A stretch of 40,370 bases of DNA, taken from positions 145,641-186,010 of the forward strand of contig JAAOIH010000001.1 of the NCBI GenBank assembly GCA_015163875.1, given 5' to 3'. Both the position numbers and the translations under genes were made by a program. Every line of letters starts with the position of its first letter. Within the stretch, counting starts at the first letter, position 1. The stretch is from Bdellovibrionales bacterium. Its GTDB lineage: Bacteria > Bdellovibrionota > Bdellovibrionia > Bdellovibrionales > UBA1609. The notes below the pieces were generated by a model. It was not told where the DNA came from, did not search any database, and saw only the letters and a program-made list of their open reading frames with translations. This document shows, piece after piece, positions 1 to 40,370 of this stretch.

Positions 1-219
1 ATAATTATTCCAAAAGAGAATCAAAAAGATTTAAAAGATATTCCAAAAGAGGTAATAAAAGGATTACAAGTTGTGCTAGTTGATCATGTTGATCAGGTTT
101 TAGTAAAAGCTTTGGCAATTAAAAATCCAAAAGAAGTATTTAAACAAGATAAAATAAAAGAGCATATTGGGCTAAGAGCACAGCATGTTGGATATATAGA
201 AAACAGCAAAGCTCAATAA
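1..219 (+). CDS. lon: ATP-dependent protease La (Lon), C-terminal fragment
   Basis: Frame 1 is open from the window edge to a TAA at 217-219, giving the last 72 residues of a protein whose start lies outside the window. The 'IIPKENQKDLKDIPKEV' stretch, followed by a helix with 'VDHVDQVLVKAL', matches the extreme end of the LonA peptidase domain (P-x-EN-x-x-DL-x-x-IP), which follows the catalytic Ser-Lys dyad. Lon is a cytoplasmic AAA+ protease that degrades damaged and regulatory proteins. About 30 extra residues after the conserved core form a short charged tail. The catalytic residues are not in view, so the call rests on the C-terminal signature alone. Confidence 0.85.
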   Translation: MIIPKENQKDLKDIPKEVIKGLQVVLVDHVDQVLVKALAIKNPKEVFKQDKIKEHIGLRAQHVGYIENSKAQ

Positions 220-253
220 TTGAGCAAATAATGCACCGCACAGGCAACTAAAT

Positions 254-293
254 TAAAAACTAGCCATTAGTATTGACGCAGTTTTAGTTTTTA
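254..293 (+). terminator. possible weak hairpin after lon
   Basis: A perfect 9-bp inverted repeat (TAAAAACTA at 254-262, TAGTTTTTA at 285-293) lies 35 bp after the lon stop, and its right arm ends in a T-run. The 22-nt loop and lack of G:C pairs make it weak. It could serve as a factor-independent terminator but may be chance in AT-rich DNA. Confidence 0.3.
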
Positions 294-310
294 TATAAAG
301 TTCCTCTAAT

Positions 311-1510
311 ATGGAGCGTCAAAATTTAGATTCTAATAATTCTGCTAATGCAAAAGACTCTTTGCAAGTTTTGCAAACCCAGCAAACAAATATTTCTGAC
401 TTAGACACAGAAGTTCACGCATTTTATCAATTAGGAAACTTGTATTACGATAGATTAGACTTTGCAAAAGCCTTATTTTATTTAAAAAAAGCTGCATCAG
501 TATTTTTAAAAGAGTCACAATTTGAATATTATTTTTCTTGCCAAAATAAATGTTTATTTATTTTTTTTGAGCGAGAAGAAAAACAAGAAGCAGACGCTTT
601 AAAAAAAGAATTAGCAGATGTTAAGTTAAAATATTCTTTAGAAGACAACTCTCGTTATCATTATACTTTAGGGAGCTCTTTAGATTTTGAAAAAAATTAC
701 TCATCAGCCCTGTCTTGCATGGAAAAATCTTTAGAACTAGCATTAAAAACTCAAAATAAAATTGATATTTGCTACGCTTTGTCTGGATTAGTTATTATAT
801 ATGTTCATCAAGAAAAATTTGATTTAGCTATAAAAGAAATTAATAATTTAAAAGTATTTTTTCAAAAAATAGATTTAAAAGATTTATCTATGTCCATGGA
901 TCTTGCCCATGGATATATTTTAAGAGAAAAAGGAATGTTAAAAGAATCTTTAGATGTTTTTTGGAAAATATATTCTAAAATTAGTGAAGTAAAAAATTTA
1001 TATTATAATACTTATTTGCTATATGCATTAGGCACTACTTATTTACAGTTAAAAGATAGAGAAACAGCATCTTTATTTTTATCTTTAGCGCAAAGCTCTT
1101 GTGACAAAGTTAATTTAAAAAGAACATCATCTTTAATAGCAACTCATATTAAATCAATAGGGCTTAAACACGGAACAGAGTTTGATTTAATTTTAGATTG
1201 CCACAGCAGACAGGTTAAAGAAAAAGACAAAGGGATTGTTAATTTAAAGGGACAATTTGTAATTTTAGAATTACTAAAATTATTTTTATCTAAACCAGGA
1301 CATTCTTTTTCTAAAAAAGAATTGGTAAAAAAAGTATGGGATCAAAATTACTCACCAAGCATTCATGACAATAAAGTTTATGTAACCTTAAAAAGATTAA
1401 AAAAAATTATTGAACCAAATGCAAAATCCGCAAAATATATTTTTCGTAACAAAGACGGCTATTATTTAAACTCTAAAGTAAAAACATTTATTAGAGAGAT
1501 ACAATTTTAA
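311..1510 (+). CDS. TPR protein with C-terminal OmpR/PhoB-type winged-helix DNA-binding domain
   Basis: Protein of 399 residues. Residues ~35-300 are repeated amphipathic helix pairs of TPR type, for example 'YQLGNLYYDRLDFAKAL' and 'HYTLGSSLDFEKNYSSAL'. Residues ~305-395 read as a winged-helix effector domain: a 'FSKKELVKKVW' helix, then 'HDNKVYVTLKRLKKII' as the recognition helix, then a 'YIFRNKDGYYL' wing. No receiver domain and no membrane segment are visible, so this looks like a cytoplasmic transcription factor that senses a protein or peptide through its TPR array. The start at 311 has no strong Shine-Dalgarno. The exported-protein gene begins 34 bp downstream and is a plausible target or partner (inference). 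The signal it responds to cannot be read from sequence. Confidence 0.75.
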   Translation: MERQNLDSNNSANAKDSLQVLQTQQTNISDLDTEVHAFYQLGNLYYDRLDFAKALFYLKKAASVFLKESQFEYYFSCQNKCLFIFFEREEKQEADALKKELADVKLKYSLEDNSRYHYTLGSSLDFEKNYSSALSCMEKSLELALKTQNKIDICYALSGLVIIYVHQEKFDLAIKEINNLKVFFQKIDLKDLSMSMDLAHGYILREKGMLKESLDVFWKIYSKISEVKNLYYNTYLLYALGTTYLQLKDRETASLFLSLAQSSCDKVNLKRTSSLIATHIKSIGLKHGTEFDLILDCHSRQVKEKDKGIVNLKGQFVILELLKLFLSKPGHSFSKKELVKKVWDQNYSPSIHDNKVYVTLKRLKKIIEPNAKSAKYIFRNKDGYYLNSKVKTFIREIQF

Positions 1511-1544
1511 AAATAATTACAGTAAGCAATTACAGGAAGCAATT

Positions 1545-2183
1545 ATGACAAAAACTTTATTTTCTTTTTTTAAACAAGCATCTTTATTTTGTTTTACTTT
1601 AACTGCATTTTTAATAACAGATACAGGCCTTGCCTTTCATAAAAAAAGTACTTATCAGTCAGAACTATTTAAAAGTGAGTGTTTTGCTAAAGTTTTAGGC
1701 GGCGGAGATGACTTAATACCGTGGCCATTACCATGGCCTGTTTCGCAATGCCCATGGAGCACAAAAAATTTATATGGAACTTGGAAGACAAAAGAAATTA
1801 TAAAAAATAAAAATATTGTGTTGCAAGACACCTCCAGTAAAAGGTCAGAAGTTTACAAAATTTTTGACTCATCTATGGGAATATCTATTATCATAAACAA
1901 AGCAGACGGAAGCACAGACAAAGGATTTGTACTTAGCAATTTTTATAAAGTACCAAAAAACAGTCATACAGCAGTTATGTATTCTGAAAATGGAGGGGTA
2001 TATTATTTGTCTATATATGCACATAGCAAATCTAGAATTGATTTAAGTAAAGGCAAAAATAAATCTTGTACAGACTCAAAAAAGAAAAAAATAGAAAATT
2101 TTGTTTTTATAAAACAAAAAGTTCATGGATTTTTACAGTGTGAAGAAAATGTATCTTCATTTTGGTTGCTAGAAAGAAAGTAG
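1545..2183 (+). CDS. exported protein of unknown function with a Trp-Pro-rich motif
   Basis: 212 residues. Residues 1-30 are a hydrophobic Sec-type signal sequence (basic start, long Phe/Leu/Thr stretch, likely cleavage near 'GLAFHK'). The mature part opens with an unusual 'DDLIPWPLPWPVSQCPWS' segment rich in Trp and Pro with a Cys nearby. It continues into alternating hydrophobic/charged stretches that look like beta strands, starting 'LYGTWKTKEI', reminiscent of small lipocalin-like barrels. Several Cys residues (in 'SECFA', 'SQCPW', 'SCTDS', 'LQCEE') could form periplasmic disulfides. It follows the TPR-winged-helix regulator by 34 bp and may be co-transcribed with it. No family was recognised; periplasmic or outer-membrane location is inferred from the signal sequence. 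Confidence 0.65.
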   Translation: MTKTLFSFFKQASLFCFTLTAFLITDTGLAFHKKSTYQSELFKSECFAKVLGGGDDLIPWPLPWPVSQCPWSTKNLYGTWKTKEIIKNKNIVLQDTSSKRSEVYKIFDSSMGISIIINKADGSTDKGFVLSNFYKVPKNSHTAVMYSENGGVYYLSIYAHSKSRIDLSKGKNKSCTDSKKKKIENFVFIKQKVHGFLQCEENVSSFWLLERK

Positions 2184-2292
2184 GGCGTTTAAGCTTGAAA
2201 ACTGTTTTAAAAAGAGACTAAAAAAATAAAATAATACTTAAGTTTTAAAAAAATAATAAAAGATAAAATAAGACTTAAGTTTATATAACAAA

Positions 2293-2319
2293 CTCCCGTT
2301 CTAGACTTTAGAACAGGAG
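2293..2319 (+). promoter_or_regulatory. hairpin that sequesters the Shine-Dalgarno of the 2325 gene
   Basis: CTCC at 2293-2296 pairs with GGAG at 2316-2319, and GTTCTA at 2298-2303 pairs with TAGAAC at 2309-2314. This gives ten base pairs with a single C/A mismatch and a five-base loop. The right arm contains most of the AGGAGG ribosome binding site, six bases before the ATG. Such a structure would block ribosome loading until melted or unwound (inference). No ligand-binding fold is evident upstream. Confidence 0.5.
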
Positions 2320-2324
2320 GCTTT

Positions 2325-2735
2325 ATGCAGAAATCAACTATATCTGACAATCTATCAGAAATTAATTTTTTAAAAGTTTCAGAAGTTATTGGCTTTTCAA
2401 ACTGTATGGTTGTAGCCAAACAAGCATATATTGTAGATGCCAATGGACATGGTTTAATATTAAGAATTTTTTCACAAGATTTAAATAAAGAGTGGATAAA
2501 AAATAACTCATTAGAGTCTTTAGTGTCTGAGGATTTATCACTATTTATTACAGACATGAGCTTAGATGTAGAGGCACAAGTTTTAAAAATTTACCAAGAC
2601 AGGCTTCCATCAAAGTCTACAAAAGCTTTAGCAGAAAATTATTATGTAGATATTAAAATAGAGTTATCAAGCTCTTTACCAGATTACTGGGTAGAATGTT
2701 TTTCAGATGTCTTTGCCAAAAAATCAGCAGCTTAA
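2325..2735 (+). CDS. hypothetical cytoplasmic protein, 136 residues
   Basis: The start is fixed by a full AGGAGG at 2315-2320, six bases before the ATG. There is no signal peptide or membrane segment. The sequence mixes beta-like and helical stretches ('SEVIGFSNCMVVAKQAYIVD', 'NGHGLILRIFSQDL') and ends with a helix carrying 'LPDYWVECFSDVFAKKSA'. I do not recognise the family. An overlapping minus-strand frame (2207-2557) has no ribosome binding site and is treated as a shadow. The gene is followed by the tRNA-Val on the opposite strand. Its ribosome binding site lies inside a stable hairpin, so expression is probably controlled at translation. Confidence 0.65.
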   Translation: MQKSTISDNLSEINFLKVSEVIGFSNCMVVAKQAYIVDANGHGLILRIFSQDLNKEWIKNNSLESLVSEDLSLFITDMSLDVEAQVLKIYQDRLPSKSTKALAENYYVDIKIELSSSLPDYWVECFSDVFAKKSAA

Positions 2736-2777
2736 AACCTCTGGTTACTTGTCACATAAAAAAAGAGAGGAAAAAAT

Positions 2778-2853
2778 TGGTAGGGACTACCGGGTTCGAA
2801 CCGATGACATCCACCTTGTAAGGGTGGCGCTCTACCAGCTGAGCTAAGTCCCT
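2778..2853 (-). tRNA. tRNA-Val (anticodon UAC)
   Basis: The reverse complement folds as a complete cloverleaf. The acceptor AGGGACT pairs with AGTCCCT, the D-arm is GCTC...GAGC, and the anticodon stem CCACC/GGTGG holds the loop CTTACAA (anticodon TAC). The variable loop is ATGTC, and the T-arm is ATCGG-TTCGAAC-CCGGT. The discriminator is A, and CCA is encoded in the DNA (2778-2780). A T-run follows the 3' end. It would read GUN valine codons, mainly GUA and GUG. Confidence 0.97.
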
Positions 2854-2913
2854 AAATAACTATAAAAATATATACTTAAAATTTCTGATTGGCAACGCAA
2901 CAAAATAACTAAC

Positions 2914-3669
2914 TTAGTTTTTATCTAAATAGCTAAAAGCAAGAGTGTAGTCTGCAAAACTAATTACCCAGCCCATGCCTACATATTTTTTGTTTTTTTG
3001 TATGTTATAAAATTTATATTGCCAAGAAGATTTAGGATTAAAAAATGTTTTTTTGCTCTGTTTATTAAGTGTCTCATCTTTTAAAAATGGAGACCAAGAA
3101 TGTATAATTAAATCATTTAGTACTTGTGTTTTATTTTCTGTTAATGATTTAAAGCTGGCCTCTTTTGCAGTCCAAAGATTTTCAGCCGATGGCGCATCAA
3201 AAACTTCTACCTGTGTTGACACTCTGTTAATAATCTCTTTAGTAACCCTGCTACTTAGCTCTAAATCAACACCAATAAATTGATTGTCACAAGCCCCTCT
3301 TGGAGAGCAAGCAAAAACTCCATAAGATTTGCAATGCGAAATAGATGACTTAATTAAAGAAAAATCTTTTAAAGAACTTCCTGGCTCACATAAATTATTT
3401 AAAGCTAACAAAGAATGCGGAAGCGAATACTTGTTTGTTTTAATTTCTAAATTTTGTATTTTATCAGTAACTAAATGAATCATCGCTCTACGCAAAAATT
3501 CTCTTTGTTCTTGTTGGTTTTGTTTTGGCGAAAAGGGAACAATCTCTAGCCACAAATCTGTGCCTAGATTTTTTGAAATTGCAGTCACCCAAATTTCTAT
3601 ATTTTTAGAAAATTCGGCAACAAAAGAGAGATCTTGTTTTTGCTCTAACATAAATATTTTTACTAACAA
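2914..3669 (-). CDS. 4'-phosphopantetheinyl transferase (Sfp superfamily)
   Basis: 251 residues. Three Sfp-family signatures appear in order: 'SISHC' at ~109-113, 'GVDLE' at 133-137 (Mg2+-binding Asp and Glu) and 'WTAKEASFK' at 166-174 (Glu ligand and Lys). The family moves the phosphopantetheine arm from CoA to a serine of acyl, peptidyl or aryl carrier proteins. Length and layout resemble the Sfp/EntD monomeric type rather than the ~120-residue AcpS. No polyketide, peptide-synthetase or carrier-protein gene is in the window, so the substrate is unknown; it may be the general ACP activator. A second in-frame ATG at codon 7 is an alternative start. It is transcribed in the same direction as the adjacent tRNA. 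Confidence 0.8.
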   Translation of the reverse strand: MLVKIFMLEQKQDLSFVAEFSKNIEIWVTAISKNLGTDLWLEIVPFSPKQNQQEQREFLRRAMIHLVTDKIQNLEIKTNKYSLPHSLLALNNLCEPGSSLKDFSLIKSSISHCKSYGVFACSPRGACDNQFIGVDLELSSRVTKEIINRVSTQVEVFDAPSAENLWTAKEASFKSLTENKTQVLNDLIIHSWSPFLKDETLNKQSKKTFFNPKSSWQYKFYNIQKNKKYVGMGWVISFADYTLAFSYLDKN

Positions 3670-3884
3670 ATCGACAAAACAAACTTTGCTTAGCCTTTGG
3701 TTAAATTTTGCGCCTTTTTAACGCTTAGCACTATATTAAAGGCTTTATCTTAAAAAGTACAATATCAAGCTAATTTTTGTAAAATATAGCCTATTTTGAG
3801 CTGATTTATGCTTATATTAGCAGTTTAAGAATATTAATTGGCTTATTTTTCATTATTTTAGCAATTTTAGTCGATAGATTTAAT

Positions 3885-4745
3885 ATGAAAAGTCTTTTAA
3901 ATGCCAAAGGACAGGCCACAGTAGAGGCAGTTTTAATGCTGATTTTGGGCGTATCCATGGTGTTAGGCCTTGTGGCAGGCCTTAATACATCTTTTAAAGT
4001 ATTTACAGAAAACTATTTTGGAAGTTATTTTTTATGCTTAATTAAAAACGGTGAACTTCCAACATTAAAATATGTTTATGTTAAAGGAGTAGACCCTGAT
4101 AACTGTAGTACAAAACACAAGGCATTTACACTCACTGAAGGTTGGGCCAAAAAATCTATTGGAGGGGGATCAGGCTCTGGTAGCTCTGGATCAAAAAATA
4201 AATCTTCTGCTAAAAAAAAATCAGCTTCATCTAAACATCGAATAGCTAGTAGTAAATCTGGATTTAATAATTTTTCAAAAAAAAGATTTAAATCAAGGAG
4301 AGGAATAAGCAAAGGCTCAGGCGGGGCGGGGTCTTCTGGAAAAAATAAAAAAGATAAAGACGGAGACGGAATCTCTGGAGGAGCAAGCGTTGGCACTTAT
4401 GGAAAATTATCTAACGGAAATGACGGCGGCGTAAGAATTATAAGAATTAAACGAAGGTCATCTGGGCGTGGCAAAGGATCTCATAATTTGTACAAAGACC
4501 CAGGGGATAAAAAAATTAAAACAAGTGGCTCTATAAATAAGTCTTCTGAAGCAGGATATGGACAAAAAAATAAAACTCGTTTAAAAATAGACAGAACGGT
4601 TGCAAAAACAAAAATAAAGAAAGAAGAGGGCTTTAAATTTAATTTTTCAACCGTTATGAGATTTTTAATTATTGTGTCCTTGATAATTGTAATTATTATT
4701 GTTATCGGTGGACAGCTATTAAGTATTAGTAAATCTTTTGATTAG
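3885..4745 (+). CDS. prepilin/TadE-like membrane protein with long basic Ser/Gly/Lys linker and second C-terminal membrane segment
   Basis: 286 residues. The N-terminus 'MKSLLNAKGQATVEAVLM', followed by ~20 hydrophobic residues, matches a class III (type IV prepilin/TadE/Flp-like) signal: short basic leader, G-Q, Glu at the fifth position after the Gly, then a hydrophobic helix. After a short Cys-containing part (~45-85), residues ~95-245 are low-complexity Gly/Ser/Lys/Arg. Residues ~257-281 form a strong second transmembrane helix ('LIIVSLIIVIIIVIGG'). Pilins do not normally end in a membrane helix, so this is probably an envelope tether or assembly factor rather than a filament subunit (inference). 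There is no strong ribosome binding site. nadE follows 26 bp downstream. The pilus operon near 18-23 kb could supply a processing context, but no prepilin peptidase is in the window. Confidence 0.6.
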   Translation: MKSLLNAKGQATVEAVLMLILGVSMVLGLVAGLNTSFKVFTENYFGSYFLCLIKNGELPTLKYVYVKGVDPDNCSTKHKAFTLTEGWAKKSIGGGSGSGSSGSKNKSSAKKKSASSKHRIASSKSGFNNFSKKRFKSRRGISKGSGGAGSSGKNKKDKDGDGISGGASVGTYGKLSNGNDGGVRIIRIKRRSSGRGKGSHNLYKDPGDKKIKTSGSINKSSEAGYGQKNKTRLKIDRTVAKTKIKKEEGFKFNFSTVMRFLIIVSLIIVIIIVIGGQLLSISKSFD

Positions 4746-4771
4746 TTTGTAAATTTTTTTTTGAGTAGTTT

Positions 4772-6493
4772 ATGAAAATTGCATTAATTCAATTTAAATC
4801 TGCATTGGCAGAACCTATAAAAAATGCAAAAAGGCATTTGGAATTTATTTTAAAAGCCAAAGACCAAGGGGCTGATTTAATTGTGTTTCCAGAGATGTCT
4901 TTATTTTCGTATCCTTTATATGATTTGCCAGAAGATAAAAATATTATTACAGAGCAAAATTTAGCTTTAGATTTTATTCTTAAAAATTTACCAGACTCTG
5001 TATCAGTATTAGTTGGAGGCTTGCTGCAAAATACAGAAAAAGGAAAAAGTTTTTTTAACTCCGCATTTCTTTTGTCAAAATCAGAAAAAATAAAAATTTT
5101 TTCTAAAAAATTAATTCCAAATTATGACATCTTTGACGAGCACAGATTTATTCAGCCATCAGATAAAAATTTTGATAACTCTGTATTTAGTATTAAATCT
5201 AAAAGTTTTTTATTACATATTTGTGAAGACTCATGGTTTGGGATAGACAGTTTATCAAATCGACACTTGCATTATGTTTCTGAAGATTTTTTTAAAGCAA
5301 AAGGCAATGTTGATTATGTTATAAACATGAGCGCCTCTCCATTTTTTCAAGGAAAAAAAAATAACAGATTAAATATGGCAAAAAATTTAACATCTAATTT
5401 TGATGCACATTTATTATATGTAAACTTAGTAGGCGCCAGTGATGAGGTTATTTTTGACGGTCGTAGTTTTGTATATTCAAAAAACAATAAATTATTATCA
5501 GAGGCAAAAGCATTTAAAGAAGACATATTAATTGTAGACACCGAAAGTAAAGATTTAAACAGCGAAGTCAGCGGCGAAACAAACAGCAAAGTCATCTTAA
5601 AAGATTCACACCTAAACATTACACGCAAGGCCTTATGTTTTGGATTATCTGAATTTATTAAACAATCAGGATTTAAAAAAATACATATTGGTTTAAGTGG
5701 AGGCGTAGACTCAGCAGTTATTGCCTGCCTTGCAACAGAGGCCTTGGGTAGTAAAAATGTACAGGCATTAAGTTTGCCATCTCAATTTAGCTCACAATTA
5801 AGTTTTGATTTAGCCTCAGAGCAGGCAAAATTATTAAATATTTCTTTAAAAAATATATCTATACAAAAAATGTTTCAAACTTGTAAACAAGAAATAGATT
5901 TAGAATTAAATATATCAAGCCAATCTGTTATTCACGAAAATATTCAAGCCAGATTAAGAAGTTTAGTTTTAATGTCTTACTCTCAAAAAGAAAAAAGTTT
6001 ACTATTAAACACAAGCAATAAAAGTGAAATAGCAGTAGGATATTCAACTTTGTATGGCGATTTGTCTGGAGCAATTTGCCCAATAGGGGATTTATTAAAA
6101 ACAGAAGTATATGCCTTGGCTGAATATTATTGTAAAACAGGCAAGATTTCACAAAGTATTATAGACAGGCCTCCAACGGCAGAGTTAAAAAAAGATCAAC
6201 TAGACAAAGATAGTTTGCCAAATTACGAAATTTTAGATTTTATAATTATAAAAATTTTAAATATAAAAAATAGCATGATTTTAGACGAAAAATTTAACCC
6301 ATCTTTTGGTGATTATATTAAAAATATTTATACAAAAAGTGAGCTAGAATCTGTTGAAAAATTTTGTAAAACTAAAATTCTTGAAAGTGAGTTTAAAAGA
6401 TTTCAGGCTCCTCCAATTTTAAAAGTATCTATAAAATCTTTTGGTCAAGGGCGAAAAATGCCAGTAGCAAATTATAATTTACAAATCAAATAA
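4772..6493 (+). CDS. nadE: glutamine-dependent NAD+ synthetase
   Basis: 573 residues with two domains. The N-terminal nitrilase-like glutaminase (~1-270) shows the Glu-Lys-Cys triad: E41 in 'VFPEMSLF', K113 in 'SKKLIPNYD' and C151 in 'LLHICEDSW'. The C-terminal synthetase domain (~285-560) has the ATP-pyrophosphatase P-loop 'LSGGVDSAV' (~308-316) and 'NTSNKSE'. The enzyme adenylates nicotinic acid adenine dinucleotide and amidates it with ammonia from glutamine, the last step of NAD+ synthesis. The length is normal for the two-domain form. Its last 15 bp overlap the end of the convergent exonuclease gene. Confidence 0.95.
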   Translation: MKIALIQFKSALAEPIKNAKRHLEFILKAKDQGADLIVFPEMSLFSYPLYDLPEDKNIITEQNLALDFILKNLPDSVSVLVGGLLQNTEKGKSFFNSAFLLSKSEKIKIFSKKLIPNYDIFDEHRFIQPSDKNFDNSVFSIKSKSFLLHICEDSWFGIDSLSNRHLHYVSEDFFKAKGNVDYVINMSASPFFQGKKNNRLNMAKNLTSNFDAHLLYVNLVGASDEVIFDGRSFVYSKNNKLLSEAKAFKEDILIVDTESKDLNSEVSGETNSKVILKDSHLNITRKALCFGLSEFIKQSGFKKIHIGLSGGVDSAVIACLATEALGSKNVQALSLPSQFSSQLSFDLASEQAKLLNISLKNISIQKMFQTCKQEIDLELNISSQSVIHENIQARLRSLVLMSYSQKEKSLLLNTSNKSEIAVGYSTLYGDLSGAICPIGDLLKTEVYALAEYYCKTGKISQSIIDRPPTAELKKDQLDKDSLPNYEILDFIIIKILNIKNSMILDEKFNPSFGDYIKNIYTKSELESVEKFCKTKILESEFKRFQAPPILKVSIKSFGQGRKMPVANYNLQIK

Positions 6494-7105
6494 AGAAGTT
6501 TGTTTGTCTTCATCTTTTAGCTCTTCAAAATAAAAATGTTTTCCAGAAAGAGAAATTAAATTATCTGTTGGTGGCAAGCTTGCACTGCCTGTTACTTTTT
6601 TTATTAAATTCATAAAAACTTCTGCACAGTATTTTGCGTCGTCTTCTGCTCTATGAAAAACATCGCCTTTAATACCAAAATGTTGCACCAAGCTTCCTAA
6701 TTTATAACTAGCAAGCCCTGGTAAAATTTTTTTTGCCATTCCATAAGTGTCTATAACAAGTGAGTTTGGGGAATTTATTTTATATCTTTTAAGATTAGAT
6801 TGTAAAAATTGAAAATCAAAAGATGCATTATGTGCAATCATTATAAAATCTTGACAAAAATTAGTTAAATCTCCCAAAGTTTTTTGTATAATTGGTTTTC
6901 CTTTAACCATTTCGTTAGTGATACCATTAATTTTAGTAGCAATAGATGGTATTGCCTGTTCGGGGTCAACAAGAGTTGAAAACACACTGTCTACTTTGCC
7001 ATCAATATATTTTACAGCACCAACTTCGATAATTCTATCAAGTTCTGGGTAAAGCCCTGTGGTCTCTAGATCAAAAGCAATAAAGTTTAAATTAGAAGTA
7101 TTCAT
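6479..7105 (-). CDS. DnaQ-family DEDDh 3'-5' exonuclease (Pol III epsilon-like)
   Basis: 208 residues. Exo I is 'FDLETTG' (D12, E14), Exo II is 'HNASFD' (92-97) and Exo III is 'HRAEDDA' (H151, D155), the DEDDh arrangement of DNA polymerase III epsilon and related proofreading or RNA-trimming nucleases. It could be the replicative proofreading subunit, but paralogues with other jobs are common, and the C-terminal clamp/alpha-binding region cannot be verified by eye. It is the last gene of the minus-strand operon, 24 bp after its upstream neighbour, and overlaps the end of nadE by 15 bp. Confidence 0.85.
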   Translation of the reverse strand: MNTSNLNFIAFDLETTGLYPELDRIIEVGAVKYIDGKVDSVFSTLVDPEQAIPSIATKINGITNEMVKGKPIIQKTLGDLTNFCQDFIMIAHNASFDFQFLQSNLKRYKINSPNSLVIDTYGMAKKILPGLASYKLGSLVQHFGIKGDVFHRAEDDAKYCAEVFMNLIKKVTGSASLPPTDNLISLSGKHFYFEELKDEDKQTSLFDL

Positions 7106-7129
7106 AGTAATAAAGCTATAATATTTTAA

Positions 7130-8173
7130 TTATTTTTCAAGCACAAAAAAAGGATTACTAATAATCCACGGTGTCCAGTGTGTTTTAAATGGCCTTGGAA
7201 GCGGTGGCATAAGCTCTACTAATATTTTATAAGCCCCAGGCTTTGTTATTGGTATTTGCTTCTCTATTTTAGAGTAAGTTAAAAATAATTTTTGATTTTT
7301 GTATATTTTTATTTGGTAGGGAAACTTTGGCCTATCTGGTAGTTGAACATATAGTGATAATTTTTTATTAGCAGATAATTTAATTTTACTGCCAATTGGT
7401 TTTATCTGCACATTACGCACATTACGCACATTTTTTAATTTTTTTACTTTCATAAAGCTGCAAAAATTTTTTGTGTTTCCTAAAAAATCAAAACCAATAA
7501 AACTTTGAGAGTTTTTAATAGCATTGATTAGTGTTTTTGTGTCGGTATTTACATGCCCAACAAGCTCTGCATTTGTAAAAACATAATTTTTTACTAAAGA
7601 AAAAAGCTGATTATATGTTGGAATCTGAAAGTAACCAAAAAAATTATTAGGCTTTATGTTAAAACTTGCAAGTGTTGTAAATTTAGAATTTAAAAAAGAA
7701 GATTGATTAGATATGCTATGTGAGTGTTGCAGCAAATATAAAAAAGCAGTTTCGGGTGCAAAAGGGTAGGTTAATAATGTCCAAAAAATATGTAATTTAT
7801 TGTAATGAAATTTATCATTCCATATTTTACTAAGGTCTACTATTTTTGTAATTTTTTGTTTTTTAGAAAACGGAATAATTAAAGTTTGATTGTGATAAAA
7901 GTTTAATTTTTTATTTTTTAAATTGCTTAATTTTTGCGGAGTAAGCAGTGCAAAATCTAAACTGTTGTTATAAAAAGCCTGAAATAAATCAGGCTTTAAT
8001 AAATGTTTTTTATTTATATTATATAAACCATTGTATGTGTAAAAAGATGCACACTGCCTGCTGGGGTATAATAAATCATTTTTAGTATGAAAAAGTATCC
8101 AAAAAACCAAAGACGAATACAAGCCTATTAAAAAAAAACTAATTAGTAGTATTTTATTTTTTATAAACAACAT
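7130..8173 (-). CDS. membrane-anchored extracytoplasmic protein, possible phosphate-binding-like core plus beta-sandwich C-terminus
   Basis: 347 residues. Residues ~7-28 form an uncleaved membrane anchor or signal. The middle resembles a minimal PstS-like periplasmic binding fold: 'LDFALLTPQKL', 'LIIPFSK', 'IVDLSKIWNDKF', and later 'LINAIKNSQSFIGFDFLG', which parallels the 'GAIGYV.YG' region of phosphate-binding proteins. Residues ~265-347 read as an Ig-like beta-sandwich ending 'PWIISNPFFVLE', a pattern seen in C-terminal domains attached to other exported enzymes. A short DNA repeat of ACATTACGC units near 7411-7436 encodes 'NVRNVRNV'. It is the seventh gene of the operon. No transporter neighbours are present, so a solute-uptake role is not supported; the function is unknown. 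Confidence 0.55.
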   Translation of the reverse strand: MLFIKNKILLISFFLIGLYSSLVFWILFHTKNDLLYPSRQCASFYTYNGLYNINKKHLLKPDLFQAFYNNSLDFALLTPQKLSNLKNKKLNFYHNQTLIIPFSKKQKITKIVDLSKIWNDKFHYNKLHIFWTLLTYPFAPETAFLYLLQHSHSISNQSSFLNSKFTTLASFNIKPNNFFGYFQIPTYNQLFSLVKNYVFTNAELVGHVNTDTKTLINAIKNSQSFIGFDFLGNTKNFCSFMKVKKLKNVRNVRNVQIKPIGSKIKLSANKKLSLYVQLPDRPKFPYQIKIYKNQKLFLTYSKIEKQIPITKPGAYKILVELMPPLPRPFKTHWTPWIISNPFFVLEK

Positions 8174-8193
8174 TTTTTAGTATTGTTAGTAAC

Positions 8194-8580
8194 CTAATAA
8201 TTATTAACTAAAACTTTTAGTTGCCAAACTAAAGCAACAATTAATAATAAAACAAATATAATAATTAAATGAGTATTTTTTTTGTAAAATACTTTTTGAA
8301 TTTCTTGAGTTTCAGAATGTGCATGATTAGGTATATTTGTAAAAAGTTTTGGAGACTCTTTTTCTAACTGTTTTAATATTTTTTTAGAGTCTAGTTTTAA
8401 AAATTCTGAATATATAATTAAAAAATTTTTTAAAAAAGTGCTGTGATTAAAAATTGCAGAATCTCCATTTTCAATAGCCTCTAAATATTTTACTTGAATT
8501 TTTGTAGACGAACTAATATCTTTTAGGTCATATTTGTAGTGAAGCCTTGCCTCTTTTAAAATTTGCCCAGTAATTTTCAT
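8194..8580 (-). CDS. RodZ-like HTH membrane protein, short form
   Basis: 128 residues. Residues 1-65 are a Cro/CI-type helix-turn-helix of the RodZ/HTH_25 kind ('GQILKEARLHYKYDLKDISS', 'YLEAIENGD', 'FLKNFLIIYSEFLKLD'). A charged linker follows, then one membrane helix at ~103-121. RodZ links MreB to the cell-wall elongation machine. E. coli RodZ is ~337 residues with a long periplasmic part, which is missing here. The start is 2 bp after the upstream TPR lipoprotein stop, so translation is probably coupled. The order ndk, TPR lipoprotein, HTH-membrane protein matches the gammaproteobacterial ndk-(rlmN)-pilF-rodZ order, supporting the RodZ assignment. Confidence 0.65.
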   Translation of the reverse strand: MKITGQILKEARLHYKYDLKDISSSTKIQVKYLEAIENGDSAIFNHSTFLKNFLIIYSEFLKLDSKKILKQLEKESPKLFTNIPNHAHSETQEIQKVFYKKNTHLIIIFVLLLIVALVWQLKVLVNNY

Positions 8581-8582
8581 AA

Positions 8583-9335
8583 CTAGTTAGTATTTTTTTT
8601 ATTAGTAGGATTTAAAAATTTTTTAATTTTATTTGTAAAAGAGGTATTTGTTTTAGAAAGTTTTTTAAAAATAGCAAAAGCCTTAACATATTCTTTTAAC
8701 TTATAGTGGTTGCTTGCCTGCATAAAAAGATTTTTTGTATTTTTGTGGCCAGGGCAAACAGAAAAAGTTTTTTTAAAGTGCTGCCCAGACTCATAATATT
8801 TTTTACTTTTATGTAATATTTTAGCAAATTGTATATTTGAAGGACAAAATGATGCATTTAATTTTAAAGATTTTGTAATTAATTTTTTAGCCGATTTAAG
8901 ATTATTTACTTTTGTTTTAATAATACTTAAATAAAAATAAGTTTTATATTGAAAGGGGTAGGTTAAGTCTTTTAAATTTTGTTTTAATAATACAAAAGCG
9001 TTTTTATATTGTTTGGATTTTATAAAAGAGTAGGCTAAATTATTTTTATACTCTGTTTGCTCTGGGCTTAATGTTATAGATTTTTTAAAATGTGTTATTG
9101 ATGTTTTGTATTTTTTTAATGCAAAATATGCAAGACCTAAATAATTTTGTACTCTAGCATTTTTATTATCAAATTTTTCAGCCTTTAATAATCTGCTTAA
9201 TGCAGATGGATAATTATTTTGTTGCAAAAAAGCAACTCCAATTTTTTCGTATAAAGAAGATTTTTTAACAGATAATTTTGAGTTAATAGAATTACAAGAG
9301 CTAATAAAAAATAAAAGAAAAATAATTTTTATCAT
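8583..9335 (-). CDS. TPR lipoprotein, PilF/PilW pilotin-like
   Basis: 250 residues. The N-terminus 'MIKIIFLLFFISSCNS' is a lipoprotein signal with the lipidated Cys at 14, so the protein is probably on the outer membrane. The rest is at least five TPR-like helix pairs ('YEKIGVAFLQQNNYPSAL', 'QNYLGLAYFALKKYKTSI', 'KNNLAYSFIKSKQYKNA'). PilF/PilW proteins have this build and help the PilQ secretin reach and assemble in the outer membrane. Its location between ndk and a RodZ-like gene matches pilF in gammaproteobacteria, and pilMNOPQ is in this window. The pilotin role is inferred from architecture and gene order; other TPR lipoproteins cannot be excluded. Confidence 0.7.
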   Translation of the reverse strand: MIKIIFLLFFISSCNSINSKLSVKKSSLYEKIGVAFLQQNNYPSALSRLLKAEKFDNKNARVQNYLGLAYFALKKYKTSITHFKKSITLSPEQTEYKNNLAYSFIKSKQYKNAFVLLKQNLKDLTYPFQYKTYFYLSIIKTKVNNLKSAKKLITKSLKLNASFCPSNIQFAKILHKSKKYYESGQHFKKTFSVCPGHKNTKNLFMQASNHYKLKEYVKAFAIFKKLSKTNTSFTNKIKKFLNPTNKKNTN

Positions 9336-9359
9336 AAACTTATTATGTCGCTATAAGCC

Positions 9360-9788
9360 CTACATTGGCAAGGTAATCTCAGAATCATTAAAAAACAAAG
9401 TAACTTCTCTTTTGGCACTTTCAAGGCTATCACTTCCGTGTACTGCATTTTCGCCTAAGCTGTCGCCGTATAAAGCGCGCAGACTTCCAGGCTTAGCTTC
9501 GCTTGGGTTAGTTGCTCCCATAATTTCACGATTTAAGTTTACTGCATTGTCACCTGAAAGCGCCATTAATATTACTGGTGCAGAGGTCATAAATTCTACA
9601 AGTTCTTCAAAAAATGGTCTTTCTTTATGCTCGGCATAAAATTCTTGGCATAATTCTTTAGACAGCAAAACTTTTTTTGCGGCGGCAATCTGCAAATTAT
9701 TTTTTTCAAATATACTTATTATTTCGCCGATAACATTTTTTTTTACAGCATTAGGTTTTATAATTGATAATGTTATTTCTTTGCTCAT
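9360..9788 (-). CDS. ndk: nucleoside diphosphate kinase
   Basis: 142 residues, the normal family length. It starts '[17 protein letters not shown]' and carries the active-site 'NAVHGSDS' with the phosphorylated His, plus 'REIMGATNP'. The enzyme moves the gamma phosphate between nucleoside tri- and diphosphates through a phospho-histidine. A clear AAGGAG ribosome binding site precedes the ATG. It follows sucD by 28 bp; SucCD makes the NTP that Ndk redistributes, which is a common pairing. Confidence 0.97.
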
Positions 9789-9816
9789 TTTTTTCTCCTT
9801 GTTTTGTTTTATTTTT

Positions 9817-10683
9817 TTATAATAAAGATTTTAAAGTTTCGCCAAGCTTTGATGGATTTTTTTCAATAGTGCAGCCAGCATCTTGTAAAGCCTTGTATTT
9901 ATCTTCTGCGCTTCCTGCAGATCCGCTAACAATTGCACCAGCATGCCCCATTCTTTTTCCTTTTGGTGCAGTTGCTCCGGCAATAAATGCTACAACTGGT
10001 TTTTTAAAATTATTTTTAATATATTCTGCGGCTTCTTCTTCGGCGCTGCCTCCAATTTCTCCAATTAAAATTACAGCGTCAGTTTCGGGATCTTCGTTAA
10101 ACATTTTTAATATGTCTACAAAATTTGTCCCATTAATTGGATCACCTCCAATACCAACACAGGAGCTTTGTCCCAAGTTTAAAGATGTAAGTTGCCACAC
10201 AGCCTCGTAAGTTAAAGTTCCAGAGCGAGACAAAACTCCAACCCTGCCTTTTTTATGAATGTAACCTGGCATAATACCAATTTTACATTCATCAGGAGTA
10301 ATTATCCCTGGGCAGTTTGGACCAATTAATCTACTGTCAGAATTTTTTAAAAGTTGTTTTACTTTTAACATATCAATAACTGGTATTCCTTCTGTTATGC
10401 AAATAATTAATTCTATTTTAGCTTCGACAGCTTCTGCAATAGCGTCTGCAGCAAATGCTGGTGGAACATAAATAACAGATGCATTTGCTTTTGTTTTTTT
10501 AACAGCTTCGCTAACAGTATTAAAAATAGGAAGCCCTAGGTGAGTACTTCCACCCTTTCCGGGAGTTACTCCTCCAAGCATTTTTGTGCCGTATTTAATT
10601 GCCTGCTCTGAATGAAAAGTCCCTTGCGAGCCAGTAAAACCTTGGCAAATAACTTTAGTATTTTTGTTAATTAAAATTGACAT
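9817..10683 (-). CDS. sucD: succinyl-CoA ligase alpha subunit
   Basis: 288 residues. The CoA-binding Rossmann part is at the N-terminus ('[17 protein letters not shown]', 'GGVTPGKGG'). The phosphohistidine is H247 in '[12 protein letters not shown]'. With SucC it converts succinyl-CoA, phosphate and ADP/GDP to succinate, CoA and ATP/GTP in the TCA cycle. It lies 12 bp after sucC, the usual order. All signature residues are present. Confidence 0.97.
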
Positions 10684-10695
10684 ATATTCCTTTAA

Positions 10696-11853
10696 TTATG
10701 TTGCTGCAATTATTTTTTGTGCAGCTTGATCTAAACTATCTGCAGTAATAATGTCTAAATCACTATTTGCTAAAATTTCTTTAGCTTTTTTTGCATTTGT
10801 ACCTTCTAGCCTAACTACTAATGGAATATTAAGCCCAACCTCTTTTGATGCAGCAATAACTCCGTCTGCAATAATATCGCATTTCATTATTCCTCCAAAA
10901 ATATTAACTAAAATTCCTTTTACCTGAGGATCTTTTAAAATAATTTTAAAAGCTTCTGTAACTTTTTCTTTTGTCGCGCTTCCGCCAACATCTAAAAAGT
11001 TAGCGGGGCTAGAGCCTTTAGTTTTAATAATATCCATTGTTGCCATTGCTAAACCAGCACCATTAACCAAGCATCCAATTGACCCATTTAATTTTATAAA
11101 AGATAAATCAAATTTTTTAGCTTCTGTTTCGGCTGGGTCTTCTTCGCTAAAATCTCTATATGATTCAATATTAGGGTGGCGGTACAAAGAGTTATCTTCT
11201 ATGCTAATTTTTGCATCTAGTGGGATAACTTGTTGGTCTTTAGTTACTACTAGTGGATTAATTTCTAACATTTCACAATCTTCTTGCATAAATGCTTTGT
11301 AAAGTTTAACAAAAATTATGCTAGCTTTTATTGCTGCCTTTTTTTTAAAGCCTAAAGTAAATGCAAGCTCTCTTGCTTGAAAATCTAATAAGCCTATTAA
11401 AGGATTAATATATATTTTAAAAATTTTTTCTGGAGTATTTTCTGCAACCTCTTCAATATCCATTCCGCCCTCTGGACTTGCCATTAATGTTATGCAATCT
11501 TTGGCTCTATCTACTAATAATGCCGCATAAAATTCTGATTCAATTTGACAGCCTTCTTCGATAATAATTTTGTTAACAGTTTTTCCAACATCGCCTGTTT
11601 GTTTTGTTACCAAAGTCATTCCTAAAATATCTTTAGCATGTTGAGCAACTTCTTCTAAATTTTTAGCTAATTTTACGCCACCACCTTGGCCCCTTCCACC
11701 TGCATGAATTTGTGCTTTAACCACCCAAACACTTCCACCAAGTTCTTTTGCAAAATTTTTTGCGTCTTCTTGCTTTGTACAAAGTTTATTTTTTAATACT
11801 GGTATATTATATTTTTGTAAAAGTTCTTTTGCTTGATATTCATGTAAGTTCAT
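10696..11853 (-). CDS. sucC: succinyl-CoA ligase beta subunit (ADP/GDP-forming)
   Basis: 385 residues, a typical length. The N-terminus '[19 protein letters not shown]' is characteristic. The ATP-grasp domain shows '[18 protein letters not shown]', and the C-terminal ligase domain has '[14 protein letters not shown]' and 'ANFLDVGG'. This subunit binds the nucleotide and succinate and forms the heterotetramer with SucD. It follows mdh by 27 bp. Confidence 0.97.
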
Positions 11854-11880
11854 ATTTTACTTCCTAATTAAAAATATTAT

Positions 11881-12828
11881 TTAGTAATCCATAGACTTTA
11901 AAGTATTTACTAATTCTTTTACAGCAGAAACTGAATTGTCTAATTGCGATTGCTCTGTAGAATTTAATTTTAATTCTACAACTTTTTCTAAACCAGTACC
12001 ACCTAGTTGACACAAAACTCCTAAAAATAAATCTTTAACTCCGTATTCTCCTTGTAAAAAAGCAGCACAAGGCAAAACTCTGTGTTGATTTTTTAAAATA
12101 GCAGTTGCCATTTGTACAGCACTTGCAGCAGGAGCGTAATAGGCAGATCCAGTTTTTAAAAGTCCTACAATTTCTGCACCACCCTTTCTTGTTCGATCAA
12201 TTATAGATTCAATTTTTTCTTTTGATAAAAAAGAAGACAAAGGTGCGCCTCCAATAGAACAATGATTAGGCATTGGTACCATTGTGTCGCCGTGCCCTCC
12301 CAAAACAAAAGCATGAACATCTTCGACACTAACATTTGCGGCCTCTGCAATAAAAGTTTTAAATCTTGCGCTGTCTAAAATGCCTGCCATTCCAATTACT
12401 CTGTTTGCAGGAAATCCCAAAGTTTCTTTAGCCACAAAAGCCATTGCGTCTAAAGGATTACTAACAACTATTACTATAGATTGTGGTGCGTGTTCTTTTA
12501 TTCCTTGGCAAACTTTTTTCATAATACTTGCGTTAGTTTTTAAAAGATCATCTCGGCTCATTCCAGGTTTTCTGGCCATTCCGGCTGTAATAATAATAAC
12601 ATCAGAGTTTGCAATATCTTTATATTGAGAGGTTCCACTAACAAGACTATTAAAATTCATAACTGGCGCTGCTTGTGCTAAGTCTAATGCTTTTCCTTTT
12701 GCGCTGCCTTCGTTGATGTCTAATAACATAACATCTGCTAATTCTTGTGAAGCAGCCCAATGTGCACAAGTTGATCCAACAAAACCTGATCCAATAACAG
12801 AAAGTTTTTTTCTTTTATGCTCAATCAT
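11881..12828 (-). CDS. mdh: malate dehydrogenase, LDH-like type
   Basis: 315 residues. The NAD-binding motif is 'VIGSGFVGS' (~11-19), with an acidic Asp at the end of strand 2 ('LLDINEG') for NAD over NADP. The substrate loop 'ARKPGMSRDD' (85-94), with Arg rather than Gln, indicates malate over lactate. The catalytic pair is the Asp in 'LDSARF' and H179 in 'GGHGDTMVP'. It oxidises malate to oxaloacetate in the TCA cycle. It is the first gene of the eight-gene operon and the only one with a convincing upstream promoter. Confidence 0.96.
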   Translation of the reverse strand: MIEHKRKKLSVIGSGFVGSTCAHWAASQELADVMLLDINEGSAKGKALDLAQAAPVMNFNSLVSGTSQYKDIANSDVIIITAGMARKPGMSRDDLLKTNASIMKKVCQGIKEHAPQSIVIVVSNPLDAMAFVAKETLGFPANRVIGMAGILDSARFKTFIAEAANVSVEDVHAFVLGGHGDTMVPMPNHCSIGGAPLSSFLSKEKIESIIDRTRKGGAEIVGLLKTGSAYYAPAASAVQMATAILKNQHRVLPCAAFLQGEYGVKDLFLGVLCQLGGTGLEKVVELKLNSTEQSQLDNSVSAVKELVNTLKSMDY

Positions 12829-12878
12829 ATTGTTGCCCTTTATTTAGTAAATTGTTTTATGAATGTATAAGTTATTTG

Positions 12879-12906
12879 TTTATAACAAAAGCCTTTCAAT
12901 GTGCAA
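12879..12906 (-). promoter_or_regulatory. candidate sigma-70 promoter for the mdh-sucCD-ndk operon
   Basis: Read on the minus strand: TTGCAC (12906-12901) as -35, a 16-bp spacer, then TATAAA (12884-12879) as -10. The implied transcript start near 12872 gives a leader of about 45 bases before the mdh ATG. The match is good at both boxes but is judged by eye in AT-rich DNA. Confidence 0.5.
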
Positions 12907-13000
12907 TAAGAAAGAATAGTTTTAGGCTAGTAGGGCTTGTATTTTTTATCTCTTTTTAAGAAACTATATTTAGGTAGGTAAATATTAGGGGGAATTTTTT

Positions 13001-13687
13001 ATGAAGAGCTATTTATTTTTAATACTTGTATTTTTTTGTAACACAGCCTTGGCAAGCAATGGCTTTCAAGAAGAAAAAGAATCAATTAAACACAACCAAT
13101 CAGATAATAAAAAAGATGGCTCACAAATTTTGTCTTTAGAGCCTGTTGAAGGTTACAACACCTCTTTAAGTCCTGATGATTTACAAAAAAATAATTACGA
13201 CAACACATCTATCACAGATTTTCAAAATACTTATCGCATGGGAGTGGGATTAGACATGATGGGAAAGGTCGGATTAGCAGGTGTGTCTTTACAATTATCA
13301 TTGTCACCAGAATTCAGTTTTTCTGGAGGATTTGGCATAGCGGGTGGTTTTTCGTCATCTTTTATAGAAGTAAAACAAGTTATTAAACAATACAAAAAAG
13401 TTTTAGCTTACTTTGGAGTTGGATTGACACAATGGTCATCTGAGTCTGGAAAAATAGGAAAAGCATTTAACCCAGGCTTTTTAAGAGGAAAATTTTTAAA
13501 ACCATCAGAGGCAAACACTGGAAAGTTTCAGCATTATTTAATTTCAGGATCTTTAGGGTTTAAATATTTACAAACTTTTGGATACCTAGAAGGCAGCAGT
13601 TTTTACATGGAGCTGTCGCCATTATTTGATTTAAACTCAAACTCTTTAGCAGCAAGTGCAGGCTTTGGAGTTGCCTATAATTTTTAA
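13001..13687 (+). CDS. exported, possible outer-membrane beta-barrel protein
   Basis: 228 residues. Residues 1-19 are a Sec signal peptide ending 'NTALAS' (A-x-A type). A polar Lys/Asp/Asn linker (~20-70) follows, and then alternating Gly-rich amphipathic strands ('FSFSGGFGIAGGFSSSF', 'VLAYFGVGLTQWS', 'YLISGSLGFKYLQ') ending in a C-terminal Phe ('GFGVAYNF'), the usual BAM recognition end of outer-membrane barrels. The ribosome binding site is GGGGGA, 6-7 bases before the ATG. The gene is divergent from mdh and its end overlaps the convergent acyl-CoA dehydrogenase gene by 4 bp. No specific family was recognised; the barrel is inferred. Confidence 0.6.
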   Translation: MKSYLFLILVFFCNTALASNGFQEEKESIKHNQSDNKKDGSQILSLEPVEGYNTSLSPDDLQKNNYDNTSITDFQNTYRMGVGLDMMGKVGLAGVSLQLSLSPEFSFSGGFGIAGGFSSSFIEVKQVIKQYKKVLAYFGVGLTQWSSESGKIGKAFNPGFLRGKFLKPSEANTGKFQHYLISGSLGFKYLQTFGYLEGSSFYMELSPLFDLNSNSLAASAGFGVAYNF

Positions 13688-14832
13688 TTTAGTTCAAACT
13701 TTGCAATTGTTTGTTTTTGTATGTTAGAGGTGCCTTCGTAAATTTGACCTATTTTTACATCTCTATAAAATCGTTCAACTGGGTATTCTTTAGAAAACCC
13801 GTTACCTCCAAATAAGTTAATAGTCATAGAGCAAATTTTTTCTGCAAATTCTGACGAAACTAATTTAGCAACTGCGGCTGATTGAATAAAATCTTGATTG
13901 TTTTCTTTTAATCTTGCGGCATTGTAAACAGACAGTCTTATTAAATCTAATTGCACTTTCATATCTGCTAATTGAAATTGCACCGCCTGAAATTTTGATA
14001 AAGTTTTTCCAAACTGCTCTCTTTGTTTAATATAATTTTTAGATTCTTCGTAAGCAGCCTGTGCAATTCCAAGCATTTGTGCGGCAATGCCTATTCGACC
14101 CTCGTTAAGTGTTTCTATTGCAACTTTGTAACCCTTGCCAACCTCCCCTAAAATATTTTTTTTAGAAACTTTGCAGTTTTTTAAAATAAGTTCGCAAGTA
14201 GAGCTTGCACGAATGCCTAATTTGTTTTCTTTTTTTCCAATACTAAGGCCTTTGCAATCTTTATCTACAATAAAAGCGGTAATCCCTTTGTAACCATCGC
14301 TTGGATTAACTGTTGCAAAAACTAAAAAAATAGATGCGTATTCTGCATTTGTAATCCACATTTTTTGACCAGTTAAATTATAAAAATCACCATCTTCAAC
14401 AGCTTTTGTTTGCAATGCAAAAGCATCAGACCCGCTGCCTGTTTCGCTTAAAGCATAAGCGCCAATTTTATTTGTTGATAGTAATTTTAAATAATGTTTT
14501 TTTTGATCCTCGCTTCCCCAATTATTAAATGCATTTGCCACCAAAGTATTTTGAACATCAACCATTACGCTAACAGATGCGTCAACTCTTGCTAGCTCTT
14601 CGATAGCTAAACATGTGCTCATAAAATTAACACCCACGCCTCCATATTTATCAGAAATTTCCATGCCCATTAGGCCCATTTCAAATAATTTTGAAAATAA
14701 ATCAGGGTTCATTTCGCTGTTTTCATCCATTTTTGCAGATAGTGGTTTTATTTCTTTTTCTGCAAATTGACGCACAGCAGACTGAAAATCTTTTTCTTCT
14801 TCAGATAATTGAGTTAATGCAAAATGACTCAT
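13684..14832 (-). CDS. acyl-CoA dehydrogenase (short/branched-chain type)
   Basis: 382 residues, a standard length. N-terminal helices are followed by 'YALSETGSGSDAFALQT' and 'LTGQKMWITNAEYA' (FAD and substrate site) and 'LNEGRIGIAAQMLGIAQAAYEE'. The catalytic base is E366 in 'GQIYEGTSNIQ', the position used by short- and medium-chain enzymes. It introduces the alpha,beta double bond in fatty or branched acyl-CoA and passes electrons to ETF. The exact chain length cannot be told from sequence alone. The gene is monocistronic and convergent with the barrel-like gene. Confidence 0.93.
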   Translation of the reverse strand: MSHFALTQLSEEEKDFQSAVRQFAEKEIKPLSAKMDENSEMNPDLFSKLFEMGLMGMEISDKYGGVGVNFMSTCLAIEELARVDASVSVMVDVQNTLVANAFNNWGSEDQKKHYLKLLSTNKIGAYALSETGSGSDAFALQTKAVEDGDFYNLTGQKMWITNAEYASIFLVFATVNPSDGYKGITAFIVDKDCKGLSIGKKENKLGIRASSTCELILKNCKVSKKNILGEVGKGYKVAIETLNEGRIGIAAQMLGIAQAAYEESKNYIKQREQFGKTLSKFQAVQFQLADMKVQLDLIRLSVYNAARLKENNQDFIQSAAVAKLVSSEFAEKICSMTINLFGGNGFSKEYPVERFYRDVKIGQIYEGTSNIQKQTIAKFELN

Positions 14833-14935
14833 TTTTCCCCTTTAAAATTGAATTTTTGTCTTCTTTATTGAATATAAGTAATATAGACTTAAGTCAAAAT
14901 CTTAGGTAAAAAAAATTTATGTTTTGGAGGCTTAG

Positions 14936-15610
14936 TTGGATCAAATTATAGAATATTTAGCAAAAGTTGCTTTATACTTTGTACCTTTTTTATTAGCTCT
15001 ATCTTTTCACGAGTACGCCCACGCATGGATGGCAAAACGAAAAGGCGACACAACAGCAGAATTTTTGGGGAGGTTAAGCCTAAATCCAGTAGTTCACATG
15101 GATATTATTGGGACAGTAATCTTGCCATTAGCAGCCATTTTTTTTGCTGGGCCTTTTTTTGGGTGGGCAAAACCAGTTCCAGTAAATCCAAGAAATTTTA
15201 AAGAACCAGTTAAGGATATGTTTTGGGTAGCTTTAGCTGGTCCAGCAGCTAATTTTATTTTAGCAGCCGTAGCCTTGGTTGTTTTAATTATTACAAATTC
15301 TGTTTTTAATATTTTTTTACAAGATCTAACATCTTTGCTTTCGGCAATTAAAGAATTTTTTAACATTTTTATTTTAATTAATTTATTTTTAGGAGTATTT
15401 AATTTACTGCCAATCCACCCATTAGATGGGGGAAAGATTTTAGCTAGATTTTTGCCATTTAGGTGGAATTTATTTTTAGAAAAAAACCAAATGATGTTTA
15501 ATTTAGTTTTAATATATTTATTTATAACTGGAGGTTTACGAGTCTTAGCCATTCCAGTATACTGGATGTATGGCGAAATGATTAGCATAGCAAATATGTT
15601 TATTATTTAG
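14936..15610 (+). CDS. site-2 protease-like M50 membrane metalloprotease
   Basis: 224 residues, starting at TTG with GGAGG five bases upstream (14926-14930). There are four to six hydrophobic segments. The zinc-binding motif is 'HEYAHAW' (H25, E26, H29), and the third ligand is D164 in 'PIHPLDGGKIL'. There is no PDZ domain, so it belongs to the compact SpoIVFB/Rv2869-like branch often located beside scpAB. The family cleaves substrates inside the membrane, usually to release regulators; the substrate here is unknown. It is the first gene of the run with scpA, scpB and psd. Confidence 0.9.
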   Translation: MDQIIEYLAKVALYFVPFLLALSFHEYAHAWMAKRKGDTTAEFLGRLSLNPVVHMDIIGTVILPLAAIFFAGPFFGWAKPVPVNPRNFKEPVKDMFWVALAGPAANFILAAVALVVLIITNSVFNIFLQDLTSLLSAIKEFFNIFILINLFLGVFNLLPIHPLDGGKILARFLPFRWNLFLEKNQMMFNLVLIYLFITGGLRVLAIPVYWMYGEMISIANMFII

Positions 15611-15646
15611 ATATGCTTTGTAACAAAAAATCAACGGAGATTTTAA

Positions 15647-16420
15647 ATGAGTGTTAGAGTTCAGTTAAAACAATTTGAAGGCCCATTAGATGTTTTACTA
15701 TATTTAATTAGAAAGCATGAAATGAATATTATGGATATTAATATTCACGAGATCACCTCGCAATATTTAGCATATATTCAAAGAATGAAAGAGTTAAATT
15801 TAGATTTAGCTGGAGACTTTATTTCGATGGCTGCTAGTTTAATTCAAATTAAATCTAAAATGATATTACCTAAAGAAGAGCTAGAAGAAGAAGAAGATTT
15901 AGAAGACCCTAGGCAAGTTTTAGTAAGGCAATTATTAGAATATGAAAAATATAAAAACGCAGCCTCTAGTTTATATATTAATAATTTATTAGGAAGAGAC
16001 ACATGGCTTAGGGGAAGCAAAGAAGACAAAAAAGATATTCAAGAATCTGTTTTAATTGTAAAAGATTTAGCAGCACTTACGCTTGGTCAAATTTATTTTA
16101 ACAAAATAAAAAATTCAAAAAAACAAATTTATAAAATAGAAGCTCCATTGCAGGGTGTAGCCGAGCGAATTAGAGCATTGATAACTTTATTTAAAAGTGG
16201 AACTAAATTTTTATTTTCTAAATTACTGCAGGGGACATCTAAAATAGAAAAAAGACAATCCGGACTAGTAAATTTTTTATCTATATTAGAAATGACAAAG
16301 CTAGGCGCTGTATCTGCTTCGCAAGAAATTGACGCTGGCGAAATTTACTTAACAAATAAAAAAACATTAGATATAGATTTTTTATCTAATTTAGAAAAAA
16401 ATATTTCTTCTGCAATTTAA
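15647..16420 (+). CDS. scpA: segregation and condensation protein A
   Basis: 257 residues. The N-terminus 'QFEGPLDVLLYLIRKHEMNI' is the ScpA kleisin signature that contacts the SMC neck. The acidic 'EELEEEEDLEDPRQVLV' linker and C-terminal winged-helix region (~185-257) that closes the SMC ring complete the protein. It works with ScpB and SMC in chromosome organisation and segregation. scpB begins 21 bp downstream. smc itself is not in the window. Confidence 0.95.
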   Translation: MSVRVQLKQFEGPLDVLLYLIRKHEMNIMDINIHEITSQYLAYIQRMKELNLDLAGDFISMAASLIQIKSKMILPKEELEEEEDLEDPRQVLVRQLLEYEKYKNAASSLYINNLLGRDTWLRGSKEDKKDIQESVLIVKDLAALTLGQIYFNKIKNSKKQIYKIEAPLQGVAERIRALITLFKSGTKFLFSKLLQGTSKIEKRQSGLVNFLSILEMTKLGAVSASQEIDAGEIYLTNKKTLDIDFLSNLEKNISSAI

Positions 16421-16441
16421 TTTAAAAAAAAAGAGGTTACT

Positions 16442-17173
16442 ATGTTAGAAAATAAAAAAGTATTATCAGTTTTAGAATCTTTATTTTTTGCATCAGAGAC
16501 TGCATTAAGTGCTAATTTTATTAAATCTGCACTAGAGCAAGAGTTTTCTTTATCTACTACCGAAATTAAAAAATATGTAAAAATTTTACAGCAAGAATAT
16601 GCAAATAATAATCGCGGCATTGAGCTAGCAGAAGTTAATAACGCCTATCAATTAAGAACAAAACCAGAAAATAAAGATTTTGTACAAGCCTTAGTAAAAG
16701 CTAAAAGTTTTAGATTGTCTCCCGCATCTTTAGAGGCCTTGTCTATTATTGCCTATAAGCAACCATGTATTAAAGCATCAATTGATGAAGTTAGAGGCAC
16801 AGATTCTGGACACTTAGTTAGAACTTTAATGGACAGAGGTTTGGTAAAATTTTCTGGAAAAAGCGAACTTCCAGGAAGACCAATGTTGTATTCAACAACA
16901 GATAAATTTTTAGAAATCTTTGGACTAAATAAAATTGTAGACCTCCCAAGCCTTTCAGAAATCGAAGAACTTTTACCAGAAGATGAACTTGATATTAAAA
17001 AAACAGACAAAATTAGTCTTATAGCAGACAGCCTTGCAGAAAAACAAGACTGCAACGATGTTCAAGACCAAGAAGAGTTAGATAAATTATCACAAAGACT
17101 GTCAGACATTAATGTTGTGCCAGACGCTATAAAAGAAAAAAAAGAAAATCTTTCAGATCAGGGCGAAGACTAA
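16442..17173 (+). CDS. scpB: segregation and condensation protein B
   Basis: 243 residues. Two winged-helix domains occupy ~1-170, with the family pattern 'LSPASLEALSIIAYKQP' and 'GRPMLYSTTDKFLEIFGL'. It dimerises and binds ScpA in the SMC condensin. The C-terminus (~185-243) is a charged Asp/Glu/Lys-rich tail that makes it longer than the usual ~170-200 residues. Its position directly after scpA is typical. Confidence 0.94.
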   Translation: MLENKKVLSVLESLFFASETALSANFIKSALEQEFSLSTTEIKKYVKILQQEYANNNRGIELAEVNNAYQLRTKPENKDFVQALVKAKSFRLSPASLEALSIIAYKQPCIKASIDEVRGTDSGHLVRTLMDRGLVKFSGKSELPGRPMLYSTTDKFLEIFGLNKIVDLPSLSEIEELLPEDELDIKKTDKISLIADSLAEKQDCNDVQDQEELDKLSQRLSDINVVPDAIKEKKENLSDQGED

Positions 17174-17207
17174 AAATCAGCACCTATACCAACTTTAATT
17201 TATTACA

Positions 17208-18065
17208 ATGTTATGGTTTATAGTTAAAGTATTGCCCAAAAAGCTAATTAGTTTTTTTGTAGGACATTTTTGCAAATTAAATATACCTATTTTGTCTAAA
17301 TTTTTAGCCTTTGGTTTTTATAAAAAATATAAAATTGATTTATCTATAGCTACAGAACAAAATATTAAAAACTATTCTAACATTACAAATTTATTTACCA
17401 GAAAGTTACAAAGCGGGGCAAGGCCTATTGCCAAAAATTTTTTTTGGGTTCATCCAGCAGATGCTAGGTTGGCATCTTTTGGTAAATTAAAAAATGATCA
17501 AATTTTTCAGGTAAAATCTTTTTACTATGACTTAAAAGATTTTTTAGCTCTAGATTATTTAGACCAAAATATTAAACAAAAATATTTATTTAAAAACACT
17601 TTTACAAATGCTCATTATTTAGATTATTATCTTTGCCCAACAGATTACCATCGAGTCCATAGTCCTGTTTGTGGAACAATTTTAGCCACCTGTTATGTGC
17701 CTGGCTCATATTGGCCAGTAAATACTTGCTCTAGGTCTAGGGTAAAAAACTTATTTTCTAAAAATGAAAGATTAATTTTTTATATAAAAACACCCCAAGG
17801 AATGATAAGTCTAACAATGGTTGGAGCTTTATGTGTTGGAAAAATTTATAACAGCATAACTAATAAATTTGCTAAAAGTAAATATTTTGGGAGGGCAGGT
17901 AGCAAGCCTGTCTTTGTTGATGACATAAATCACCCAGTTAATCAGGGCGATGAATTAGGAATTTTTTACATGGGAAGCACGGTAATTTGCTTACTAGAGA
18001 AATCTTGTGATTTAAAAAATATTTTAAACAAAAACCAACAAACACAGATTGGTGGCATTGATTAA
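17208..18065 (+). CDS. psd: phosphatidylserine decarboxylase proenzyme
   Basis: 285 residues. The self-cleavage site is G256-S257 in 'FYMGSTVI'; Ser becomes the pyruvoyl group of the alpha subunit. The Asp-His-Ser triad is D85 ('HPADARL'), H148 ('DYHRVHSP') and S257. Family features 'VGALCVGKI' and 'FGRAGSKPV' are present. It is membrane-associated and makes phosphatidylethanolamine from phosphatidylserine. The Met before the GST replaces the common Leu but is tolerated in the family. It starts 34 bp after scpB and is probably the last gene of that operon. Confidence 0.94.
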   Translation: MLWFIVKVLPKKLISFFVGHFCKLNIPILSKFLAFGFYKKYKIDLSIATEQNIKNYSNITNLFTRKLQSGARPIAKNFFWVHPADARLASFGKLKNDQIFQVKSFYYDLKDFLALDYLDQNIKQKYLFKNTFTNAHYLDYYLCPTDYHRVHSPVCGTILATCYVPGSYWPVNTCSRSRVKNLFSKNERLIFYIKTPQGMISLTMVGALCVGKIYNSITNKFAKSKYFGRAGSKPVFVDDINHPVNQGDELGIFYMGSTVICLLEKSCDLKNILNKNQQTQIGGID

Positions 18066-18184
18066 TTTTTATATATTAAAATTTAAAAAAATTAAAATAT
18101 AACTATACCTTAGACTGTACTATACTTTAGGTAAGTTTTTATAAAAGCAGTTAATAAATTGTAGAATACTGGTTATTTTAATAT

Positions 18185-19183
18185 ATGTTCTTCGGGAAAA
18201 AAAAACTAATTTTAGATATAGATTCAAACATTATAAAAGCTGGCGTGTTTTTAAATACCAGCAAGTCTTCTAAATTATTAGATTATTCTACCGCATCGGT
18301 TAACCAGGCCGGATCTGTTTCGCAAGCTATTTTAATGGCAGTAAATAATTTGTCTTCTAAATTTAAAAAAGCAAATGTTGCAATCGGAGGACGCGAAGTT
18401 TTTATACAACATATTGTTTTAAATAAAACTCCACAAGAACAATGGCCAGAACAAATAATGGCAGAAGCAGAAACTTATGTTCCATACGAAATTAGTTCTG
18501 TAAATATTAATTATGTTAATTTAAATTCTGTTGATTCAGATAAAAATGAATTTTTATTAATAGCAACACCAAGACAATTAATTGCACAAGTGCAACAAGA
18601 TTGTTTAGACGCCGGCATACAATGTGAAAGCATGGAGTCTGCAGTTATTTCGTTAGCCAATGGATTTGAATATAATTATGGAATTTTAAGAGATCAAAAT
18701 ATTGCAGTGTTAGAAGTAAGAGAAGACAGAACTTCATTTATTGGAATTTTAAATGGAAAAATTTATTTTGTAAAAAATATTGATTTTGGTTTATCTAATT
18801 ACGATCAAGCTTTATCTGATCAATTACAATTATCTATAGCAGAGGCAGAAAGCTTAAGAAAAAACTTTTGTCTTAACAAAGAAGTTCCACAAGGCACTGC
18901 AGAAATAGTTAACTCTTTACACGACAGCTTGCAATCAGAGCTAACAACGGCAACACAATTTATTAAAGAGGTTTTATTAAAAGAGCCCCCTACAAATTTA
19001 TTTTTAACAGGATCTGCAACATGCCTTCCTAACTTAGCACAAAGAATTTCTGACATCATAGCATGCGAGCCAATTAATATTTTTTTAAACACACAGTACG
19101 ATGAACAAAAAATAAAAAAATTAGACATAGAAGAAGTTAACCCCATAGGAGCCGCATTAGTTGGGCTTGGAAGTAATTTTTAA
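18185..19183 (+). CDS. pilM: type IV pilus assembly protein PilM
   Basis: 332 residues, actin/FtsA-like fold. It starts 'MFFGKKKLILDIDSNIIKAG' (phosphate-1 loop), with 'VAIGGREVFIQHIVL' and a C-terminal 'LFLTGSATCLPNLAQRI' adenosine-type motif. PilM is cytoplasmic, binds the N-terminal tail of PilN and anchors the alignment subcomplex beneath the inner membrane. It is the first gene of the pilMNOPQ operon, with 119 bp of non-coding DNA before it. Confidence 0.92.
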   Translation: MFFGKKKLILDIDSNIIKAGVFLNTSKSSKLLDYSTASVNQAGSVSQAILMAVNNLSSKFKKANVAIGGREVFIQHIVLNKTPQEQWPEQIMAEAETYVPYEISSVNINYVNLNSVDSDKNEFLLIATPRQLIAQVQQDCLDAGIQCESMESAVISLANGFEYNYGILRDQNIAVLEVREDRTSFIGILNGKIYFVKNIDFGLSNYDQALSDQLQLSIAEAESLRKNFCLNKEVPQGTAEIVNSLHDSLQSELTTATQFIKEVLLKEPPTNLFLTGSATCLPNLAQRISDIIACEPINIFLNTQYDEQKIKKLDIEEVNPIGAALVGLGSNF

Positions 19184-19190
19184 GATAAAT

Positions 19191-19781
19191 ATGATAAAAG
19201 TAGATTTACAACATGATATATCAGAAGAAGCAGTTGATTTTTTTGAAGAAAAAATAGATTCTAATTTTAATCCAAAAATTATTATTGAATCATCTTTTAA
19301 AATAATATTTTTATTTGCTTTTTTACTTGGGTTATACATATACGAACAAAAAGAATTAAATTTATTAAACGCTATTTTACAAAAAAAACAAAATATAGAA
19401 ACTAAAATAAAAAACCAAATAATCAAAAAAAAAAAGACAGTTAAAGAACTTAGTGTAAAAAAATCAAAGTACTCTAATTTAAAAAATAAAGTTTTTAAAG
19501 TTAGTAAAATTACAAAATCAAGACTTGGCTTTATAAAAACTATGGACGCGTTGCTTGCTTTTAAATCAAAAAAATTATGGTTTAAGAATGTTGATTATAG
19601 CAAAGACATATTATCTATTAGAGGCAGTTCAATTAGCAAAAGGGTTTTAGATAAATTTTTAAAAGAAATTGGCAACAGAAAACAAATATTTAAAAGCTAT
19701 GTATTAAGAGAGTCTAAATCAGAAAGGCTAAAGGGATTTAATATTAGATCTTTTTATTTGGAGCTACGACTAAACAATTAG
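19191..19781 (+). CDS. pilN: type IV pilus assembly protein PilN
   Basis: 196 residues from the ATG at 19191, chosen over an in-frame TTG at 19161 because that would overlap pilM and the ATG gives the expected short N-tail 'MIKVDLQHDI'. That tail corresponds to the 'INLLP'-type PilM-binding stretch but is diverged. One membrane helix lies at ~37-50, a Lys-rich coiled coil at ~55-115, and a small ferredoxin-like periplasmic domain to the end. It is the inner-membrane partner of PilO. The assignment relies strongly on gene order, because PilN sequences diverge widely. Confidence 0.85.
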   Translation: MIKVDLQHDISEEAVDFFEEKIDSNFNPKIIIESSFKIIFLFAFLLGLYIYEQKELNLLNAILQKKQNIETKIKNQIIKKKKTVKELSVKKSKYSNLKNKVFKVSKITKSRLGFIKTMDALLAFKSKKLWFKNVDYSKDILSIRGSSISKRVLDKFLKEIGNRKQIFKSYVLRESKSERLKGFNIRSFYLELRLNN

Positions 19782-19790
19782 GAAAGTAAT

Positions 19791-20351
19791 ATGGGTGTAA
19801 ATTTTAGTTTATTTCGTTCTATTCAAATCGGTGTATTATTTGCCGTTTTGTACTATGTTAGCGTCTTTGACAGCGGAGATGGAATTAAAAAAGAAACAGA
19901 AAAAATTGTAATTAACACAGTAAAGCAAAAAGAAAATTTAAAAAAAATAATAAAAAAAGAAAATGATTTAAAAGTTTTTTCTGACCTGTTTAATGATTTA
20001 ACATTACAGGTTGGTGTCAAAATTTTAAATATTCTTAATTCTAATTCACAGGGTGACAGCTTTCCTCATTTTTTATCAAGCAATGCCGAAAATTTAAACC
20101 TATCTATTTTGGGATTAGCAAATCCGTCAGTATCTAAAGACAAAAATTGGGAAATACAAGAAATTCAATTATCAGTAGAGGGAAGGTATCATCAGCTAAT
20201 GAAGTTTATAGCAAATATTCAAAACGAAGATAAATTAATTATTATTAAAAAAAATACATTAAGCATTGCAGGATCTTCTTCTGAATCGATAATTAAATTA
20301 AGGGCAAATTTATCAGTAAGGCTGTATCAGTATATAGCAAGTAACGAATAG
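19791..20351 (+). CDS. pilO: type IV pilus assembly protein PilO
   Basis: 186 residues. A membrane helix at ~10-25 is followed by a Lys/Glu coiled coil (~30-65) and a periplasmic alpha/beta domain with 'IQLSVEGRYHQLMKFIANIQ', the PilO signature region. It pairs with PilN and contacts PilP. A GGAAAG ribosome binding site precedes the ATG, 9 bp after pilN. Confidence 0.88.
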   Translation: MGVNFSLFRSIQIGVLFAVLYYVSVFDSGDGIKKETEKIVINTVKQKENLKKIIKKENDLKVFSDLFNDLTLQVGVKILNILNSNSQGDSFPHFLSSNAENLNLSILGLANPSVSKDKNWEIQEIQLSVEGRYHQLMKFIANIQNEDKLIIIKKNTLSIAGSSSESIIKLRANLSVRLYQYIASNE

Positions 20352-20391
20352 TAAGTGTTAAGGCAAATGTTAAGGTAAAAAAAAGGTTATT

Positions 20392-20892
20392 ATGAAAATT
20401 TATTTATTTATTTATTTTATTGTACATATTTTTTTTATAAATATATTAAACGCAAAAGATGATAATCAACTTTTTAAAGATGCTGTAAAAATTTTAAAAG
20501 TTCAGCTAAGTGTTTACAGTTACGGATCAGAAACCCAAGACCCTTTTAAGCAAAATGATTTTTCAAATAACAAAAATAATAAAAATTTTAATTTATTTTT
20601 AGACAACCCTCTTAGAAGTGCTAACCTAGAGGATTATAAATTAATTGGATTGGTTTGGGAGACAAAAATTCCAAAAGCAATTATTAAAGACACAAATGGT
20701 AAAACACATATTTTAAAAAAGGGCGATTATCTTGGAAACAGGCAAGGACAAATTATTAAAATTAGAGAAGGCGAGGTAGTTGTACTAGAGCTAACAGAAA
20801 GAGAAGATGGAGAGGGCACATTATATAAAACTAATGTGTTAACTTTTTCGGATTTATTTATAGATAACAAAAATAAAAAAACAAAACAATAG
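20392..20892 (+). CDS. pilP: type IV pilus assembly protein PilP
   Basis: 166 residues. Residues 1-22 are a hydrophobic signal or anchor. A disordered Asn/Lys linker with 'DPFKQND' leads to the PilP core, 'NPLRSANLEDYKLIGLVW' then 'AIIKDTNGKTHILKKGDYLG' and 'GQIIKIREGEVVVLEL', a beta-sandwich that connects PilNO to PilQ. Many PilP proteins are lipoproteins; no lipobox Cys is visible here, so it may be held by an uncleaved helix or be free in the periplasm. Confidence 0.9.
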   Translation: MKIYLFIYFIVHIFFINILNAKDDNQLFKDAVKILKVQLSVYSYGSETQDPFKQNDFSNNKNNKNFNLFLDNPLRSANLEDYKLIGLVWETKIPKAIIKDTNGKTHILKKGDYLGNRQGQIIKIREGEVVVLELTEREDGEGTLYKTNVLTFSDLFIDNKNKKTKQ

Positions 20893-20900
20893 GAGAGGCA

Positions 20901-23042
20901 ATGTTAAAAACTTATACTAAATTTATATTATTATTATGGATAGCGCTGCCACTAATGTCCTGCTCTTTATTTGAAGCACAAAAAACAGGACAAACAGTAT
21001 CTGTTGATGATTTATTAAAAGAAGATATAGAAAAATCTAAAACAGATTTAAAAAATAATGACAACTATTCTGACACATTATATGACGAAGAAGAGTTAGC
21101 AATAGATGATAATAAAAATAACAACACAGAAGAGCTAACATTAGACGATGGCGATAATTTATCAGACAATAAGTCATCAGATAACGAAGAATTAACATTA
21201 GATGACGACACTCCCGCTGCTGATTTAAAAGATAATAATCAGCTAAGCCTTGAAGACGAAGAAGAGCCAAATATTGCAGATGTACAAGACCAAGATAACA
21301 AAACAGATTCGCAGCAATTATTTGACACAAATGATAAAGCTGGGTCTAAAACTTTTTTACAAAATATAAAATACAGCCAATCAAAAAGCTTAGAAACTAT
21401 ATTTATAGAAGCCGAAAATAAAATAGATTATGAATCAATATTTAACAAAAAAAATAATCAATTAATTATTGAAATTAACAATGCGGTGTTATCAAAAAAA
21501 TTAAAAAGATCTTCTTTTGTTAATGAAATTTCTGGAGACTCAATTGTTGCGGTTCACTCATATCAAGAATCACCATCTAGTGTAATTAAAATTGTATTAC
21601 AATTAAAAAGTGGGACATATCAGACACCACAAATTGTAAATAAAAATTCAACTTTAAAAATTAGCTATAATTTAAGCCCAGAGTATTTAGCTAAAAAATC
21701 AAAAAATAACATTGATGACTATCAAGGCCAAAATGATACAAATTTTAAAAACGGGCAAGCCTCTAAAGATAATAAAAAAAGAACATTGGTAGACTTTTTT
21801 TTAGGAGGTGGAAGCTATTATGGAAAACCAATCTCTTTACAATTTGAAGATGTATCTGTTAGAAAAGTTATTGCGTATATATCCTCAGAGGTTGGAGCTA
21901 ATATTTTAGTAGACGACAAAGTGTCAGGAAAAATTTCTTTAAAATTACGAAATATTCCATGGGATCAAGCCCTAGCTTTAGTTTTAAAATCTAAAGGACT
22001 TGGTTATATACAAGAAAAAGGCGGAATCCTTCGTATATCTAGTTTAAATAATTTAAAAAAAGAAGAAGAAGCTTTAGTTGCTATTTTAAAATCTAAAGAA
22101 GATTTAACTCCACTGTCTGTAAAAATTTTACCAATTTCTTTTGCAAGTGCATCTAAGTTATCTGCTAAAATTAAAGTATTTTTAACGCCAAAAAGAGGGG
22201 CTATTTCATCTGACGAAAGAAGCAATACTTTAATTATCACAGACACTCCAGATGTATTAAAAAAAATTAGTAAACTAGTTAAAAATTTAGACAAAGCACC
22301 AAGCCAAGTTTCTATAGAAGCAAAATTTATTGAAGCCAGTAAATCTTTTTCTAAAAACTTAGGAGTTAACTGGGGGTTTAGTGGGGGAAAAATAGACATC
22401 AACGGACTTCAAGGTGTTAACGGACCAGTTTCTGTAGGCCTAGGTGCCGGTGGAATTAGGCCAGTGCCACCAGAAACTTTGCAAGGACTTTCTGGATCTT
22501 TAGCTTTAACTTTAGGAAGTTTTAAATTTTTAGGAGATTTGTCTAGCATTTTAGCAATCGCAGAACAAGACCAAATTGTTAAAGTTATTTCTACGCCAAC
22601 GGTTGTAGTTTTAGACAAACAAAAAGCTAGCATTACAAATAAGGGAGAAAATGTATCGATATCGCGAACATCAGAAGGGGATAAAATTTCAGAAAAAATT
22701 GAAAGAACTCCAATAATATTACAGCTAGATGTAGCGCCGCAAATTGCAGCAAACGGTAGCGTTTTATTAGATGTTAATATTAAAAGAGATTTTGCAGGTG
22801 GAGCAATTAGTGCAAGCAGTAACGCAAAGCCTATTAATTCTAGATCTGTAAAATCTAAAGTTTTAATTAAAAACGGCGACACTTTAGTTATTGGAGGAAT
22901 TTTTCAAAAAGATGTTGCAAGGGGAAGCTCTGGAGTTCCATTTTTAAGCAAGCTGCCACTTTTTGGATGGTTATTTAAATATCAATCAGAAGAGGAATCT
23001 AAAAATGAGTTAATGGTATTTTTAACTCCAACAATTTTGTAA
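20901..23042 (+). CDS. pilQ: type IV pilus secretin PilQ with lipoprotein signal
   Basis: 713 residues. The signal ends 'LPLMSCSLFE' with a lipobox Cys at 21. Residues ~35-135 are a very acidic Asp/Glu/Asn linker with repeated 'EEL(T/A)(L/I)DD' units. An AMIN-like domain follows (~150-265), then the STN/N0 domain ('ISLQFEDVSVRKVIAYISS', ~305-380), a secretin N-domain ('PISFASASKLSAKIK') and the secretin channel ('VSIEAKFIEASKSFSKNLGV' to 'SGVPFLSKLPLFGWLFKYQ'). It forms the outer-membrane gate of the pilus. The gene starts 8 bp after pilP with AGGAGAGG. Lipid-modified secretins exist, but many PilQ proteins have ordinary signals. The pilotin-like lipoprotein at 8583 could act on it. Confidence 0.93.
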   Translation: MLKTYTKFILLLWIALPLMSCSLFEAQKTGQTVSVDDLLKEDIEKSKTDLKNNDNYSDTLYDEEELAIDDNKNNNTEELTLDDGDNLSDNKSSDNEELTLDDDTPAADLKDNNQLSLEDEEEPNIADVQDQDNKTDSQQLFDTNDKAGSKTFLQNIKYSQSKSLETIFIEAENKIDYESIFNKKNNQLIIEINNAVLSKKLKRSSFVNEISGDSIVAVHSYQESPSSVIKIVLQLKSGTYQTPQIVNKNSTLKISYNLSPEYLAKKSKNNIDDYQGQNDTNFKNGQASKDNKKRTLVDFFLGGGSYYGKPISLQFEDVSVRKVIAYISSEVGANILVDDKVSGKISLKLRNIPWDQALALVLKSKGLGYIQEKGGILRISSLNNLKKEEEALVAILKSKEDLTPLSVKILPISFASASKLSAKIKVFLTPKRGAISSDERSNTLIITDTPDVLKKISKLVKNLDKAPSQVSIEAKFIEASKSFSKNLGVNWGFSGGKIDINGLQGVNGPVSVGLGAGGIRPVPPETLQGLSGSLALTLGSFKFLGDLSSILAIAEQDQIVKVISTPTVVVLDKQKASITNKGENVSISRTSEGDKISEKIERTPIILQLDVAPQIAANGSVLLDVNIKRDFAGGAISASSNAKPINSRSVKSKVLIKNGDTLVIGGIFQKDVARGSSGVPFLSKLPLFGWLFKYQSEEESKNELMVFLTPTIL

Positions 23043-23047
23043 CAAAT

Positions 23048-23791
23048 TTAATGTAAGGTATAAAAAACACTGCTTTCACTTTCAAGCGGAGGGGGATTTT
23101 CATTAAAGTGACTGCTTGTGTAATTAGAAATCGGATGCTCTTGTTTTTCTAAAATTTTTAAAGCTAATTGTATTTCTTCGGTATTTTTGTTTGTAAGCTC
23201 TTGTGCGTAATAGTGTAAAAGAGTTTGTAAGTAATAAATATAGGTTTCTTTAAACGAGCACACCTCCAAATCTTTAGTGAGCAATTTTTTAGATCTAGCA
23301 TTATCCTCTGTTGATGTAAGCTTTCCTAATTTTTTAAAATCTACAAAAAAACAAGAATTTTTTCCATAATATTTAAGTAAATTTAATTTATTATTTGAAA
23401 TAAAAAATAAAGGAAGATTAATTTGCTGTGCAAAATAATGATATAAAAAAGCCAATGGTAAAAAATTCGCACTTTTTTGTAAAATTATACTAGACAATAA
23501 TAAATCTTTTTCTTTTGAAGGGCCATCTTTTAAAGTTAAATTAAAAGAAAGCTCGTTAAAAAAGTAATCACTAAGTAAATGTAATTTATCAATATCACTT
23601 AAATCCGCACATAAATCTTGCAAATCGGCAACCCAGCCTTTTAACAAAGTTAAAGATTGAGATGTTAAATTATGATTAATAAAAATAGAGCTTAATTCTG
23701 CCAAAGATGGCAAAATTGCCTGAGGCGAGTCTTCGTTAATTTTATGTACATATAATAAAAATTGCTGTTTTGGCGTTGTTTTTAAATTCAA
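23048..23791 (-). CDS. SirB1/transglutaminase-core-like protein, diverged
   Basis: 247 residues with no signal peptide. The N-terminal half is helical (~20-75). The central part 'KLHLLSDYFFNELSF', followed by 'SSIILQKSANFLPLAFLYHYFAQQINLPLFFIS', parallels the SirB1-type Transglut_core2 pattern (a 'YFF' helix, then a 'R.G.P..LA.LY...A..L.LPL' helix). The matching catalytic Cys and His cannot be placed with confidence. SirB1-like proteins have no well-settled activity. The gene is convergent with pilQ (5 bp apart) and divergent from the PP2C-like gene. The family call is tentative. Confidence 0.5.
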   Translation of the reverse strand: MNLKTTPKQQFLLYVHKINEDSPQAILPSLAELSSIFINHNLTSQSLTLLKGWVADLQDLCADLSDIDKLHLLSDYFFNELSFNLTLKDGPSKEKDLLLSSIILQKSANFLPLAFLYHYFAQQINLPLFFISNNKLNLLKYYGKNSCFFVDFKKLGKLTSTEDNARSKKLLTKDLEVCSFKETYIYYLQTLLHYYAQELTNKNTEEIQLALKILEKQEHPISNYTSSHFNENPPPLESESSVFYTLH

Positions 23792-23906
23792 GTATTTACC
23801 TCTAAGTTAATAATAAAAAGTCATGACTTTGTTGTGCTTTCTTAATAAAGTATTTACATAATCAGTGCAAGATATCTCTTTTTAAGAAATAATAAATTGA
23901 TTATAA

Positions 23907-23937
23907 TTGAGATAAATATAACTCATTGCGGTATAAT
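23907..23937 (+). promoter_or_regulatory. candidate promoter for the PP2C-like gene and hut run
   Basis: TTGAGA at 23907-23912 (-35) and a perfect TATAAT at 23932-23937 (-10) are separated by 19 bp, slightly longer than ideal. A start near 23944 would leave a 20-base leader before the ATG at 23964. Confidence 0.4.
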
Positions 23938-23963
23938 ACAGTTACTATTATAGGTATTAGTTT

Positions 23964-24821
23964 ATGTCAGACAAAAATATTTTAGTTTATAATAAAATTT
24001 CTTCTTTAGAAAAATCTTTAAAGGAAGAAAAAGACAAAGTTTTACTTTTAAAACAAGAGCTAGTCCGCGTGAATAAAGGCATTCAAGAAAGCACTGTACA
24101 AATTAAAAAAGATTTATTTTTATTACAGGCAATGCAAAAAGTTTTAATACCAGATGAGTGGAATTATTTATCTGGTTTTAAAATTAGCGCTAAATATAGC
24201 TCTGGTGAACTTGGTGGAGATTACTACGATATTTTTGGCTCTAAAAACAGCAAAGTATTTAATATTTGGATGTCACACTCATCATCTTTGGCCTTATCTG
24301 CATTGTTAACTGCGGTTGTTTTAAAATTAAGTTCGTCTTCTTTACCAGATATAAAAATATTTTTATCACACTTATACGAAGAGCTTTCTAGAGTTCTTGA
24401 AGAGCAACATGCTTTTGATTTTTTTTATGCCTATTTAGAGCGAAATACTTTGCAGCTTTCTTTTGCCGCACAGGGAAGCATGTTATGTTTTCATTATAGA
24501 GACGGAGTAATAAACTCTTTAGTTAATTGCAAAGACCCTGTATCTTTGTTTACCCCAATAACAAAAACTCAAACAATTAATTTGCTACCTAAAGATAGAT
24601 TAGTTTTTTGCACGCCAGGTTTGGCTTTAGAAAAAAATTCTAAAAATGAACTTTTTGGATCACAAAGAATTATTGACATAATAAAAAATAACTTAGACAC
24701 GCATGCATTAAGAAATGAAATTTTTTTGTCTATTAAAAATTTTAGTGATACCGGTGAATTTAAAAATGATCATTCGGTTATTATTTTAGATGTAAAAGAT
24801 AAAATTTTAAGATTGGCGTAA
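23964..24821 (+). CDS. SpoIIE/RsbU-type PP2C phosphatase-like protein, probably catalytically degenerate
   Basis: 285 residues. An N-terminal coiled coil (~12-50) leads to a PP2C fold of the RsbU/SpoIIE kind: 'MQKVLIPDEW' (linker helix), 'GELGGDYYDIF' (81-91, metal-binding Asp kept), and a C-terminal 'FKNDHSVIILDV' (Asp kept). The usual 'DVSGHG' strand is instead 'WMSHSS' (102-107), losing its metal-binding Asp, and the 'YTDGV' motif reads 'CTPGLAL', again without Asp. Active members dephosphorylate anti-sigma antagonists in partner-switching systems. With two motifs altered, this copy may bind partners rather than catalyse (inference). hutU starts 21 bp downstream. Confidence 0.75.
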   Translation: MSDKNILVYNKISSLEKSLKEEKDKVLLLKQELVRVNKGIQESTVQIKKDLFLLQAMQKVLIPDEWNYLSGFKISAKYSSGELGGDYYDIFGSKNSKVFNIWMSHSSSLALSALLTAVVLKLSSSSLPDIKIFLSHLYEELSRVLEEQHAFDFFYAYLERNTLQLSFAAQGSMLCFHYRDGVINSLVNCKDPVSLFTPITKTQTINLLPKDRLVFCTPGLALEKNSKNELFGSQRIIDIIKNNLDTHALRNEIFLSIKNFSDTGEFKNDHSVIILDVKDKILRLA

Positions 24822-24842
24822 ATAAAAAAATTAGGAAAGTAT

Positions 24843-26489
24843 ATGAAGCCACGAATTTTAAAATCACCACACGGAAGTAAACTAAGTTGCAAGTCTTGGA
24901 TTCAAGAAGCAGCTTACAGAATGATACACAATAATTTAGACCCAGAGGTTGCAGAAAATCCAGACGAGTTAATTGTTTACGGAGGCTTAGGAAAGGCTGC
25001 TAGAAATTGGGAATCTTTAGAAAAAATTTTAAAAGCATTACAAAAATTAGAAAATGACGAAAGTTTATTAATTCAATCAGGAAAACCTGTTGGAGTTATT
25101 AAAACACACAAAGACGCACCAAGGGTTTTAATTGCAAATTCAAATTTAGTTCCAAAGTGGGCAACTTGGGAGCACTTTGATCAGCTAGATAAAAAATCTT
25201 TAATGATGTACGGACAAATGACAGCGGGGTCTTGGATTTACATTGGCTCGCAAGGAATTGTACAAGGAACTTATGAAACTTTTGTAGAACTTGGCCGCAA
25301 ACATTTTAACTCTAACTTAAAAAATAAAATTATTTTAACAGCAGGCTTGGGAGGCATGGGAGGGGCGCAACCTTTGGCAGGAGTATTTGCAGGGGCTTGT
25401 GTTTTAGCAATCGAAGCAGACCCTTCTAAAATTACAAAAAGATTAAAAACTAAATATATTGACGAAGTTGAAAATGATTTAACAAAAGCTATAGAAAAAA
25501 TAAAAAATTACGCACTTAAAGGCGAAGCAAAATCAATTGGCTATTGCGGAAATATGTCAGAAGTTTTGCCACTATTAGTTAAACAAAATTTTACTCCAGA
25601 TATTTTAACAGACCAAACTTCAGCACATGATCCATTAAGAGGATATATTCCTGCGGGATATAATATTAAACAAGCAGATAATTTAAGATTAAGCGACCCC
25701 TCCAAATATTTAAAAGAGTCAAAAAAAAGTATTGCAACTCATGTAAGCGCAATGTTAGAAATGAAAAAAAAAGGCAGCATTGTTTTTGATTACGGAAACA
25801 ACATTCGCGCAGTTGCAAAAGATCAGGGAGTAAAAAATGCTTTTGATATCCCAGGTTTTGTTCCAGAATATATTAGACCTTTATTTTGTTTAGGGAGTGG
25901 CCCATTTAGATGGGTTGCTTTGTCAGGTGACCCACAAGATATTAAAGTTACCGACGATGCGTTAAGAGAATTATTTCCTCACAAAAAATCTTTAATGAAT
26001 TGGTTAGACATGGCAGAAAAAAGAATTTCTTTTCAAGGCTTACCCGCTAGAATTTGTTGGTTAGAATATGGTGAACGGGCAAAAGCTGGATTAAAATTTA
26101 ATCAATTAGTAGCTAGTAAAAAATTAAAAGCTCCAATTGTTATTGGGCGAGACCATTTAGATTGCGGCTCGGTTGCATCTCCAAACAGAGAAACAGAAAA
26201 TATGAAAGACGGGTCTGATGCAGTGGCTGATTGGCCTTTATTAAATTTATTAAGCAACACTGCTTGCGGAGCTTCGTGGGTAAGTTTTCATCATGGAGGT
26301 GGAGTTGGAATGGGATACAGTTTGCACGCAGGCCAAGTGATTGTAGCCGACGGAACTTTAGATGCAGAAAAAAGATTACAAAGAGTATTAACCGCAGACC
26401 CAGCAATGGGTTTGTTTAGACATGCTGATGCTGGTTATAAATTGGCCAAAGATGCTTGCAAAAAACATAAACTGCAAAGTTTTTTTTAA
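24843..26489 (+). CDS. hutU: urocanate hydratase
   Basis: 548 residues, close to the usual ~555. The NAD+-binding region is '[15 protein letters not shown]' (~175). The active-site signature '[10 protein letters not shown]' places the conserved Cys at 405, and '[18 protein letters not shown]' and '[11 protein letters not shown]' complete the family pattern. It converts urocanate to imidazolonepropionate in histidine breakdown, using NAD+ as an electrophile. It is followed 3 bp later by hutI, the next enzyme. hutH (histidine ammonia-lyase) is not in the window. Confidence 0.97.
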
Positions 26490-26492
26490 ATT

Positions 26493-27920
26493 ATGAACTT
26501 TAAATTATTTTATAACATTTCTGAACTATTAAGCTTAAAAAAAGTAGCTGATAAACATGGGCGCAATATTACAGAGTCTGATTTTACTATTATAAAAAAA
26601 GCTGCAATTATTTCTTACAAAGGTAATATTGTTTGGGTTGGAAAATACAAAACAATTAACCAAAGTTTAATAAAACAATTAATTAAAACTTATAAAATTA
26701 CACAAACTTTAAAAAAATATTCATTAAATGACTCTTTTGTTATGCCATCTTTTGTAGAATGTCATACACATTTATTATTTGGAGGTAACAGAACTTCTGA
26801 ATTTAATTTAAGACAAAAAGGAGTTTCTTATTCTAAAATTGCAAGTCAAGGTGGTGGAATTTTATCAACAGTAAAAGAAACAAGAAAGCTTTCGTTAACA
26901 GAACTTAAAAAATTAGCCCAACAAAGATCAAAAGATTTTTTATCACAAGGTGTAACCAGCTTAGAGATAAAAAGTGGTTACGGATTAAATTTATCTAGCG
27001 AAATAAAAATGCTACAAGCAATTAAGTCTATTAAAAATTTAAATGTTATTTCAACTTTTTTAGCACTGCACACTTTGCCAAAAGAATTTTTATCTAAAGA
27101 GCAATATTTTAACTTTGTAATAAATAAAATATTACCAGTGGCTGTAAAAAAACAATTAATAAATAGAGTAGATATTTTTGTAGAAAGCATGGCATTTAAT
27201 AAAAAACACATGACAAAATTATTTAAAGCAGCCGATGCTTATAATTTAAATTTAAGTGTTCACTCTGATCAATTAAGCAAACAGGGTTCTTCTTGTTTGG
27301 CAGCAAAACTTGGTGCAAGTTCTGTAGACCATGTTAATTTTGTTACTAATTCAGAAATTAAATATTTATCTAAAGCTAATGTTAGTAATGTTTTTTTGCC
27401 AGGTGCAGATTTTTATTTAAAAATGAAATATCCACAAGCTCGTAAATTTTTAGACTCAGGCGCAAGGGTAGCACTAGCAACAGATTATAATCCAGGCACT
27501 TGCCCATGTAATAATATTGAATTTATTGGCTTACTTGCAAGATTAGAAATGAACATGAACATACAAGAGGTAATTACAGCCTACACAGTTTCGGCGGCCC
27601 ACGCCTTAAATATACAAAATAAAGTAGGCTCTTTAGAAGTCGGAAAGCAGGCAGACTTTATAAGCTTAAATAAATCTTACGATCAATTATTTTATTCAAA
27701 TACACATAACAATTCGCCAATAAAATCAGTTTACAGATTGGGAGCTTTGGTTGCATCTAAAGGGCAGGTAGTAGTAGAGTATGCTTTGTTAATGGTTTTG
27801 TCTGTAGCAATAGCAATATTATTAGTTGATAAAACTATAAGTAGAAACCCTGACAATCAAGGTTTTATTGTAAAAAAATGGCAAAACATTTTAGAAGTTA
27901 TCGGAAAGGATGACCAATAA
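26493..27920 (+). CDS. hutI: imidazolonepropionase fused to a prepilin-like hydrophobic tail
   Basis: 475 residues. Residues ~1-422 are imidazolonepropionase: metal-binding H91 and H93 in 'VECHTHLLFGGNR', 'LEIKSGYGLNLSSEIKML', 'SVHSDQLSKQG', 'SVDHVNFV', 'ALATDYNPGTCP' and 'VGSLEVGKQADF'. It opens the imidazolone ring to give formiminoglutamate. Normal family members end near 'GALVASKGQVV' (~405-425 residues). Here the frame continues 50 residues: 'KGQVVVEYALLMVLSVAIA' (starting at K423) then a polar tail to Q475. The extension looks like a class III/TadE/Flp prepilin signal and helix. No strong internal start (a TTG at 27747 has a Shine-Dalgarno only 2 bases away) supports a separate gene. 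The stop overlaps the start of the MFS gene. Confidence 0.9.
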   Translation: MNFKLFYNISELLSLKKVADKHGRNITESDFTIIKKAAIISYKGNIVWVGKYKTINQSLIKQLIKTYKITQTLKKYSLNDSFVMPSFVECHTHLLFGGNRTSEFNLRQKGVSYSKIASQGGGILSTVKETRKLSLTELKKLAQQRSKDFLSQGVTSLEIKSGYGLNLSSEIKMLQAIKSIKNLNVISTFLALHTLPKEFLSKEQYFNFVINKILPVAVKKQLINRVDIFVESMAFNKKHMTKLFKAADAYNLNLSVHSDQLSKQGSSCLAAKLGASSVDHVNFVTNSEIKYLSKANVSNVFLPGADFYLKMKYPQARKFLDSGARVALATDYNPGTCPCNNIEFIGLLARLEMNMNIQEVITAYTVSAAHALNIQNKVGSLEVGKQADFISLNKSYDQLFYSNTHNNSPIKSVYRLGALVASKGQVVVEYALLMVLSVAIAILLVDKTISRNPDNQGFIVKKWQNILEVIGKDDQ

Positions 27921-29148
27921 TAATATGCGAGATATAAAAAAAAACTTAAGCATTGTTTTTTTAATTGTACTAATTGATGTAATTGGCTTTGGTATTATTA
28001 TTCCGCTAACACCATACCTTGTAAGCTCTTTAGGTAAAGATGCTTTTTCAATCGGCTTGTTAATGGCAATTTATCCTTTTATGCAATTTATTTTTGCACC
28101 AGTGTGGGGAAGGCTTAGTGACAAATACGGCAGAAGACCTTTTTTATTATTAAGTTTATTTGGTTCTGTTTTAGCCCATACTTTATTTGCAGTTTCAACA
28201 ACTTATACTTTTTTATTTATAGCGCGAGCACTTGCTGGATTTTTTGGAGCAAGTATTTCGTCAGCAATGGCATATATTGCAGATATTTCTGACGCAAAAG
28301 ACAGAACAAAAAGAATGGGCTTTATTGGCGCAGCATTTGGATTAGGATTTGTATTAGGGCCAGCTTTGGGAGGGGGTTTTGGAGTTTTAGGACAAAGTCT
28401 TGGCAGCACTCCTCCATTTGGACAACAATTTGCGGCGTTAATGGCAGGTGTAATTTGTTTATTTAATTTTATTTTTGCATTTTTCTTTTTAGAAGAAAGT
28501 TTAGTAAATTTAAAAAAAGAAGAAAAATTTACAATTAAAGATTTGTTTCGTAATACTAAATTTTTAACAATTATAGAATCTTTAAAATTACCAACCATAG
28601 GAAAACTTTTATTTATAGGCTGGATGTTTTCTTTAGCAATGGTTCATATGGAGGTTTCTTTATTTTTATTAATGAAAGAAAGATTTCACTGGAGTTTGCT
28701 TCAATCAAGCATGGGTTTTGCGTACATAGGTTTAATTATGGTAATTTCTCAGGGAGGTTTAATAAAAATTTTAGTTCCAATTTTTGGCGAATCTAAATTA
28801 TTATTTATTGGCTTAGTTTTTTCTGCTTTGTCGTTAGTAGGTATTGCATTTTCTTATTCATTAATTCCATTAGTAATTTCGATTACTATTTTAGGCTTTG
28901 CATATAGTTTTTTTAATCCAGCATTTAACGGAAGCTTAAGTTTATTAAGCAAACAATCAGAACAGGGAGAAAGATTAGGATTATCACAAAGCATGAGCTC
29001 GCTTGGTCGCATTGTAGGCTCTGTACTTGCTGGCTGGTTGTATGCAAATTACGGAATGGAAAGTCCTTTTTTAAGTGGTGCTTTTTATATTTTAATTGCT
29101 ATATTTATTTATAAAAAAATTCATCTACATTTGCCAGGAAAAAAATAA
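27910..29148 (+). CDS. MFS transporter, TetA/drug:H+ antiporter-like
   Basis: 412 residues with about 12 membrane helices. Motif A, 'GRLSDKYGRRPFLL', is in loop 2-3, and the 'GLGFVLGPALGG' pattern of helix 5 (motif C, typical of antiporters) is present. These suggest efflux of a small molecule in exchange for protons. Because it lies between hutI and valS, a metabolite role is also possible, but the substrate cannot be read. The ATG at 27910 overlaps hutI by 11 bp and has GGAAAGG directly abutting it. An in-frame ATG at 27925 is a reasonable alternative. Confidence 0.88.
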   Translation: MTNNNMRDIKKNLSIVFLIVLIDVIGFGIIIPLTPYLVSSLGKDAFSIGLLMAIYPFMQFIFAPVWGRLSDKYGRRPFLLLSLFGSVLAHTLFAVSTTYTFLFIARALAGFFGASISSAMAYIADISDAKDRTKRMGFIGAAFGLGFVLGPALGGGFGVLGQSLGSTPPFGQQFAALMAGVICLFNFIFAFFFLEESLVNLKKEEKFTIKDLFRNTKFLTIIESLKLPTIGKLLFIGWMFSLAMVHMEVSLFLLMKERFHWSLLQSSMGFAYIGLIMVISQGGLIKILVPIFGESKLLFIGLVFSALSLVGIAFSYSLIPLVISITILGFAYSFFNPAFNGSLSLLSKQSEQGERLGLSQSMSSLGRIVGSVLAGWLYANYGMESPFLSGAFYILIAIFIYKKIHLHLPGKK

Positions 29149-32057
29149 TGAAAACTTTGAAAGATCGCTATCAACCAGAAAAAGTAGAATCAAATATTTA
29201 TAAAAAATGGATAGATGCAGATTGCTTTAAAGCAGAAGAAAAATCTAAAAAACCACCATTTAGTATTATTTTACCACCTCCAAATGTAACAGGGTTTTTA
29301 CACTTAGGTCATGCCCTTGATCAAAGTATTCAAGATATTTTTGTTAGGTGGAAAAGAATGCAGGGTTATAATGTTTTATGGCTTCCGGCTACAGATCACG
29401 CAGGCATTGCAACACAAGCTGTTGTAGAAAAAGAATTAAATAAAAAAGGAATTACAAAACAATCATTAGGAAAAGAAAATTTTTTAAAAGAAGTGTGGAA
29501 GTGGAAGGAGCAATACGGTCATAGAATTATTGATCAAATGAAGTCACTTGGGCACTCTTGTGATTGGGGAAGATTAAAATTTACTTTAGATCAAGATGTT
29601 TCAAGAGCTGTTAAAAAAGTATTTGTAAAATTATATGACAAAGGTTTAATTTACAAAGGTTTGCGATTAGTAAACTGGAGCACAAAACTAGAATCCGCTG
29701 TTTCTGATTTAGAGGTGGAGCACAAAAATGTTTCTTCTTTTTTATGGTATATTAAATATAATTTTGTAGACGAAAAATTAACAACAAATGATAATAAAAA
29801 TTATTTAGTCGTAGCAACAACCAGACCAGAAACTTTATTAGGCGACACGGCAGTAGCCGTTCATCCAAAAGATGAAAGATATAAAAATTTAATTGGAAAA
29901 AAAATAAAAGTTCCATTTGTAAATCGTCAAATTATTATTATTTCAGACCCAGGAGTAGATAAAGATTTTGGAACAGGCGCTGTAAAGTTAACACCTGCTC
30001 ATGATTTTAATGATTACGAAATGGCAAAAAAACATAATTTAGAATTTATTAATATTTTAAATCAAAATGGAATTTTAAATAAAAACGCCGGGCCATATGA
30101 AGGTTTAAATGTTTTAAAGGCAAGAGCAAAACTTTTAGAAGACTTAAAAGAAAAAAATCTTTTTATAAAAGAAGAGCCTCATAAACATTCTGTCGGGCAT
30201 TGCTCTAGGTCGGGTTGTGTTATAGAGCCATTTTTATCTAAACAGTGGTTTTTAAAAACAAAAGAATTATCCGTACAAGCTAGGCGTGCAGTTGAAACCG
30301 AGACAACAAAGTTTGAACCAGAGTCGTGGTCTAAAACTTATTTACATTGGTTAGAAATTATTCAAGATTGGTGCATTTCAAGACAGTTATGGTGGGGGCA
30401 TCAAATTCCTGCATGGAATTGCATGGACTGTTTAAAGGTAACAGTTAGTGAGGGTGATTTAAAAAATTGCCAACACTGCAAAAGTTTAAACATACAAGCA
30501 GACCCAGATGTTTTAGACACATGGTTTAGCTCTGCACTTTGGCCATTTAGCACATTAGGTTGGCCAGAAGAAACAGAACTTCAAAAAACTTTTTATCCAA
30601 CAAGTTTATTGATAACAGGACATGACATAATATTTTTTTGGGTAGCAAGAATGATGATGATGGGATTAGAATTTAAAAAAGATGTTCCGTTTAGAACAGT
30701 ATTTGTCCACGGCTTAGTAAGAGATTCAAAGGGAATAAAAATGTCTAAATCTTTAGGCAACTCAATTGACCCTGTAGAATTAATAAAAAAATCTGGCGCC
30801 GATGCTTTAAGATTTACCTTGGCATCACAGGTAATGGCGGGGAAAGATTTAAAATTTTCACAAGAAAGATTTGAAGGTTATAGAAACTTTATGAACAAAA
30901 TTTGGAATGCTGCTAGGTTTTTAATTTCCTTTGAATCTGATAAATTAAATTTAAAAGAGACCTCCTCGCTGGCATCCCTTCGGGCTGAACGCTTGGAGGA
31001 CTCTTTTAAATTTAATTTATCAGATTCAAAGAGGTATGACAGTGGTGATTTAGATGCAGTTTCTTTTGTGAATTCTAATTTGTCAGATTCAAAAGAGGCC
31101 TCCGAGCGTTCAGCCCGCAGGGATGCCAGCGAGGCGGTCTCTTTTGAATCTGACAAATTAGAATTCATCAAAGAAAATAAAAATTATTTTTCTTCAAGGG
31201 ACATTTGGCTTATTTGTAAATTAAAAAATACTATTAAAGAGGTAGACAAAGCTCTTGAAAATTATCATATAGCAGAGGCAGCCGCTAGTGTTTATAATTT
31301 TTCTTGGCATTATTTTTGTGATTGGTATTTAGAAATGAGTAAAAATACTTTTTATAACAAGGATGGTAAAAATTTAAAAGAGGCCAGGGCTAGTTATTTT
31401 GTTGCAAAATATGTTTTTAAAAATATTTTAAAACTTATGCACCCATTTACTCCTTTTATTACCGAAGAACTGTTTTCTTATTTTAAGGACACTGGTGATA
31501 AAGATTTTATTATGTTTGAAAGCTTTCCTAGTTTAAAATCTGAAAAACATTTACTTAGCCTTTGTGATGAAAGCTTAGAGGAAGAAATTGATTTTATGCA
31601 AATGGTTGTTACGGCTGTGCGAAATATTAGAGGAGAAAACAGAGTTAAGGCTTCAGAAAAAATTATGTTGTATCTGTCGCCCAAAGACGATTACGGGCAA
31701 AAAGTTTTGTCTAAGTATGTTGATTTAATTTGTAATTTGGCAGGAGTAAAAGAATGTTTTGTTAAGGCCCCAGAGTCTTTAGAAAAATCGGCAGTTACTC
31801 CAGTTAGTTTTAAAAACACTTCTGTAAATGTTATTGTTCCGCTAAAGGGGCTTGTTGATTTTTCTGAAGAGCTAAAAAGACTTACAAAACAAATAGATAA
31901 AATAAATTTAGAAATTAAATCTTTATCTTTAAGATTAAAAGATGAAAACTTTGTTAAAAATGCACCAAGCAAAGTTGTTGAAGAAAGTAAAAAATCTTTA
32001 AAGTCTATGAATGAGCAAATTAAAGTTTTAAAAGAAGGCGTTGAAAGATTTAGCTAA
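29148..32057 (+). CDS. valS: valyl-tRNA synthetase with in-frame palindromic-element insertion
   Basis: 969 residues, class I synthetase. The HIGH motif is 'FLHLGHALD' (H52-H55), the CP1 editing domain has 'TTRPETLLGDTAVAVHP', the KMSKS motif is K531-S535 ('GIKMSKSLGN'), the anticodon domain is ~680-850, and the C-terminal coiled coil is ~895-969. It charges tRNA-Val and edits Thr-tRNA. Residues ~595-673, between 'NAARFLIS' and 'YFSSRDIWLICKL', have no counterpart in the normal protein. They are encoded by two inverted palindromic DNA elements (30930-31030 and 31069-31167). The insertion keeps the frame and lies at the junction of catalytic and anticodon domains, where extra length is likely tolerated. 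The ATG overlaps the MFS stop by one base. Confidence 0.96.
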   Translation: MKTLKDRYQPEKVESNIYKKWIDADCFKAEEKSKKPPFSIILPPPNVTGFLHLGHALDQSIQDIFVRWKRMQGYNVLWLPATDHAGIATQAVVEKELNKKGITKQSLGKENFLKEVWKWKEQYGHRIIDQMKSLGHSCDWGRLKFTLDQDVSRAVKKVFVKLYDKGLIYKGLRLVNWSTKLESAVSDLEVEHKNVSSFLWYIKYNFVDEKLTTNDNKNYLVVATTRPETLLGDTAVAVHPKDERYKNLIGKKIKVPFVNRQIIIISDPGVDKDFGTGAVKLTPAHDFNDYEMAKKHNLEFINILNQNGILNKNAGPYEGLNVLKARAKLLEDLKEKNLFIKEEPHKHSVGHCSRSGCVIEPFLSKQWFLKTKELSVQARRAVETETTKFEPESWSKTYLHWLEIIQDWCISRQLWWGHQIPAWNCMDCLKVTVSEGDLKNCQHCKSLNIQADPDVLDTWFSSALWPFSTLGWPEETELQKTFYPTSLLITGHDIIFFWVARMMMMGLEFKKDVPFRTVFVHGLVRDSKGIKMSKSLGNSIDPVELIKKSGADALRFTLASQVMAGKDLKFSQERFEGYRNFMNKIWNAARFLISFESDKLNLKETSSLASLRAERLEDSFKFNLSDSKRYDSGDLDAVSFVNSNLSDSKEASERSARRDASEAVSFESDKLEFIKENKNYFSSRDIWLICKLKNTIKEVDKALENYHIAEAAASVYNFSWHYFCDWYLEMSKNTFYNKDGKNLKEARASYFVAKYVFKNILKLMHPFTPFITEELFSYFKDTGDKDFIMFESFPSLKSEKHLLSLCDESLEEEIDFMQMVVTAVRNIRGENRVKASEKIMLYLSPKDDYGQKVLSKYVDLICNLAGVKECFVKAPESLEKSAVTPVSFKNTSVNVIVPLKGLVDFSEELKRLTKQIDKINLEIKSLSLRLKDENFVKNAPSKVVEESKKSLKSMNEQIKVLKEGVERFS
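30930..31030. repeat. palindromic element A inside valS
   Basis: A perfect 30-bp inverted repeat: left arm 30930-30959 (begins TTTGAATCTGATAAAT, ends AAAAGAG), right arm 31001-31030. The arms enclose a 41-bp core (30960-31000) that is 26/41 G+C in otherwise ~30% G+C DNA, with CCTCC/GGAGG pairing just inside. It is open on both strands and read in the valS frame as 'FESDKLNLKE', then 'SLASLRAER', then 'FKFNLSDSK'. It resembles Rickettsia palindromic elements in behaviour; family identity is not established. Confidence 0.9.
31069..31167. repeat. palindromic element B inside valS, opposite orientation
   Basis: A perfect 29-bp inverted repeat: arms 31069-31097 and 31139-31167, with EcoRI-like GAATTC near the outer ends. 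Its 41-bp core (31098-31138) matches the reverse complement of the element A core at 37 of 41 positions. It is read in the valS frame as 'NSNLSDSKE', 'ASERSARRDASE', 'FESDKLEF'. It lies 38 bp after element A. The inner arm ends (AAAAGAG/CTCTTTT) are common to both elements, while the outer arms differ. Confidence 0.9.
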
Positions 32058-32075
32058 TAATTTTTATAAAAATTA
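32058..32075. terminator. AT-only perfect palindrome between convergent genes, possible bidirectional terminator
   Basis: The 18-bp sequence TAATTTTTATAAAAATTA is its own reverse complement. It sits exactly between the valS stop (32055-32057) and the stop of the oxygenase gene on the other strand (32073-32075). Without G:C pairs the hairpin would be weak, so a terminator role is only a possibility. Confidence 0.3.
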
Positions 32076-33020
32076 ATAAAGACCGATTGCCTCTAGCCTT
32101 TGTGTTAAAAAATCTCCTGCAGAAATATCTTTTGGATTGTCTTTTTCTTTTTTGCAAGAGTTTAAACAAGTTAAAATACTAGTTGGCTTTGGGTGCATAA
32201 AAAAAGGAATAGAATACCTGCTAACATTTTCTGTAGATGCAGGATTAACAACTCTATGAGTTGTGGCTGGTAATTTATTATTTGTAATTCTGGCCATCAT
32301 GTCGCCAACATTTAAAATTAAATCATTAGATGAGTTTTCTACTTTAAGCCACTGTTTATTTTTTCGATCTAAAATTTCTAATCCAGATCCAGAGGCTGTT
32401 GCAAGTAATGTAATAAAATTAATATCTTCGTGTGCACTTGCTCGCACTGCATTTTTTTCTACATTGTCATTAATTGGAGGGTAGTGTAGTAATCGCAAAA
32501 TAGAATTACCATTTTGTACTAAGTTATCAAAATAATGTTCGTCAACTCCCAAAGGTTTAGACAATGCCCTTAATGTAATTTGCCCAATGTTTTCTAACAT
32601 AGAATAAATTTTTGTAAATACCTCTTTAAATTCTGGAAAATTTTGTTCTTTTGGCCAAATATTTTCTGGATACAAAGTGTGAGTACTTTGTGTCATATAC
32701 ATTTGTCCAACATGCCAAAATTCTTTTAAATCAGAAACAGAGCTATCTTTTGCATGCTCTACTCCAATGGGAGTGTAGCCTCTAAGTCCGCCTTTTTTTG
32801 GATATATATACTGGTTTTTTTCTTCGTCTGTCATGGCAAAAAATTTTTCTAATATTTTGTATCCAGACATTAATAAATCAATAGGAACTGAATGATTTTT
32901 AATAATCACAAAACCCGTATCTTGTAGAGCATGAAAAAGTTTTTCAGAAAATTTTTCTTTTTCTTCTAAAGATCCTAATAGATAAGATTGCAGGCTAAGT
33001 TCTTGTATATCGGCTTTCAT
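32073..33020 (-). CDS. 2-oxoglutarate/Fe(II)-dependent oxygenase, isopenicillin N synthase-like
   Basis: 315 residues with the N-terminal DIOX_N type helix region ('DTGFVIIKNHSVPIDLL'). The iron-binding triad is H197, D199 and H255 ('SAHEDINFITLL', 'PATTHRVVNP'), and R268/S270 in 'RYSIPF' bind the co-substrate. Family members hydroxylate, desaturate or cyclise small molecules or form ethylene. No biosynthetic neighbours are present, so the substrate is unknown. The gene is divergent from rnr, with 128 bp between. Confidence 0.9.
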   Translation of the reverse strand: MKADIQELSLQSYLLGSLEEKEKFSEKLFHALQDTGFVIIKNHSVPIDLLMSGYKILEKFFAMTDEEKNQYIYPKKGGLRGYTPIGVEHAKDSSVSDLKEFWHVGQMYMTQSTHTLYPENIWPKEQNFPEFKEVFTKIYSMLENIGQITLRALSKPLGVDEHYFDNLVQNGNSILRLLHYPPINDNVEKNAVRASAHEDINFITLLATASGSGLEILDRKNKQWLKVENSSNDLILNVGDMMARITNNKLPATTHRVVNPASTENVSRYSIPFFMHPKPTSILTCLNSCKKEKDNPKDISAGDFLTQRLEAIGLY

Positions 33021-33148
33021 ATTTTTTATTGTAATTTGATTAATATTACTCGTAAATACGCTAATGTATCAATTTTGCCAAGTAATTTAAATAGACATTG
33101 CTCAGTTATAACAATGGGGTAATAATAAGATATATTTAATGGCCTACT

Positions 33149-35239
33149 ATGAAAAAAAACAAAAAATTACAATTTAAACAACGCATTAAGCAAGGCTCTA
33201 AACAAAGCCCTAAGCAAAGCAACAGGCAAAGCTTTAATCAAAATAATAGCAATCCAAAAAGAGTTTTAGGAAAAGTAAAAAGACATCCAGATGGATTTGG
33301 ATTTTTAATTCCCTCAGATGGATTTAAAGAAGATTTATATATTTCAAAACAAGACATGGCAGGAGTTATGACTGGCGACAAAGTAGAAGTTAGCGTTAAG
33401 TCTAACGGCGAAAGATATTCTGGAGTTAAAGTTTCTGTTGTCGAGCGAACTCATAAAAAAGTAGCAGGCGTTATACACAAAGTTTCAGAAACAGACGGAA
33501 TCATTAACGACTCTGGCAACTGGGGCTCTAGGTTAAGAGTGTTTTGGGACGAAGATCAAAACATAGAAGACAGATCTTGGATTTTAGCAAGTGTTACCTC
33601 ATACCCAGGTGAGCCAGAAGGCTTTCAAGCTAAGTTAGATTTATCATTACCAGGCAGCGCAAGTGATCCAATCCACGATGTTAAAAAAGTAATTCACGAA
33701 AATTCAATACCACATATTTTTTCACAAAGTATTTTAGACTCTTTAGATAAATTTAAAGATTATAAAATAGAGGCAAAACAATTTGCTGATAGAAGTAATT
33801 TAGAAAAAGAAATTTTTGTAACAATTGACGGCAGCACTGCAAAAGATTTTGATGATGCTATTTGTGTTAGCAAAAATCCAAAAGGTTTTTGTTTGCAAGT
33901 TGCTATTGCAGATGTAAGTCATTATGTAAAAGTCGACACAGATTTAGACACAGAGGCTTTGTTAAGAGGAAACAGCTCTTATTTTCCGGGACATGTAGTG
34001 CCAATGTTACCAGCAAAATTAAGTGACGACTTGTGCTCTTTAAAACCAAATGTTTCAAGGCTTGCATTAGTGTTAAAACTTTTTATAGATCATTGTGGAA
34101 AAGTACAAAGTTATGAATTTAAAGAAGCAGTAATAAAAAGTCACGAAAGATTAACTTACGGACAAGTGCAATCTTTAATTGATACAGATTTTAATAACGA
34201 CAACCAAGAGCACTCATCAAGCGTGGTTAATATGTTAAAAGAATCTTATAGTTTAGCAAAACTATTATTAAACAAAAGACGAATGCAAGGTTTTTTAGAT
34301 TTAGATATTCCAGAAGCAGAAGTTTTAGTAAACGAAAAAGGCGGAGTAGAGGATATAGTTTATTCGCAGCGTTTATTTGCGCATCGATTGATAGAAGAAT
34401 TTATGTTAACTGCAAACACAATTACTGCAAAATTTTTATCAAGCAAAAGTATAGAAAGTTTATATCGAGTTCACGAAGAGCCAAGTGAAGAAGCAATTAC
34501 ACAATTGTCATTAATGTTTAACTCAGTAGGGCTTTCTGAAAATTTATCTCCACAAAATATATCTAAAAAAGTTGGAGGAATGCTGCAAGGCTTAGAAAAT
34601 GCAAATTTACGAAAATCTTTATTTATAGCAGTTTTAAGAAGCTTAAAACAGGCCAGGTACCAAACAGAAAATATAGGTCATTTTGGATTATCTTTTGCAG
34701 ATTATGTTCATTTTACCTCTCCAATCAGAAGGTATCCTGATTTAATTATTCACAGACTAATTAAAAAATTTTCATCCATTAATGATAAAAAAATTATAAT
34801 TTCTAAAGAAAAATTAGGAACAGTTGCTGCCTCATGTAGTGCCACAGAGCAAAGATCTGTAAAAGCTGAACGAAGAATTATTGCAATTAAAAAAGCTCGC
34901 TTTATGGAAAAACATTTAGGTGAAGTTTTTGAAGGACACATTGCATCTGTTGCAAAGTTTGGAGTTTTTGTTGCATTTAAAGAATTTGCAGTAGAGGCAT
35001 TATTGTCATTAAGAGAATTAGGAAGCGAGCCTTTTGAACTAGACAAAATGGGATTATTTGTCATTGGCAGGCGAAGTAAAAAAATATACAGAGTAGGCGA
35101 CGAAGTTACAGTACAAGTAGCAGCAGTTAATGTAGACAAAGGTTTTATTGACTTGGTAATTTATAAAGAACAAAACAAAGAACAAAATACAAAAGAACAA
35201 AACAAAACGGAACAAAATACAAAACAAAAAAATAAATAA
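33149..35239 (+). CDS. rnr: ribonuclease R
   Basis: 696 residues. A basic Gln/Lys/Ser-rich tail (~1-40) leads to the cold-shock OB region ('GKVKRHPDGFGFLIPSDG'). The RNB catalytic domain has D233, D235 and D236 in 'STAKDFDDAI', 'YFPGHVVPMLPAKLSDDLCS' and 'HFTSPIRRYPDLIIHRLI'. An S1 domain (~590-675) is followed by a repetitive Lys/Glu/Gln/Asn/Thr tail. It degrades structured RNA 3' to 5' and helps trans-translation and rRNA turnover. It is close to RNase II but has the RNase R layout. ubiB starts immediately after the stop. Confidence 0.94.
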   Translation: MKKNKKLQFKQRIKQGSKQSPKQSNRQSFNQNNSNPKRVLGKVKRHPDGFGFLIPSDGFKEDLYISKQDMAGVMTGDKVEVSVKSNGERYSGVKVSVVERTHKKVAGVIHKVSETDGIINDSGNWGSRLRVFWDEDQNIEDRSWILASVTSYPGEPEGFQAKLDLSLPGSASDPIHDVKKVIHENSIPHIFSQSILDSLDKFKDYKIEAKQFADRSNLEKEIFVTIDGSTAKDFDDAICVSKNPKGFCLQVAIADVSHYVKVDTDLDTEALLRGNSSYFPGHVVPMLPAKLSDDLCSLKPNVSRLALVLKLFIDHCGKVQSYEFKEAVIKSHERLTYGQVQSLIDTDFNNDNQEHSSSVVNMLKESYSLAKLLLNKRRMQGFLDLDIPEAEVLVNEKGGVEDIVYSQRLFAHRLIEEFMLTANTITAKFLSSKSIESLYRVHEEPSEEAITQLSLMFNSVGLSENLSPQNISKKVGGMLQGLENANLRKSLFIAVLRSLKQARYQTENIGHFGLSFADYVHFTSPIRRYPDLIIHRLIKKFSSINDKKIIISKEKLGTVAASCSATEQRSVKAERRIIAIKKARFMEKHLGEVFEGHIASVAKFGVFVAFKEFAVEALLSLRELGSEPFELDKMGLFVIGRRSKKIYRVGDEVTVQVAAVNVDKGFIDLVIYKEQNKEQNTKEQNKTEQNTKQKNK

Positions 35240-36793
35240 ATGCTTGATAATACAATACTAAAAACTTTAAGTAATATTTCTAGAGTAAGTTTAATTTTAA
35301 AAACTTTTTCTAGTTACGGCTTTCAAGAATTTATTTTAAAATTAGGACTGTCTAAATTAGTGCCTAATATGGTTTTTTCGCATCCTTATAAAAAACTATC
35401 TGCAGAAAAACGATTGCGAATGTGTTTTGAAAAACTTGGCCCTGCATTTATTAAACTAGGGCAAATTTTAGCCCATCGAACAGATTTACTTCCACTAACT
35501 TTTTGCCAAGAACTTGCAATTTTACACAGCCAAGCAGAAACTTTAGATTTTAAAACTATAGAAAAAGTTTTAATTAATAATTATGGCACAGATTACTTAA
35601 AACAGTTTAAAGAATTTTCTACAACAGCAATTGGCTCTGGTAGCATTGCACAAACTTACAAAGCCTGCATGTTAGACGGACTTAAAGTTGTAGTTAAAAT
35701 TCAAAAACCAAAAGTTAAAGAAATTATTAAAGAAGACATTAAAGTTTTACAAATTTTATCAAAACTTATAGAAAAATATATTCCAGAATTTAAATTATAC
35801 CAACCACAACGCTTGGTTGAAGAATTTTCTAGACAACTCGAAATGGAAATGGATTTTATTGTAGAGGCAAATAATACTAAAAAACTACATTTATTTTTTA
35901 AAGACGATAAAGCTGTAAAAATCCCAAATGTTTATTCAAAATACAGCTCTGATAATATTTTAATTTTAGAAGAAATTAAAGGCACAAGCTTTTCACAAAT
36001 AAATAGTCTAAATTACCAGCAAGAACAGCTAACAGATATTTTAGACAAAACTTTAAAAGCATATTTAAAAATGCTTTTTCAAAGAGGCCTTTATCACGCA
36101 GACCTGCACTCTGGTAATATTTTATATACAGAAGATAATAAAATAGCCTTTATTGATTTTGGACAAGTCGGCAGATTAAATAAAAGAGAACAAATGAGTA
36201 TTTCTCACATGCTGACTGCTTTATCAGAAGAAGATTACGAAAGATTTGCAATGGAATATTTAGACTTAAGCCACTCAGGCGAAGCTTCTTTAGAAAGTTT
36301 TAGCTCTTCTTTGCAAAATTTAATAGACCCTTATTATGGAGTAACTTTAGAGGGGGTTAAGATAGGGCAAATTTTTATGGAGACAGCAAACTTGGCTTTT
36401 AAGCACAAAATAAAAGTGCCAATATACTTAATGATTTTTTTTAAATCAATATTAAGCCTAGAAGGTACCGGACGAAACATATCAAAAAATTTTAATTTTA
36501 TAAAATCCGCCCAAGAGTTTGCAGATCAATTTATTAAAGACGGGCATGAGCAAAATTATTGGAAGTCGTCTTTAGATTTTGTATTGCGAGATTTAAATCA
36601 TTTACTATTATCAAGCCCAAGACAGCTTAGGTCTTTTTTTAGAAAAGTCGGAGATCCAAATTTTAAATGGAAATTAGATATACAAAATTTAGACAAAGTA
36701 GCCAAAGCGGTTAACCGCCTAGCTTTATTTATATTATTAGGATTTATTTTTTTAGGGCTAGTTGTTGTCTTTGTTAATTTTAAACAAATCTAA
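35240..36793 (+). CDS. ubiB: UbiB/ABC1/ADCK-family atypical kinase
   Basis: 517 residues. The family KxGQ motif is K72-L-G-Q75 in 'FIKLGQILAHRTDLLP'. The kinase-like core shows 'GSGSIAQTYKA' (Ala-rich loop in place of the Gly loop), 'VKIQKP', 'HADLHSGNIL' (H286-L295, with D288) and 'FIDFGQVG' (D306). One or two membrane helices are at the C-terminus (~490-515). UbiB is an ATPase needed for ubiquinone synthesis, probably by mobilising isoprenoid intermediates in the membrane. Paralogues with other roles exist, so the symbol is given with some caution. It begins right after the rnr stop with no gap, suggesting coupled translation. Confidence 0.85.
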   Translation: MLDNTILKTLSNISRVSLILKTFSSYGFQEFILKLGLSKLVPNMVFSHPYKKLSAEKRLRMCFEKLGPAFIKLGQILAHRTDLLPLTFCQELAILHSQAETLDFKTIEKVLINNYGTDYLKQFKEFSTTAIGSGSIAQTYKACMLDGLKVVVKIQKPKVKEIIKEDIKVLQILSKLIEKYIPEFKLYQPQRLVEEFSRQLEMEMDFIVEANNTKKLHLFFKDDKAVKIPNVYSKYSSDNILILEEIKGTSFSQINSLNYQQEQLTDILDKTLKAYLKMLFQRGLYHADLHSGNILYTEDNKIAFIDFGQVGRLNKREQMSISHMLTALSEEDYERFAMEYLDLSHSGEASLESFSSSLQNLIDPYYGVTLEGVKIGQIFMETANLAFKHKIKVPIYLMIFFKSILSLEGTGRNISKNFNFIKSAQEFADQFIKDGHEQNYWKSSLDFVLRDLNHLLLSSPRQLRSFFRKVGDPNFKWKLDIQNLDKVAKAVNRLALFILLGFIFLGLVVVFVNFKQI

Positions 36794-36814
36794 CGATTCT
36801 TTCTTAAAGCAAAC

Positions 36815-36852
36815 TTGTAAAAAATACACATAAAATAATATATTTTTTACAA
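36815..36852 (+). terminator. 12-bp inverted repeat after ubiB
   Basis: TTGTAAAAAATA at 36815-36826 and TATTTTTTACAA at 36841-36852 are perfect reverse complements around a 14-base loop, 22 bp after the ubiB stop. The right arm carries a run of six T. It is a plausible terminator for rnr-ubiB, although only two of the twelve pairs are G:C. Confidence 0.45.
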
Positions 36853-36964
36853 TTCAAGACATTGTTAGAATTAAATTACATATTTATTTAATATATATGA
36901 TACATTCCTGTTAATTAAAACAAGCTATACAAACAAGTTTGCAAGCAAGTCATTAGGAGGCTTT

Positions 36965-39217
36965 ATGTACGGATTACGAATAATTTTTATTTCAATTTTT
37001 ACAGTTTTTTTAATATCTTTTAAATCACATGCCCTTGATATAGAAGTTATTTTGCCTAAAAATACAAAAACAATATCTGTTGAAATGCAAAAAATGTTTG
37101 ATCATATAAAGTCAGTTGTTCCAAATCAAGTTTCTGAATTGTTAAACAATAAATTAATTTTAGATTTTTCTAAAAAAAAGGTAGATTTTAAAATTCAATG
37201 TCCAAAAAATTTAATAAAAAATAGCCAATCATTTTTAGAAAATCCAGAAGAAGTAGAAAACAACTATGCAAATGTAGTTTCATTTGACGACATTGTAGTT
37301 CCTGCTGAAAATTTAACAAAACAATATGTTAGCGTTCCATCTTTAAATCGTAATTGGAATAACATAACAGAGTATCCTTTAAATGTTATGCTTGTTAATA
37401 AAGGTTTTTTAAGCAAAGAAGTTTCTACTTTTCCAACTTGTTATATACCTGCAAATTATTTTTCTAAAATAGATTATTTAGAGGGACAAATATTAAGAAA
37501 TATTGGAAAAATATGGAATCGCAAAGCTAAATTACAATCTAGTTTTTTAAAAAGCAAAGAAAGAGTTCGCCAATTTTCTGACTCTTCGTTATTTTCACAT
37601 TTAGATAATTGGGGTTCTTATACAGATGTTAATAACAATAAAAATATTTGGAAAGGTGATAAATTAAAATTAGTTGCACCTGCAGTTAGAATTTCACCTC
37701 TTCAAAATTTTAGCCTAGAGGATAGCTTTAGTATTTATTTCGAAAAATTTTTAAATGACAAAGATTTTGCTTGTAAAAAACCAGCAACACATATGTATTT
37801 TAAAAAAATTATGAATTTTTCTCCATTTGGAATTAATGAGTGCAAAAATTTAAACACTAAAATTTATGGTGGATTTTTAAACAAAAATACTTTTAATTTA
37901 GATCCATCAAGAATTAAAGAAATTCATATTTTATTAGCAGGCCCAGGAAAGGCTATGATGAGCAGATGGGGACATACAATGTTCCGCCTAGTTGTTTGCG
38001 AAAAAGGAGAAAGCGGCAGTGATTGCGTTTCTAATAATTTAGATGACATTGTTTTAGGATTTAGAGCCTATGTTGGTGATATGCAAATTAATCCTATTAA
38101 AGGAGTATTTGGAAAATACCCAAGTTTAATATTTCCAGCAAAAATGTCTGATATGAAAAATGAATACAATCGCACAGGATTACGCGACTTAACTAGTATT
38201 CCAGTAAATTTTACTAAAGAAGAAAGAAAACTATTTTTATATAAAACTTTGCAAGATTTTTGGTCTTATAGAGGAAAGTATTATTTTTTAACTAATAACT
38301 GTGCAACAGAATCAAATGATTTTTTAATGGGAAGTTTTTTGTCTAGTCCAAAAAAATCTTATTTATTACATAAACTATTGGGGAGAACTTTAACTCCAAC
38401 TGGAAGTATTTCGGATATTAAAAAAGCAAAAAATAATGCCGAATATAAAGATATAAAAAATACTTTTGATTTAACAAAATTAAATAAAAAAAATAAAGTA
38501 GCTAATAGAGATTATGTGTCTGCGTCTTATAGACCAACATTGCAAAAATTAGTAAGCCTTGTTAAGCCTTCTCTTACTATTAAACAAAGTAAAACTTTAT
38601 ATTGGAACAACGGCGATGATGAATTGTTAAATGACATTATCAAAAAAGAAAAATTAGATGCAAAATCTTTTATTAAGCCAGAGATCCAAGATAATAGAGT
38701 AGAAATGTTTGCAAGTTTACCAATTAAAGAAAGAGTAAGGCTTTATAAAAAATTATTAAAAAACAATCCAAAATATGCAATCTCGTTAACTTTATTAGAA
38801 ACTTACATAAAAAAAGGATTAGAAAAAAGTATTAAATCTAATGCTGTGTCTTTAGCTATAAATGTAAAAAACCCAAGTCCAGCAGCTAAAAAAGTTTTAG
38901 AGGCTTTTAAAAAAGTTACTAAAAGCCATATTCAAGCTCATTCTTTTTACTCTTATGGAGTTCCTTCACGAGCAGAAGTAAAAAGTTTTTTAAAAAAGTT
39001 AAGTAAAGAATATAAGCTTAAAAAAAGTGACATTACTCTTGGCGATGATGAATCTATATTAGAAGGTCATGTATGGGACTGGGAAGACGAACTTATTGAG
39101 AGAAGTGAAAATTTAGCAAAAATTATATTTCCAGAGTGGTCTAAAGAGTTAAAAGAAATTGAAAATTTATTAAAATCTTTAAGAGAGTATCCAAAAACAA
39201 AAACACTTTCTTTTTAA
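36965..39217 (+). CDS. large exported DUF4105 (Lnb N-terminal periplasmic) protein
   Basis: 750 residues with an AGGAGG ribosome binding site 5 bases before the ATG. Residues 1-24 are a signal peptide ending 'SFKSHALD'. The central DUF4105-type domain (~315-470) shows 'HILLAGPGKAMMSRWGHTMFR' in pieces: 'LAGPGKAMMSRWGHT' with H337, 'DIVLGFRAYVGD' and 'YYFLTNNCATE' with N445 and C446. Conserved His and Cys in this family resemble a papain/NlpC-like arrangement, so a peptidase or amidase activity is possible but unproven. The N-terminal ~310 residues and Lys-rich C-terminal ~270 residues match nothing I recognise. The gene stands alone, between two terminator-like hairpins. Confidence 0.75.
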   Translation: MYGLRIIFISIFTVFLISFKSHALDIEVILPKNTKTISVEMQKMFDHIKSVVPNQVSELLNNKLILDFSKKKVDFKIQCPKNLIKNSQSFLENPEEVENNYANVVSFDDIVVPAENLTKQYVSVPSLNRNWNNITEYPLNVMLVNKGFLSKEVSTFPTCYIPANYFSKIDYLEGQILRNIGKIWNRKAKLQSSFLKSKERVRQFSDSSLFSHLDNWGSYTDVNNNKNIWKGDKLKLVAPAVRISPLQNFSLEDSFSIYFEKFLNDKDFACKKPATHMYFKKIMNFSPFGINECKNLNTKIYGGFLNKNTFNLDPSRIKEIHILLAGPGKAMMSRWGHTMFRLVVCEKGESGSDCVSNNLDDIVLGFRAYVGDMQINPIKGVFGKYPSLIFPAKMSDMKNEYNRTGLRDLTSIPVNFTKEERKLFLYKTLQDFWSYRGKYYFLTNNCATESNDFLMGSFLSSPKKSYLLHKLLGRTLTPTGSISDIKKAKNNAEYKDIKNTFDLTKLNKKNKVANRDYVSASYRPTLQKLVSLVKPSLTIKQSKTLYWNNGDDELLNDIIKKEKLDAKSFIKPEIQDNRVEMFASLPIKERVRLYKKLLKNNPKYAISLTLLETYIKKGLEKSIKSNAVSLAINVKNPSPAAKKVLEAFKKVTKSHIQAHSFYSYGVPSRAEVKSFLKKLSKEYKLKKSDITLGDDESILEGHVWDWEDELIERSENLAKIIFPEWSKELKEIENLLKSLREYPKTKTLSF

Positions 39218-39260
39218 AGTTAATTTTTAGTTAATAATATAAAACTTAGTTAATATTTAT

Positions 39261-39300
39261 AAAAAATGGAACAAATGTGCTTCCATTTTTTGTAAATTTT
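39261..39300 (+). terminator. Rho-independent terminator after the DUF4105 gene
   Basis: A perfect 11-bp stem, AAAAAATGGAA (39261-39271) with TTCCATTTTTT (39281-39291), closes a 9-base loop and runs into T-rich sequence. It is 43 bp past the stop codon. Confidence 0.65.
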
Positions 39301-39394
39301 TTAGTAATATTTATAGATAACTTTAATTTGTATTTTTTACTTTTTATTTTTTAAATAATTAATATTATAATTTTTACACACAGTTTATTTATTT

Positions 39395-39422
39395 TTGACA
39401 TTTATTTTTAGCATGATAATTA
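39395..39422 (+). promoter_or_regulatory. candidate sigma-70 promoter for the repeat-protein gene
   Basis: A consensus TTGACA lies at 39395-39400. The best -10 at normal distance is TAATTA (39417-39422, 16-bp spacer); a better hexamer GATAAT (39415-39420) would give a short 14-bp spacer. Transcription would begin near 39430, leaving a leader of about 100 bases. Confidence 0.45.
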
Positions 39423-39431
39423 ACTAATAAC

Positions 39432-39489
39432 ATTAATGAGAAAGCTTTCTAATATATGAATTATGTATATAAAAAACTTTCTCATTAAT
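39432..39489 (+). promoter_or_regulatory. 13-bp leader hairpin near the predicted transcript start
   Basis: ATTAATGAGAAAG (39432-39444) and CTTTCTCATTAAT (39477-39489) are perfect reverse complements around a 32-base loop. A competing 12-bp palindrome, AGAAAGCTTTCT (39439-39450), overlaps the left arm. The position at the predicted 5' end suggests an mRNA-stabilising stem or a switch between two folds (inference). Confidence 0.5.
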
Positions 39490-39528
39490 AGTTAAAAACA
39501 AAATAACAAACTATCCATAGGAGGATTT

Positions 39529-40370
39529 ATGAAAAAAATGTTATTATTTAGTGCTGTAGCTTTAATGGCTGTAGGCGCACAAGCTGAAGGGACTTTTGAA
39601 ACTACAAGCAATGTTGCAAGTAGTAAAAAATCTGCTAAAGCAAACAAAGTAAGAAAAGATGTGGATCAATCTAGCCAAGGGACATCAAACACTGCTGATG
39701 ACGCTACTAGAGGAGTTTCTGGTTCTAGTGAAAATGTTTTCTCTAGCAACTCTAAAGCTGCTAAAAAGCGTAGAAAGAATGCTGGTATCTCTGGATCTTT
39801 TGAGTCAACTTCTAACGCTGTTTCTAGTGGCGTAAAAAGAACTGCTAAAGCTGCAAGAAAAGGATCTAACGGAATTTCTGAGTCTACTCAAGGAACTTCT
39901 AACGCTGTTTCTAGCAAAAGCAAAAAAGCATCTAAAAAGTTAAACAAAGGTGCTAAATATATTGCTGGATCTTTTGAGTCAACATCTAACGGTGTTTCTA
40001 GTACTGGAAAAAAAGCTGCTAAAACTGCAAAAAAAGGTGCTAAAGGAATCTCTGGTTCTGTTCAAGCAACTTCTAACGCTGCTTCTAGTGCTGGAAAAAA
40101 AGCTGCTAAAGCTGCAAGAAAAGGATCTAACGGAATTTCTGAGTCTACTCAAGGAACTTCTAATGTTATCTCTAGCAAAAAATCTAGCAAAAAATATAGC
40201 TACGCAGATCAAGAAGTTATTGCAGACCAAGCTGCTGTATTTGTAGCTACTGGTGAAATGGGAACTGACTTTGCTCAATTCTATAACACTTTTAACGCAA
40301 ACCATGAAGAATCTTTTTCTCCAGAATTTGTAGCTATTAATGTTGAAGATGCTTTAGTTTACTACATTTC
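39529..40370 (+). CDS. exported Lys/Ala/Ser tandem-repeat protein, 3' end beyond window
   Basis: Open from the ATG at 39529 (TAGGAGG 5 bases upstream) to the window edge, 280 codons with no stop. Residues 1-19 are a signal peptide ending 'VGAQAEG'. Residues ~20-89 hold degenerate units. Residues 90-205 are four 29-residue repeats of the form S-x-(E/Q)-x-TSN-x-x-SS followed by a KKAAK-x-A-(R/K)-KG basic part, and a partial fifth follows. From ~225 the protein changes to a non-repetitive acidic domain ('YADQEVIADQAAVFVATGE', 'FAQFYNTFNANHEESF'). The repeats look like histone H1-type Lys/Ala helices, yet the protein is exported, so binding to polyanions such as LPS, DNA or the cell wall is conceivable (inference). 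Codon use (GCT, TCT) is typical of a highly expressed gene here. Confidence 0.85.
   Translation, partial: MKKMLLFSAVALMAVGAQAEGTFETTSNVASSKKSAKANKVRKDVDQSSQGTSNTADDATRGVSGSSENVFSSNSKAAKKRRKNAGISGSFESTSNAVSSGVKRTAKAARKGSNGISESTQGTSNAVSSKSKKASKKLNKGAKYIAGSFESTSNGVSSTGKKAAKTAKKGAKGISGSVQATSNAASSAGKKAAKAARKGSNGISESTQGTSNVISSKKSSKKYSYADQEVIADQAAVFVATGEMGTDFAQFYNTFNANHEESFSPEFVAINVEDALVYYI
39796..40143 (+). repeat. four 87-bp tandem repeats within the exported basic protein gene
   Basis: Units start at 39796, 39883, 39970 and 40057, each exactly 87 bp, with a partial fifth from 40144. A 61-bp segment at 39842-39902 recurs without change at 40103-40163, offset 261 bp (three units), showing recent duplication or gene-conversion-like exchange. 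Confidence 0.9.

Follow-up and report, generated by a model that had tools for sequence, protein, structure and literature searches.

A pilin-like protein with a second membrane helix occurs in nearly all Bdellovibrionia and is a candidate component of the Tad pilus machine

The open reading frame at positions 3885–4745 of the window (the whole 40,370-nucleotide stretch analysed) encodes a protein that starts like a Flp-type pilin, continues through a neck with two conserved cysteines and a long disordered linker, and ends in a second membrane helix. Flp-type pilins are a known kind of protein; the family is a new variant with a second anchor, of which no description was found in the available text of the literature searched. 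This family is probably an undescribed part of the pilus machine in relatives of Bdellovibrio. Judging from its sequence and gene neighbourhood, processing by a prepilin peptidase is highly likely and a role in the Tad machine is likely, while the most specific version as a whole, an accessory pseudopilin of the Tad (type IVb, Kil-like) pilus anchored at the filament base, has in our view about an even chance of being right. Tad/Flp pilins are reported to be needed for Bdellovibrio predation (PMC5430801), and this family, which combines a pilin start with a second anchor and is present in nearly the whole class, is a candidate for a missing part of the predation pilus machine.

Protein architecture and predicted topology

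The gene and the parts of its product are as follows:

3885..4745, + strand: two-helix pilin-like protein, 286 aa, ATG start, stop codon included, homologues found
3885..3911, + strand: leader MKSLLNAKG, residues 1–9, with putative cleavage predicted after Gly9
3927..3983, + strand: hydrophobic helix 1, residues 15–33, N-terminal half of the pilin-like helix (hydropathy, AlphaFold2)
4035..4106, + strand: neck from Cys51 to Cys74 with the conserved block YFGxYxxCLxxxGELP (alignment conservation)
4161..4625, + strand: disordered Ser/Gly/Lys-rich linker, residues ~93–247, predicted periplasmic (pLDDT <50, charge statistics)
4653..4709, + strand: hydrophobic helix 2, residues 257–275 (hydropathy; AlphaFold2 helix 254–285)
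4710..4742, + strand: tail GQLLSISKSFD (family GGQxLQISKSxE), predicted cytoplasmic (Q277 invariant, K283 in at least 90%, charge)

The preliminary description of this DNA had recognised the reading frame, a class III-type entry signal, a low-complexity Ser/Gly stretch and a terminal membrane helix, all of which were recovered by ORF analysis, hydropathy and AlphaFold2. The signal KGQATVEAVLM, of the class III/type IVb prepilin type, occupies residues 8–18, with the start pattern G9/Q10...E14 (the slash marks the predicted cut), and sliding hydropathy placed the best 19-residue window of helix 2 from residue 257, with a mean of 3.13. A C-terminal window of mean hydropathy of at least 2.09 was present in all 51 rows compared (50 relatives and the window protein). 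The AlphaFold2 model of the window protein, built from 25 sequences, showed helices at residues 8–33, 35–55 and 254–285 and a pLDDT below 50 over residues ~93–247. That of a relative (L111) showed a first helix unbroken from residue 15 to 62 and of higher confidence, with further helices at 76–80 and, around low confidence, at 203–231. As global confidence was low in both models (pTM 0.22), only the helices were taken from them. A Foldseek search of the AlphaFold model against the PDB gave no match.

Mean net charges over 49 sequences were +2.3 for the leader, −0.7 for the 15 residues after helix 1, −1.65 for the 15 before helix 2 and +0.5 for the tail, which was net positive in just 18 of the 49. 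By the positive-inside rule, these values fit an N-terminus inside, a linker outside and a C-terminus inside, although the signal from the tail is weak. The linker had also been described as highly basic, which holds for the window protein (net charge +32) but not for the family, as the 48 other sequences gave a median of +8 (range −16 to +26); the basic character is thus local.

Low-complexity stretches were also observed in other proteins. The valyl-tRNA synthetase gene valS (window positions 29148–32057) carries an inserted-looking low-complexity stretch with the repeated sequence SFESDKL on its flanks. At L004 and L005, poly-Ser was found in one protein and an Ala/Gly/Val-rich insertion in another, which we take from their sequences to be NuoG-like and DnaE-like, that is, low-complexity insertions in housekeeping proteins of this small genome.

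The N-terminus as a Flp-type pilin module

Profile–profile comparison with hhalign scored the family N-terminus at 97.3% against the Flp profile of Tad loci (E 2.3e-11, 44 columns), at 96.6% against a GQ..VE protein of ~85 aa from the same kind of locus and at 96.9% against flp4-type pilins, versus 0.6% for the control CpaB, an unrelated family with its own single N-terminal membrane helix. The N-terminus is therefore a Flp-type pilin module, and the prepilin-type start of the protein is well supported. As in Flp and type IVb pilins, a class III-type signal with Gly at −1 and Glu at +5 precedes the hydrophobic helix; the short single-helix form able to leave the membrane was not found, the protein having 286 residues and a second hydrophobic helix. 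Pfam matches among 42 members were weak: Flp1_like in six, TadE in four (best E 0.0013) and the class III signal in eight. The earlier view that this topology does not fit a filament subunit thus stands in part: the second anchor is unlike an ordinary extractable subunit, but the first ~50 residues form a normal Flp-type pilin helix, so that a place at the filament base is possible.

Conservation and distribution of the family

Matches to the family were found in 51 of the 58 relatives searched (own genome included), mostly at full length. Among the 51 homologues called, window protein included, 49 carried GQ...E, and the two others (L059 and L085) are cut by contig ends; the Gly-Gln-Glu motif is thus present in every homologue whose N-terminus is intact, which is more than chance. 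Of the 51 rows of this set (the window protein and ORFs from 50 relatives), the alignment kept 42 and left out nine. Residues G9, Q10, E14, C51, G56, P59 and Q277 were invariant in all 42 rows, C74 and K283 were each conserved in at least 90%, and both C51 and C74 were invariant in another comparison, the two cysteines of the homologues lying at about +42 and +60 from the Gly. Judged from these comparisons, the signal, the two cysteines and the second helix are the conserved design, of which the strong basic charge is no part.

On a wider scale, the family profile reached E<1e-20 in 120 of 129 genomes of the class (Bdellovibrionia), with weak, partial, split or no matches in the remaining nine. 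In the 182 genomes outside the class, drawn from the same phylum (289 genomes in total), no match was better than 5.0e-8 among those listed, and the full protein was not found among them in the other classes sampled. The matches listed outside the class covered the N-terminal ~50 positions, except one over the linker; being confined to that module, they can be taken as ordinary Flp-type pilins, and with no strong full-length match there the family looks specific to the class. A separate scan found 25 named relatives. All are MAGs, and their labels are Bdellovibrionales, Bdellovibrionia, Bdellovibrionaceae or similar, with one given just as Proteobacteria. The homologue of the laboratory strain B. 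bacteriovorus HD100, placed between the DUF2203/nadE genes and a TPR gene adjoining rimO, would by our guess have a locus tag near Bd3837, as Bd3834 is the DNA polymerase subunit gene next to it (PMC2797640); apart from this source, no Bdellovibrio paper on locus tags around Bd3837 was found.

Genomic context

The pilus-type processing path initially proposed depends on a prepilin peptidase, and the genome holds two A24 genes of this kind, one each on contigs C33 and C22. The first lies in a 263-aa open frame; the second, of 171–173 aa, belongs to the Tad locus on C22. This locus contains Flp, a trimmed Flp2-like ORF, TadV, an 85-aa pilin-like protein, CpaB, a secretin, a fused TadZ-TadA and TadB, together with TadF- and TadE-like ORFs that gave no Pfam match and were named by position and similarity among loci. 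The family gene lies on another contig, away from the Tad locus, with the following neighbour:

4772..6493, + strand: nadE (NAD synthase), conserved neighbour outside the proposed function, near the gene in 45 of 50 relatives

In 39 of the 50 relatives, the stretch around the family gene held two or more Tad genes, mostly on the opposite strand and with L066 as a weak case, and TadV was near the family gene in 37; the linkage to nadE (45/50) is thus tighter than that to Tad. Bdellovibrio genomes are described as lacking TadV (PMC5430801). At four loci (L037, L042, L062 and L078, group f8), the gene is flanked by a TPR gene and by DUF2203-nadE, and is not Tad-linked. Since gene order is inherited within one class, the Tad linkages are not independent events, and they support a Tad role without proving it. 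Nor does co-occurrence inform on dependence, as CpaB, present in 127 of 129 class genomes, and the family are both nearly universal.

Some features of the Tad loci were recorded on their own account. A trimmed Flp2-like ORF (MTTEL...), found at L034 16373–16576 and as 38 more ORFs, belongs to Tad loci also holding TadV; among the BALOs compared in PMC5430801, such an ORF is reported in Bdellovibrio only. TadZ (ParA-type) and TadA (T2SSE) form a single 766-aa protein (L034 9654–11954, on contig C22), and several relatives have ORFs resembling it in length and start. A YD/RHS-repeat protein adjoins TadB where the Tad operon ends (L034 7034–8749), and ORFs starting like it occupy the equivalent place in L036, L044, L046 and L047.

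Upstream promoter motif

The sequence CCGAT[AG], which we take to be the FliA-type −10 consensus, was found upstream of 27 of 47 family genes, against 4.9 ± 1.7 in shuffled sequences (40 shuffles, largest value 9), and upstream of 27 of 38 Flp genes. Counts before other genes were 7/45 for nadE, 7/39 for DUF2203, 4/40 for dnaQ and 3/38 for TadV, with an excess also before the TPR neighbour (14/30) and a smaller one before CpaB (10/34). The motif occurred on the other strand in 18 of the 47 family upstream regions, which fits a promoter region shared by divergent genes. A scan for two-box FliA promoters gave only a modest excess (32 of 49 at a score of at least 24, versus 36% of shuffles), the −10 alone being the clearer signal. 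Three of the four f8 copies lack CCGAT[AG], and the region upstream of the window gene holds no CCGAT motif, just the following candidate, with a poor −35:

3870..3877, + strand: GTCGATAG, possible FliA-type −10, weak; identical bases in the genus mate, no clear −35

In Bdellovibrio, the Tad operon is reported to be under FliA control (PMC5430801).

A second pilin module at the end of hutI

The pattern KGQ..VE occurs twice in the DNA of the window (positions 3906 and 27759) versus 0.01 expected, and the second occurrence belongs to this feature:

27747..27920, + strand: flp4-type pilin module closing the hutI ORF (internal TTG start at 27747, or fusion; homologues, gene layout of relatives)

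The two proteins had been described as unrelated carriers of the same signal. The shared pattern was confirmed, but not the lack of relation, since the HutI tail is of the flp4 type, the pilins that scored 96.9% against the family N-terminus. In the whole genome, GQ..VE occurred 11 times at the DNA level; read in frame, three were of the pilin type (the 286-aa ORF, the HutI tail and the 85-aa Tad-locus protein), and the other eight lay inside ordinary proteins or short frames.

The hutI ORF (26493–27920) ends in a 57-aa pilin module, homologues of which were found in 54 of 58 genomes. The whole ORF was used as query in 16 genomes, two in the genus and 14 outside. Of the latter, 13 had hutI, each with a separate pilin ORF that lies 0.5–1.5 kb downstream of it and on its strand; the two genus members have hutI and the pilin in a single frame, in which the bases TTGGTTGCATCTAA are identical. 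Translation from the internal TTG at 27747 would yield MVASKG/QVVVEY, with a leader as short as that of relative L092 (MNRKG/Q), although a G-rich ribosome site lies too close to this TTG for a convincing start. The separate flp4-type ORF of the relatives indicates that the HutI tail and the 286-aa protein are two displaced Tad-type pilins, which corrects the picture of the pilin genes in this reduced genome, where the second of them shares one frame with hutI.

In G042, the family gene is at 2.56 Mb, the flp4-type gene at 1.84 Mb and CpaB at 2.42 Mb. By its position there, the hutI-tail pilin matches flp4 of PMC5430801, the deletion of which is reported to have abolished predation. An identity of the family gene with the published flp3 was rejected on position, as the positions in G042, if it is the strain of that paper, fit a11q_1811 (flp4) and a11q_2366 (flp1) but not a11q_630 (flp3) (PMC5430801).

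Proposed role and alternatives

In the proposed mechanism, helix 1 would bring the protein into the inner membrane with its leader in the cytoplasm. Cleavage by a prepilin peptidase (TadV, or PilD if TadV is absent) would occur behind Gly9, so that the mature protein, like Flp pilins, would have Gln at +1 and Glu at +5. Its pilin-like helix could then join the assembly platform or the filament base, while helix 2 would keep the C-terminus in the membrane, so that the protein, unlike a normal subunit, would be unable to leave. The disordered stretch of ~150–200 residues, predicted to be periplasmic, may serve as a leash, with the two cysteines possibly stapling the neck, and the anchored pseudopilin would prime or hold the filament base. 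Against this reading count the linkage to nadE, tighter than that to Tad, the genomes of the phylum outside the class, whose Tad loci lack the full protein, the low confidence of the structure models with no PDB match, the missing CCGAT motif of the window gene and the weak charge of the tail. A bolder form, which we hold only tentatively and consider rather unlikely, is that of a pilus subunit on a leash: one end would be a processed pilin in the base of the predation pilus and the other would remain in the inner membrane, and the disordered tether would be stretched by any pull on the pilus. If so, the filament would be fixed to the cell, and tension, such as that from prey contact, could be reported through the conserved cytoplasmic tail.

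The protein might instead be an assembly or gating factor of the Tad machine, cut like a pilin but never part of the filament, its helices bracketing the TadB/TadC platform and its loop contacting CpaB or peptidoglycan. Such a role would share the Tad context, two hydrophobic helices would fix the protein in the membrane, and helix 2 with the tail (residues 245–286) is the part most conserved between the window protein and its genus mate (79% identity, versus 52% for the N-terminal module and 47% for the linker), as for a docking site. However, the N-terminus retains the complete pilin pattern including Glu at +5, which assembly factors are not known to need, and we regard this role as unlikely.

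A tip pilin, whose helix 2 would be carried out on the pilus and inserted into the prey membrane, seems improbable. We know of no precedent for the extraction of two helices, the acidic flank before helix 2 and the weakly basic tail are those of an ordinary inner-membrane helix, and the Tad loci already hold TadE/TadF-like ORFs, the usual tip candidates. The two conserved cysteines would nonetheless suit a tip protein, and the Kil/Tad pili of predators are reported to bear special tips (PMC12075869).

A service to the type IVa pilus or another PilD-dependent system, with the Tad neighbourhood as inherited gene order, would agree with the tighter linkage to nadE and with the missing Tad link in this genome and at the four f8 loci. 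The similarity of the N-terminal profile to Flp and the FliA-like motif common to the family and the Tad operon argue against it, and we hold it to be a poor candidate. Finally, a two-helix membrane protein that owes its motif to chance, without kinship to pili, is hardly credible: Pfam and NCBIfam scans found no family covering the window protein, and its linker and helix 2 have no pilin counterpart, but the motif is invariant across the class and the profile–profile score stands well above its control.

Comparison with known systems

In the available text of the respective papers, CpaL and KilN are Tad minor pilins placed at the tip (PMC12607857, PMC12075869), a waiting position at the base ahead of assembly is proposed for Tad minor pilins (PMC13170226), and TadG is hypothesised to be a pilus anchor (PMC4858521); no second membrane helix in a Tad minor pilin is described in those portions.

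Among individual proteins, TadE-like pseudopilins (PF07811) resemble the family through the weak matches in four of the 42 members; the window protein had none in the Pfam scan, and the loci carry TadE-like ORFs of their own. The modular minor pilin TadG/CpaL (PMC12607857) is likewise a long protein that starts like a pilin and has a prepilin peptidase site, but the family protein has no vWA match in the Pfam and NCBIfam scans (the C-terminal domain of TadG/CpaL) and no predicted folded C-terminal domain, and ends in a membrane helix. The Kil minor and adapter pilins KilK, KilO and KilL-N, of the Tad-like pilus of predators, share the pilin-type start; KilO, a Flp protein, has 59 aa, KilK is said to resemble it, and no second helix is reported in the available text (PMC12075869). 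The Flp/type IVb pilins (Flp1_like PF16982, Flp_Fap PF04964; flp1–flp4 of Bdellovibrio, PMC5430801) have, like the family, a Gly/Gln...Glu start followed by one hydrophobic helix. Compared with the Flp-type ORFs of these loci, of ~57–110 aa, the family adds the Cys-Cys neck, the disordered linker and the second membrane helix.

Follow-up and report, generated by a model that had tools for sequence, protein, structure and literature searches.

A truncated gene at the end of a 40,370-nucleotide stretch of DNA from a Bdellovibrionales bacterium (the window; contig positions 145641-186010 of G000:C11) encodes an apparently exported, basic and repetitive protein, and it directly follows the sole DUF4105/Lnb_N gene found in this genome. 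The chances appear to us evenly balanced that this protein is a divergent DUF2388-type partner of the DUF4105 enzyme, with a linker that has been amplified and made basic, and that it fills the slot generally reserved for such a partner. The host is a reduced-genome relative of Bdellovibrio with AT-rich DNA. DUF2388 is a family without known function, and DUF4105 has recently been tied to lipid or acyl transfer. The finding of a conserved, overlapping pair of the two across Gammaproteobacteria and Bdellovibrionota provides a shared context for both. It also replaces the idea of a secreted histone, as first put forward for the repeat protein, with a testable pairing of a DUF2388-type partner and DUF4105, and the repeat protein shows how the linker of such a partner could be remodelled by repeat amplification.

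The repeat gene and its array

The open reading frame is real. It starts at an ATG at position 39529 of the forward strand, with an AGGAGG site just ahead, and remains open for 280 codons up to the end of the window (39529..40370). Base 40370 is also the end of the contig (186010 of 186010), so that the truncation stems from the assembly rather than from where the window was drawn. No other contig of the assembly overlaps this end beyond 19 bp, so the gene, which a genome search finds in one copy, could not be completed. The two assemblies compared within the genus, the window's own and that of a congener, break in the same neighbourhood; the contig of the congener (L013 / G001:C26) stops partway through the DUF4105 gene, the remainder of which is absent from the assembly, leaving the slot of the repeat gene uncovered. 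In the window, the repeat gene is separated from the DUF4105 gene by 311 bp, a gap that allows no translational coupling, and has its own leader. This leader harbors a long hairpin (inverted repeat I4, 39432..39489, forward strand; RNA fold -22.2 kcal/mol) that is far more stable than shuffled sequences (z -4.84).

The first 19 residues of the protein (39529..39585, forward strand), MKKMLLFSAVALMAVGAQA, are followed by EG and, read by eye from the translation, look like a classical Sec signal peptide. Repeat-like material reaches back to this signal. A degenerate region (39586..39789, forward strand), which carries older boxes in the form of TSN at residues 26 and 52 and SSN at residue 72, is followed by four 87-bp units of 29 residues in register (39790..40137, forward strand; residues 88-203), as defined by TRF and unit alignment. 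TRF itself places the tandem array at 39806-40163, with a period of 87 bp, 4.1 copies and a score of 366. Each unit is composed of an x-TSN-x-V-SS box and a basic amphipathic segment, and a fifth TSN box follows the four units, such that the array proper covers approximately residues 88-214. The TSN boxes, at residues 94, 123, 152, 181 and 210, are spaced by exactly 29.

The first-pass annotation described exact 87-bp repeats and four near-identical 29-residue units. The tandem period, the 29-residue unit, the TSN box and the basic segment are all upheld, but the exactness and near-identity are not, since the units are 63-87% identical as DNA and 48-72% identical as protein. Exact identity is confined to one 61-bp block, the longest exact repeat, which is found at 39842..39902 and again, 261 bp or three units away as originally noted, at 40103..40163 (both on the forward strand). 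As the units differ at many sites elsewhere, this identity points to recent local exchange or duplication rather than to general identity, and the single block is the support for the active repeat exchange that had been proposed. Collapse of the array during assembly, raised at the same time as a possible source of the repeat number, is unlikely because no exact repeat exceeds 61 bp and the units can be told apart.

The array (residues 86-214) contains 15.5% Lys, 15.5% Ala and 21.7% Ser, and has a net charge of +19 over its 129 residues. Many proteins of this AT-rich genome are rich in Lys, with most of those in the window containing approximately 9-13% and some up to 18%, whereas the Ala and Ser contents of the array exceed those of every other window protein tested. 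For the basic segments, each 18 residues long, the hydrophobic moments are 0.50-0.58, values that are equalled or exceeded by a fraction of only 0.000-0.003 of shuffles of the same residues, and if helical they would form amphipathic basic helices. A single-sequence AlphaFold model places long helices over these segments at low confidence (mean pLDDT 50.8) and is too poor for a comparison of folds.

The array gives way to an acidic C-terminal segment, SYADQEVIADQAAVFVATGEM... (40189..40368, forward strand), and the protein after the array has a net charge of -6 over 66 residues. The segment is cut by the contig end, with probably only few codons missing. From its motif and its length we suspect a divergent DUF2388-type domain.

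The DUF4105 enzyme and its usual partners

The gene directly before the repeat gene (36965..39217, forward strand) encodes an exported protein of 750 amino acids. It matches the DUF4105/Lnb_N family (Pfam PF13387; E 1.1e-19, 71.2 bits) and keeps the conserved catalytic His (in WGHTMFRL) and Cys (in NNCA) of the permuted NlpC/P60 type, which together place it among the Lnb_N enzymes; in alignment A1 these residues, H88 and C197, are invariant in the DUF4105 proteins, including that of the window. According to PMC12994826, DUF4105 is of the permuted NlpC/P60 type and includes Lnb, the lipoprotein N-acyltransferase of Bacteroides. The enzyme of the window is probably envelope acyltransferase-like, handling acyl groups or lipids. 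The same genome also encodes an ordinary Lnt (TIGR00546, 186.9 bits, above the cut-off), and the DUF4105 enzyme therefore need not be a lipoprotein N-acyltransferase. An ABC1-type kinase-like gene stands upstream of DUF4105 in both the window and the congener, so that an adjacent partner, if the genus has one, could only lie downstream, at the repeat protein.

The first clue to such a partner is that the DUF2388 (PF09498) genes of Bdellovibrio genomes mostly adjoin a DUF4105 gene. For the survey, 80 loci (L083-L162) were fetched with DUF4105 alone as the query, blind to DUF2388. A strong DUF2388 match is present in 55 of these loci, with one more (L084) having a weak match further away, and a PF09498-type reading frame lies directly upstream of DUF4105 in 54 of the 80. 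In most Gammaproteobacteria the two genes overlap by 4 bp, which we read as translational coupling; negative gaps beyond 4 bp in the locus table are an artefact of over-long mechanical reading frame starts. In Pseudomonas and Xanthomonadales, two or three DUF2388 genes are sometimes found in a row before DUF4105 (for example L121, 2760-5814). A structure model of DUF2388 has three confident helices, and a Foldseek search with it against the PDB returned nothing. The pairing is not described in the literature searched on the two families, the incomplete coverage of which makes this weak evidence of novelty.

The remaining loci belong mainly to the Bacteriovoracaceae and other Bdellovibrionota, and mostly have a small exported protein beside DUF4105, either up- or downstream, with a short, similar C-terminal segment. 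Where no DUF2388 is detectable in a Bdellovibrionota locus, the slot is usually filled by an exported protein of 90-160 amino acids, often directly downstream of DUF4105; that of L107, for instance, is ADQDAAVYLAEGG. The Bacteriovoracaceae slot protein matches DUF2388 by profile (P 1.6e-6). Within the window's own family, a locus (L122, equivalent to the L074 locus of G138) has a DUF4105 gene whose product is 42% identical to that of the window, followed by a 108-residue exported protein. This slot protein has no DUF2388 similarity detectable by sequence, which argues that the slot evolves fast. More distant DUF4105 genes in the same bacterial family (L079, 480-953; L080, 802-1320) adjoin other small exported proteins, one of which we take to resemble DUF3015, and DUF4105 may thus have several kinds of partner.

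Resemblance of the repeat protein to DUF2388 proteins

The DUF2388 proteins of Pseudomonas, Xanthomonadales and Bdellovibrio share a general layout with the repeat protein: a signal peptide (in the repeat protein as judged by eye), a Ser/Thr linker that in some of them contains TS(N/D) boxes, a gene beside DUF4105 and, as a tentative point of resemblance, the motif D-x-AA-x-(F/Y)-(V/I)-A after the linker with approximately 45-50 residues from there to the end. Boxes of the form TS(N/D)x(T/V/I)(S/T)S stand just before the DUF2388 domain in 16 of 65 linkers (mean for shuffled linkers 0.2), a trait of a minority of members. In Gammaproteobacteria these boxes include TSDATSS, TSDVTSS, TSNGVSA and GTSNGTS, and the TSNAVSS, TSNGVSS and TSNVISS boxes of the window have the same form. 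The last window box is followed by DQAAVFVAT, and in L149, with approximately the same spacing, by DDAASFVAS; the window protein has 48 residues to the contig end at this point, where a DUF2388 domain has approximately 45-50.

The last box together with D-x-AA-x-FVA scores 9.6 bits, a value reached by 5 of 20,000 shuffles, against a profile of 22 members with a TS(N/D) box that were chosen after the resemblance had been seen. With a profile of all 71 DUF2388 members the score is 9.3 bits and is reached by none of 5,000 shuffles. In a direct comparison with L149, which was picked for its TSN box, 1 of 1000 shuffles reaches the observed match. Other comparisons give no significant similarity: aligning the C-terminus, as a lone sequence, with DUF2388 in hhalign gives P 0.67, a glocal alignment over the full domain gives Z 1.8 with 12% of unrelated C-termini scoring as high, and the whole reading frame is not among the top DUF2388-profile matches in its own window. 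A profile search finds no DUF2388 anywhere in this genome. As the repeat protein has no PF09498 match at E 10, against a gathering cut-off of 25 bits, it is not filed as a DUF2388 member. It also differs in its linker, which is repetitive and approximately 190 residues long compared with about 30, and which is rich in Lys, at 15.5% in the array compared with 0-9% in the relatives. This repeat-expanded, Lys-rich form is absent from every other locus examined. Position beside DUF4105 is a frequent trait of DUF2388 genes, but not a defining one in Pfam, and, with exported proteins being common, adjacency in one genome is weak when taken alone.

Homology searches bring no closer relative into view. 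Profile searches with the whole repeat protein match no Pfam or NCBIfam family, as the hits to 'Defensin propeptide' in Pfam (E 0.18) and to 'PglY' in NCBIfam (E 1.1) represent composition or signal-peptide noise, and the acidic C-terminus matches neither collection even at E 10. Among 59 related genomes the full protein recovers itself alone together with chance-level matches. Viral contigs yield no homologue of the protein, plasmids yield none with the C-terminus as the query, and viral and plasmid searches with the neighbouring DUF4105 protein found nothing. It had been suggested that homologues with the same acidic C-terminus be sought; a search of 141 genomes of the order with this segment likewise returns only itself and chance-level matches, but the gene context points to a DUF2388-type partner of DUF4105.

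A possible role and its alternatives

If the repeat protein is indeed such a partner, we infer that it would reside in the periplasm or face the outer membrane. The short Ser/Thr linker of its relatives, with one or two TS(N/D) boxes, would have grown by tandem amplification to approximately eight, each added unit bringing with it one basic amphipathic helix. After Sec export, the C-terminal segment would associate with the product of the DUF4105 gene, a cysteine enzyme of the permuted NlpC/P60 type, and the long basic arm may lie against an anionic surface formed, for example, by LPS, phospholipid head groups or peptidoglycan, where it would hold or aim the enzyme and its partner. A broader proposal, tentative and rather doubtful, would make DUF2388 and DUF4105 a widespread pair of envelope enzyme and partner with translational coupling, in which the partner linker has here turned, through tandem amplification of its box, into an extended basic arm; this arm would anchor or display the enzyme at an anionic surface, which might be that of a different cell.

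The main alternative is an independent cell-surface or secreted binder of polyanions, either an adhesin or a protein that binds LPS or the DNA of biofilms, which lies beside DUF4105 by chance. The mycobacterial HBHA is a Lys/Ala-rich surface adhesin of this kind. It too is exported or surface-located, its basic Lys/Ala helices form a tail with possible polyanion binding, and as a counterexample it shows that the earlier statement, by which secreted proteins do not usually have Lys/Ala repeats, is too strong. The repeat protein differs from HBHA and other Lys/Ala-rich surface proteins in the TSN/Ser box of its units, and no sequence relation was found. The apparent signal peptide, the net charge of +19 and the basic amphipathic helices are what would be expected of a polyanion binder, the separate leader and 311-bp gap set the gene apart from DUF4105, and the homology to DUF2388 is not significant. 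However, the TSN box form and D-x-AA-x-FVA occur in the order and at the spacing that are right for DUF2388 proteins, and the gene occupies what is the partner slot of most Bdellovibrionota DUF4105 loci. We regard such a chance neighbour as conceivable but somewhat improbable.

Weak constraint on a low-complexity exported protein, with repeats that drift neutrally and Lys that stems mainly from the AT-rich genome, would fit the similar pN (0.24) and pS (0.25) between units, the Lys content of the window proteins in general and the detection of the protein in one genome alone. It sits poorly with Ala and Ser contents above those of all other window proteins tested, with the maintained TSN register and with basic segments that are more amphipathic than shuffles, and we consider it unlikely. 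A true histone-H1-like nucleoid protein, the N-terminus of which merely resembles a signal peptide, is highly improbable. The histone-H1-like label given in the first-pass annotation holds for composition, in that histone H1, Hc1 and the AlgP-type proteins are also rich in Lys and Ala, but not for family, as no H1 or Hc1 model of Pfam or NCBIfam matches the protein. This, together with the acidic C-terminus, the good signal peptide and the Ser/Thr-rich boxes, led us to reject the histone reading. The exported, basic and repetitive character given in the first-pass annotation is supported.

Two other proteins of the window also have unusual compositions or arrangements. The protein encoded at 3885-4745, for which no Pfam family was found, has a pilin-like N-terminus (GQATVEAVLML), a basic middle rich in Lys, Gly and Ser and a C-terminal membrane segment, with a net charge of +12.9 per 100 residues overall. 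The protein encoded at 26493-27920 resembles imidazolonepropionase-type amidohydrolases and continues at its C-terminus into pilin-like sequence (KGQVVVEYALLMVLSVAIAILL), in an apparent fusion.
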